From a virus, in the IMG/VR virus record IMGVR_UViG_3300030329_003260, positions 1 through 32,982 of that record: a stretch of DNA of 32,982 nucleotides. One strand, 5' to 3'. Positions within the stretch are counted from its first letter, which is position 1. Each line of letters begins with the position of its first letter. Below, piece after piece: positions 1 to 32,982 of the stretch. The notes beneath the pieces were generated by a model that was not told where the DNA came from, ran no database searches, and was given only the letters and a program-made list of their open reading frames with translations. The translations under genes were made by a program, and so were the position numbers.

Positions 1-995
1 GTTGCATCAGCTCCTATTGTAGATATGGTTGTTCCACTTCTTTTTAAGTCAATATATGCATTTGAATCATCAACAGTTAATTTTCCTGCAACTTCAAGCG
101 TACTTGCTGGCGAAGCAGTACCAATTCCAATTCTCTGTGATGAATCTATAGTTAAGGCTGTAGTTCCTGCTGTGTCAATTTTTGCAGTACCATCTGCTAA
201 TAGATGTAACATTTCGTTACCATCATTTGAACCAACTCTAATATCTCCACTTGCCCCCATTACTCTATTATCTACATATACCCAACCTGCAAAAGTAGCG
301 TTCTGTGAACTATCAATTGAAAGAGCTAAAGTTGATGAATCTCCATCTACTGCACCTGTATAAAACTCCATAGTCCCACTACTACCACGAACTTCTAAAT
401 CGTTACCTGCTAATTTTAAATATGATTTATAATCACTACCATTAGAATGATTGTAAAACAATTCGACTTCAGGAGTAGCATTTTCTCCTCCTATAATTAC
501 ATTATTTGGAAAAGTAACTCCACCGCCATCATTGTATTGTAAACCTGACGCATCTCCTGCCCTATTTTTGATATTAACTTGGTCGCCTTGTATAGTTAAT
601 GAACCACTACCACTATCGTGTTTTATAACAGATACATTAGATGAAGTTGGTATTATATCTAAATCACCTAAAGATACTGTTCCTGTAAATGTGCTACCTG
701 ATAAATGAGCGGTGTCATCGTCTAAATAAGCACTTGCAACCTTAGTTCCTTGCCATACTCCTGTACCTATAGTTCCAACTGAAGTTATTTGAGTTTGACT
801 TGCATCAACACTAAGCGTATTAGTTGAAAGCGTTAATCCTGTTCCACCTGCTAACTGAGTTTTAGATACGGAAATTGAGGCACTTGCATTTATATCAGCA
901 TCTACAATTACCCCATCATCAATCATTGATGAAAGTATTGTATTTTCACCAATCTTTATCGCTTGGTCAGAAGGCTTATTGCCAAAATATGCCAT
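1..995 (-). CDS. Tail fibre protein, 3' end cut by window edge
   Basis: An open frame of 331 codons runs from an ATG at 995 to the left edge without a stop. It starts MAYFGNKPSDQAIKIGEN and contains GVWQGTKV-ASAYLDDD and IGIGTASPASTLEVAG, sequence styles common in phage tail fibres and collar-like side fibres. The residue mix (Ser, Thr, Gly, Asn, short beta-like repeats) fits a trimeric beta-rich fibre. The ATG overlaps the stop of the upstream gene by one base (TAATG), and GGAG inside that gene's last codons serves as ribosome site. The family often ends in an S74-type chaperone domain, but that part is not in the window. The fibre call is inferred from motifs. Confidence 0.8.
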   Translation of the reverse strand, partial: MAYFGNKPSDQAIKIGENTILSSMIDDGVIVDADINASASISVSKTQLAGGTGLTLSTNTLSVDASQTQITSVGTIGTGVWQGTKVASAYLDDDTAHLSGSTFTGTVSLGDLDIIPTSSNVSVIKHDSGSGSLTIQGDQVNIKNRAGDASGLQYNDGGGVTFPNNVIIGGENATPEVELFYNHSNGSDYKSYLKLAGNDLEVRGSSGTMEFYTGAVDGDSSTLALSIDSSQNATFAGWVYVDNRVMGASGDIRVGSNDGNEMLHLLADGTAKIDTAGTTALTIDSSQRIGIGTASPASTLEVAGKLTVDDSNAYIDLKRSGTTISTIGADA

Positions 996-1330
996 TAAGT
1001 AATCTCCATTATTGAGAGTAAGCAATCTACAGCAGAGGCTTCACTTGCTTTCACTCTGATTTCCTCGTCTTGATTTAAAACTAGCTTGTTCCCTGCCATA
1101 ATTTCCAAAGAACTTCCAGTAGGAATCGGTGCGTCTTTAACCAAGTAGTAAGATGTGCTATTATCAGTTTCATAAACTAAGACATCTACTGTAATTGAAT
1201 TGGTTTTTCTGTTAGCAAGACTACATCCAATAACAATCGTTTTATGTCCTGATGTGTTTCCTACTGAATAGACCGAAACCTCGCTAGTCCCAATTAGCCT
1301 TTCTTTGTCGTTTTTGAATGTATTTGCCAT
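995..1330 (-). CDS. Small virion-associated protein of the tail-fibre cluster
   Basis: This 111-residue protein begins MANTFKNDKERLIGTSEVS and has alternating hydrophobic and polar stretches with a KDAPIPTGSSLEI segment and a C-terminal LLSIMEIT. The pattern (short beta-sandwich-like protein beside fibre genes) recalls a small protein family often found next to fibre genes in marine phages, usually left as hypothetical or structural. No catalytic motif is visible. The ATG follows AGGATAATAAT. Its final codons carry the GGAG site for the next fibre gene, so the two are probably translationally coupled. Exact role unknown; a fibre attachment or decoration protein is a guess. Confidence 0.65.
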   Translation of the reverse strand: MANTFKNDKERLIGTSEVSVYSVGNTSGHKTIVIGCSLANRKTNSITVDVLVYETDNSTSYYLVKDAPIPTGSSLEIMAGNKLVLNQDEEIRVKASEASAVDCLLSIMEIT

Positions 1331-1334
1331 ATTA

Positions 1335-1544
1335 TTATCCTAAAGCTATTGCTAAAGCAGTTGCCTCGTCGCTGACAGCAGTTGCGTCAGGGACTTCACG
1401 AATCGTACTAGCTGAATCTTTGAAGTAAAGTTTGCTCACGTCAGCGTGATAGTTTACTGCCAATTCTCCACTTGTCAGGTCTCCTGTACTTGGTTTAGGA
1501 CTGCTTGTATTACTGCGATTTTTTAAAATGATTGTGTTCGCCAT
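1335..1544 (-). CDS. Short tail-fibre N-terminal module
   Basis: A 69-residue protein that begins MANTIILKNRSNTSS and contains GDLTSGELAVNYHADVSKLY. Phage fibres often start with an IxLK-R-S-T...GELAY...KLY module, and here that module stands almost alone. It closely parallels the start of the next upstream gene (MANKIILKRGADANVSS...GEPAW...NKLY), so the two are likely duplicates of one cassette. The ATG overlaps the upstream stop by one base, with GGTGGA as ribosome site. It may be a fibre base-attachment segment, or a shortened copy of a longer fibre gene. Confidence 0.65.
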   Translation of the reverse strand: MANTIILKNRSNTSSPKPSTGDLTSGELAVNYHADVSKLYFKDSASTIREVPDATAVSDEATALAIALG

Positions 1545-2503
1545 TAGAACGTTCCACCATCCAACGTAGCTCCATCTACACTAGCACACTTAATACCTGC
1601 TAAAGCGTAAGTCCCATCTGTAGTATCAACTGTATTCGCTGGTTCTGTCCCCGAACCTTTAAAAAATGTCCAAGTATCTGAGTTGTCTTGGTCTGAAAAA
1701 ATACCTTTGTATTTAGTTCCACTTGAAACGTACTTACCAAAGAATCCAATATCAACTGAGTTGGCAGAGTTGTTTTTTGCCATCATTATATTGACATCGC
1801 CAAGCTCAACTTGTTGAGCGTTCGCAGTGGTCATTGTGCCGTTTACTGTTAAATCGCCTCCGATTGTAACGTCATCAGGTAGTCCAACTGTAAACGTTCC
1901 TGCGTCTTCTGCCACAGTAACTTCGTTTGATGTTCCTTGAATCGTAAGTGTTCCACCAAGATTGACAGGTGATGTATTTGAACTGTCCGATACAGTTATT
2001 GAACTGTTATCAATCTGAGAGTTACTAATACTTGCGATTGAAACTGCACCACTTGAAACTGTAAAGTCAGCACTTGCAAAACTCGCCACACCCTTGTTAG
2101 TTGTCGTAGCATCTTCACCTGCAATCGTTACTGCTTGTCCTGAGTGAGTAATGTCAACACCCTCTCCACTTGTCAGAGCAAGTGTTTGAGAATCTAGGTC
2201 AACTGCACCCGAACCTGAGTCTGTAGAAAAATCTAAGTCTTGTGCTGTTACTTGAGCATCAACGTAATCTTTAATTGCTTTACTTGATGCTAATTTTTTA
2301 TCTGTCGCCTCAGTGAATGAATTATCCAAGTCTGCTTGAGCTTGAATCGGCGCACCAACCCATTCCCAATTACCTGAACTTGTCCCACTTGCGACATAAA
2401 GTTTATTGTCAGAAGTACCCCAAGCCGGCTCACCTACACTATTAGGAGTAAGAGAACTAACATTGGCATCAGCACCTCTTTTTAATATGATTTTATTTGC
2501 CAT
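1544..2503 (-). CDS. Tail fibre-like structural protein
   Basis: A 319-residue Ser/Thr/Gly/Asp-rich protein. The N-terminal module (MANKIILKRGADANVSS, GEPAWGTSDNKLYVASG) is a known type of fibre start. A middle segment (KAIKDYVDAQV) is common in phage fibres, followed by beta-repeat-like sequence and a segment GGDLTVNGTMTTANAQ typical of fibre shafts. It ends in TLDGGTF, the same ending as the upstream gene (TIDGGTF). Both stop-start junctions overlap by one base, as expected for coupled translation of fibre pieces. Function as a fibre or fibre-like tip protein is inferred from composition and context. Confidence 0.75.
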   Translation of the reverse strand: MANKIILKRGADANVSSLTPNSVGEPAWGTSDNKLYVASGTSSGNWEWVGAPIQAQADLDNSFTEATDKKLASSKAIKDYVDAQVTAQDLDFSTDSGSGAVDLDSQTLALTSGEGVDITHSGQAVTIAGEDATTTNKGVASFASADFTVSSGAVSIASISNSQIDNSSITVSDSSNTSPVNLGGTLTIQGTSNEVTVAEDAGTFTVGLPDDVTIGGDLTVNGTMTTANAQQVELGDVNIMMAKNNSANSVDIGFFGKYVSSGTKYKGIFSDQDNSDTWTFFKGSGTEPANTVDTTDGTYALAGIKCASVDGATLDGGTF

Positions 2504-2829
2504 TAGAACGTACCTCCGTCAATGGTTTTATTTGTTAATTCTTGAGCTGTCGCAATATCTACGATGTCGTCAGCGTTTGTTCCGCCAACCGTTTTGTCAT
2601 CTAATTGGTTAAGCTCGTTTGCTGTTGCCGTGATTCCACTCCCTGCAATCTTTAGCTGAGTCTTTACGTTGACAGCGTTCCCTGATAATTCTAAATCAGA
2701 CGCAGTTCCGTCTCCATCATAGACTCTCCTAACCGTTGATGCGTGAATACCATCAGAATCTCCTACAATCATAATTTGTTTGTAACCTTGAGCTACTGAT
2801 AGATTCGATAAATCTGTCCTACTTGCCAT
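2503..2829 (-). CDS. Short fibre/collar structural module
   Basis: This 108-residue protein carries ITATANELNQLD, DDIVDIATAQELTNKTIDGG and ends in TF. The ATANELN-xLD and LTNKTI motifs recur in phage fibre and virion surface proteins. It is the first gene after the capsid gene and sits behind a hairpin at 2854-2881. ATATGGAGTTTTTATGG gives a GGAG site six bases before the ATG. The GAC GGA GGT ACG TTC TAA ending doubles as a strong GGAGGT site for the next gene. It is probably a virion surface or fibre attachment part; nothing enzymatic is visible. Confidence 0.65.
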   Translation of the reverse strand: MASRTDLSNLSVAQGYKQIMIVGDSDGIHASTVRRVYDGDGTASDLELSGNAVNVKTQLKIAGSGITATANELNQLDDKTVGGTNADDIVDIATAQELTNKTIDGGTF

Positions 2830-2853
2830 AAAAACTCCATATTCGAGCGATTA

Positions 2854-2881
2854 GAGGTCTCAAAAGCCAATCTGAGACCTC
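2854..2881 (-). terminator. 9-bp hairpin after the capsid gene
   Basis: GAGGTCTCA (2854-2862) and TGAGACCTC (2873-2881) form a perfect nine-pair stem with a ten-base loop, between the major capsid gene and the fibre modules. There is no run of T directly after it on the minus strand (a T5 run comes about 17 bases later), so it may act as a weak terminator or as a 3' mRNA stabiliser that boosts capsid over fibre protein. Confidence 0.5.
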
Positions 2882-2906
2882 GCCTCACTCATTGGTTATA
2901 CGCTAA

Positions 2907-3773
2907 TTAACTAGCGTTTGTGAATTTGTATCCACGAGTTGGATGGATAATTTTCCGTCCGTACACACAATCGAAAACTACCTTAGTTGATAGATAATCA
3001 ATATCGTACTGCGCCTGAGAACGTACGCCTTGTTGAAAAGCGACTGCTCCAGCAGACTTGTGAAAAATTACACCACTAACTGCTGTACCACCTGAACCAA
3101 GTGCGTTAGTCATCTCTACAGGGATTCCATAGAGTTCACCTAAACGACCTGATGCTAATGCACCGCCATCGCCTCTTGCGTCATATCGAACGAACTTAGC
3201 GTTATTCAATAGGTCAGCATAAAGAGTTGGGTTAACCATAAAGGTTAAGTTTCCATCTCTATAATCGAGGTCTGCTTCACCTAAAGATGCTAAAGCTGTT
3301 TCCATTTCAGCATCTGTTAAAGTGTCATCAGTTCCAAGAGTTGCACCACTTGAGATACCTGCATCAATCATACCTGCAATAGAGGCATCAATTTGTTTAG
3401 CTAGTGCATAGCCTAAAGCCTCTGCATATTTAGCCATTAAACCACCGTTTGCTTGAACCATTCCAATATCTTCAAACATTTTACTTGCGTATTTATGTTG
3501 GTCAATCACTAGGGTTACTTTTGATTCAGTGGTTGCATCATATTCAACTGCTGTATTTTGTGCTTTGTCTTGTACTGCAACTTCAGTTATTGTCGGAACG
3601 TGGATTCTATCTCCACCTGCTGATACCATAGACGAATAATCATCTACTTTATCACGCCATTTTAAAGCTCTTTCAAGATAACCAAAGACGGCAGAAGACC
3701 ACACTTCAGGTATAAACGCATCAACTTCAGTTAATCCTGAAATTCCTGCACCTGTTCCTGCTCCATAAGCCAT
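2907..3773 (-). CDS. Major capsid protein
   Basis: A 288-residue protein beginning MAYGAGTGAGISGLTEVD with FIPEVWSSAVFGYLERAL, then GDRIHVPTITEVAVQD and a C-terminal KVVFDCVYGRKIIHPTRGY. These fit an HK97-fold coat protein of the type often seen in marine phages: an N-terminal arm, an E-loop-like stretch (residues about 50-90), a long helix (residues about 100-140) and a beta-rich axial domain. It lies directly after a scaffold-like gene, the usual order for capsid assembly. The shell would form around the scaffold and package DNA through the portal encoded upstream. A hairpin follows the gene. Confidence 0.85.
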   Translation of the reverse strand: MAYGAGTGAGISGLTEVDAFIPEVWSSAVFGYLERALKWRDKVDDYSSMVSAGGDRIHVPTITEVAVQDKAQNTAVEYDATTESKVTLVIDQHKYASKMFEDIGMVQANGGLMAKYAEALGYALAKQIDASIAGMIDAGISSGATLGTDDTLTDAEMETALASLGEADLDYRDGNLTFMVNPTLYADLLNNAKFVRYDARGDGGALASGRLGELYGIPVEMTNALGSGGTAVSGVIFHKSAGAVAFQQGVRSQAQYDIDYLSTKVVFDCVYGRKIIHPTRGYKFTNAS

Positions 3774-3780
3774 AATTTAT

Positions 3781-4323
3781 TTATTTCCTTTTAAAGCGTT
3801 CAAGATAGTTGCTCCAAACTGCTGGGTCGCTTTTTTCTTCCGTTGTCAGTTCGTGAAAATCTTTGGGTGCTGACATAGTCGTCCCACCCCTCTTATTTTC
3901 AACACCTACCTTTTTATTTGTTAATTCATTTCTATCTGAAGCCATATCTCGTAATACGAGTAAATCCACTCCAGCATACAATTCACGTTTTTCCTCAGGG
4001 AAGGCTTCTAGCAATCTCGAACGCTCATCATTGACGTAATTTTCCAACGTCTCAACCTTTTTGGATAAATCAGAGTTCGACCCCTTTAGAGTAGCAATCA
4101 CATCGTCTTTTTTGCCCTCTGCAATCATTTTGCTTTCTTCGATGTCGTTCAATTTTGCATTGAGTTTATCGAAATCGGATTTAAGAGCCTTGTAGTTGCT
4201 ATTCACTTCCTTAAAACGTGCGTAAGGAACTGTATCATTGTTAACGTCTTGACTTGACTCCTGTGGTTTTACATCTTCAGGAGATGCTTCTGCTTGTTTT
4301 ACGTCTGTTTGACTATCTGACAT
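3781..4323 (-). CDS. Capsid scaffolding protein
   Basis: This 180-residue, strongly charged protein has an acidic, low-complexity N terminus (residues 1-30) and then VPYARFKEVNSNYKALKSD, a phrase common in phage scaffold proteins. Long heptad-like helices follow (residues about 35-95, rich in K, D, E, L, N). The C terminus is basic (LERFKRK), as expected for the end of a scaffold that binds the coat. It lies immediately upstream of the capsid gene. AGAGGT five bases before the ATG is a good ribosome site. The role is to guide procapsid assembly and then leave. Confidence 0.8.
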   Translation of the reverse strand: MSDSQTDVKQAEASPEDVKPQESSQDVNNDTVPYARFKEVNSNYKALKSDFDKLNAKLNDIEESKMIAEGKKDDVIATLKGSNSDLSKKVETLENYVNDERSRLLEAFPEEKRELYAGVDLLVLRDMASDRNELTNKKVGVENKRGGTTMSAPKDFHELTTEEKSDPAVWSNYLERFKRK

Positions 4324-4342
4324 TTGTTACCTCTTTAGTGAG

Positions 4343-4867
4343 TTAGTTATAGGCAAGATTCTGAACCTTTATAGGACTAATTGCTGTTCCAGTTGGAACT
4401 AGGGTGCATTTACAATGCGTTCCACATACGCTCCATCCAGTAGCAGGAAGTCCTACGGTCTCCCATTCTTGCCACGTTTTTGTGTCTCCACTCCGACCTT
4501 TACAGTCGTCGCAAATCTTATTCCCTGCTGTCTGCCATTGATACTCAGTTAATCCAGCACTGGACATTTCATAAGCACTCCCGATATTACTCATTTGTGC
4601 TACACCAAAATCTCCTGTCGCTCTAAACTGACTTCTCAATCCTCCAAAAATTCTCCCACCTGTTTCTAGGTCTCTTTGTAAGACCTCTCGAATTACATCG
4701 TCCGTAGCTCCAGCAGTTCTCATTTGTTGAATGAGGGTCTCTAAGTCCACTACTGTTTTTTGTACCGAACCTGCTAACTGAATTTCTATTATCATACTAG
4801 CTTTATCAATATGCTCAGTAATGTCCTGAACCATTGTTTCGATATTTAAAACGTCAGCGTCTGCCAT
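4343..4867 (-). CDS. Minor head protein, Mu gpF/SPP1 gp7-like C-terminal domain
   Basis: A 174-residue protein. The last third holds CDDCKGRSGDTKTWQEWE, then LPATGWSVCGTHCKCTL. The arrangement C119-x2-C122...C148-x3-C152-x-C154 is the hallmark of the phage minor head (Mu gpF-like, SPP1 gp7-like) C-terminal domain. The N-terminal helical part is shorter than in many relatives, which often carry 250 or more residues. It overlaps the gpG-like gene by 14 bases and lies between it and the scaffold. Such proteins sit inside or at the portal vertex and help head maturation or DNA entry. Confidence 0.75.
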   Translation of the reverse strand: MADADVLNIETMVQDITEHIDKASMIIEIQLAGSVQKTVVDLETLIQQMRTAGATDDVIREVLQRDLETGGRIFGGLRSQFRATGDFGVAQMSNIGSAYEMSSAGLTEYQWQTAGNKICDDCKGRSGDTKTWQEWETVGLPATGWSVCGTHCKCTLVPTGTAISPIKVQNLAYN

Positions 4868-5348
4868 TAATTAACCTCTTCATCCAACTGTTTAAATTCT
4901 TAAATATTTCTCTCTCAGCAGTCCTACTTACTCCAAACCATTTTCGTTGAGGTAAGTTTATATTTCCCTCTTGATGGTAAATTCCATAAGGAGCTTTACT
5001 CATTGGAGCAGATACTTGAGCAACCTGATTTGATGAAGTCGCTCTCTTTTTTAAATATGCTCCCTTTCCTGCACCACCTAAAGCACCTGTCATCTGACTC
5101 GTTCCTATCAACGGGTTCGCAGGAAATGGCATTCCCTTACGTTTCTTAGAAATTACCGTTGCTCTTTTTAGTGGTTTAAATCTTTGCTCATTAATATCCT
5201 GACCGATTGCGACACCCTCTTTGATGTCTTTAATAACGATACCAGCAGACTCGTTTATTTGCTTTGATAAATCAACTTTCAATCCCTTACGCATCATATA
5301 ATCGAGATTCCGTTGTAGCTGTTTTGCATCTACTCTAATCCTTGCCAT
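4854..5348 (-). CDS. Virion morphogenesis protein, Mu gpG-like
   Basis: This 164-residue basic protein ends with YHQEGNINLPQRKWFGVS (residues 124-141). The HQ-x-G...LPxRKWxG pattern is typical of the phage virion morphogenesis family that includes Mu gpG. Conserved helical and basic stretches (residues 20-70) precede it. It is next to the gpF-like gene, as in Mu-like head clusters. In the family these proteins act in tail-terminator or head-completion roles. Start ATG at 5348 overlaps the upstream gene by 14 bases, suggesting coupled translation. Confidence 0.75.
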   Translation of the reverse strand: MARIRVDAKQLQRNLDYMMRKGLKVDLSKQINESAGIVIKDIKEGVAIGQDINEQRFKPLKRATVISKKRKGMPFPANPLIGTSQMTGALGGAGKGAYLKKRATSSNQVAQVSAPMSKAPYGIYHQEGNINLPQRKWFGVSRTAEREIFKNLNSWMKRLINGRR

Positions 5349-5592
5349 TGAACTCTCTTACTATCTCTTTACCGTGTTTCCTGCCTACTTTAAATGCTTT
5401 TTTAAATTCAGATTGCTGGGTCTTTAACCATTCGTTGCCTAATAATTTCAAATATTCAGTTGGGTTCGTTAGCATCGAGTCTAGGTCTATTGCTTTCAAT
5501 ACGTTATCTGCACTTGACTTGATATTATCTGCAATCTTGTTCCTACCATTATAGAAGTCTCTAACAAATCTTGACTGTTCACTTATTGCCAT
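5335..5592 (-). CDS. Small helical protein between portal and gpG-like gene
   Basis: An 85-residue, mostly helical and highly charged protein with no family I can name. It has no cysteine pairs or membrane segment. The C terminus is basic (KVGRKHGKEIVREFNGKD). The ATG overlaps the portal stop by one base and its end overlaps the gpG-like gene by 14 bases, so it is embedded in the head-assembly operon. A portal-associated or head-internal role is plausible from position only. Confidence 0.6.
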   Translation of the reverse strand: MAISEQSRFVRDFYNGRNKIADNIKSSADNVLKAIDLDSMLTNPTEYLKLLGNEWLKTQQSEFKKAFKVGRKHGKEIVREFNGKD

Positions 5593-6932
5593 TAAAGAGA
5601 GTTCCTTAGTGTAAATGCTGGTTGTGTTGGTTGACTGCCTTCTTGTGCTGGAGTCTCTTCTGATTCAACCGTGTCTATAATATCGGAGATTTGGTCTTCA
5701 GTTGCATCGGGATTATTAGCTCTGTACCAATCACGCTTTGAACTAAGACCATTTTTCCATTCCCACTCCCACTGCAATCTAGTATCGTTAGCTGATTCAG
5801 GAAATCTAGGCTCAGTAAAGTCAACGCTATACTCTTCATCTAAAGTAACGTTAGTTTCGTATTCAATAATCGCTCTGTCAATTTTAAATCTGTCATCTTC
5901 TACGGGTCTCCATACCATCTGAGCATCTAACATAACTGATTCAGTTAAATCAATCTCAGACATCTTTAGAGCCTCGCCTGACATCATACTCTCCTTACCC
6001 ACTGACCACTTAGTTTTTAGATTGTTATTATAAGCAACTGAATCAACAAAGAATCTCATCGCTTCAATATATTGATTTAGATTTCCGCCTGGACTTTCAA
6101 ATCTGAAGTCAGAATTTTCTGGCAAAACAAGAGGTTTATCTGCACCCAGTTTGATTTTTGACGCTTCATCAATAGATGTTAAAACGGGTTGTCCTAGCAT
6201 TTGAAGACGCATCGCTAGAGACATTTCTGTAAGCATAATATTAATACTTCTATTCATAGAAACAATATCCGATGCTCCCTCTCTAAACCAATCGGATGTG
6301 AGAACCTGTCTATGAGCAAAGACAATAGGCATAACTCCATAAGGATTTATTCCGTCGGGATTCTCGTCATTCTTTATTATCTCTCCTTTACCATTAACTA
6401 GAAAATGCTCTTCGTCAGACCAATAAGCGAACATTTGGTCTCGTCTGTCTAGCTTGGTTGAATAATTATAAAGAGGGTAAAAGACACCTGCTGGGTCTTC
6501 TGAGTATTGTTCAAACACGGGATAAAATTCTACAAGTGGAACATAATCCATTTGTTGCTCTTCCTCATTCCAACGTGATTTCATAGCTGTCGTGCCTAAT
6601 AAATAGCACATTCTTTCAAATCTAAGCATAGCAGAATCGAGGTCTCCAATGTAATCATTGTACCTCTCGTCCACCTGTCTTTCAGGAGCTTGTTTAAATA
6701 CAATCGCTCTAGCGTTTACCAATTTTGATGTAAGGGATTCAGTCATAATTGGCGTCTGTCTTAATGAATCTGAATCGAAGTATTTTCGTATGTCGCCTTC
6801 CATCTCTGAACTCATACCCTCATAGTAGTTCATCATTGTATAGCGTTCTCGTGTTCGCTTTGATTCAACCTCATTGAGCGTATTCTTAATCGCTCCTAAT
6901 ATTGAACCCCTTGTTAAATCTCTTATTATCAT
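5592..6932 (-). CDS. Portal protein
   Basis: A 446-residue protein immediately downstream of the large terminase. It has an N-terminal helical region with YTMMNYYEGMSSEMEGDIR, a central wing with many aromatics (YVPLVEFYPVFEQYSEDPAG), a long helical segment around residues 225-330 including MNRSINIMLTEMSLAMRLQ and SGEALKMSEIDL, and an acidic Pro/Gln-rich tail. These features, length and location fit the phage portal (SPP1 gp6/Mu gp29-like) that forms the dodecameric DNA channel at one capsid vertex, docks the terminase and later the connectors. The call rests on context and overall pattern more than on a single motif. Confidence 0.8.
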   Translation of the reverse strand: MIIRDLTRGSILGAIKNTLNEVESKRTRERYTMMNYYEGMSSEMEGDIRKYFDSDSLRQTPIMTESLTSKLVNARAIVFKQAPERQVDERYNDYIGDLDSAMLRFERMCYLLGTTAMKSRWNEEEQQMDYVPLVEFYPVFEQYSEDPAGVFYPLYNYSTKLDRRDQMFAYWSDEEHFLVNGKGEIIKNDENPDGINPYGVMPIVFAHRQVLTSDWFREGASDIVSMNRSINIMLTEMSLAMRLQMLGQPVLTSIDEASKIKLGADKPLVLPENSDFRFESPGGNLNQYIEAMRFFVDSVAYNNNLKTKWSVGKESMMSGEALKMSEIDLTESVMLDAQMVWRPVEDDRFKIDRAIIEYETNVTLDEEYSVDFTEPRFPESANDTRLQWEWEWKNGLSSKRDWYRANNPDATEDQISDIIDTVESEETPAQEGSQPTQPAFTLRNSL

Positions 6933-6943
6933 TTAATACACCG

Positions 6944-8161
6944 TTACCATTTAGTCGAAAATGCACGAGACACTGAGACAGAAAAGCGATATTCAAGTGG
7001 GTAACTACACGCATCTAAAAAATGACTTCTTTCGATGTCGGTTTTATCTATTCCACCTGTCTTAACGTCTCTCTGACATTGTTCTAAATCTTTTATTAGC
7101 TCTACACATTTAGGAGATACAAACATTGTGATATTTCCTTCAGCATCCTTTAATTTTCTATTTAAAGCATTAATCCTATCTCTTTGTGTTGGATGTTTTT
7201 TTCTAGCTCTCACAAGAAAGCCGTATTCTTTGAGCAGAGCGTGGTCTGACTTACTACTCTGAGTTGACCGAGCCGAGCCAGCAGGGTCGGGATAAATGAA
7301 TTTTAAGTCAGGATATTTAGCTCTTAGCGTTTTTGCCATCTCTTCAGTATTTGAGTTTTTCAAACATATCTCATCTACATAATGTACTACTGAGTTTGAG
7401 TACTCCATCGCTATAGTACAGGCCATCTTAGATACGTTGAAATCAAGACCTGCCCACATATTTGTAGTTTCATCTTGAATATTCTTTACGTTGTCTTGAC
7501 GATTAAAATTGTACGCACATCTATTTTGAGATGCCTCAAAAGACGCAAGAAATTCTTGATTGAATGTTCTCTCATCCATTGTTTTCTTAGCTCTCTCTAT
7601 TTCTTCGTGTGGTACAAATCCTCCATCTAAAGTGGTAAACTGCCACGACTTCCAATCGGGTTCTGATAAATCCTGACCTTTTAAATACATATCATAAAAT
7701 CCATTACTGAATCCATCAGGAGTTCCAATGAATAAAGCCTCGCTATCAGGGATAGTTGTCATCATAGGAAATATAACCTCTTCCCAAACACCTGTTTTCA
7801 TATAAGCGTATTCATCCATTACCACTCTGTTCAAATGACTACCTCGTAATTTTGATGGGTCTTCAGCACCTTTAATTGCAATCTCAGCCCCTCCCACCTT
7901 GCACGTCAAATCTGATTCGTTTATCTGTATCGAACCTGAATATCTCCGTAACAGTTGTTTCAAAACAGGTAATGCCACAAGCTTCCCCTGTCTGTAAGTC
8001 GGCATAACCACCCATCTCCGTTGATTTGGTTTCAGGATTCCACCTAATAACCAAGTCATTGCCAGATAAGTTTTTCCGAATCTTCGTCCTGCTACGACGC
8101 ATTTAAATTTTTCCCTTGCACTGAAAATATCTTCCATTACTGGAGTTTGTTGTAAGTCCAT
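6944..8161 (-). CDS. terL: Terminase large subunit
   Basis: A 405-residue packaging motor. The ATPase part has the Walker A AGRRFGKT (residues 24-31), Walker B RVVMDEYAY (112-120) with the catalytic Glu after Asp, and a coupling motif LFIGTPDG (143-150). The nuclease part shows the RNase H-like acidic positions GLDFN (D240), YPDPAGS (D292) and HFLDACSY (D383). It cuts concatemeric DNA and drives it into the head through the portal. It follows the small subunit by two bases and precedes portal, the standard packaging order. All key residues are present, so it appears intact. Confidence 0.95.
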   Translation of the reverse strand: MDLQQTPVMEDIFSAREKFKCVVAGRRFGKTYLAMTWLLGGILKPNQRRWVVMPTYRQGKLVALPVLKQLLRRYSGSIQINESDLTCKVGGAEIAIKGAEDPSKLRGSHLNRVVMDEYAYMKTGVWEEVIFPMMTTIPDSEALFIGTPDGFSNGFYDMYLKGQDLSEPDWKSWQFTTLDGGFVPHEEIERAKKTMDERTFNQEFLASFEASQNRCAYNFNRQDNVKNIQDETTNMWAGLDFNVSKMACTIAMEYSNSVVHYVDEICLKNSNTEEMAKTLRAKYPDLKFIYPDPAGSARSTQSSKSDHALLKEYGFLVRARKKHPTQRDRINALNRKLKDAEGNITMFVSPKCVELIKDLEQCQRDVKTGGIDKTDIERSHFLDACSYPLEYRFSVSVSRAFSTKW

Positions 8162-8163
8162 AA

Positions 8164-8535
8164 TTACCCATTATCAAAATTGTCTATTCCCGTTTTTATT
8201 AGTTGGATTGGCTCGTGTTGTTCAAGCTCAATCGTTTGTCTAGGTTTCCCCTCCATCCTGTCAGCAATAAATTGAACAGCCCAACTCTTACCTTGTATCG
8301 CATACATCATTGTCGTTCTCATTATAGCCTCCATCATTGTAATCTCTCCTAGCTCTGCACTATTAAATAATTTTTTCACCCTCTCTTTTAATTCTTTAGG
8401 AACGTCCTCTTCCCCTATCCGTCTTAACATATCAGGAATAGATAGAGAACCCTTTGGTCTTCCGTTTGGATTCCCTGAAGTACCCTTTGCAAATTGACCG
8501 TTATTTAACCTGTTATCACCTGTTTTATCAGGCAT
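8164..8535 (-). CDS. Small terminase-like protein, DUF5681 type
   Basis: A 123-residue protein whose N terminus reads GQFAKGTSGNPNGRPKGS, the signature of the DUF5681 family often encoded directly before large terminases. The remainder is helical and includes a segment GEITMMEAIMRTTMMYAIQG that may form an oligomerising helix. It probably recognises the packaging site on phage DNA and loads the large subunit. It overlaps the upstream glycosyltransferase gene by 8 bases and lies two bases before terL. Identification as small terminase is inference from motif plus position. Confidence 0.75.
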   Translation of the reverse strand: MPDKTGDNRLNNGQFAKGTSGNPNGRPKGSLSIPDMLRRIGEEDVPKELKERVKKLFNSAELGEITMMEAIMRTTMMYAIQGKSWAVQFIADRMEGKPRQTIELEQHEPIQLIKTGIDNFDNG

Positions 8536-9463
8536 AAAATAGCTCTTTTAGGTTTTTCATTAATTCTTGCCGTTCCACAAGTGCTGAGTCAACCCAACGA
8601 GCCTGTGATTCAATTCTTTCGTTGTATGTCTTATCTGCTATCTTCATTTTTTGTTTTAATTCTGTAGCTCCATTCACGAAATAAAAGTCATCCACATCCA
8701 ATCCAGCTAATTGCGTTGTTTTCTTAGCGTTCACGTCGAAAAACATCAGTACGTTGCACTGCAAAGCCTCATAAAAGCGATTTGCGAGATGCGAATAATG
8801 GTCGTGCGTTTTTAAGTCCTCAATATAGAGCGTGTATTTAAATAGATTTAATGTCTCAGCGTTCTTGTCCCATTTGAGTTTGTTGATTCCAATAGCGTCG
8901 CATCCAATCTCACGAAATTTTCTTAGGTTTTTTTGTGAGGTCGAAAGCATCATATCTTTGTTAAAATATTTCTTAAAATAGACCTCTCTGTTTGGTCTAT
9001 AACTTCCCCAATAAATCAAATCGTATTTCTTCTCAGTTAACTCATTCCTACCTTTGAATAATAAAAGATTCAAATTGAAAGTGTGAAAAGAAGAGTAACC
9101 CTTAACATTTGTTCCCGATTCAACGTGATTAGCGATAACGTCAAAGCTGTTTTCTTTTAAAAATTTGTGAAACGATGAGTTGGGAGATAGATTGTATTCA
9201 TTACTTAAAAAATAAAATTTTGATAAATCTTTCCTGTCTTCCATCCATCGCAAAAACGGAATAATATCGGCATAAAACGTACCATAGGAAACAACAATAT
9301 GCTCGAAGTTCCTATTCCAATGTTCCCGTAAGTGGTCTCTGTTATATAAAATCGTCGCATCTAATTCGTCTCTTAATACATAAGCGTTTCTAAGATGAGC
9401 GTCAATCGGACTTAAAGGTAAGTCTGATTTTGTCTTCTTAGATTCAATTATTGCGATTGACAC
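8528..9463 (-). CDS. Glycosyltransferase-like protein (GT-B type, CgeB-like)
   Basis: A 311-residue protein with KKYDLIYWGSYRPNREVYF (residues 145-163) and then NRFYEALQCNVLMFFD (228-243). The second phrase is the R-x-YEAL-x-C/G...D element of the nucleotide-sugar side of GT-B glycosyltransferases such as the CgeB and GT1-like families. The N-terminal half resembles an acceptor domain. The start is a GTG at 9463 inside the end of the ParB-like gene, with AGAGG four bases before it. It is encoded between a ParB-like gene and the terminase, which hints at modification of phage DNA or of a virion or host surface. Donor and acceptor are unknown. Confidence 0.6.
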   Translation of the reverse strand: MSIAIIESKKTKSDLPLSPIDAHLRNAYVLRDELDATILYNRDHLREHWNRNFEHIVVSYGTFYADIIPFLRWMEDRKDLSKFYFLSNEYNLSPNSSFHKFLKENSFDVIANHVESGTNVKGYSSFHTFNLNLLLFKGRNELTEKKYDLIYWGSYRPNREVYFKKYFNKDMMLSTSQKNLRKFREIGCDAIGINKLKWDKNAETLNLFKYTLYIEDLKTHDHYSHLANRFYEALQCNVLMFFDVNAKKTTQLAGLDVDDFYFVNGATELKQKMKIADKTYNERIESQARWVDSALVERQELMKNLKELFYA

Positions 9464-10017
9464 ATAACCTCTTTAGCTGTTTCAAACGAAATCTTTTTCT
9501 TATTAGTTCCAAACATTCCCTTAATTGCGTCTAGCTCCTCTTCGTTAGAGCATCCAACAATAAAATTCATACTATAATTTTCATAATCGTCATCGAGCAT
9601 TTCAATATCGCTCACTTCTCTTAAAAATGAGTTAGAAACGTCTAAACTTTTTGAATCAAAACCCCAATCCACCAACTCAGCCATATCAAATTCGTTTGCT
9701 AACTTATCCCAATCCCATTCCCCTGAGTTTTGATTAAGTCTAACGTTCAACTCTCGTTCTGCATCTAAAGATAAATTGACCTCAACGCAGGGAATCGTTT
9801 TCATTCCGTTCTCCCTAGCGATTCTGAGTCTTTGATGTCCACCTACTACCACGTTTTCTCTATCTGTAGAACGATTAATAACGATTGGTTCGACAAAACC
9901 AAATCTGTCAAGACTTTTGCGTAAATCAATTAACTGTTTTTCGGTTAGCTGACGTGGATTATACTCTGCGTCAACTAATTCAGAAATATTTTTATCTACT
10001 ACATTTAGTGTAGGAAT
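9448..10017 (-). CDS. ParB/Srx-domain protein with no canonical start codon
   Basis: Reading the minus strand from 10047 gives ISELVDAEYNPRQLTEKQ, then FGFVEPIVINRSTDRENVVV and GGHQRLRIARENGMKTIPC. These are the three boxes of the ParB N-terminal domain (YNPR, the PI(V/L)V strand and GHxRxxA). A WDWDKLANEFDMAELVDWGF tail follows, as in phage ParB-like proteins. The first usual start, a GTG at 9852, would remove the first two boxes. The frame upstream to the stop at 10050-10048 has no ATG, GTG or TTG. An ATT at 10017, with AAGG nine bases before it, is used here as a provisional start. Role: DNA binding or nuclease, possibly tied to packaging or DNA modification. Confidence 0.7.
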   Translation of the reverse strand: MPTLNVVDKNISELVDAEYNPRQLTEKQLIDLRKSLDRFGFVEPIVINRSTDRENVVVGGHQRLRIARENGMKTIPCVEVNLSLDAERELNVRLNQNSGEWDWDKLANEFDMAELVDWGFDSKSLDVSNSFLREVSDIEMLDDDYENYSMNFIVGCSNEEELDAIKGMFGTNKKKISFETAKEVMCQSQ

Positions 10018-10091
10018 GGCGCCAAACCTTTCTTGATTTATTCCTGTCTATCGCAAAAACAATATTACTCATTTACGAGTGAGGGTAAATC

Positions 10092-10111
10092 AACCCCTCT
10101 ACTAAAGGGTT
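10092..10111 (-). other. Small hairpin before the ParB-like gene
   Basis: AACCC (10092-10096) and GGGTT (10107-10111) form a five-pair stem with a ten-base loop, between the regulator gene and the ParB-like frame. It is weak and not followed by a T run, so it could be an attenuator-like structure or chance. The stretch 10048-10120 contains no other clear gene; a 26-codon frame from 10072 is discussed in the findings. Confidence 0.25.
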
Positions 10112-10120
10112 TAAAATTCG

Positions 10121-10495
10121 TCATTTTTTGTTGCTGAAAAAGTGGTTAGAAATCTCTTTTGACTTCATAAAAGCACGTTCTAAAAGTCTGTAAATGCTTG
10201 ATTTATCGGAGTTTAGGTGAATTGCGATTTCTTGAATTGAGAAATCTTGAACTACATAAAAAAAGACAACTTTTTTTTGTTTATTTGTGAGACCTTTGAA
10301 CTCGTCGTTTCCGAACCACCAAATTTTACTTATCTGATAAAATCGTAGCTCGTCCCTATCCAAGTTGTCAATAAAATCAAAATCTTCTATTGATATTTTT
10401 AAGACCTGAAATCGCTTTAATGATTTCTCTTTTATTTCTGCGATGTCGTTATAATCTATACTCTTGTCATCGCTAAACAAATCCATCTTATCCAT
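10121..10495 (-). CDS. Sigma-70 region 4-like regulator
   Basis: A 124-residue protein. Residues about 69-115 read GLTNKQKKVVFFYVVQDFSI and QEIAIHLNSDKSSIYRLLER, the helix-turn-helix of sigma-70 region 4 and related phage late regulators: L-T-x-x-Q-x-x-V...S-x-x-E-I-A...S-S-I-x-R. No sigma region 2 is present, so it is unlikely to be a full sigma factor. It lies between early/replication genes and the packaging and head genes, the right place for a late-gene activator acting on host RNA polymerase. AAAGGTG five bases before the ATG is a good ribosome site. Confidence 0.7.
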   Translation of the reverse strand: MDKMDLFSDDKSIDYNDIAEIKEKSLKRFQVLKISIEDFDFIDNLDRDELRFYQISKIWWFGNDEFKGLTNKQKKVVFFYVVQDFSIQEIAIHLNSDKSSIYRLLERAFMKSKEISNHFFSNKK

Positions 10496-10583
10496 TGTTG
10501 CACCTTTGGTATGTGATTAAAGGGGCAGAGGGGCAGGAAAAAGTTGGAAAGACCCACCCCTCCACTGGAGAGAGATATAATCT

Positions 10584-10662
10584 TTTAGTGGTTTACAAGC
10601 GCCAACCCGTACATACTTTTTCTATGCAACCGTCAGACCTCTCCAACAGCTAAACCACTAAA
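10584..10662 (-). ncRNA. Tandem-stem RNA element bounded by a 12-bp inverted repeat
   Basis: TTTAGTGGTTTA and TAAACCACTAAA pair perfectly over twelve bases around a 55-base interior. Inside, on the minus strand, TGCATA-GAAAAAG-TATGTA gives a six-pair hairpin with a seven-base loop. The span between the inner seven pairs of the arms is 73 bases, the size of a tRNA, and it begins AGTGGTTTAGCTGTTGGAG, reminiscent of an acceptor, T8-A9 and D-arm. The T-loop and anticodon stem do not fit a tRNA. It fills the 168-base gap between two genes. It may be an sRNA, a processing site or a tRNA-like structure. Confidence 0.4.
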
Positions 10663-10663
10663 T

Positions 10664-10960
10664 CTAGTTTTCTTGCCGTTTTTGCCTAAGTAGAATAAGC
10701 ATATTTCCTATATAAACGCAACAGTCAAGTATTTCTTCCAAGCACTCTTCTAACCAATCACGACCATCGTTGATAGGCATAATCTGATTATATTTGTCGT
10801 AACCCTTTTGTAAGCGTCCTGCAACCATCCGTACTATTTCGTTCTGATTAAAGCAGTCCTGAAAACATTTTTCAGAGCAAAATTTTTCATCAAAATCAGT
10901 TAACGGATACTCTTCATCGGGATATATAGAAAAATCACCTTTACAGTTTTTACACTTCAT
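10664..10960 (-). CDS. Zinc-ribbon protein with MazG-like helical segment
   Basis: A 98-residue protein. Cysteines C3-x2-C6 and C28-x3-C32 form a likely zinc ribbon at the N terminus. The second half has RLQKGYDKYNQIMPINDGRD followed by WLEECLEEILDCCVYIGN. The E-E-x2-E-E-x2-D spacing matches all-alpha nucleotide pyrophosphohydrolases (MazG-like/dUTPase-like), which cleave nucleoside triphosphates to monophosphates. The call is tentative: such a short protein would work as an oligomer. It overlaps the preceding 51-residue gene by four bases (ATGA) and ends two bases before the structured RNA element. A role in nucleotide-pool control during replication is likely. Confidence 0.55.
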   Translation of the reverse strand: MKCKNCKGDFSIYPDEEYPLTDFDEKFCSEKCFQDCFNQNEIVRMVAGRLQKGYDKYNQIMPINDGRDWLEECLEEILDCCVYIGNMLILLRQKRQEN

Positions 10961-11112
10961 TTCTTCTCCTTGTAGTAAACAATATTACCATTTTTATCTC
11001 TCAAAATTTCGTTAGTCTTTGGATTGACAATAGCTCCATTTTGAATTGCTTTCATTTCATCAATTTTTTTATCAATCTCAACAACTATTTTATCTAACCT
11101 ATCTAAGCTCAT
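10957..11112 (-). CDS. 51-residue small protein, replication operon
   Basis: An ATG at 11112 gives a 51-residue frame starting MSLDRLDKIVVEIDKKIDEM and ending VYYKEKK. Its start overlaps the initiator stop and its stop overlaps the next start, both as ATGA, with GGAGG eight bases before its ATG. These signals support translation. The N-terminal half is a likely short coiled coil; the rest has a NPKTNEILRDKNGNIVYY beta-hairpin-like part. No family recognised. Confidence 0.65.
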   Translation of the reverse strand: MSLDRLDKIVVEIDKKIDEMKAIQNGAIVNPKTNEILRDKNGNIVYYKEKK

Positions 11113-11894
11113 AACGAAACCTCCTGAGATTTATATATCTCCCACTCACTAATCGAAATCATTTGAGATAAACATTTTTTGCATTTAACTATTTTCTTTG
11201 ATTCAACCATTTTCTTTTCGTGTCCTTTTTCGTGATGATAGACAGGACATATTTTTTCTAGTTGAACGACCTCTTGTTCATCTTTTTCAAATTTCCACGT
11301 TTTAACACAAGCCTTCCAACTCTTAATAGGTTTCTTACCTGCACCCTGAACCCAACCATTCGTTTCGTAGTAATTAAAAAATCTCTCAGCATTTGAATTT
11401 GGTGATACGATATTAATTTCTTTAAAGTAATCAACAACCATATTCAAATTTTTCGGTTTGTCTTTATATTGTCTTTGTCTTTGTTTTATTTCTTTATCTT
11501 TATCTTTATCTTGTACTGTTCCTGATGAACTGTTGCTTAACAGTTCCTCAACACTTAATTCATCATTTAAACCATACCTTTCAAGAATCTTAATTACTGA
11601 CTTATGAGCATTTACATTCTCATTTAGTTCTCCATATTGGTAATCAATAAACTTAGGTATGAACCACTTATCTTTTTTGAATGGAACTATCTTACGATGG
11701 AACGTTTTGAGTATTTCTTGTTCATCATATTTAGTACCTCCGATGTCAAAGTCTGCCCGTTTTACGTCCACGTCCCAAACTCCTGCGTGGTCGCAGTTGT
11801 CCAACAAATAAAACCAAAATAGTTTCATCTTTGGTGATAGCTCTCTAATCCAACGTTTTCTCCAAACATTGGTATCTCGGAATCGTTTAGCCAT
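11109..11894 (-). CDS. Replication initiator/replisome organiser-like protein
   Basis: A 261-residue protein. The N-terminal part (RFRDTNVWRKRWIRELSPK then LFWFYLLDNCDHAGVWDVD) matches the winged-helix domain of phage replication proteins of the lambda O/DnaD-like kind. A charged linker (residues about 128-150, KDKDKEIKQRQRQYKDKP) leads to a helical region with RFFNYYETNGWVQGAG and SWKACVKTW, like DnaD-type C-terminal domains that load helicase. Late cysteines (C-P-V-Y...C-K-K-C) could bind zinc. It would melt or bind the phage origin and recruit the host helicase. The gene follows a NinG-like nuclease and precedes small replication genes. Confidence 0.65.
   Translation of the reverse strand: MAKRFRDTNVWRKRWIRELSPKMKLFWFYLLDNCDHAGVWDVDVKRADFDIGGTKYDEQEILKTFHRKIVPFKKDKWFIPKFIDYQYGELNENVNAHKSVIKILERYGLNDELSVEELLSNSSSGTVQDKDKDKEIKQRQRQYKDKPKNLNMVVDYFKEINIVSPNSNAERFFNYYETNGWVQGAGKKPIKSWKACVKTWKFEKDEQEVVQLEKICPVYHHEKGHEKKMVESKKIVKCKKCLSQMISISEWEIYKSQEVSL
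11461..11515 (-). repeat. A-rich iterated motif inside the initiator gene (possible origin)
   Basis: The linker part of the initiator gene carries repeated units of the AAAGATAAAGAT and AAAGACAAAGAC type on the minus strand (plus strand TCTTTAT/TCTTTGT units). In lambda-like phages the origin lies inside the initiator gene as repeated binding sites in an equivalent linker. That is the reason for noting it; the short repeats may simply encode the KDKDKEIKQRQRQ linker. Confidence 0.3.
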
Positions 11895-12246
11895 TTTTTA
11901 TCTCCTCCAGTAAGATTTCTAAATCGTAGTTGGTAAACTTAACTACTTGTTTATGTCTTCGATATAAGTCATCGAATTTATCTTGCCCAAACTTTGTTAT
12001 AAACCAATTAAAATATTTCCAAGGCTCAACGCTAGAATGATAAAAATTACAAGACCAACACTGACACCAACAATTCTGCAAATCCCATCTAGTTGAGTAG
12101 TTTTTTCTTGTGAATATATGTCCACAACCTAGTTTGTAAGTTGAACCACAAACGACGCAACACCCGTCTCGTTTTCTAACAAACTCAGAGACAGCTTTGT
12201 CTAGCTTTTTTACTAATAGTTTTCTACTTGGTTTTTTTCTCTTCAT
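11887..12246 (-). CDS. ninG: NinG/Rap-like recombination nuclease
   Basis: A 119-residue basic protein with EFVRKRDGCCVVCGSTYKL (residues 21-39), GCGHIFTRKNYSTRWDLQNC (40-59), WCQCWSCNFYHSSVEPWKYF (60-79) and WFITKFGQDKFDDLY (81-95). This matches the lambda NinG family: an HNH-like zinc fold with C30/C33 and C63/C66 pairs, the GH...R of the active site and a tRWD-x-x-N segment. NinG/Rap proteins act on recombination intermediates such as Holliday junctions and help resolve phage DNA. It overlaps the initiator gene and sits at the head of the replication part of the operon. The key Cys, His and Asn positions are visible. Confidence 0.75.
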   Translation of the reverse strand: MKRKKPSRKLLVKKLDKAVSEFVRKRDGCCVVCGSTYKLGCGHIFTRKNYSTRWDLQNCWCQCWSCNFYHSSVEPWKYFNWFITKFGQDKFDDLYRRHKQVVKFTNYDLEILLEEIKNG

Positions 12247-12421
12247 ATATAAAATAATTTTTTTCTGCTATTCTTTCCGACCCCTGAAAAATCCACCACC
12301 CGTGATACTCGAAACCACGTCCACCGTTTTCTTTGAAAAATTTATTACGGTCTTGGATATATTTTTTAGAACCAAACACATACGGGAAGTACCCTCTTGG
12401 TCTTGCTTTTTTCCAATCCAT
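12224..12421 (-). CDS. Small aromatic-rich protein of the replication operon
   Basis: A 65-residue protein, MDWKKARPRGYFPYVFGSKK with FHDR-like NKFFKENGGRGFEYHGWWIF following. It is rich in aromatic and basic residues and has no match I know. AGGAGA five to six bases before the ATG is an excellent ribosome site, and its end overlaps the NinG-like gene by 23 bases. A longer overlapping frame in the same strand (12268-12531) has poorer start signals and was left out. A nucleic-acid-binding role is possible but unsupported by a motif. Confidence 0.55.
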   Translation of the reverse strand: MDWKKARPRGYFPYVFGSKKYIQDRNKFFKENGGRGFEYHGWWIFQGSERIAEKNYFIYEEKKTK

Positions 12422-12562
12422 TCTTTCTCCTGATTTGTGGAGACAGAGAAACGGTAATGCTCCTCCATCTCCACTCCTGATTCACTCCCGATTTCTATTT
12501 TGTAATGTCTGTTACTCAAAATCAGGCACATAACCCCTATAACACCCTATTGCAACCCCCCC

Positions 12563-13201
12563 CTAAAATGGCAGGTCGTCATCGTTTTTTGCAACGGTTG
12601 CATTTTTAGGTTCGCTCGTCAAAGCATCATAGACAACACCTGCACATCTCTTAACCTCTTCAATCCACTGCTCAGAGTCTTTTGCCCATAATTCAGGGTT
12701 AGCTCCATTGACTGTCATCGCACCAATGTTAAAAGATTGACCTCTTGCGATTTTTTGGTCTTTTATTTTATTGATTTTATCCCACTTGTCATCATTTGAT
12801 TCGTACACTTTATTCTCACTCTCATTGTTTACGGGTTTTTCCTGAACCTCAGTTCTGTCGCTTGAAACATTAACAGACCACTGAGTTTGTCCTGCGTCAT
12901 TTTTGAAAAGTTCAATCGTAAACTCCTCATCGGTATTATCTGAAGAAGCCTCTTTACATCTTGTCATAAGAGTCGGACTCATAACAAAATAAAAAGTCTC
13001 TCCCTGCTCAATATGTAACGTTTTACCGTCTTTAGTTGGAGCAGTTTCACAACCATCCTGAGTCAGCATTATTGTTTTGACATTAAACTCCTCTGACCCA
13101 AACATATTCTGTTCAGGTTTTACCATTTTCAGCAACTCGCTAAACCTAACCTTTACTGGCTGGGCTAGATGACTTGCTATCTTTAATTTGAGATATTTCA
13201 T
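12563..13201 (-). CDS. Single-stranded DNA-binding-like protein
   Basis: A 212-residue protein starting MKYLKLKIASHLAQPVKVRF. The chosen ATG at 13201 is preceded by GGAGAG at the right distance; a GTG at 13216 would add five residues. The first 130 residues look beta-rich (VKTIMLTQDGCETAP, YFVMSP). A charged linker follows and the protein ends DDDLPF. An acidic tail ending in Pro-Phe is the mark of SSB proteins, which use it to recruit replication and repair partners. The position between early genes and replication genes fits. A run of eight C at 12556-12563 touches the stop codon and is a possible sequencing weak point. Confidence 0.6.
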   Translation of the reverse strand: MKYLKLKIASHLAQPVKVRFSELLKMVKPEQNMFGSEEFNVKTIMLTQDGCETAPTKDGKTLHIEQGETFYFVMSPTLMTRCKEASSDNTDEEFTIELFKNDAGQTQWSVNVSSDRTEVQEKPVNNESENKVYESNDDKWDKINKIKDQKIARGQSFNIGAMTVNGANPELWAKDSEQWIEEVKRCAGVVYDALTSEPKNATVAKNDDDLPF

Positions 13202-13283
13202 CTTCTCTCCTTTCACGTTTGATTTTATCCCAATCCACTCCTTTGCGTGGAAAGGGTCTTTTTATGTATTTTTTCTTAGGCAT
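13146..13283 (-). CDS. Possible 45-residue basic protein, overlapping SSB-like gene
   Basis: From an ATG at 13283 a 45-residue frame reads MPKKKYIKRPFPRKGVDWDK and then a charged tail. No Shine-Dalgarno is seen: the ATG sits four bases after the 3' arm of the structured RNA at 13288-13370, which could control or enable its translation. It overlaps the SSB-like gene by 56 bases, more than any neighbour, so it may be non-coding. If made, it would be a small DNA- or RNA-binding peptide. Confidence 0.35.
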   Translation of the reverse strand: MPKKKYIKRPFPRKGVDWDKIKRERREDEISQIKDSKSSSPASKG

Positions 13284-13287
13284 ATTT

Positions 13288-13370
13288 ACGTGGCTCAAAC
13301 CTAAACAAGGGGAAAATAATAGAAACCCCACAGCAGGAAGAATAAGGAAACCTGCTAATCTGAGCCACGT
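13288..13370 (-). ncRNA. Three-way-junction-like RNA element (10-bp closing stem)
   Basis: ACGTGGCTCA (13288-13297) and TGAGCCACGT (13361-13370) form a ten-pair outer stem. Inside are two hairpins: AGCAGG/CCTGCT (13332-13337 with 13351-13356) and GGGG/CCCC (13309-13312 with 13326-13329), each with a 13-base A/T-rich loop. The whole could fold as a three-way junction in the leftward mRNA. One arm covers the last codons of the 86-residue gene and the other ends four bases before a start codon. No T run follows, so a terminator is unlikely; a translation switch or processing site is more plausible. Confidence 0.45.
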
Positions 13371-13615
13371 TTAGCTCTGTCTAATAAGTCTTTGGTGAGG
13401 GACTGTTTCTTCTGCACGTCTTCTACAACTATTTCTCCATTGATTTCTTTTTCAAAAATTTGAACTGCACTTTCGATAACATAATCCACGTTCACCGTGC
13501 CGAAACCATTTAACCATTCAAGCATCTCTGAATAGTACATCTTATCTTTAAATTTAGAATAGTCGTCATTAAGACTTGAAATATCAACGCACCATAAAGG
13601 TTGTTTAGAAACCAT
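13355..13615 (-). CDS. 86-residue early hypothetical protein
   Basis: Begins MVSKQPLWCVDISSLNDDYS with central MLEWLNGFGTVNVDYV and a C terminus KDLLDRAKRGSD. GAGAGGT before the ATG is a good site, and the start lies within the end of the upstream gene (11-base overlap). No motif or membrane segment is seen. The last codons form one arm of the structured element at 13288-13370. Early position suggests a host-interaction or replication-accessory role, but nothing in the sequence proves it. Confidence 0.6.
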   Translation of the reverse strand: MVSKQPLWCVDISSLNDDYSKFKDKMYYSEMLEWLNGFGTVNVDYVIESAVQIFEKEINGEIVVEDVQKKQSLTKDLLDRAKRGSD

Positions 13616-13958
13616 TACAGACCTCTCTTCCTATGTGTTTTTGTTTTTGGTCGCACAATCTACAAGACGTATCCCATTTTGATTTTACCATAGCGACCTG
13701 CTTTCCAAAGTTCTTATAATTAATCTCCCATCCATTAGTCAGGACATCCTGAATCGTTGCACTATAAATCACATCATTTTCTGTATCAAGAACTCGGATT
13801 TTATCTGCTCCATATTCCATCGCAATATCAAGACTGACCACGTCGAAAGCGATAGCAGGTGGCTTTTTTAAAAAATGTTTACTTGCCTTTACTCTTTTGA
13901 AAAACGTACTCCCACTGACAAACCCTACTTTTTTATTCTTCACTATTATTATCTGCAC
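13605..13958 (-). CDS. 117-residue early hypothetical protein with Cys-rich tail
   Basis: The start is a GTG at 13958 (first residues MQIIIVKNKKVGFVSG), with GGAG about eight bases before it. The middle is a mixed alpha/beta domain (FDVVSLDIAMEYGADKIRVL). The tail has CRLCDQKQKHIGREVC, a C-x2-C...H...C pattern that could bind zinc. No family recognised. It overlaps its upstream 56-residue neighbour by 26 bases and the next gene by 11. Confidence 0.6.
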   Translation of the reverse strand: MQIIIVKNKKVGFVSGSTFFKRVKASKHFLKKPPAIAFDVVSLDIAMEYGADKIRVLDTENDVIYSATIQDVLTNGWEINYKNFGKQVAMVKSKWDTSCRLCDQKQKHIGREVCNGF

Positions 13959-14103
13959 TAGACACTCTCCTTACTTTAACATTAAGTCGCTCTAAGTTCC
14001 TAGCTAATCGGATGCAAACTTTGTCCCACTTAGCATCGTTCATATCCTCAGGTCTTGGGATAAAGACTTTCAGACCTTTGTCTGTAGTTTTCCACTTAAT
14101 CAT
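13933..14103 (-). CDS. 56-residue early protein
   Basis: An ATG at 14103 gives MIKWKTTDKGLKVFIPRPED and, later, KVCIRLARNLERLNVKVRR. The start overlaps the stop of the upstream gene by 8 bases and its end overlaps the next gene. It is basic and helical with no recognised domain. The overlap pattern, shared with its neighbours, is the reason for accepting such a short gene. Confidence 0.55.
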   Translation of the reverse strand: MIKWKTTDKGLKVFIPRPEDMNDAKWDKVCIRLARNLERLNVKVRRVSSADNNSEE

Positions 14104-14272
14104 TTTTAGACCTCATATTCTTTTTATAGTAACCTGATTTGTCTAAAATGTCATCAATCCCACTGTCTAAATGTCTCAAATTTATCCTCATTTGAATCGG
14201 GTCGTCATTATGTTCACCCGTAGAATAAATCAAAAGACCTGCTATTTTATCCAAGATTTCAGCTTTTTTCAT
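14096..14272 (-). CDS. 58-residue early protein
   Basis: The preferred ATG at 14272 is preceded by GGAGAGAGT; the protein is then MKKAEILDKIAGLLIYSTGE with a C-terminal GYYKKNMRSKND. An upstream in-frame extension to 14377 has no good site and crosses the small membrane gene. No family is recognised. The HNDDPIQMRINLRHLDSGID stretch looks helical. It is the second gene of the leftward early operon. Confidence 0.55.
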   Translation of the reverse strand: MKKAEILDKIAGLLIYSTGEHNDDPIQMRINLRHLDSGIDDILDKSGYYKKNMRSKND

Positions 14273-14280
14273 ACTCTCTC

Positions 14281-14421
14281 CTATGGTATGTAAGTTAACT
14301 TGACTACGATTTTTAGCATAAACAAAACAAACAACATTAAGCAAACTGGTATCAAATTTGGTTTTAAATAGAACCAAATAGTCCCAAAAATCAATTCGAG
14401 TTTGTCATTTATTTTGCTCAT
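14281..14421 (-). CDS. Small early membrane protein (46 residues)
   Basis: An ATG at 14421 opens a 46-residue frame, MSKINDKLELIFGTIWFYLK, followed by a hydrophobic segment IPVCLMLFVLFMLKIVV that fits one membrane helix. AAAGGA lies about 14 bases before the ATG, slightly far. Its stop TAG overlaps the ribosome site of the next gene. It is the first gene of the leftward operon. Small early phage membrane peptides sometimes block superinfection or disturb the host membrane; here that is only a possibility. Confidence 0.5.
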   Translation of the reverse strand: MSKINDKLELIFGTIWFYLKPNLIPVCLMLFVLFMLKIVVKLTYIP

Positions 14422-14445
14422 TTTTAGCGTAAAAATCCTTTCAGA

Positions 14446-14474
14446 ACTTAAAAAAAGATAAAAATAAATGTCAA
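14446..14474 (-). promoter_or_regulatory. Candidate leftward early promoter
   Basis: On the minus strand a perfect -35 TTGACA (14474-14469) is followed after 17 bases by TTAAGT (14451-14446), a poor -10. It lies about 25 bases before the first leftward ATG and is the best sigma-70-like start signal for the early operon. Confidence 0.45.
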
Positions 14475-14501
14475 GTTTTTTCTACAACACCCAATCGCTA
14501 A

Positions 14502-14566
14502 AATACCGTTTAAGGTGTCTGGCACGCTCAAGGCGTTCGTTTTTTAAGCCAACGGTTAACGGTATT
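14502..14566. repeat. Inverted repeat with nested stems in the control region
   Basis: AATACCGTT (14502-14510) and AACGGTATT (14558-14566) are perfect inverted copies nine bases long with 47 bases between. Inside, TGGC/GCCA and ACGC/GCGT could make nested stems, and GTTCGTTTTTT follows the inner one on the plus strand. It may be a regulator site, a structured RNA, or a terminator for a rightward transcript that starts outside. Confidence 0.4.
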
Positions 14567-14603
14567 AAAAAGTCATTTTCTCGATTTTCTTGACGAGGGC
14601 TTA

Positions 14604-14633
14604 TTAACTTTTTTAGGATAATTTATGTATAAT
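14604..14633 (+). promoter_or_regulatory. Candidate rightward promoter 1
   Basis: TTAACT (14604-14609) and a consensus -10 TATAAT (14628-14633) are separated by 18 bases. A TTGACG at 14590-14595 is too far from this -10. Transcription would begin near 14640, about 108 bases before the amidoligase start. Confidence 0.4.
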
Positions 14634-14662
14634 ATTTTGTCAAAAAAAATTGACGAAAGTTC

Positions 14663-14691
14663 TTGCACGGGAATGCCCTATTGCTTAATAT
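14663..14691 (+). promoter_or_regulatory. Candidate rightward promoter 2
   Basis: TTGCAC (14663-14668) and TAATAT (14686-14691) are 17 bases apart. The start would be near 14698, leaving a 50-base leader with AAGGAG at 14733-14738 before the amidoligase ATG. Confidence 0.35.
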
Positions 14692-14747
14692 TATGTATGA
14701 ATTATGACACTCAAACAAACAAAACAAAAAATAAGGAGAAAAATGTT

Positions 14748-15659
14748 ATGTTTCGTTCATTTAATAATAATAGAGGTTTTGGAATTGAAATCGAATGTAT
14801 TGCAAACCAAAGCAGAAATGAAGTCGCTACAATAATTAGTAATGCAGGTGTACCTTGCGTTGCTGAAGGTTACAACCACTCAACTAGAGACCATTGGAAA
14901 ATAGTAACTGACGGTTCTGTAAGTGGTTCAGGGAATGCGATGGAAATTGTTAGCCCTATATTAGTAGGTCAAGATGGTAAACTTGCACTATCAGTAGTTT
15001 TAAGTGCTTTAAATAATACTGACGGTCTTGTAGTTGAAGTAAACAGAAGTTGTGGGATTCACGTTCATCACGATTTGACAAGTTGGAGAGAGTCTGCTAG
15101 AGCAGTTTTTGCCAATAATATGAATAACCTAGTTTCTTTAATTGCAAAGTATGAACACTGCTTGTTCAAACTTTTACCTGCATCAAGACAAGGTCAGTGG
15201 AGTTCTCCCGTAAGAAGTATTATGACTAGATATGCTACTAACGATACTATGACTTATGCTGAGAGAACTAAAGAGATGAAGAGAGTTCATAGAAGACGCT
15301 CAGTTTCAAGTATTCAGAACACTCGTTACTGTGGATTGAATCTTCAAAATCTTTTTGGTAGAGGTTCAGTAGAGTTTCGTTATCATCAGGGTTCAACTAA
15401 TTTTAACAAGCTTTGGAATTGGATTGTTTTCACCCAAGCTTTTGTTGAAACTGCTGAAATCAAAAAGTCAATATCTTACACCGATTCAATGACTCGTATT
15501 TCTTGCAACTCAGCACTTAGTCGCTTACGTTGTGATTTAGGACTAAGGAAAGCTGACAACTGTGAAGAGTTAAAAGCTTGTGATATTGAAATCAAAAGAC
15601 GTTACCATCATTACAAGAATGTTAGAGTTTCAAACTCAATCATTCGCAACGGACAATAA
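14748..15659 (+). CDS. Amidoligase (glutamine-synthetase-fold COOH-NH2 ligase)
   Basis: A 303-residue enzyme. GFGIEIECI (residues 10-18), KIVTDGSVSGSGNAMEIVSP (51-70), CGIHVHHDL (102-110) and GRGSVEFRYHQG (204-215) match the Amidoligase_2 family, in which acidic, His and Arg residues hold ATP and metal as in gamma-glutamylcysteine ligases. Such enzymes join a carboxyl group to an amine with ATP. The ATG at 14748 is chosen because AAGGAG lies nine bases before it; an upstream in-frame ATG at 14625 has none. It opens the rightward operon, directly before a glutamine amidotransferase that could supply ammonia. Substrate is unknown: a peptide, cell-wall piece or protein are all possible. Confidence 0.8.
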   Translation: MFRSFNNNRGFGIEIECIANQSRNEVATIISNAGVPCVAEGYNHSTRDHWKIVTDGSVSGSGNAMEIVSPILVGQDGKLALSVVLSALNNTDGLVVEVNRSCGIHVHHDLTSWRESARAVFANNMNNLVSLIAKYEHCLFKLLPASRQGQWSSPVRSIMTRYATNDTMTYAERTKEMKRVHRRRSVSSIQNTRYCGLNLQNLFGRGSVEFRYHQGSTNFNKLWNWIVFTQAFVETAEIKKSISYTDSMTRISCNSALSRLRCDLGLRKADNCEELKACDIEIKRRYHHYKNVRVSNSIIRNGQ

Positions 15660-15670
15660 GGAGAAATATT

Positions 15671-16573
15671 ATGTGTGGATTAGCAGGAGTAATTTTAAAA
15701 GATAAAAGCAGGTCAAAGGTTGACCTGCTAGGTGTCAGAGCAGGTTTTGAATCTGCTCTAACGAATGCGAGAGTTCGTGGAACTCACGCAACGGGTTATG
15801 CAAAGATAGATTCATCAGGAAAGCACGAGATAGTTAAGCGAGACCTAGATGCGACTAACTTTGTAAATAGGTTCGGTGAGTATCTAAAAAGCATAAGTTC
15901 GATTGACAAACATACTACGGTTCTTATGGGTCATACTCGTTATGCAACTCAGGGAGAACCTGAAATCAATCGCAACAACCATCCTATCAGAGCAGGGAAG
16001 ACCATTGGTACTCATAATGGATGGGTCTCAAATGACGATGAGCTATTTGAACATTACAACCTAGAGCGATTTGCTGAAGTTGACTCAGAAGTTATTTTCA
16101 GAATGGCAGATGACTCAGATACAGTTGATGAGTTTGTCAATAATCGCTTTACGAAAATTCGTGGAAGAGCGACTATTGTGTGGACAGATATTGAACGACC
16201 TGAGTATGTGTACCTACTTAAAGGAAATAATCCTTTAGAGGTAGCATATAACAAGAAACTAGAGCTATTGGTTTATGGTTCGACTTGGGATATTATTAAA
16301 GACTCGTTTCCATCTGAGGATATTGAACGTATGGTTACTAAGGAAAATCACCTATATAGAATCAATACTAAAACCTTTAAGATTAGAGCGACTAAGGTTG
16401 CTTGTAATTTTTCAGGACTTGATAGATTCTTGTATAAAAGTCCTCAGAAAAAAACTGTTTACCAAAACACGGTTAAACGGTTTGTGCCAGTTTTCACCAA
16501 TAAAGACCGTCAGGAAAAATTGTTTAAGAATGTGAAAGCATCTGATGGTTCAACGATAAGGAGAATCAAATAA
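15671..16573 (+). CDS. Class II glutamine amidotransferase
   Basis: A 300-residue Ntn hydrolase. After Met comes Cys2 (MCGLAGVIL), the nucleophile freed by Met removal. Further motifs are RGTHATGYA (36-44), GHTRYATQG (87-95), NNHPI (102-106), GTHNGWVSN (113-121) and VDSEVIF (137-143), the full set for glutamine binding and ammonia release. No synthase domain is attached, so the ammonia or glutamine-derived group must go to a partner, probably the amidoligase twelve bases upstream. AAGGAG before the ATG and a TAATG overlap with the next gene show it is part of a tight operon. Confidence 0.9.
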   Translation: MCGLAGVILKDKSRSKVDLLGVRAGFESALTNARVRGTHATGYAKIDSSGKHEIVKRDLDATNFVNRFGEYLKSISSIDKHTTVLMGHTRYATQGEPEINRNNHPIRAGKTIGTHNGWVSNDDELFEHYNLERFAEVDSEVIFRMADDSDTVDEFVNNRFTKIRGRATIVWTDIERPEYVYLLKGNNPLEVAYNKKLELLVYGSTWDIIKDSFPSEDIERMVTKENHLYRINTKTFKIRATKVACNFSGLDRFLYKSPQKKTVYQNTVKRFVPVFTNKDRQEKLFKNVKASDGSTIRRIK

Positions 16574-16950
16574 TGAAACGAGTTGAAATGCGATTCCTAC
16601 TTCATAACCCTGATGGATGGTTGGAGTCTAAGTTTGACGAGGTTAACGAGAATCTTCTTGGTATAGAGGGATGGATAGATTGCTATTTGAAGGATAAGAA
16701 GTGTGGTCTTTGTAGGGGCAAGTTTAACAACTTGCTCCATCAGACCAAAGTTACCAAATCTGAATTAGCAAAAGCCTTTAGGTTGTATAAAGTTTATGTT
16801 TGGGTTTTGATGAAAACGGGAAAAAGTTTAACAAGAGAGAGGTTAGGAATATATGTGAGCGAGAAGAGAAGTATTAAGTCTCAAAAATTAGCTCATCACC
16901 CTAAGTTGGGAGTGTATTTAAAGGAGAAATCTGATGACCAAGATAATTAG
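16573..16950 (+). CDS. Hypothetical protein with Cys pair, amidoligase operon
   Basis: A 125-residue basic protein. It has KKCGLCRGKFNNLLHQTKV (residues 42-60), a possible C-x2-C knuckle, then aromatic helices (AKAFRLYKVYVWVLMKTGK). No family is recognised. The ATG overlaps the amidotransferase stop by one base and its own stop falls inside the deformylase start (17-base overlap), so it is made together with both. It might be an adaptor or substrate of the modifying enzymes, but nothing shows this directly. Confidence 0.6.
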   Translation: MKRVEMRFLLHNPDGWLESKFDEVNENLLGIEGWIDCYLKDKKCGLCRGKFNNLLHQTKVTKSELAKAFRLYKVYVWVLMKTGKSLTRERLGIYVSEKRSIKSQKLAHHPKLGVYLKEKSDDQDN

Positions 16951-17479
16951 AGAAGACCATAACCTTTTGCACAAGGTCTGTGAGCCTGTTTCTGTCAGAC
17001 AAGGAAACAAGATTGCAAAAATCCTGATTGACAAAATTAAGGCAAATAAACCTATTTGCGTAGGTCTTGCAAGTAATCAAATTGGTTATGACAGAAGTGT
17101 CGCAGTGGTTGATACGGACGATTCTAAGACTCCTATTATCCTGATTAATCCCAAGATAGTTGAGAAGAGCAATCCACTGAAACCTTTTAAAGAGGGATGT
17201 ATGAGTTTTCCTGATGTCGAAAAAAGTATTGTCAGATACGGGTATATAAAAGTTGAAACCGATTTAGGTCTGATGGAATTTGGATGCAAAGACAGACCTG
17301 ATAAGAAAAAATACTTTACTGCGATTGCCGTTCAACACGAGATAGACCACCTGAACGGATTGACGATTCACGATAGAGCTTTAAAACCACGCACCGTGAA
17401 TAAGATTGGTCGCAACGATAATTGTCTTTGTGGAAGTTTGAAAAAAGCTAAGAAGTGTTGCAGGGTATATGATTTCTGA
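16934..17479 (+). CDS. def: Peptide deformylase with C-terminal SEC-C zinc motif
   Basis: Residues 1-150 carry the three deformylase motifs: GLASNQIG (44-51), EGCMSFP (87-93) and QHEIDHLNG (134-142). Cys89, His135 and His139 bind the metal and Glu136 is the catalytic base. The enzyme removes formyl from new protein N termini. Then GRNDNCLCGSLKKAKKCC (159-176) is a SEC-C type zinc motif (C164, C166, C175, C176), unusual on deformylase. SEC-C elsewhere binds partners such as SecB or acts near ribosomes. Phage deformylases are known from marine phages. AAGGAG precedes the ATG. Confidence 0.9.
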   Translation: MTKIIREDHNLLHKVCEPVSVRQGNKIAKILIDKIKANKPICVGLASNQIGYDRSVAVVDTDDSKTPIILINPKIVEKSNPLKPFKEGCMSFPDVEKSIVRYGYIKVETDLGLMEFGCKDRPDKKKYFTAIAVQHEIDHLNGLTIHDRALKPRTVNKIGRNDNCLCGSLKKAKKCCRVYDF

Positions 17480-17537
17480 TGGAGAGCGAGTCCTGAGTAT
17501 GACTTTAAAAAAGACTCTTGTTTGTTAGAGCGAAACG

Positions 17538-17573
17538 GTGTCCGTTGGGTTTCCTTATTGACCTGACGGACAC
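17538..17573 (+). terminator. 8-bp stem-loop after deformylase gene
   Basis: GTGTCCGT (17538-17545) and ACGGACAC (17566-17573) form a perfect stem with a 20-base loop, with a short GGGT/ACCT stem inside. TTTGTTATTG follows, a weak T stretch. It lies in the only larger gap of the operon (131 bases, otherwise empty of genes) and may end transcription after the deformylase or attenuate expression of the histone-like and downstream genes. Confidence 0.5.
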
Positions 17574-17610
17574 TTTGTTATTGTAAGAAATAATTGACTA
17601 GGAGTAAATT

Positions 17611-17814
17611 ATGATTCAAAAAACCAAAGTAAAACAGGCGTTTAATAGGAAAAAAATCCAAATTAATGTTGATGCACTAAACCTGATTGAGAGACGATTC
17701 TCAAGAATGGTTGATATGTGGTCTGATAATGCCAAAAATGGAAACGTAAAACGGGTTACTGCTGAAACCGTGCATCTTGCTTTTGGAGACCTTGAAAGAT
17801 ATATAGGGAGTTAA
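17611..17814 (+). CDS. Histone-fold DNA-binding protein
   Basis: A 67-residue protein. KTKVKQAFNRKKIQIN (residues 4-19) parallels the first histone helix, VDALNLIERRFSRMVDMWSD (20-39) the long middle helix and NAKNGNVKRVTAETVHLAFG (40-59) the loop with Arg-Thr-x-x-x-x-(V/I)xxA, as in archaeal histones (GRKTIKAEDIELA) and bacterial histones. TAGGAG lies before the ATG. It would bind or coat DNA as a dimer or larger complex, perhaps phage DNA during early infection. Note: the middle helix is a few residues shorter than in archaeal forms, and the tails are absent. The next gene starts right after its stop (TAAATG). Confidence 0.6.
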   Translation: MIQKTKVKQAFNRKKIQINVDALNLIERRFSRMVDMWSDNAKNGNVKRVTAETVHLAFGDLERYIGS

Positions 17815-18396
17815 ATGAAATTATTTGTTTATGGAACGTTAAAACGTGGAGGAGTATTGCACCATCATTTAAACGGGTGCGAATATTATGGAGTTGATAA
17901 AATCTCAGGATTTTCAATGTATCAACTTGGATGGTTTCCTGCTGTTAAAAATACAGAAGATGAGAACGAGACCATCTACGGAGAGATTTATGAGGTTGAT
18001 AGGAGAGTCTTAAAGCAGATAGATAAAATTGAGGGAAAGGGAGTTTTGTATGAACGAAATAAATGCAAAACAAGGCACGGAGACTGTTTTATTTATGTTT
18101 ACAAAAACGATGAGAACACTTTAAAGACTTGGGATTATCCAAAAGTTCCATACGGGTTTTTTGAGATACCAAATAAAAAATGGAAAATCACCATTGGAGA
18201 CGATTTGTATAAAGGAGATTCATCTAAGGTTGTTTTTGATATGAGATTTTTCGATACGTCAGCAGGACGGTGCGATACTAATAAGCAGTATATGAGATTA
18301 TATAAAGAGAGAACGTGGGATTTAGACATAAATACGAGCTTAGAGAGTGTGTTCCTGACCGACTTAATGATACAATGTAATTTAGAGGAGATATAA
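17815..18396 (+). CDS. Gamma-glutamylcyclotransferase/AIG2-like protein with C-terminal extension
   Basis: A 193-residue protein. VYGTLKRGG (5-13) and IDKIEGKGVLYER (69-81) are the glycine loop and the catalytic Glu (E73) region of the gamma-glutamylcyclotransferase fold, with IYGEIYEVD (54-62) between. This family splits gamma-glutamyl amides, releasing 5-oxoproline. After residue about 105 an 85-residue segment of unknown fold follows (KVVFDMRFFDTSAGRCDTNK), not normal for AIG2-only proteins. In a phage operon with an amidoligase it could remove or edit the ligase's product. AGGGAG precedes its ATG. Confidence 0.75.
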   Translation: MKLFVYGTLKRGGVLHHHLNGCEYYGVDKISGFSMYQLGWFPAVKNTEDENETIYGEIYEVDRRVLKQIDKIEGKGVLYERNKCKTRHGDCFIYVYKNDENTLKTWDYPKVPYGFFEIPNKKWKITIGDDLYKGDSSKVVFDMRFFDTSAGRCDTNKQYMRLYKERTWDLDINTSLESVFLTDLMIQCNLEEI

Positions 18397-18398
18397 AA

Positions 18399-18632
18399 AT
18401 GCCATTTCCATTTAGTTTTGAAGAGCGATTTGTTGGTAAGAGCTTAAAGGATGTAATCGAAAGCACGGGATTGAAACAAAGATTTATTGCTAAAAAAATC
18501 GGAGTTTCTGAAACAATGTTTTCGCATCAAGTTGCAGGTCGCAGGAAAATGACAAAAGAGCAAAAAAGAACATTAGCTAAAACGTTAAAAGTAAGAATCA
18601 GAGATATAATGAAACTTACTAAGTCTGAATAG
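18399..18632 (+). CDS. XRE-family helix-turn-helix regulator
   Basis: A 77-residue protein with KDVIESTGLKQRFIAKKIG and VSETMFSHQVAGRRKMT, a Cro/C1-like helix-turn-helix (helix 2 and 3 around residues 26-45). GAGGAG lies before the ATG. It is the last gene of the rightward operon and its 3' end overlaps the end of the convergent adhesin gene by 14 bases, so transcripts from both sides would meet. It may control one of the promoters at 14.4-14.7 kb. No lysogeny integrase was seen, so a simple early-late switch is more likely than a prophage repressor. Confidence 0.75.
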   Translation: MPFPFSFEERFVGKSLKDVIESTGLKQRFIAKKIGVSETMFSHQVAGRRKMTKEQKRTLAKTLKVRIRDIMKLTKSE

Positions 18633-20037
18633 TTACTTTGGTTTGGTAGCGATTGTGGGAGATTTCTTGAAATTCCATCGGTTCAACCAATCCATAGTTA
18701 TAAACATTATCAAACGTATAAATCATTTTATAAGTATTTGCATTTTTAGATAACGTTTCAAATTCTGCCTTCAAAGAGGACGAGATATTCGAGTAGTTTC
18801 TTATTATTCGCTTTGTCTCGTCCTTTGTTTTATATATGTATTCAGCACCGTTTAGACTCTCAGATTGCTTGTTGTCAAAAACGGAATCATAGCTAGAACC
18901 CACATCATATCTAATCTCAGGAATGAACTCATCTCCAATCAGAACCTCTCCGATTTTTGAATCAGCACTAAGACTCTCACACTGAACTCCGTAATACCTA
19001 TAGTTGGCATCAAACCGAATTAATGTCCATCCGAGAGTTGAATCGAACCCCGAACCAATGCTTGTCCACCCTGAACCCTGCGAATTACTGCCGTAAAATT
19101 CTAAATTTCCACTGAGCGAAACGTTAAGATGCACTGCAATAAAACTTATTGTCTTTTGTGAGCCTAAATCAAAAACAACGCAAGATTTATTTGATGCTGT
19201 ATTTTTAAAAGTAGCACTCAAACTTGCATTCCCATCTATTAGAGCAGACGGATTTAAAACTGCTGAAGTGTTGCTTGTAAAATTCCCACCCGTAATAGTT
19301 CCCCGTAATATTGTAGAATCTTTTAATCCGATATTGTCATAAAAATAAATGTCGTCTGATATTCCAATCGAAATTGAAAAATTATCTCCAACCGTAAGAG
19401 TCTCAGAATTAGATTTTATTATTTTCCAATCGTCAACTGCTCTAGTAAGAGCGTCTGAAGATTCTACGGTATCGCTTGGAGTTAAATAGTATTTCCATCG
19501 TTCTACGTTTGTTGAAAATGTTTCTGAAAATGAGATTGAGTCTGATGGAGTGTGTGCTTCCCTCCATATTTCTGTCGCTCTAGTTAGAGAATCGGATATA
19601 CTCAGACCCATACTGTAAGATAAAATATGTCTCCAAGTATCCACTGCTCTCGTGAGACTGTCGCTATTGGTTATGGTGTCAGATAAAGAAACCGTCGTTC
19701 TGTAAGAAGAGACCGACCTGCTAAGACTATCTGATGTGTTAACCGAATCAAGTGATAGTGCGACAACCTCTCGCCACGTATCTGTAGCTTTTGTGAAACT
19801 ATCGCTTAAAGATAATGAGTCTGATAGACTTCTGACAAATTTCCAATCACTAACACCCCTTGAAAGCGAGTCTGAAGTATATACAGCATCTAAGGATAGT
19901 GTAAATGTTTTTCGCCAAGTCGAAACCGATTTAGTAAAAGAATCGGAGGTCGAGATACTATCTGAATGACTAAAAGTTTTAGTCTCAGGGAGTCCTGTAA
20001 TAGTAAAATAATCTGAATAATCGGTTAAATTAGGCAT
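18619..20037 (-). CDS. Tail adhesin with 23-residue repeats and a discoidin-like domain
   Basis: A 472-residue protein, last of the leftward tail block. Residues about 21-227 contain eight imperfect repeats built on SDSLTRAVDTW-like units; aromatic residues stand at 41, 65, 88, 112, 135, 158, 181 and 204, so the period is 23-24. Residues about 245-385 (VVFDLGSQKTISFIAVHLNV, LEFYGSN) resemble an F5/8-type (discoidin) carbohydrate-binding fold. The end (NRYQTKVTIQT) resembles the end of the 124-residue tail protein at 21350-21724. It is probably the host-binding tip: repeats as a spacer, discoidin as ligand binder, C-terminal part docking to the tail. Confidence 0.65.
   Translation of the reverse strand: MPNLTDYSDYFTITGLPETKTFSHSDSISTSDSFTKSVSTWRKTFTLSLDAVYTSDSLSRGVSDWKFVRSLSDSLSLSDSFTKATDTWREVVALSLDSVNTSDSLSRSVSSYRTTVSLSDTITNSDSLTRAVDTWRHILSYSMGLSISDSLTRATEIWREAHTPSDSISFSETFSTNVERWKYYLTPSDTVESSDALTRAVDDWKIIKSNSETLTVGDNFSISIGISDDIYFYDNIGLKDSTILRGTITGGNFTSNTSAVLNPSALIDGNASLSATFKNTASNKSCVVFDLGSQKTISFIAVHLNVSLSGNLEFYGSNSQGSGWTSIGSGFDSTLGWTLIRFDANYRYYGVQCESLSADSKIGEVLIGDEFIPEIRYDVGSSYDSVFDNKQSESLNGAEYIYKTKDETKRIIRNYSNISSSLKAEFETLSKNANTYKMIYTFDNVYNYGLVEPMEFQEISHNRYQTKVTIQT
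19357..19977 (-). repeat. Tandem 69-72-base repeats in adhesin gene
   Basis: About eight diverged coding copies of a 23-24 codon unit. The common core is S-D-S-(L/F)-(T/S)-(R/K)-x-V-x-x-W. Spacing of the conserved aromatic is 24, 23, 24, 23, 23, 23, 23 residues. Such a tandem tract could gain or lose units by recombination and change fibre length. Confidence 0.75.
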
Positions 20038-20309
20038 TATTCAAGCAACTGATAATTCATTACAATTTTAATTCGATAGTCTGTATCTGCCGTCTGATTG
20101 GATGGAATTGACCAAGAATAAGACCTGTCTGTATCTCCTATGCCAGTTGCAATCGTTAAGACATTACTGTTCCCATTATATAAGTAAAGGGAAAACCCAA
20201 GTATGAGTTCATCGCCTGATATGACCGACGCTGTCCAAGTTATGCTTTGAGTTGTATTGGCTTGCCAACTACTTGATGAAGTAGGAGACGTAATAGCAAC
20301 GGAAGCCAT
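20037..20309 (-). CDS. Ig-fold tail accessory protein (KRE9/KNH-like)
   Basis: A 90-residue protein: ITSPTSSSSWQANTTQSITW followed by beta strands and SYSWSIPSNQTADTDYRIKI. The ITSP...SW...G...TWT...Y-S-W-x-(I/V)P...Y-x-I-x-V layout matches the Ig-like KRE9/KNH-type domain found in many surface and adhesive proteins. It overlaps the adhesin start by one base. It probably decorates the tail tip and may bind sugar or a host surface part. Confidence 0.65.
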   Translation of the reverse strand: MASVAITSPTSSSSWQANTTQSITWTASVISGDELILGFSLYLYNGNSNVLTIATGIGDTDRSYSWSIPSNQTADTDYRIKIVMNYQLLE

Positions 20310-20896
20310 CAGCTAATAGTAATTGTCCAAGTTACTCTACAAACGTCATTGTCGTCTAAAGTAAATGCAGTAAAATCTCCTGAAGATTCAGCAGTAGCAA
20401 ACGTAGTTGCAAAAGAAGGGACATCAGAGCCACTTAGAGAAAAGTCGTTTCCAATCTGCATTTTATTAAAACTACCTGAAGTACCTGTACCCAAGCCCTC
20501 TGAACCTGTCCAAGTCCCTTCGGCTTGCCACGTGCAAGAATTAGAACCACCGTAAGTCGTTGATGTGCTTTCATCAAGTTTTAAATCAAAACCCTCACCT
20601 GAAGAGCTAGTCGGCTCGTAAGACTTGACCTGACTATTTGAATCGGATTGCCAAATAAAAATCCCATCTTTTCCATCCTGCTCAGAGTGTGTGTCTGAAA
20701 ACCAATTAGAACTCGTGTTGATATGATGACTTGATGCAGAAGACCCTGCAATATGATTCACAAAAGCATCTTTAAGGTTGTCGTGAATAGCGTTGTTAAA
20801 ATGCTCAGATTGTTTAGTACGACCTTTTTGGTCTAGTATATGTAGATGAACTTTTCCTGAAATATCTATATTGAATTTTGGTATTATAATATTCAT
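20309..20896 (-). CDS. Tail tip structural protein, paralogue of 20904-21353
   Basis: A 195-residue Ser/Thr/Gly-rich beta protein. It starts MNIIIPKFNIDISGKVHLHI and ends CRVTWTITIS. The next upstream gene ends LDLTWVITLS and has a similar order (SGxLxVxVxxxxK start, a helical DNLKDAFVNHIAG-like segment, TWxI end), so the two are likely paralogues from a duplication. The role is inferred from position between the hub-like protein and adhesins. Confidence 0.65.
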   Translation of the reverse strand: MNIIIPKFNIDISGKVHLHILDQKGRTKQSEHFNNAIHDNLKDAFVNHIAGSSASSHHINTSSNWFSDTHSEQDGKDGIFIWQSDSNSQVKSYEPTSSSGEGFDLKLDESTSTTYGGSNSCTWQAEGTWTGSEGLGTGTSGSFNKMQIGNDFSLSGSDVPSFATTFATAESSGDFTAFTLDDNDVCRVTWTITIS

Positions 20897-20903
20897 TCTA
20901 TCC

Positions 20904-21353
20904 TCAACTTAATGTAATAACCCAAGTCAAATCTAACTGCTGACCATCAGCAACTGCCTGACTAAAGGTTGTACTTGCGTATAAATAATCAAAGTCGTTT
21001 GAACCGTATCCGTGTCCGACTTTCGCCTCTGTAAATGTGTAGCTCGAACCATCTGCTCTTGTACTGCTCACAAAAGTTACTTTATTCGTACTTGTATTTG
21101 CAGTAACCGATGTCATTTTCGTTTCATAATAGGTCGAAGACTGCTTGACGATTATTCCATTTTCACCTGCTGTAGGAGATGCAAAATTATCTGTACCGAA
21201 TTGACTGCTACCTGCTCCAAAAGTTTGTGCTGTTTGTAATGAGCTAGCCATCACATTTTTTAACTCAGAGCTAATTGTATTTTTGAACTTTTGTTTTTTG
21301 CCTTTACGAACTGAAACTTCTAATTCGCCCGACATTCCGATTTTATCTATCAC
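20904..21353 (-). CDS. Tail tip structural protein
   Basis: A 149-residue protein with GTG start at 21353, supported by GGAGGT nine bases before it (the last codons of the upstream gene). MIDKIGMSGELEVSVRKGKK leads to LKNVMASSLQTAQTFGAGSS and a C-terminal QLDLTWVITLS. It is similar in layout to the gene at 20309-20896. Such short beta proteins commonly build or cap a tail tip. No enzymatic motif is visible. Confidence 0.65.
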   Translation of the reverse strand: MIDKIGMSGELEVSVRKGKKQKFKNTISSELKNVMASSLQTAQTFGAGSSQFGTDNFASPTAGENGIIVKQSSTYYETKMTSVTANTSTNKVTFVSSTRADGSSYTFTEAKVGHGYGSNDFDYLYASTTFSQAVADGQQLDLTWVITLS

Positions 21354-21724
21354 GATGGAGAAACCTCCCTTAATTTAATGTTAGTTTGATAACGTTGATA
21401 CGTTGACTCTTGAAACTGCAAAGAGTCTGCTGACATCCTTACGGTGTAGCTAGTAGAACCATCGTTATAAGTAAATGATTTGTAGTCTCCACTTACAGCG
21501 TTCCTAAAGTTTTCTAGTTGGGTCTTGAAAGTGCTAGACAAATTCGACCAACTCCAAGACCATATTTTTTTACCCGTATGTGGCTGGAAAGTGTATTCAA
21601 CACCTCCCAAAGATTCATTAATAATATTTGCGTATTCTTTTCCTGTCGTTGTTCCGAAATCAGGATTAACCTCAAACGTTAAATTATTTCCTGAGTTGTA
21701 TAAAGATGAGTTGAAATATGCCAT
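21350..21724 (-). CDS. Tail tip protein, shares C-terminal region with the adhesin
   Basis: A 124-residue protein beginning MAYFNSSLYNSGNNLTFEVN and ending with FQESTYQRYQTNIKLREVSP. The last part echoes the end of the adhesin at 18619-20037 (FQEISHNRYQTKVTIQT), so both may dock on the same tail platform. TFKTQLENFRNAVSGDYKS resembles helical segments of small tail-fold proteins. It overlaps the hub gene by one base. Confidence 0.65.
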   Translation of the reverse strand: MAYFNSSLYNSGNNLTFEVNPDFGTTTGKEYANIINESLGGVEYTFQPHTGKKIWSWSWSNLSSTFKTQLENFRNAVSGDYKSFTYNDGSTSYTVRMSADSLQFQESTYQRYQTNIKLREVSPS

Positions 21725-23922
21725 TAAATTTCCCTTGCTTGTACTGAAATCTGACCACCAATGCCTCGTGTGGTGTCAGTTGTTATGAATTTTATAGTTG
21801 ACCAATCTCCTGATAGTGGATTTATTTTCATAGAAGAAAAGCTGATAACATCACCCACCTCAATATTTGATTTTGTTGGATTCACTATTTTAAAACCGAC
21901 AACCTGCTTTACACTCCCTAGCATATCATTATAATAATTTAAAAAAGAATCATTCCTGTTTCCGTTTGTTTTAGCGACTCCCGATGTAGCCCAATTAAGC
22001 TTTGCATCTTTTATATTTTCCTTACTTCCTGATGGAAAAAAATTAGTACGAACTGACGAGGTGTGGGTTGCTTTCTGCTTGTATTCGCTACCAGCAGGAT
22101 TCTTTTCATATTGGACGCTCCACTGCGTTATTAACTCTTTAAGCGACGTATGTTCCACCTTTAGGTCTATAACGTCGCTATGGGTCAATGATAGGTCTGC
22201 ACTTGGACTGTCCTCAATGTAGTGATAGACAGGACGATTCTGAGAGTCGAACCGAAACACAAACCCACCCTCATAAGCCAGTTCATCTAAATATTTTTTT
22301 ATTGGTTTTGGGTCATTTGGTTTTGTAAAAAACCTACCGACTGCATTACTCTTTATTCCGTTGCCAAAAGTTGAATCATTGTTTTTGTATGCAGTGTCTG
22401 TTATCCCAAGTTTTGTATATAATAATTCTCTATGGATTCTTGAAATTGTTGAAAGCTGGATAGTTCCCGTAGCCCATCCTGACGCATTTACGCTTGTTGG
22501 AGTTCCGTGATAAAGAATATCTTGAGCCTCAACTTCTTGCTTTGACGCAACGGGTTCATTTGAAAAATCATTTTGCACAACTGAGTAAAAGTATATGTCG
22601 TATAATTTAAAATGTACCTCCATATCCTCAGGAGAACCCTGAGGGTCTGACCTGATATAGAATTTTATATACATAATTTCAGGCATACGACCATTGTTAT
22701 TTGAATCAGCCCACGCCTTTAAATCAAAAGAATCAAAACTCGTTCCTCCGTACATAGGGTCATTCCCACTCCCTGAGGAGTTGTGAGTAAAATCTGTATA
22801 TTGATTTGCCCAATCTGTTTGGTCTAAATTGAAATCAGGAAAATTGTAGTACGTTGAGTTATCAAAAGAATATTGAACTTTTATATTTCCGTGTCCAGGC
22901 AGGTCGGTTGACCTGACCTGACCTTTCATATAGCAAGTCGCATCATTGATTTTCCCTGAGATATTTGGAAGACTAAACGAAATCACAGACTCTTGCTCTC
23001 CATCGTTCTCATAAAGAGTAGGAGTTTGAGCGTAGGTCGAGCTACCCGTTGAGCTATTCTCTGCATATTCTATTGCATTGTCAAGATTTGTCCACGCTTT
23101 AGAAGTGGAACTTCCGTTGCTGTCTAAAAAAGTTCCTGTCGCATTTGTAAAACTAGATGGTCTAAAATAATATTTTCTCTCAAACGTATCTCGAATCAAT
23201 CTATTATTTACGCTCTCGCTTGACTCTGTATTTGCCTGATAGCCCGTTACTTTTACAAACTGTCTAATATTCTTATCGTAGTGAGCAGTATCGTGTGCGT
23301 TTGATGTAGAATGTGGAACTGTATAATACAAAATCCCTGAGGTTGAGTCTCCACCCGTTGATTTTAAAAATGGTATTGGATACCTGTCCGTAGCATTTGG
23401 GTTCTTTAGCGTTGTTCCCCAAGTTCCATACGCTACAGGAACATAAACTCCCGTATCGCTCAAATCATTTGGAATTTCTATATCGTCCCAAGGGCGTTTA
23501 ACCACGATGCTGAGTTTAACATTTTCTGTCTCTGTTAAAGAAACGCTTGTAAGTCTTCCTGTAAATATTTGAACTGTATCAGCCATCGCAGTAATCGAAT
23601 TTAATGTGCTGTAAACTTTTACTTCTTGATTTACATAATTCCCCGTAAAAAGAGTCTCGCTAAATTTGGTAGAACTAATATCATAATCAGAGCATTCAAT
23701 CGTCAAATTTCCTGTAGATGCTGTCCCTGTAGCGAAGTTGATACTTTCTCGAATTGTAGGAGCAGAAACTATAGCACCTACATAGCTTTTAGTGTCATCC
23801 ATAGTAACATCTGCGAACGACAATCCGATGTAGCCTCCATCTTTGTCATACAGCCTGAAAATCCAATTTTCTTTGAATGAGCTAGATAATGCTGACGAAT
23901 AATTACTTGGAAACGTTAGCAC
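21724..23922 (-). CDS. Large tail hub/tip protein
   Basis: A 732-residue beta-rich protein. The N-terminal half (SFKENWIFRLYDKDGGYIGL, GNLTIECSDYDISSTKFSET, IFTGRLTSVSLTETENVKLS) resembles the ring-forming domain of siphovirus hub proteins. The C-terminal half includes KPIKKYLDELAYEGGFVFRF, typical of tail hub or baseplate proteins that carry a lysozyme-like or beta-sandwich insertion. A middle segment (residues about 280-450) is a likely inserted beta-jelly domain. It follows the tape measure and a small gene and precedes the adhesins, the standard tail-tip order. The start is a GTG at 23922. Confidence 0.7.
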   Translation of the reverse strand: MLTFPSNYSSALSSSFKENWIFRLYDKDGGYIGLSFADVTMDDTKSYVGAIVSAPTIRESINFATGTASTGNLTIECSDYDISSTKFSETLFTGNYVNQEVKVYSTLNSITAMADTVQIFTGRLTSVSLTETENVKLSIVVKRPWDDIEIPNDLSDTGVYVPVAYGTWGTTLKNPNATDRYPIPFLKSTGGDSTSGILYYTVPHSTSNAHDTAHYDKNIRQFVKVTGYQANTESSESVNNRLIRDTFERKYYFRPSSFTNATGTFLDSNGSSTSKAWTNLDNAIEYAENSSTGSSTYAQTPTLYENDGEQESVISFSLPNISGKINDATCYMKGQVRSTDLPGHGNIKVQYSFDNSTYYNFPDFNLDQTDWANQYTDFTHNSSGSGNDPMYGGTSFDSFDLKAWADSNNNGRMPEIMYIKFYIRSDPQGSPEDMEVHFKLYDIYFYSVVQNDFSNEPVASKQEVEAQDILYHGTPTSVNASGWATGTIQLSTISRIHRELLYTKLGITDTAYKNNDSTFGNGIKSNAVGRFFTKPNDPKPIKKYLDELAYEGGFVFRFDSQNRPVYHYIEDSPSADLSLTHSDVIDLKVEHTSLKELITQWSVQYEKNPAGSEYKQKATHTSSVRTNFFPSGSKENIKDAKLNWATSGVAKTNGNRNDSFLNYYNDMLGSVKQVVGFKIVNPTKSNIEVGDVISFSSMKINPLSGDWSTIKFITTDTTRGIGGQISVQAREI

Positions 23923-24127
23923 TTTTTATTCTTTCATATTTTCGTTTCATTAAAAAATATTCATTCCTTAGTTCTACGACCAATTTATTTAATTCCATTC
24001 TACTGCAATCTGTCAACTCTTTTTCTCCAAGAACTTTTCGCTTAACAAACAGCGAGTGTCTAACTCCAACTCCCTTAGGATAATCTTGTTGTGAACGAGC
24101 AAACGCTCCGATTAAATCCCAATGCAA
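23903..24127 (-). CDS. 74-residue tail assembly protein, TTG start
   Basis: A small basic protein (HWDLIGAFARSQQDYPKGVG and later KLVVELRNEYFLMKRKYERI, a helix). The start is a TTG at 24127 directly after the tape measure stop (TAGTTG), with GGAG nine bases before. Such small proteins between tape measure and hub are frequent in siphovirus tails, with roles in hub assembly. No motif is recognised. Confidence 0.5.
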   Translation of the reverse strand: MHWDLIGAFARSQQDYPKGVGVRHSLFVKRKVLGEKELTDCSRMELNKLVVELRNEYFLMKRKYERIKSANVSK

Positions 24128-26227
24128 CTATGCTAACTCCATAGCTACTGCTTTTTGAATGCTTGGTAATATCGAATCACGAACCGTCTCATCTACAAGT
24201 GGAGCAGTTATGTTTACTGTAACATTACGTCCTGTATTCGCACCTCCCATACTAGACAAGGGTTCTACAGTAACTCGTTCCCGTCCGCCGGGATTGTCCC
24301 CAGCCATAAATAGTTGAGGTCTGTCTGTAATAAACTCTCCACCCTTTGCAAATTTCGGCACCATCTTGTCAAATAAGCTGGTAAATGCTATTGCCCCTGC
24401 TGTCGCTGTAGCTATACCAAAGATACCTTTTCCAGCCTCCGCCGCTATTACTTTTGCAATAGCTTGAGCAAGAAATGCCTTTATCTGATTCCTTAATCCA
24501 GCTAACGTTGTTTGATATGACTGAACCTCTGCGTCTTTTACTTCATCAATCTTACCTTTTAAAACATCCATTCCTGAGAGTCTAGCGTTTTCATTAGCTG
24601 TTCTGTTTTCAGCAACTGCATTATCACTTGCTATTTGGTCTTCATTTAGTTTAAAAATTTCTCCCTTTAATCCTGCCCATATTTCTTGAATCTTTGCTGA
24701 CGTTTCTTCAGAGCTAGACGCACCTGCACTGAACAACTCTTCCATTCTTGTAGTCTGACTCATTATCGCATCAATTTGAGCCTGATAGTTACCACCAATA
24801 TTTTCAATCATACTCAAAGAGATTCCCGGCACTGCGTTTAATGCCCCTATCATACGATTGGTCATATTGATAACACTGTTTAGTCCATCAATAAAAACCT
24901 GTTTGATATTCAACCAAGCAATCTTTAAATACTTAACTAACGGCTCCCATAAAAATAAACCAGCAGACTTAACAAGCTCTCCAGCAAATTTAAGAGCATC
25001 AAAAAGTCTTTGAGGTAGGACTGCAAAAGCTCTCCCTAGCATAACCCACATAGTGTCTCTTAACGCTATCAGAATTGCTTTCATATTATCCATAACCCGA
25101 CTTGCAACCTCACCCCAGCCTATTTTACCTATGTTTTGTAATGCTTTATTCAAGCTGGACATTTGTGGTAAAAGAGCAGTCCCAATTTCAGTCCCTAGTG
25201 CAATCATTCCTGAACGTAAATTTTCTTTGAGCATACGAGACTGCTGACCAAAGCTCATATTCATTTGGTCAACTGCGTCTTGAACTAGGGTAGCGTCTTT
25301 ATTTGCAAAGTCCTGCACAACCCCTCTAAATCCCTCCATATCGGACGTAATAGCCTTTAGTGCTAGTTGACCCCGTATATTAGGCATTATCTTGTTTATA
25401 GCGTCAGGATTCGCTTCTTGAGCCTTTGCTATGTTTTCTAGCGTTTGAGTAAAATCTAATCCTCCATCTGAGGTTTTAGCAATTTCAATCCCAAGCTCTT
25501 CCATCGCTTTTTTAGAGGCAGGAGTTGCGTTTGTTAAACCAACGATAGCTCCTTTTAAGGCAGTAGATGCTTCAGCAGTTGAAACACCCTTTGCAGTAAT
25601 TGATGCCATCGCTACACCAACTTGTTCAAGAGGCATTTTGGCAGAAGATGCAAACGGAATGACTTGACCAAGCGATGCACCAAGCTCAGTCATTGTGGTT
25701 TTACCTGACTTGACCGTTTGGAATAAATTAGCAGAAACGCTATCTACGTCATCAACTGTCATAGCATAAGCATTCATAGCCGAAGTAATAACGTCAGCAG
25801 TCGTACCAACGTCAGTTACACCTGCGACAGCAAGTTTAGAAGATTCACGCAATACAGCAGAAGATGTAGCTATATCACTCATTCCAGCAGAAATAATATC
25901 GTACTGAGCTTTCGCTACTGCTCCTATGGGTTGTCCAAATTCTCCAGCAGTAAGTCTTAGCTCCTTACTAAGTCGTTGCATATCATCAGAAACAGCAGAA
26001 CCTAATGTTCCTATCTCTCTTAGGTTGTCAGCAAACTTAGAAGCCTCTCTCAGTGCTACTCCACCTACAGCAGTTGCTAATAGACCACCCATTTTAGCAA
26101 AGCTCAATCCAGCAGAAACAGCCGACTTCCCAGCACTAGCTATTTTACCACTAACCTTACCTAGCTGTCTGACTGCCCCTTTTGCACCTTTTACTCCAAC
26201 GTGGATTATCATTGAGTTACTTGCCAT
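24128..26227 (-). CDS. Tape measure protein
   Basis: A 699-residue protein with a long helical, Ala/Gly/Ser-rich N-terminal region. ALREASKFADNLREIGTLGS, SSKLAVAGVTDVGTTADVIT and MTELGASLGQVIPFASSAKM are features of the TP901-1-type tape measure core. Hydrophobic stretches near residues 390-470 and 595-625 may be membrane-inserting during DNA ejection. The C terminus is beta-like with Gly/Pro-rich stretches (GGEFITDRPQLFMAGDNPGG). Tape measures set tail length and exit at infection; 699 residues predicts a tail of order 100 nm. It overlaps the preceding chaperone by 11 bases. Confidence 0.9.
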   Translation of the reverse strand: MASNSMIIHVGVKGAKGAVRQLGKVSGKIASAGKSAVSAGLSFAKMGGLLATAVGGVALREASKFADNLREIGTLGSAVSDDMQRLSKELRLTAGEFGQPIGAVAKAQYDIISAGMSDIATSSAVLRESSKLAVAGVTDVGTTADVITSAMNAYAMTVDDVDSVSANLFQTVKSGKTTMTELGASLGQVIPFASSAKMPLEQVGVAMASITAKGVSTAEASTALKGAIVGLTNATPASKKAMEELGIEIAKTSDGGLDFTQTLENIAKAQEANPDAINKIMPNIRGQLALKAITSDMEGFRGVVQDFANKDATLVQDAVDQMNMSFGQQSRMLKENLRSGMIALGTEIGTALLPQMSSLNKALQNIGKIGWGEVASRVMDNMKAILIALRDTMWVMLGRAFAVLPQRLFDALKFAGELVKSAGLFLWEPLVKYLKIAWLNIKQVFIDGLNSVINMTNRMIGALNAVPGISLSMIENIGGNYQAQIDAIMSQTTRMEELFSAGASSSEETSAKIQEIWAGLKGEIFKLNEDQIASDNAVAENRTANENARLSGMDVLKGKIDEVKDAEVQSYQTTLAGLRNQIKAFLAQAIAKVIAAEAGKGIFGIATATAGAIAFTSLFDKMVPKFAKGGEFITDRPQLFMAGDNPGGRERVTVEPLSSMGGANTGRNVTVNITAPLVDETVRDSILPSIQKAVAMELA

Positions 26228-26618
26228 TTTTCTTAGCCTCTATCTCCTTAATTGCGTTATACTCTCTATTGATAACTGAAAAACAATTTAAACGGTCATT
26301 GGGAACGTCATCAAGATTCCCTAAAGAAACGTTAAAACTTTGAACAATATTATACTCGTTAATCACCTCAAGCATCCAATCCTCAAGTATGTATTTTGGG
26401 TCTGTAAACAACGGGACAAGATGAAACATATCCTGTCCGATTGTCCTAGAGACCCTGTCATTAACTTCTTTAATTCGTCCAATTTCGCTCCAAATATCTT
26501 CAACTGTGCCGTATTCTCTCCTTTTATAATCAACGGGGCTGACTTCGTTATACGGGAGGGAATACGGACTTACAAAATGTGCGTCAGAGTAAAAACTCCA
26601 CCACACACAAAACGCCAA
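26217..26618 (-). CDS. Tail assembly chaperone GT, downstream (T) part, made by frameshift
   Basis: This frame has 133 codons (listed from its first TTG at 26618) with no ribosome site of its own. It is joined to the upstream chaperone by a -1 shift at CCCAAAA (26630-26636): after the slip the reading continues AGA TTA ACG GGG TTG GCG and enters this frame. The product is a helical, acidic/aromatic protein (RREYGTVEDIWSEIGRIKEV, YILEDWMLEVINEYNIVQSF). Like lambda GT it should bind the tape measure and feed it to the tail-tube protein. A small fraction of G translation events would make the fusion. It lies directly before the tape measure gene. Confidence 0.8.
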   Translation of the reverse strand: MAFCVWWSFYSDAHFVSPYSLPYNEVSPVDYKRREYGTVEDIWSEIGRIKEVNDRVSRTIGQDMFHLVPLFTDPKYILEDWMLEVINEYNIVQSFNVSLGNLDDVPNDRLNCFSVINREYNAIKEIEAKKNGK

Positions 26619-26623
26619 CCCCG

Positions 26624-26902
26624 TTAATCTTTTGGGTTTAGACCAGTGTACTCCATTAAGACCTGCTGTAAGATTACATCCACTTGAACCATTGTATATT
26701 TTTTCAGGTCTTTATCTTTAAGTCCACTCATTTCACGAGTTTTCTCAAGCAGGTCATAGTATTCATCAGGATTGACTTCAGCTTTGTCGTCAACTGCTCC
26801 ATTCCAAAATACCTTTGCGTTCATTCGATGCAGTTCCCGTGCTTGTGAATAACTAATGTCTTTTACCTCAAACTCACCTACGTCTTTGACTTCAATTTTC
26901 AT
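26624..26902 (-). CDS. Tail assembly chaperone G
   Basis: A 92-residue protein (MKIEVKDVGEFEVKDISYSQ, then LEKTREMSGLKDKDLKKYTM and DVILQQVLMEYTGLNPKD). The length, helical C-terminal half and location between major tail protein and tape measure match the G-type chaperone. GGGAGGG before the ATG gives strong translation, as expected for the abundant product. Near its stop the slippery CCCAAAA allows a second, longer protein. Confidence 0.8.
   Translation of the reverse strand: MKIEVKDVGEFEVKDISYSQARELHRMNAKVFWNGAVDDKAEVNPDEYYDLLEKTREMSGLKDKDLKKYTMVQVDVILQQVLMEYTGLNPKD
26630..26636 (-). other. Programmed -1 frameshift site CCCAAAA
   Basis: On the minus strand the zero-frame codons read AAC CCA AAA GAT TAA, so C CCA AAA is the X-XXY-YYZ slippery heptamer. 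The -1 frame continues open straight into the 26217-26618 frame. The stop TAA is four bases after the heptamer. This is the lambda G/GT arrangement, present in many tailed phages. Confidence 0.85.
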
Positions 26903-26918
26903 ATTCCCTCCCTTAGGG

Positions 26919-27908
26919 TTATGCTACTGTTATTGAGAACAAATTAGCTCCAGCGATTGCTGTAGCCTCAAACGGAACTTCAACGAAAGTTCCCTCTTCT
27001 GAGTCGCCCAAATCTAGGGTGTACCCCGTGTAAACAGCAGTCGGAATACTGAAATCGAACGCTGTTCCACCGTCTCCCATCAAGATTGCTCTAGCAGACC
27101 CTGATAAGAATGAAGATAATTCTCCATCAGAATTAGCATCATATTTAACACTAATTGAACCCGATAGAGTGTACTCTCCACTTCTTGCGTACTGCTCTGC
27201 CTCTGCGTTGTTACCCTGAAATCCAACACGAGTCGCAGGATAATTAAAAGACAGACTGAATGACTTAGCTACAACGTCATTACTAGCGTTGTCAGCCCCA
27301 AGTCTTTTCGTTGTGCAGTCGAAGATTGTTTTCACATAAGCAGTTTCTGTTCCTGATGGTGCTACTGCACTAGAACCAACTGTAGGTTTATAACCTGACA
27401 TAAATGTTCCTGATGCTACCAATCGTCCACCCTCAGTACCTGCATCCATAGATAAATCTAGGTTGGTTAAAACGGCAGAATGTAGAACCCTATCGTCTCC
27501 TGTATTCGGATTAGATACGATTACAGTTGCCTTTTGTCCTGTATCTGCTGAGTGATTGTAAACTGCTGGTGAGAATGACCCAGCTACTGCAAAAGCTGAC
27601 GCTGTATCCTCACTTATCATTTTCATCAACTGTATTAAGCCTTCTTTGTGAGAAACAACCCACTCAAATTCGAGTGTTGCTGTTGCACCTTTTTGACTTA
27701 CATAATGGTCAGTTGATTTTTTAATTTGTTGTCCACTTCTCAAATTTCGCTCTTGAATTAGACCACCTCCGAAATCAACATCGTTGACATTCACAAGGTC
27801 GAGCTTTACAAATTCCGAATTGGTAGTGTTTGCTGTACCCATTGTTGTTTGAGGTGCAATAAATAATTCAAATTGTTTTGAGGAGTAAACGCTACTGCTA
27901 ATTGCCAT
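26919..27908 (-). CDS. Major tail (tube) protein
   Basis: A 329-residue beta-rich protein. MAISSSVYSSKQFELFIAPQ and GLIQERNLRSGQQIKKST open it; VRSGSxxLSGSISVKYDANSD-like parts and LGDSEEGTFVEVPFEA near the end resemble tail tube proteins with an Ig-like C-terminal part. It lies upstream of the chaperones and tape measure, and AAGGAG before its ATG supports high expression. It would assemble as hexamer rings around the tape measure. Identification combines length, composition and gene order. Confidence 0.8.
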   Translation of the reverse strand: MAISSSVYSSKQFELFIAPQTTMGTANTTNSEFVKLDLVNVNDVDFGGGLIQERNLRSGQQIKKSTDHYVSQKGATATLEFEWVVSHKEGLIQLMKMISEDTASAFAVAGSFSPAVYNHSADTGQKATVIVSNPNTGDDRVLHSAVLTNLDLSMDAGTEGGRLVASGTFMSGYKPTVGSSAVAPSGTETAYVKTIFDCTTKRLGADNASNDVVAKSFSLSFNYPATRVGFQGNNAEAEQYARSGEYTLSGSISVKYDANSDGELSSFLSGSARAILMGDGGTAFDFSIPTAVYTGYTLDLGDSEEGTFVEVPFEATAIAGANLFSITVA

Positions 27909-28102
27909 TATTTCTCCTTAGTATTTGACTTTTTTTTGGTTGTTGCTTCTTTTACATACCCACCCTCAACAAGAGATTCGTCAACGCTGTCCACTTCGAC
28001 AGTCCCTCCTGATTCGAGCTTTATGTATGTCTCTTTCCCAAAACCTGCCCAGTTATTATCTGAACCAAGCTCTGAAAATTTAGCTGTGGCTTGTATCTTC
28101 AT
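27908..28102 (-). CDS. 64-residue tail-region protein
   Basis: A small protein, MKIQATAKFSELGSDNNWAG, with GGTVEVDSVDESLVEGGYVK and a Lys-rich tail (TTKKKSNTKEK). Both junctions overlap by one base (TAATG). No known domain; it resembles small beta proteins encoded between tail completion and tube genes. It could be a tail-tube cofactor, but nothing more can be said. Confidence 0.6.
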   Translation of the reverse strand: MKIQATAKFSELGSDNNWAGFGKETYIKLESGGTVEVDSVDESLVEGGYVKEATTKKKSNTKEK

Positions 28103-28614
28103 TATAAGAATACCTCCGTTACGACAGCGAGGAACTCAAATTCTACGATATGTAATTCCGTATTTTCTTCTGATTCATCTCTGTCAGGTTGATATGTTAA
28201 AGTTTCAATGCGTCCATCGTGAAATGAATATGCGACTGAACTTTCAAAAGAACTTTGTAATTGACTAAACTGCGATAAAATGCCTTGAAACAAATCATTA
28301 ACCGAAGTTGCGTTTGTCTTATCATTAAATAAACGCTGGATTCGTTCGGCAGTATCAGTCATAAAATCTAAATGTGTTAATTTTCCGTAATTCCCTTTGC
28401 GTAAATAATAGCGAATTTCAACTTCATATTCCCGTGTTGTTCCGCCTGAAAAACGGGACACAACGGAGTTCTGAACTGGTTTAATATTGAAATATTGCGT
28501 ACCCCGATTTTTGTAATTTGAATCAAAATGAACTGGTAATTTCGTTTCATTTTTTATGATTTCGGCAAGTGTATTTATCACTTCTTTGAACGCATTATGG
28601 TAGTTGATTGCCAT
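28102..28614 (-). CDS. Tail terminator/completion protein
   Basis: A 170-residue protein with VEIRYYLRKGNYGKLTHLDF and LHIVEFEFLAVVTEVFL. The beta-strand layout ending in E-x-E-F-x-x-x-V, its size and its place just before the tail tube gene match tail terminator (gpU-like/completion) proteins, which cap the tube and join it to the head. ACGGAGGTATTCTTATAATG, its last codons, provide a GGAGGT site for the next gene. Confidence 0.65.
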   Translation of the reverse strand: MAINYHNAFKEVINTLAEIIKNETKLPVHFDSNYKNRGTQYFNIKPVQNSVVSRFSGGTTREYEVEIRYYLRKGNYGKLTHLDFMTDTAERIQRLFNDKTNATSVNDLFQGILSQFSQLQSSFESSVAYSFHDGRIETLTYQPDRDESEENTELHIVEFEFLAVVTEVFL

Positions 28615-28802
28615 TAAAAAAATACCCTATTTTTGCTGTTTTTATTATACATAATTGTCAAGCAATCTTGACAGGTTTTGTCGAGAGTAAAATCGAGATT
28701 ATCACTTTTTAATATCGTTATACCCTCAGACCACGATAGTCCCGTAGGCACGAAATTAGACGCATTGGCAGTGATTCTGTTAATTGCGTACGGCTTGTGC
28801 AT
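28614..28802 (-). CDS. 62-residue connector-region protein
   Basis: A small protein, MHKPYAINRITANASNFVPT, then LDKTCQDCLTIMYNKNSKNR. The ATG at 28802 is chosen because AGGA lies ten bases before it; a GTG at 28811 is too close to that site. A C-x2-C pair is present, and the protein resembles a small stopper or joining protein by position between the adaptor and the terminator. No family is recognised. Confidence 0.5.
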   Translation of the reverse strand: MHKPYAINRITANASNFVPTGLSWSEGITILKSDNLDFTLDKTCQDCLTIMYNKNSKNRVFF

Positions 28803-29748
28803 TTTTGACACTTCCTGAGGTTACAAAATCACCTATGGCTTCAATACTCCAAGAGTCTCCAGCAACGTAAATTCCTGGCGAAAAACGTACGCTTAAACCG
28901 TGTCCGATTGCGATGTAAGAACCATCCATTGTTGCGTTGGTTGTATGCTTTTGCATTTGTAAGCCTTCGCTATTTGAAACGTAAGAATCAACTCTTACGG
29001 GACTTGAAGTTCCAGCAGTAAACGTACCTCCAGTTGCTATTGAAACCTTAATATTATCGTAACTACAAGTCGCATAGCCACGAGTGTCCACGATTGCACC
29101 AGTTGTATTTGAATCGTTTGTAATAACCGAAACGACCCCCTCTCCCATACGTTCTTGAGCTTCATTCCATAGTTTAATTTCACCACGTTTGATTCTATCT
29201 GCATACCCCTGACCTGTCTCCGTATTCACTACTCGTTGCTCATAATAGTCTGCTAACTCAGTGTCAACTCCACGAATTAAATAGCTCACTGCAAGTATTG
29301 AGGTACTACGATTTATAATTTCCTCGTATGTATCACCCGTTGCATCAGCTTGTCCCGTTCCCGTTCTAGGCATAATTGGTTTATTTATATATGCTCTTAA
29401 ATAATCACTTGCCCGTTTTATCGCCTCATTTTGATAAGTTGATACGTCTCTCCCGATTTCAATATTGTTTACAGTAGCTGGTGAAGTGGTTGTGTAGAGC
29501 CATAAAATATCTGCACCCTCATCATAGTACCACTCTCCATCAGAGTCCACTGCTCCCTGACTTGATTGAGCAGAACCTAATTCTAGTCCGTCTCTGTAAA
29601 CCATTTCTACATATTGACCAACGTTAGCAGATTTCCATAAATCTCCACTATGAGCTACCCAGCTTTGAATAAGAGCTTTCCCGTCATAGTTTCCAATATC
29701 TGCTTTAACGAAAGTCAGGTCTTCTCTTGTGCAATATGAGTTCGTCAT
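28780..29748 (-). CDS. Head-tail adaptor protein (Mu gp36/DUF1320-like start)
   Basis: A 322-residue protein. Its start, MTNSYCTREDLTFVKADIGN, is the Y-C-T-x-E-D-L phrase of adaptor proteins of the gp36/DUF1320 type. A helical part (NEAIKRASDYLRAYINKPIM, EEIINRSTSILAVSYLIRGV) follows, then a beta-rich C-terminal half (residues 210-322) that may be an added decoration or stopper-like domain. It begins one base after the 72-residue gene's stop. Function: attaches to the portal and bridges head to tail. Confidence 0.65.
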   Translation of the reverse strand: MTNSYCTREDLTFVKADIGNYDGKALIQSWVAHSGDLWKSANVGQYVEMVYRDGLELGSAQSSQGAVDSDGEWYYDEGADILWLYTTTSPATVNNIEIGRDVSTYQNEAIKRASDYLRAYINKPIMPRTGTGQADATGDTYEEIINRSTSILAVSYLIRGVDTELADYYEQRVVNTETGQGYADRIKRGEIKLWNEAQERMGEGVVSVITNDSNTTGAIVDTRGYATCSYDNIKVSIATGGTFTAGTSSPVRVDSYVSNSEGLQMQKHTTNATMDGSYIAIGHGLSVRFSPGIYVAGDSWSIEAIGDFVTSGSVKNAQAVRN

Positions 29749-29967
29749 TTATGCTTGTCCTTCCTCAGTCATTCTCACTGGAACGTTTAAGTGATTAATT
29801 AAATTTAAAATTTCTATAGTTATATCTATTGACTCCTGCGTCGGGTTAAATAAGGTGTCCAACTCAAGTCTTTTTCTTAGGTCTTTCAATCGCTGAATAC
29901 CCTCGTCCAATCCAATGTCGTCAATAGGTTCTTGCCAAATGGTCAACCCTCTAATTTCTGACCCCAT
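29749..29967 (-). CDS. 72-residue acidic helical protein
   Basis: A short protein (MGSEIRGLTIWQEPIDDIGL, then IQRLKDLRKRLELDTLFNPT). It overlaps the end of the metallophosphatase gene by 25 bases. AAGGAG stands about ten bases before the ATG. No family recognised. It could be a small connector or scaffold helper by location. Confidence 0.55.
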   Translation of the reverse strand: MGSEIRGLTIWQEPIDDIGLDEGIQRLKDLRKRLELDTLFNPTQESIDITIEILNLINHLNVPVRMTEEGQA

Positions 29968-30707
29968 AAAGACGTAGCTCCTTTCACTATTTCAACGACC
30001 TCAACTTTAAAATTTCCCCCTTTAAAGAAATCAACAATACCGAATGCGTGATTCCAATTATGTAATCGTCCTCTCAACCATTTATTTTTAGCTGGACTCA
30101 TATCCTTAAGGCATCCCATACTCCACGCACCAATAGTACCACTATCGAGCTTAGTAAGTGTATGACGCTGAATGTCGTGAGTATGACCGTAAATGATATT
30201 AGAGCCATAAGCCTCAAGATGCTTTTTAGCGTGGTAAGTGGTTGCGTACGCTCCGTGAATAAAGTTGACTTTACCGATTTTAAGAGGTTGGTTGTATTCA
30301 TAGTATTTATACCCACGCTCGTCCCACCGACACGCTTTCCTGAAAGTATAGTCTTTCATATAGGGATACTTCAAGCAAAATCCGTAAGTCAGCCATTCGT
30401 CGTGATTCCCTGCAAGAATGTATCTCTCTTTACATTTGATTTTATCCAGCACTTTGTCAAATTGGTCAATCCCCTCATTAACTTTTTCAATCTCCTCATC
30501 AATGAGAGGTAATTGAAATTCGAGTGGAGGTTGCTTAACTTTTTTGTATTTCCAGGCAGAGACTGAGTCCCATTCACCGACATCGCCCAAATTGATGAAG
30601 ATGTCAGGTTTAACAAGCTCCAATCCTTGCAAAGCGACATTAACTGCACTTTGGTCGTGGAGTGGAAAGTGTTGGTCTGGAATAATAATAGCACGTTTAA
30701 CAATCAA
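29943..30707 (-). CDS. Calcineurin-like metallophosphatase
   Basis: An approximately 254-residue enzyme. In the longer reading frame from a GTG at 30728 the motifs are PDQHFPLHD (D18, H20), NLGDVGEWD (46-54), LAGNHDEW (106-113), FIHGAY (158-162) and IYGHTHD (180-186): all metal ligands of the metallophosphoesterase fold. A TTG at 30707, overlapping the endolysin stop as TTGA, gives a typical start (VKRAIIIPDQHFPLHD), so it is used here. It hydrolyses phosphomono- or diesters. Phages use such enzymes in DNA metabolism or to alter host nucleotides; it sits oddly between endolysin and connector genes. Confidence 0.85.
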   Translation of the reverse strand: MIVKRAIIIPDQHFPLHDQSAVNVALQGLELVKPDIFINLGDVGEWDSVSAWKYKKVKQPPLEFQLPLIDEEIEKVNEGIDQFDKVLDKIKCKERYILAGNHDEWLTYGFCLKYPYMKDYTFRKACRWDERGYKYYEYNQPLKIGKVNFIHGAYATTYHAKKHLEAYGSNIIYGHTHDIQRHTLTKLDSGTIGAWSMGCLKDMSPAKNKWLRGRLHNWNHAFGIVDFFKGGNFKVEVVEIVKGATSLWGQKLEG

Positions 30708-31186
30708 AACATCACACGCCTGAACCACCCGAAGTAATACTTCTCAAGTACAGGGTTCTTTTTAACAATATTAGCGTAATAGAGCAGTCTAAACGCTTTA
30801 AGACGTTCGTTTTCTAGGTTTTCCGATGCTTTGAGCGTCATTCGTCCTATCCGTCCATCTACAGCTATTTTTTTACCTCTTCCGTTTTTATTATTACACG
30901 CTCTTTGCAAGACCTTAACCATCCTACCTTGACCCATATTAACTACACCGTCAAAATAACATAGACGTAATTCAGGTACGAGCTTTTCAGCTTTCGATGG
31001 TGTCCAATATAAACGCTTGTAAATATCTAAAGCTCCATCAATAGTTAGATTTTTTATATCTACCTCAGGATGACTACGCTTTGCGATGCCATATTTTGTC
31101 TCACCGCCGGGGTCGTCAGGGTCGTTCACATACCCTCCCTCGTGCTTTAAGACTTTCTCCATTATCTCAGAGAATTTTACTTCCAA
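30704..31186 (-). CDS. Endolysin, GH108 muramidase
   Basis: About 160 residues. KHEGGYVNDPDDPGGETKYG contains the catalytic Glu in H-E-G-G-Y and the D-P-G-G-x-T-K-x-G-I signature of glycoside hydrolase 108 lysozymes. The C-terminal half (residues about 95-140) resembles the family's peptidoglycan-binding region. It cuts the glycan strands of the cell wall. A longer frame to 31321 lies across the small gene at 31177-31350. A TTG at 31186 leaves 16 residues before HEGG, as usual in the family; an ATG at 31162 is the alternative. Confidence 0.85.
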   Translation of the reverse strand: MEVKFSEIMEKVLKHEGGYVNDPDDPGGETKYGIAKRSHPEVDIKNLTIDGALDIYKRLYWTPSKAEKLVPELRLCYFDGVVNMGQGRMVKVLQRACNNKNGRGKKIAVDGRIGRMTLKASENLENERLKAFRLLYYANIVKKNPVLEKYYFGWFRRVMF

Positions 31187-31350
31187 TTTGCGTTTATCCA
31201 CTCTTTCATTTCTGCCCAAGCTTTGTCGTCTTCTTTGGTCTTCGTTGCTTTTACGACTTCGTCTCCTGCTCGTAAGATAACACCTTTGATACCAACTTTT
31301 TTTACTCGGTTCTTTACCCATTTTCCGAGCATTCCTTTTACACTTGCCAT
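31177..31350 (-). CDS. 57-residue basic protein next to endolysin
   Basis: ATG at 31350: MASVKGMLGKWVKNRVKKVG, then IKGVILRAGDEVVKATKTKE and KAWAEMKEWINANWK. It is strongly basic and amphipathic. It sits in the frame overlapping the start of the longer endolysin frame and is found in the expected strand and spacing. I recall similar small proteins in marine phages, always unknown. Its end overlaps the preferred endolysin start by 10 bases. Confidence 0.6.
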   Translation of the reverse strand: MASVKGMLGKWVKNRVKKVGIKGVILRAGDEVVKATKTKEDDKAWAEMKEWINANWK

Positions 31351-31354
31351 TTTT

Positions 31355-31504
31355 CTAACCTTTCTTAGCTAGTTTTTTAAGTCCATTCCATACGACATCT
31401 AAAAGAATATCGTCTTTATCGGTTGGGCTAAGTTTTACAAGTTTTTCGCATACCATAAAACCTAACAACACCCACTCCCAATTCTGAGCTAACCAATCAG
31501 CCAC
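31355..31504 (-). CDS. 49-residue membrane protein, holin-like candidate
   Basis: GTG start at 31504 with GGAGG five bases before it. The N-terminal half (ADWLAQNWEWVLLGFMVCEK) is hydrophobic enough for one membrane helix; LVKLSPTDKDDILLDVVWNG follows. It precedes the basic protein and endolysin, so it may be a holin or a small membrane helper of lysis. The start overlaps the end of the upstream gene by 8 bases. Confidence 0.6.
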   Translation of the reverse strand: MADWLAQNWEWVLLGFMVCEKLVKLSPTDKDDILLDVVWNGLKKLAKKG

Positions 31505-31736
31505 TATTTCCTCCTTTAATCCAAGCTATTAGAGAACCAAAGACAAAAGTAATTACCCCAAGTCCTCCCATAAACCAAGATTGTTTCTTTTCGAGTTCAG
31601 CTACTCTTCCATTTTGGAGTTGTAGCATTAATTTTATATCACGAGTCATATCAACGTGAGCATCGTGCTTTTCTTCTAACCTTGCAAGACGCTGTAAAAC
31701 ATCCGACCTATGCTGGTCAACTTCGGCTCTGTTCAT
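31497..31736 (-). CDS. Coiled-coil protein with C-terminal membrane helix (XhlA-like)
   Basis: A 79-residue protein. LQRLARLEEKHDAHVDMTRD and ELEKKQSWFMGGLGVITF show a coiled coil then a hydrophobic C-terminal segment (about residues 56-73, GGLGVITFVFGSLIAW). This arrangement matches XhlA-type haemolysin accessory proteins that assist a holin. The ATG overlaps the upstream small gene's stop (ATGA). Confidence 0.65.
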   Translation of the reverse strand: MNRAEVDQHRSDVLQRLARLEEKHDAHVDMTRDIKLMLQLQNGRVAELEKKQSWFMGGLGVITFVFGSLIAWIKGGNSG

Positions 31737-31855
31737 CGTTTACGTCCTCCCTGTCCTTTGTATTTTTTGTATTTCCTTTTCGTTCCACGTCCTGAACCTT
31801 GACTCGTCTTTTTTCCATAACTTTTTTTTCTGATATTGGTTTTAGTTCTTGCCAT
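31733..31855 (-). CDS. 40-residue very basic small protein
   Basis: ATG at 31855: MARTKTNIRKKSYGKKTSQG then SGRGTKRKYKKYKGQGGRKR. About half of its residues are Lys or Arg. AAGG lies eight bases before the ATG and both ends overlap neighbours by the usual few bases. I recall similar tiny basic proteins in marine phages. It may neutralise DNA or bind RNA; function unknown. Confidence 0.6.
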   Translation of the reverse strand: MARTKTNIRKKSYGKKTSQGSGRGTKRKYKKYKGQGGRKR

Positions 31856-32093
31856 TTGTACGACCTTTTAAATAAGCTAAGTCGTCTGATAGCTCTCTCC
31901 AAAACTCCTCCCGTTTCTCATCCGAGCGATTGGTTCTATCAATCAATTTTACTACAATTTCCCTCGTTGTTTTTTCTTCGTTTTCGAGGTCAAGCAACCG
32001 AGCCATAAGAGTCTTCTGTAGAAACAAAATTTGCCCCACAAATAAAAAGACGATAACACCGATTGCTCCATACTCTGCCCAGACTTCGTACAT
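31842..32093 (-). CDS. Membrane protein with coiled coil
   Basis: An 83-residue protein. Residues about 9-26 (GAIGVIVFLFVGQILFLQ) form a membrane helix near the N terminus, and residues 29-75 (ARLLDLENEEKTTREIVVKL then IDRTNRSDEKREEFWREL) a charged coiled coil. This topology is common in phage holin or spanin-like helper proteins. The ATG follows the stop of the 50-residue gene by one base. Confidence 0.6.
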   Translation of the reverse strand: MYEVWAEYGAIGVIVFLFVGQILFLQKTLMARLLDLENEEKTTREIVVKLIDRTNRSDEKREEFWRELSDDLAYLKGRTNGKN

Positions 32094-32246
32094 TTATTTT
32101 TTCTTTTTCTCCTTAGAATTTTCTGCTTCATTTTCTTCAGCGATTTGTTGTTCAACTATAGCAATAGCACCTGCAATTTGGTGAAAGTTCACCTCTGCTT
32201 GTTTTTGTTGCTCTCTTAACTGTTCCAATCGTTCTTGATTTGTCAT
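32094..32246 (-). CDS. 50-residue coiled-coil protein
   Basis: ATG at 32246: MTNQERLEQLREQQKQAEVN and FHQIAGAIAIVEQQIAEENE, ending in a Lys-rich tail. The sequence is typical of a small two-helix coiled coil. GGGAG lies six to ten bases before the ATG. A similar small family occurs in many phages, function unknown. Membrane-associated lysis proteins lie on both sides. Confidence 0.65.
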   Translation of the reverse strand: MTNQERLEQLREQQKQAEVNFHQIAGAIAIVEQQIAEENEAENSKEKKKK

Positions 32247-32261
32247 TTCATACTCCCGTAT

Positions 32262-32534
32262 TTATGGTTTTTTAAATCCCATCCTCTGTAGCAGACTTTT
32301 CTGCTCAGTAATGGTCTGTTCTAATTCTTGTATATGTTCTTGCTCCATCCCCTCGACAGATGCTGTCAAGACTGTTACCTTGTCTGTCAAGTCTTCTAAT
32401 TTTCTGTCTATTTCTGCAAATCTCATCTGAGCTTGATACCAACTTCCAGTGATAACGGCAACCAGCATTGTGGCTTTAACAAGTAAGGCGACTGAGATGT
32501 GGATTTGACTGTCAGCATTAATACCCTTTTGCAT
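32262..32534 (-). CDS. Membrane protein with coiled-coil domain
   Basis: A 90-residue protein. Residues about 12-32 (HISVALLVKATMLVAVITGS) are a likely membrane helix, followed by a coiled coil (KLEDLTDKVTVLTASVEGME then ELEQTITEQKSLLQRM). A signal-anchor topology like an inner-membrane spanin is possible. It overlaps the next gene by 17 bases. No known name. Confidence 0.55.
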   Translation of the reverse strand: MQKGINADSQIHISVALLVKATMLVAVITGSWYQAQMRFAEIDRKLEDLTDKVTVLTASVEGMEQEHIQELEQTITEQKSLLQRMGFKKP

Positions 32535-32742
32535 TTAATGTATCCAATGTAAGATTTAAGTCCATTATCAATGAGTCAACCACAAACATTTCCCTTGCCA
32601 ATTCTTCTCTTGTTTTGCCAAAGTAATATTCATCAGCACAAGCGACAACTACCAACGATATCATAAAGCCTATAAAAAAAGTTGTTAAAACAAACTTCAT
32701 TACTGACCCAATTTCTTTCCAATCAGGCACGACCCTAATCAT
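32518..32742 (-). CDS. Small membrane or lipoprotein-like protein
   Basis: From the ATG at 32742 (overlapping the neighbour's stop by 8 bases) the protein starts MIRVVPDWKEIGSVMKFVLT. FFIGFMISLVVVACADEYYF is a membrane segment, and V-V-A-C at its end matches a lipobox. If cut, the result would be an outer-membrane lipoprotein, as in o-spanins; if not, a simple membrane protein. A GTG at 32778 gives a longer version. The head-to-tail group of small membrane genes supports a lysis role. Confidence 0.5.
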   Translation of the reverse strand: MIRVVPDWKEIGSVMKFVLTTFFIGFMISLVVVACADEYYFGKTREELAREMFVVDSLIMDLNLTLDTLNAKGY

Positions 32743-32953
32743 TCCGTCTTTGATTGTTAAATGTGTCTTGCTGGACACTGTCTTGCATTGGATATGGATT
32801 GTCTATTTCCATATCTACTGAATCACTTGGAGCATAATAAACAGGTATTCCTAATTTCTGCTCAATCTTCTTTACAGTAGGTTCAAGTCTGCCATTCCAA
32901 TCGCTAATTAATATAATTGCAGACAAACCACACATAAAATACCACCAAGCCAT
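32735..32953 (-). CDS. Small membrane protein at the window edge
   Basis: A 72-residue protein (MAWWYFMCGLSAIILISDWN) with a short hydrophobic N terminus and a hydrophilic rest (LGIPVYYAPSDSVDMEIDNP). It is the first gene of block 2. The 29 bases beyond it carry no other feature. If the genome is circular, the fibre gene would end just upstream of this start. No family recognised. Confidence 0.5.
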   Translation of the reverse strand: MAWWYFMCGLSAIILISDWNGRLEPTVKKIEQKLGIPVYYAPSDSVDMEIDNPYPMQDSVQQDTFNNQRRND

Positions 32954-32982
32954 TAGTAACCTATCTCAAACATAAATGCAAT

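Follow-up and report, generated by a model that had tools for sequence, protein, structure and literature searches.

Genes for an amidoligase, a glutamine amidotransferase and a gamma-glutamyl cyclotransferase have been described close to one another in tailed phages. According to the excerpts of PMC5498523 used here, the podoviruses PSA-HP1, RIO-1, phiEco32, 7-11, PA11, tf, MR299-2, LUZ24, PaP3 and CW02 carry a 'Peptidoglycan Modification Cassette' in which these genes are clustered, with two amidoligases and an ATP-grasp enzyme, and for which altered host peptidoglycan is offered as a hypothesis only. The part of PMC3890496 dealing with phage UFV-P2 lists Amidoligase_2, GATase_6 and AIG2, located in UFV-P2/LUZ24-like phages in one early stretch of a longer set that includes COOH-NH2_lig and ATP-grasp. 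In a passage of PMC10580990, Iyer 2009 is cited for a cell-wall change against superinfection. In the Arthrobacter phages Salgado, Laroye and Ottawa, the ligase gene precedes the amidotransferase gene, and according to an excerpt of PMC5513430, cluster AL Arthrobacter phages have an AIG2-like gene ahead of the ligase. Bacillus phage 055SW001, phage C75C1 and Tn6164 (PMC3485107, in excerpt) have a ligase near a cyclotransferase, with no amidotransferase annotated in the stretches concerned. The passages retrieved by our literature search thus contain precedents, but no substrate shown for any member of a phage amidoligase set.

We analyzed a 32,982-base viral record (IMGVR_UViG_3300030329_003260, the window) that carries the same three enzymes within an island of seven plus-strand genes flanked by leftward blocks. 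The record has 45 ORFs of at least 90 amino acids: 35 minus-strand ORFs, five island genes and five further plus-strand ORFs, four of which lie opposite minus-strand ORFs and one at the left edge of the record. This bears out the initial annotation, made from the sequence alone, which had described rightward genes against a mostly leftward record. Its five island genes are all present, but it had missed a 125-aa ORF and a helix-turn-helix (HTH) gene. The features are as follows:

14378..14747, plus strand: upstream intergenic region with a promoter-like TTAACT-18-TATAAT at 14604-14633
14748..15659, plus strand: amidoligase, Amidoligase_2 (PF12224), 303 aa from the Met at 14748; Pfam profile, conserved residues, AAGGAGA upstream
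15671..16573, plus strand: class II glutamine amidotransferase (GAT), GATase_6, 300 aa, N-terminal Met-Cys-Gly, without a synthase domain
16535..16570, plus strand: conserved C-terminal tail of the GAT, KASDGSTIRRIK; alignment of relatives
16573..16950, plus strand: 125-aa ORF between GAT and cyclotransferase; ORF call, ribosome-binding-like sequence
16934..17479, plus strand: peptide deformylase (PDF), motifs GLASNQ, EGCMS and HEIDH; profile, motifs
17411..17461, plus strand: SEC-C (PF02810) metal-binding tail of the PDF, residues 160-176; Pfam
17537..17574, plus strand: terminator-like hairpin of 15 pairs between PDF and 67-aa ORF
17611..17814, plus strand: 67-aa predicted three-helix protein, candidate histone fold; AlphaFold2 model, Foldseek, VIA-align 2
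17815..18396, plus strand: GGACT/AIG2-type gamma-glutamylamine cyclotransferase (PF06094), 193 aa; profile, alignment, model
18166..18393, plus strand: extra C-terminal region of the cyclotransferase, residues 118-193, predicted beta hairpin and three helices
18399..18632, plus strand: HTH transcriptional-regulator-like protein, 77 aa; family searches, homologue at the same place in the related locus L126

Pfam profile searches placed the ligase, amidotransferase, cyclotransferase, deformylase and SEC-C tail above their cut-offs, in agreement with the earlier assignments. The ligase scored 102.1 bits against a cut-off of 22 (6e-29; 103.1 bits in the genome search), and the 25 invariant columns of a ten-sequence family alignment are kept, including E14, E16, D55, H105, H107, E209 and R211, numbered from Met 14748. 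We retain this start, as previously proposed, in preference to 14625 because of the AAGGAGA just 5′ of it and the agreement with the starts in loci L126 and L130; most ligase queries were the longest ORF, from 14625, which is 41 residues longer. The enzyme would form amides in an ATP-dependent manner. The GAT (2.9e-15, 56.9 bits, cut-off 27) begins with Met-Cys-Gly, keeps the conserved alignment columns and contains HTR and NG motifs, as in class II glutamine amidotransferases. Its C-terminus follows a variable linker and reads DG[S/T]xI[R/K][K/R] in all 26 distinct full-length relatives, window included.

The cyclotransferase matches GGACT with 75.3 bits (7.7e-21, cut-off 22.8); in its YGTLKxG loop, Y6, G7, L9 and K10 are, like E73, invariant in 25 sequences, and T8 is nearly so. 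Its structural model (pLDDT 92.2), also run through Foldseek, is nearest to PH0828 (Z 16.9) and YkqA (Z 15.9) and aligns with human gamma-glutamylamine cyclotransferase over 116 residues (Z 15.3, rmsd 2.3 Å), so that the protein is predicted to share the fold of solved cyclotransferases. At 193 aa it is longer than the 131-aa enzyme listed for UFV-P2/LUZ24-like phages in the available part of PMC3890496. Its extra C-terminal region had no convincing Pfam or PHROG match. A weak match to phrog_35003 (E 0.0017) was seen for this region of the L126 copy.

A purine-rich, ribosome-binding-like sequence is present at all seven island genes, whose G+C content (0.333–0.383, record 0.38) does not set the island apart. 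An Rfam search of 14000-18800 returned no match up to E 1, and PADLOC found no convincing defence family, only weak HTH and SEC-C matches. Directly 5′ of the ligase start lies TTAACT-18-TATAAT; since the region contains 13 promoter-like sites, with 13.3 expected from shuffled sequences, this site carries no statistical weight. The genes had been described as one tight operon. The 131-nt gap between PDF and 67-aa ORF contains the hairpin (folding z = –5.7 for 17530-17590), which speaks against a single operon, and the island may comprise two transcription units.

The three enzyme genes recur as a set in uncultured phage loci (L019-L024, L097-L126 and L130-L152), with GATs 41–53% identical to that of the window, and many of these loci share terminase-like and other proteins with it. 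Of 26 distinct cassettes whose three genes all lie on the available stretch, window included, 22 keep the order amidoligase–GAT–GGACT within 300 nt; the 26 are related to one another and therefore not independent observations. Stop/start overlaps between neighbouring cassette genes are frequent. Among the exceptions, L125 is rearranged, and L130 and L132 contain other inserts. The related loci are mostly insert-free, and their cassette is mostly on the terminase strand, upstream of the terminase. Locus L126 has the same inverted island as the window, including the HTH gene (E 5e-6), without the 125-aa ORF, the PDF and the 67-aa ORF; in both, the island lies between replication-like and tail-like genes. 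Based on this island and on the recurrent three-gene cassette lacking the extras, the 125-aa ORF, PDF and 67-aa ORF look like insertions into an existing cassette.

A conserved five-gene module, as initially proposed, was sought and not found. A search of 152 other loci, many of which overlap, detected neither orphan ORF, and it found the deformylase domain in none of the 149 not chosen for a deformylase; no other island gene was found on the available stretches around 160 deformylase loci. The claim that the same genes occur together in other phages thus holds for the three enzymes, and in one relative for four with the HTH gene, but not for the other three; the enzymes as a set have precedents in the excerpts of PMC5498523, PMC3890496 and PMC10580990.

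Compared with the podovirus cassette, as far as PMC5498523 is excerpted, the window has one ligase, and it adds the deformylase–SEC-C gene, two orphan ORFs, the HTH gene and the opposite strand. ATPgrasp_ST, a proxy for the ATP-grasp partner, was absent from the possibly incomplete record (its control matched in seven of 14 genomes), and COOH-NH2_lig, the second amidoligase, gave no match in a search where no positive control matched. Because ATPgrasp_ST was not found, we regard the island as working like the podovirus cassette, which it resembles in reduced form, and do not file it as a full member. The Arthrobacter phage ligases are 31–34% identical to that of the window, in a different gene order, and no deformylase was noted in the stretches examined.

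The 125-aa ORF had no match in family libraries, the phage collection or the loci compared. For the 67-aa ORF, no Pfam, PHROG or NCBIfam family came near significance and no histone was found among PDB sequences; a single-protein viral scan returned two stretches, neither a relative. Its single-sequence AlphaFold2 model, of modest confidence (mean pLDDT 73.1, pTM 0.47), places helices at residues 5-13, 20-42 and 51-64, the layout expected for a histone fold. The best Foldseek match had E 3.9, and several weak matches were histone-fold chains at E 4.8 or worse; in VIA-align 2, histone chains reached Z 3.4 at most and unrelated rows up to 5.0. Phage histones, in the part of PMC11390915 available, combine an N-terminal alpha3 histone fold with a C-terminal helical tetramerisation domain. 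Compared by description, they are small helical phage proteins like the 67-aa ORF, which would have three helices in 67 residues and no detected histone similarity. From the predicted layout a histone fold, as first suggested, is possible; a role in DNA organization would depend on that candidate call.

The PDF domain (4.1e-30, 104.9 bits, cut-off 22.8) has all three metal/catalytic motifs intact, and TIGR00079 of NCBIfam falls just below its own cut-off (100.6 versus 103.95). The tail, with a CxC...CC metal site, scored 22.1 bits against 20.4. In the excerpts of PMC5591237, the viral deformylases of Vp16 and S-SSM7 lack the ribosome-interacting C-terminus or C-terminal helix; the window PDF shares their catalytic motifs and likewise lacks that helix, but differs by its SEC-C tail. 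In the literature searched, deformylase and SEC-C were both mentioned in a single paper, in passages unrelated to each other. Single-protein viral scans found no relatives of the PDF or the cyclotransferase, but alignment-based searches did. Among the viral PDF matches listed, the fusion recurs in 27 of 80 loci, and a tail containing LK(Y/W/F)KK occurs in 30 of 80. Both tails come after a GRN linker, and within a single well-supported clade of 48 deformylases one is exchanged for the other. No SEC-C tail was found in the best 80 of the bacterial matches listed (seeds without SEC-C), which does not give a fair ratio to the 27 of 80, as the viral scan was seeded partly on SEC-C. We therefore ran a strict DNA pattern, which matched 12 of 12 positives by construction and can miss variants, on bacterial genomes of two phyla; it found none in 459 (0/398 and 0/61). 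It is conceivable, if doubtful, that short phage deformylases have repeatedly been fitted with exchangeable docking tails. Such tails would take the place of the ribosome-binding helix that was lost and, during infection, steer N-terminal processing towards nascent chains of the phage or towards SecA/SecB export; in the window phage, this device would have been placed inside a wall-editing cassette.

For the island as a whole we tentatively favour, at somewhat under an even chance, an amidoligase–GAT–GGACT cassette of a tailed-phage lineage, with three genes gained here, that edits the stem peptide of a wall precursor. Its function would most likely be to amidate cytoplasmic cell-wall precursors, the putative substrate, or to remove their gamma-glutamyl groups. 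The GAT would hydrolyse host glutamine and pass ammonia to the glutamine-synthetase-like amidoligase, to which its conserved tail perhaps holds it, and the ligase would amidate a carboxylate at the expense of ATP. The GGACT-like enzyme could open gamma-glutamyl-amine bonds and release 5-oxoproline, so that gamma-glutamyl linkages would be removed or exchanged. The likeliest cytoplasmic target would be the stem peptide, and the changed wall might protect against superinfecting phages or tune lysis. The deformylase would be a separate helper, its SEC-C tail standing where bacterial enzymes have the ribosome-binding helix. In favour of this explanation are the family assignments, the conserved residues kept in ligase, GAT, deformylase and cyclotransferase, the recurrent cassette order, the fold of the cyclotransferase model, the L126 island and the published precedents. 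It is weakened by the exceptions to the cassette order, by the PDF and orphan ORFs being unlinked to the cassette elsewhere, by the searches that found neither ATPgrasp_ST nor, without a positive control, COOH-NH2_lig, and by the hairpin.

Among the alternatives, a small-molecule pathway is plausible though unlikely. In butirosin biosynthesis, BtrJ and BtrG put on a gamma-glutamyl group and take it off again later, which serves as a protecting or carrier step; similarly, the ligase could add such a group for the cyclotransferase to remove, and the resulting amide metabolite would help the phage or block host defence. GGACT is the fold of enzymes that release amines from gamma-glutamyl amines, and 055SW001 and C75C1 pair ligase and GGACT without a GAT, but family-library searches with 17 window proteins brought up neither a carrier protein nor any other biosynthetic gene. 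Modification of a protein is improbable: the ligase would amidate or glutamylate a carboxylate of a host or phage protein, possibly the GAT's own C-terminal tail, and the cyclotransferase would reverse it. The conserved tail after its variable linker suits such a target, but a docking role accounts for it equally well and no modified protein is known.

In class II amidotransferases the catalytic Cys2 has to become the N-terminus. The deformylase could accordingly belong to the cassette and speed removal of formyl-Met from the GAT, its gene lying 361 nt after the GAT gene in the same proposed unit; we consider this distinctly improbable, as other cassettes share the Met-Cys-Gly start with no deformylase on the available stretches and phage deformylases occur without the cassette. 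Phages do hypermodify bases and the window has ParB-like and methyltransferase-like sequence at 9448-9852, but formation of a modified DNA base or other nucleotide amide by ligase and amidotransferase is the least probable reading: among the 17 proteins scanned, none hit a family of nucleotide hydroxymethylases, thymidylate-synthase-like enzymes or glycosyltransferases.

Amidoligase sets are widespread among phages, and the minimal three-gene version, kept in one lineage with its conserved GAT tail and extended cyclotransferase, offers a small system for working out their chemistry. The PDF–SEC-C fusion, present in phages but in no sampled bacterial genome, provides a direct test of how helix-less phage deformylases act.

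The window covers an IMG/VR virus record from end to end, 32,982 bases in all. Seven of its genes, spanning about 14748-18632, form a rightward island amid leftward genes, the opposite strand carrying 35 of the 45 window ORFs of at least 90 aa:

14748-15659, +, amidoligase
15671-16573, +, class II amidotransferase
16573-16950, +, 125-aa ORF
16934-17479, +, peptide deformylase with SEC-C tail
17611-17814, +, 67-aa ORF
17815-18396, +, GGACT-type cyclotransferase
18399-18632, +, HTH protein

The ligase starts at 14748, and a ribosome-binding-like sequence is present at all seven genes, which supports the 125-aa and 67-aa orphans as genes. Because the 131-nt gap between the deformylase and the 67-aa ORF contains a strong terminator-like hairpin (17537-17574; folding of 17530-17590, z -5.7), the island may consist of two units, one running from the ligase through the deformylase and the other from the 67-aa ORF through the HTH gene. 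Terminator-like sites numbered 5 in the region against 2.3 expected; promoter-like sites were no more frequent than in shuffled sequence. A convergent gene (18619-20037) overlaps the end of the HTH gene and encodes a 472-aa protein whose N-terminal half contains, by eye, repeated Ser-rich units around SDS(L/F)(T/S) and W(R/K). Elsewhere, a ParB-like piece (9448-9852) matches the N-terminal part of phrog_498, a DNA methyltransferase family (residues 84-170 out of 633), and is overlapped by a 311-aa ORF (8528-9463) lacking a PHROG match.

Judged from their sequences, the island enzymes look active. An alignment of ten sequences has 25 invariant columns, and the ligase retains all of them. The amidotransferase, a glutaminase domain only, begins with Met-Cys-Gly and keeps the columns common to four close relatives (46-49% identity). 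All three deformylase motifs are present, as are the loop and glutamate of the cyclotransferase. The cyclotransferase structure model (mean pLDDT 92.2) is nearest to PH0828, YkqA and human gamma-glutamylamine cyclotransferase, with glutathione-type and gamma-glutamyl amino acid enzymes farther away (Z 10.4 or less). Family matches and retained catalytic residues bear out these four domain calls of the initial annotation.

Its fifth call, a histone encoded by the 67-aa ORF, found no sequence support. The helix pattern of the model, of modest confidence, is possible for a histone, and structural comparisons gave nothing significant; the model suggests a three-helix protein.

The initial annotation had joined these five genes into one module. 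Viral sequences were scanned with alignments of the ligase (best 80 of 436 relatives kept), the amidotransferase (34 loci) and the cyclotransferase (36 loci). Together the scans yielded 28 distinct close amidotransferases, the window included, distinct meaning a different last 60 residues on contigs related to one another. Ligase and cyclotransferase both lie on the examined stretch for 26 of them, and in 22 of these 26 cassettes the order is ligase-amidotransferase-cyclotransferase within 300 nt. The conserved unit is therefore three genes, and the deformylase and 67-aa ORF look inserted. The four exceptions are the window, where amidotransferase and cyclotransferase lie 1.24 kb apart, and three uncultured phage loci: L130 and L132, with 2.1-2.7 kb of other small genes in between, and L125. 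The last is rearranged (8306-10771), with the ligase on the opposite strand and a short cyclotransferase preceding the amidotransferase. In L130, a 66-aa stand-alone SEC-C protein (10605-10805) immediately follows the cyclotransferase, a second SEC-C case in this slot; the adjacent ORF (10805-11392) reads, by eye, like a tyrosine recombinase.

Cassettes of the better-known layout precede the terminase and share its strand. Another phage locus, L126, has ligase, amidotransferase, cyclotransferase and a homologue of the HTH protein (E 5e-6) on the + strand between - strand genes, flanked as in the window by replication-like genes on the left and tail-like genes on the right; when 34 other window proteins were compared, 10 had a counterpart there. 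Most simply, an island of four genes would have taken in the 125-aa ORF, the deformylase and the 67-aa ORF, a direction of change that we infer.

By the usual activities of the three families, the amidotransferase would free ammonia from glutamine, the ligase would form an amide and the cyclotransferase would remove a gamma-glutamyl group. No signal sequence was evident on reading the island enzymes, so their substrate is probably cytoplasmic. PMC5498523 describes a peptidoglycan modification cassette made up of ligases, an ATP-grasp enzyme, an amidotransferase and a cyclotransferase, whose presumed role is to keep out superinfecting phages. Ligase, amidotransferase and cyclotransferase are shared with the window, which we likened to this cassette but did not count as a full member because ATPgrasp_ST was not found in its record. 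A wall precursor is the favoured target, at slightly under an even chance.

Two further features had no description in the literature consulted. Behind a variable linker, all 26 distinct full-length amidotransferases (shorter fragments excluded) end in DG[S/T]xI[R/K][K/R], at 16535-16570 in the window; as a guess, this tail docks on the ligase. The cyclotransferase carries about 75 extra C-terminal residues (18166-18393), predicted as one hairpin and three helices, with conserved V140-F141, R144, F146-D147, N156 and Y159-M160 and no convincing family match. Searched against the phage collection, the 201-residue cyclotransferase of locus L019 matched nine records, none beyond residue 122.

In the deformylase, the SEC-C motif forms a tail at the place of the ribosome-binding helix of the E. 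coli enzyme. Domains of the SEC-C type can bind ribosomes. Viral deformylases are reported to be without the helix (PMC5591237, PMC12690207), and in SecA a domain of the SEC-C kind binds SecB (PMC8076867). The fusion also occurs in the 634-kb uncultured phage LR745206; the deformylases of Caulobacter phage Cr30 and Myxococcus phage Mx1 lack it. Among the 80 viral deformylase loci listed, 27 carry SEC-C and 30 an LK(Y/W/F)KK tail; neither was found among the best 80 bacterial loci, a comparison not like for like since the two scans selected their loci differently. For this reason a strict pattern search for the fusion was added, which found none in 398 and 61 bacterial genomes. In phages, a common GRN linker precedes both tails, and these swap among close relatives. 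A quick tree was built from 99 catalytic domains, with 15 of the 80 bacterial rows among them. On this tree the presence or absence of SEC-C switches at least 16 times, a soft figure because many forks are open. One clade of 48 (SH-aLRT 100) holds 24 SEC-C, 20 KK-tailed and four other members, and the window deformylase sits outside it on a long branch. In the literature searched, the terms deformylase and SEC-C met in a single paper, and there in unrelated passages. The cassette belongs to a known kind, here in a new form; the greater surprise lies in the exchangeable tails of the deformylases.

Follow-up and report, generated by a model that had tools for sequence, protein, structure and literature searches.

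A SecA-type SEC-C module in place of helix alpha3 in a recurrent family of phage peptide deformylases

Peptide deformylases (PDFs) of type 1B, such as E. coli Def (1bs4, 1xen) and B. cereus Def1 (1ws0), carry a C-terminal helix, alpha3, that binds the ribosome tightly (PMC5591237). In the E. coli enzyme, the contacts with uL22 are made by L149, K150, R153 and K157 (PMC12690207). The phage-encoded PDFs of Vp16 (5mtc) and S-SSM7 (3uwa) have the same fold, lack alpha3 and end shortly after the third catalytic motif, and viral PDFs have been stated to lack the ribosome-binding C-terminal region (PMC5591237). The SEC-C module is known from other proteins. The C-terminal MBD of SecA and the C-terminus of YchJ (1sx0, 1ozb, 9l6b) share the pattern GRN-x-x-C-x-CGS-x-x-K-x-K-x-CC, and there the module sits on a translocation ATPase or an orphan protein. 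A small zinc module that places an N-terminal processing enzyme on the ribosome is known for yeast Map1 (MetAP1), whose zinc fingers lie beside eL22 (PMC10118133). This case offers an analogy only, because Map1 is an unrelated, eukaryotic enzyme and its unrelated zinc fingers are at the N-terminus.

Here we describe a PDF gene in a viral sequence of 32,982 nucleotides (IMG/VR record IMGVR_UViG_3300030329_003260; the whole stretch is called the window below). Its product shares the catalytic fold and the three motifs of the type 1B enzymes (Z about 21, 29-37% identity), and it resembles the Vp16 and S-SSM7 enzymes in being phage-encoded and in missing alpha3. Unlike either group, it has a SEC-C module at the alpha3 position, so that a module known from SecA and YchJ is found on an N-terminal processing enzyme. 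Full-text searches did not uncover any paper describing a PDF-SEC-C fusion (subscription papers lay outside their coverage); the single paper in which both terms occur deals with Streptomyces synteny. The architecture thus appears to be undescribed in the searchable literature. PDF-SEC-C sequences are probably already present in databases, however, because a BFVD entry with the annotation Def (A0A6J5MA12) matches our PDF-SEC-C model from one end of the model to the other and is probably another case.

The enzyme, its C-terminal module and the gene setting

The sequence-only reading that preceded this work had proposed a PDF with intact catalytic motifs, followed directly by a four-Cys SEC-C element. 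Each part of that proposal was confirmed by profile and structure comparisons (Table 1). The metal ligands (one Cys and two His) and the motifs G.GLA..Q, EGC.S and HE.DH are all present, and motif I departs from the usual GLAAPQ only at neighboring residues. Conservation of H135, E136 and H139 in the relatives described below was imposed by the search pattern. The NCBIfam model TIGR00079 scores the protein at 100.6 bits, slightly below its cut-off of 103.95. A PDB search with the enzyme part returned B. cereus PDF1 as the first match, and VIA-align places residues 1-153 of an AlphaFold model, built from a 101-sequence alignment, onto residues 2-149 of E. coli PDF. Judged from these features, the enzyme is intact and is predicted to be an active deformylase.

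Table 1. Features of the PDF-SEC-C gene and its 3′ flank (positions in the window)
Feature	Residues	Position	Strand	Remarks
PDF-SEC-C gene	181 aa plus stop	16934..17479	+	AlphaFold model pLDDT 93.3
Peptide deformylase catalytic domain	2-151	16937..17386	+	PF01327, E 4.1e-30 (Pfam)
Catalytic motif I, GLASNQ	44-49	17063..17080	+	Q49 invariant in 101 aligned sequences
Catalytic motif II, EGCMS	87-91	17192..17206	+	E87 and C89 invariant in 101 aligned sequences
Catalytic motif III, QHEIDH	134-139	17333..17350	+	H135, E136 and H139 present
Short variable linker	152-157	17387..17404	+	alpha3 missing here; family linker dN/dS 0.267
SEC-C motif, IGRNDNCLCGSLKKAKKCC	158-176	17405..17461	+	PF02810 above cut-off; PDB matches YchJ-C and SecA
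Intrinsic-terminator-like hairpin		17537..17574	+	3′ of the PDF-SEC-C gene; 15 pairs, then TTGTTATT; dG -28.6, z -5.0

The tail matches PF02810 over residues 160-176 at 22.1 bits against the curated cut-off of 20.4, and it carries the CxC...C[CH] ligands as C164, C166, C175 and C176. When used alone in a PDB search, it retrieves YchJ-C (9l6b, E 2.4e-5), SecA (1sx0, 4.8e-4) and the SecA-SecB complex (1ozb, 0.006). Among its kind the module of the window is a weak member, with SLKKAKKCC in place of SGKKYKKCC. It is predicted to bind one Zn or Fe ion. We considered whether the tail could be a product of chance or of a frameshift. The gene is a single open frame from ATG to TGA with no frameshift, and the tail is not such a product because the four Cys residues, CGS, K171 and K173 are all retained in six near relatives (overall identity 46-58%). 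Furthermore, N161, S168 and K171 are invariant in 101 aligned family sequences, and none of these residues was required by the search pattern.

No helix of at least four residues follows residue 148 in the AlphaFold model, where the last helix listed spans residues 145-148. The C-terminal helix of type 1B enzymes is absent, and it is likewise absent from a second model made for a distant family member of the CLTW/HEINH clade (pLDDT 95.3). The superposition on the E. coli enzyme stops at residue 149 of that enzyme, where the uL22 contacts begin. In the family as a whole, 17-34 aa (mode 26-27) separate HExDH from the first Cys of SEC-C. This leaves no room for alpha3, which has roughly 18 residues, because the core accounts for about 12 of the gap residues and SEC-C for 6. 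Two scans for a longer linker (gap of 37-57 aa) returned three stretches, all of them out of frame and none of them a PDF, and so gave no true case of SEC-C appended behind a complete alpha3. The PDFs of 18 bacterial genomes mostly have ordinary tails, often basic ones, at the position taken by SEC-C. The short gaps, the empty long-gap scans and the two models lacking the helix together indicate that SEC-C stands in place of alpha3, and never as an extension after it.

The gene is preceded immediately by AAAGGAG, a strong Shine-Dalgarno-like sequence, and overlaps the upstream ORF (16573-16950) by 17 nt. It closes a plus-strand run of genes for an amidoligase (Amidoligase_2), a class II glutamine amidotransferase (GATase) and a 125-aa ORF, after which the strong terminator-like hairpin follows. 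A 67-aa ORF, a gamma-glutamylcyclotransferase and an HTH protein complete this plus-strand island (14625-18632), which is flanked on both sides by minus-strand structural genes and is a possible peptide-modification cassette. The PDF-SEC-C gene does not appear to be a regular part of the amidoligase-GATase-GGACT block, as homologues of the block genes were found near none of the other PDF-SEC-C loci. The genes that recur beside those loci are phage genes particular to a lineage, and no theme of translation is evident among them. Separately, the phage tail region encodes a 472-aa protein (18619-20037, minus strand) whose N-terminal half repeats a SDSLS..DSF(T/S)(K/R)(A/S)V..W(R/K) segment.

Distribution, selection and origin of the family

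A search for related loci with the single window protein as query gave no match. A DNA pattern, HEx[DN]H joined to CxCG...C[CH] across a gap of 16-36 aa, was scanned through IMG/VR in both codon halves. The scans returned 60 and 113 stretches. In 170 of these 173 viral stretches the pattern is in frame, within PDF-like proteins that end in SEC-C, and the contigs measure 4-545 kb. The fusion is also encoded by a huge phage, LR745206 (634 kb). Adding five cases to the IMG/VR set (the window, LR745206 and three loci from the genome collection) gave 135 distinct full-length proteins, and all 101 members of the non-redundant set match both Pfam families, with SEC-C at E ≤ 0.01. PDF-SEC-C is a recurrent phage family rather than a one-off.

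Among bacterial and archaeal genomes (84,980 species, scanned in the CAC half of codon space), there are three true fusions. Two are on contigs of one Omnitrophota MAG, and the third is on a Marinimicrobia-binned contig, where a terminase-like gene adjoins it. With 170 viral cases against these three, the architecture is essentially a phage one, for genomes within the half of codon space scanned. The remaining in-frame genome matches are mostly small His-rich SEC-C proteins, many of them from Pseudomonas. They include a recurrent type, HEHDHxHxH... proteins ending in SEC-C (L184-L238), found in Pseudomonas, Stutzerimonas and relatives, and these are probably metal-handling proteins.

To place the family among viral PDFs at large, viral contigs were also scanned in a tail-blind manner (EGC[x]S to HExDH, GAA/TCN codons), which yielded at least 120 stretches. 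Among the 120 listed, 118 are new and none of these has SEC-C; the other two, including L068, were already in the set. On this count from the 120 stretches listed, SEC-C is present on about 2% of viral PDFs. A sample of these enzymes (L288-L405) is arbitrary in that the codons chosen and the order of the scan decided its composition. Of its 115 PDFs, 92 end in a basic tail of 16 aa or longer, and 14 are essentially tail-less. The literature describes viral PDFs as lacking a ribosome-binding C-terminal region (PMC5591237), a statement that therefore fails for this sample. The sequence-only reading had likewise held that phage PDFs are usually short and lack extra domains, which, given these 92, is only partly right. 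As far as can be read from these proteins, phage PDFs have three kinds of ending, namely a helical-looking basic tail, nothing, or SEC-C. In the SEC-C family the tail has a median net charge of +6, which resembles the +8 of tails in the remaining viral PDFs. Two candidate members, from Caulobacter phage Cr30 and Myxococcus phage Mx1, were set aside; their alignments reach into the tail, yet the tails are basic and are not SEC-C.

Selection was estimated from 60 independent pairs of family members after removal of the codons imposed by the search. The dN/dS values are 0.140 (0.122-0.159) for the core, 0.267 (0.215-0.320) for the linker and 0.114 (0.085-0.144) for SEC-C. Purifying selection clearly acts on the SEC-C tail and is no weaker there than on the core.

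A tree of the PDF core groups 47 of the 63 SEC-C rows, along with three rows that lack SEC-C, in one large clade (SH-aLRT 97). A second SEC-C clade has 13 rows (SH-aLRT 99), and the others form a pair and a single. Despite these separate clades, we did not adopt a scheme of several independent origins, as the AU test (p 0.81) does not reject a single origin of all SEC-C rows. Of the three large-clade rows that lack SEC-C, two (L299 and L243:854-1522, plus strand) have a Cys-free IGRN tail. The tails of L299, L341 and L243 keep IGRN or FGRN and continue with a Cys-free module (IGRNERVTITDGKETKELKWKKAQPLVESGDWEM); that of L341 was grouped with the others by reading. Pfam gave no SEC-C match in the L299 and L243 tails, and the PDB gave no match for the L243 tail. 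The Cys-free IGRN tail looks like an exchanged module. One further protein (L121:2481-3317, minus strand) is a PDF-SEC-C whose N-terminal addition (residues 5-55; Pfam GTP_EFTU, E 1.5e-10) is similar to the opening 50 residues of the GTPase domain of EF-Tu. It could be a three-part fusion, or else an artefact of assembly or of start-site choice.

A possible substitute for the ribosome-binding helix

The sequence-only reading had suggested that the tail could bring the enzyme to the ribosome or to a partner protein, and by analogy with SecA this suggestion is plausible. The binding partners of the SecA MBD include 70S ribosomes and SecB (PMC6620043). Because this related module binds ribosomes and because SEC-C occupies the alpha3 site, we consider it moderately probable that SEC-C is a substitute ribosome dock. 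In an infected cell, an intact phage PDF with a SecA-type module where alpha3 was would most likely take the formyl groups off nascent proteins of both phage and host. Its SEC-C module, which is basic and would fold around a single Zn or Fe ion, would attach it to the large subunit of the ribosome close to where the tunnel ends, and this dock would be used instead of alpha3 in the uL22/bL32 groove. Some observations weigh against docking. The isolated SecA MBD has low affinity for ribosomes, and SecA without its MBD still binds them (PMC6620043). Moreover, ribosome docking is not strictly required, because the Vp16 PDF is functional in vivo without any tail (PMC5591237).

It is unlikely that the tail instead tethers the enzyme to SecB or to some other SecA-like client site, which would direct it to chaperone-held nascent export proteins rather than to the ribosome. 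PDF substrates are very short nascent chains, and the enzyme acts before SecB clients normally form. The match of the tail to the SecA peptide in the SecA-SecB complex is what SecB docking would predict, as is the need of E. coli SecA for its MBD in SecB binding (PMC6620043), and an interaction between YecA and SecB has been reported in unreviewed work (PMC6620043, PMC8076867). However, many bacteria without SecB retain the SecA MBD (PMC6620043), and PDF-SEC-C phages are widespread.

We give a lower probability to SEC-C serving as a structural clamp, in which a metal-stabilized C-terminus would brace the PDF core without any partner. A precedent exists in Vp16 PDF, whose C-terminal residue (Ile137) locks the active form (PMC5591237). 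In PDF-SEC-C, though, the linker is the fastest-evolving part and is variable in length, which would be expected of a module on a tether more than of a clamp packed against the core, and the conserved Lys, Arg and Asn residues agree with the SecA MBD motif. Least probable is a nucleic-acid- or metal-binding module with some role other than specific docking (metal supply, or binding of phage mRNA or rRNA), for although SEC-C is found on many unrelated proteins and its ligand in vivo was reported to be Fe in work cited in PMC8076867, strict placement at the alpha3 site is unexpected of a general-purpose module.

If SEC-C is indeed a substitute ribosome dock, a broader scheme can be put forward tentatively, and we hold it to be possible rather than probable. 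A phage-specific PDF lineage might have swapped alpha3 for a SecA-type metal-binding module and thereby moved to a different docking site on the ribosome. The enzyme could then work beside, and not against, host PDF, MetAP and trigger factor, and it may benefit the phage by prioritizing phage nascent chains. The exchanged tails within one clade (SEC-C and the Cys-free IGRN module), together with the one EF-Tu-like N-terminal addition, would make these PDFs a platform of interchangeable docking modules.

Since viral PDFs have been said to lack the ribosome-binding region, the manner in which tail-less phage PDFs reach nascent chains has been in question. A SecA-type module located exactly at the alpha3 site makes it possible to ask, directly and cheaply, whether SEC-C is a ribosome-docking domain that can be moved between proteins, a question that matters for SecA, YecA and YchJ and for the takeover of translation by phages.
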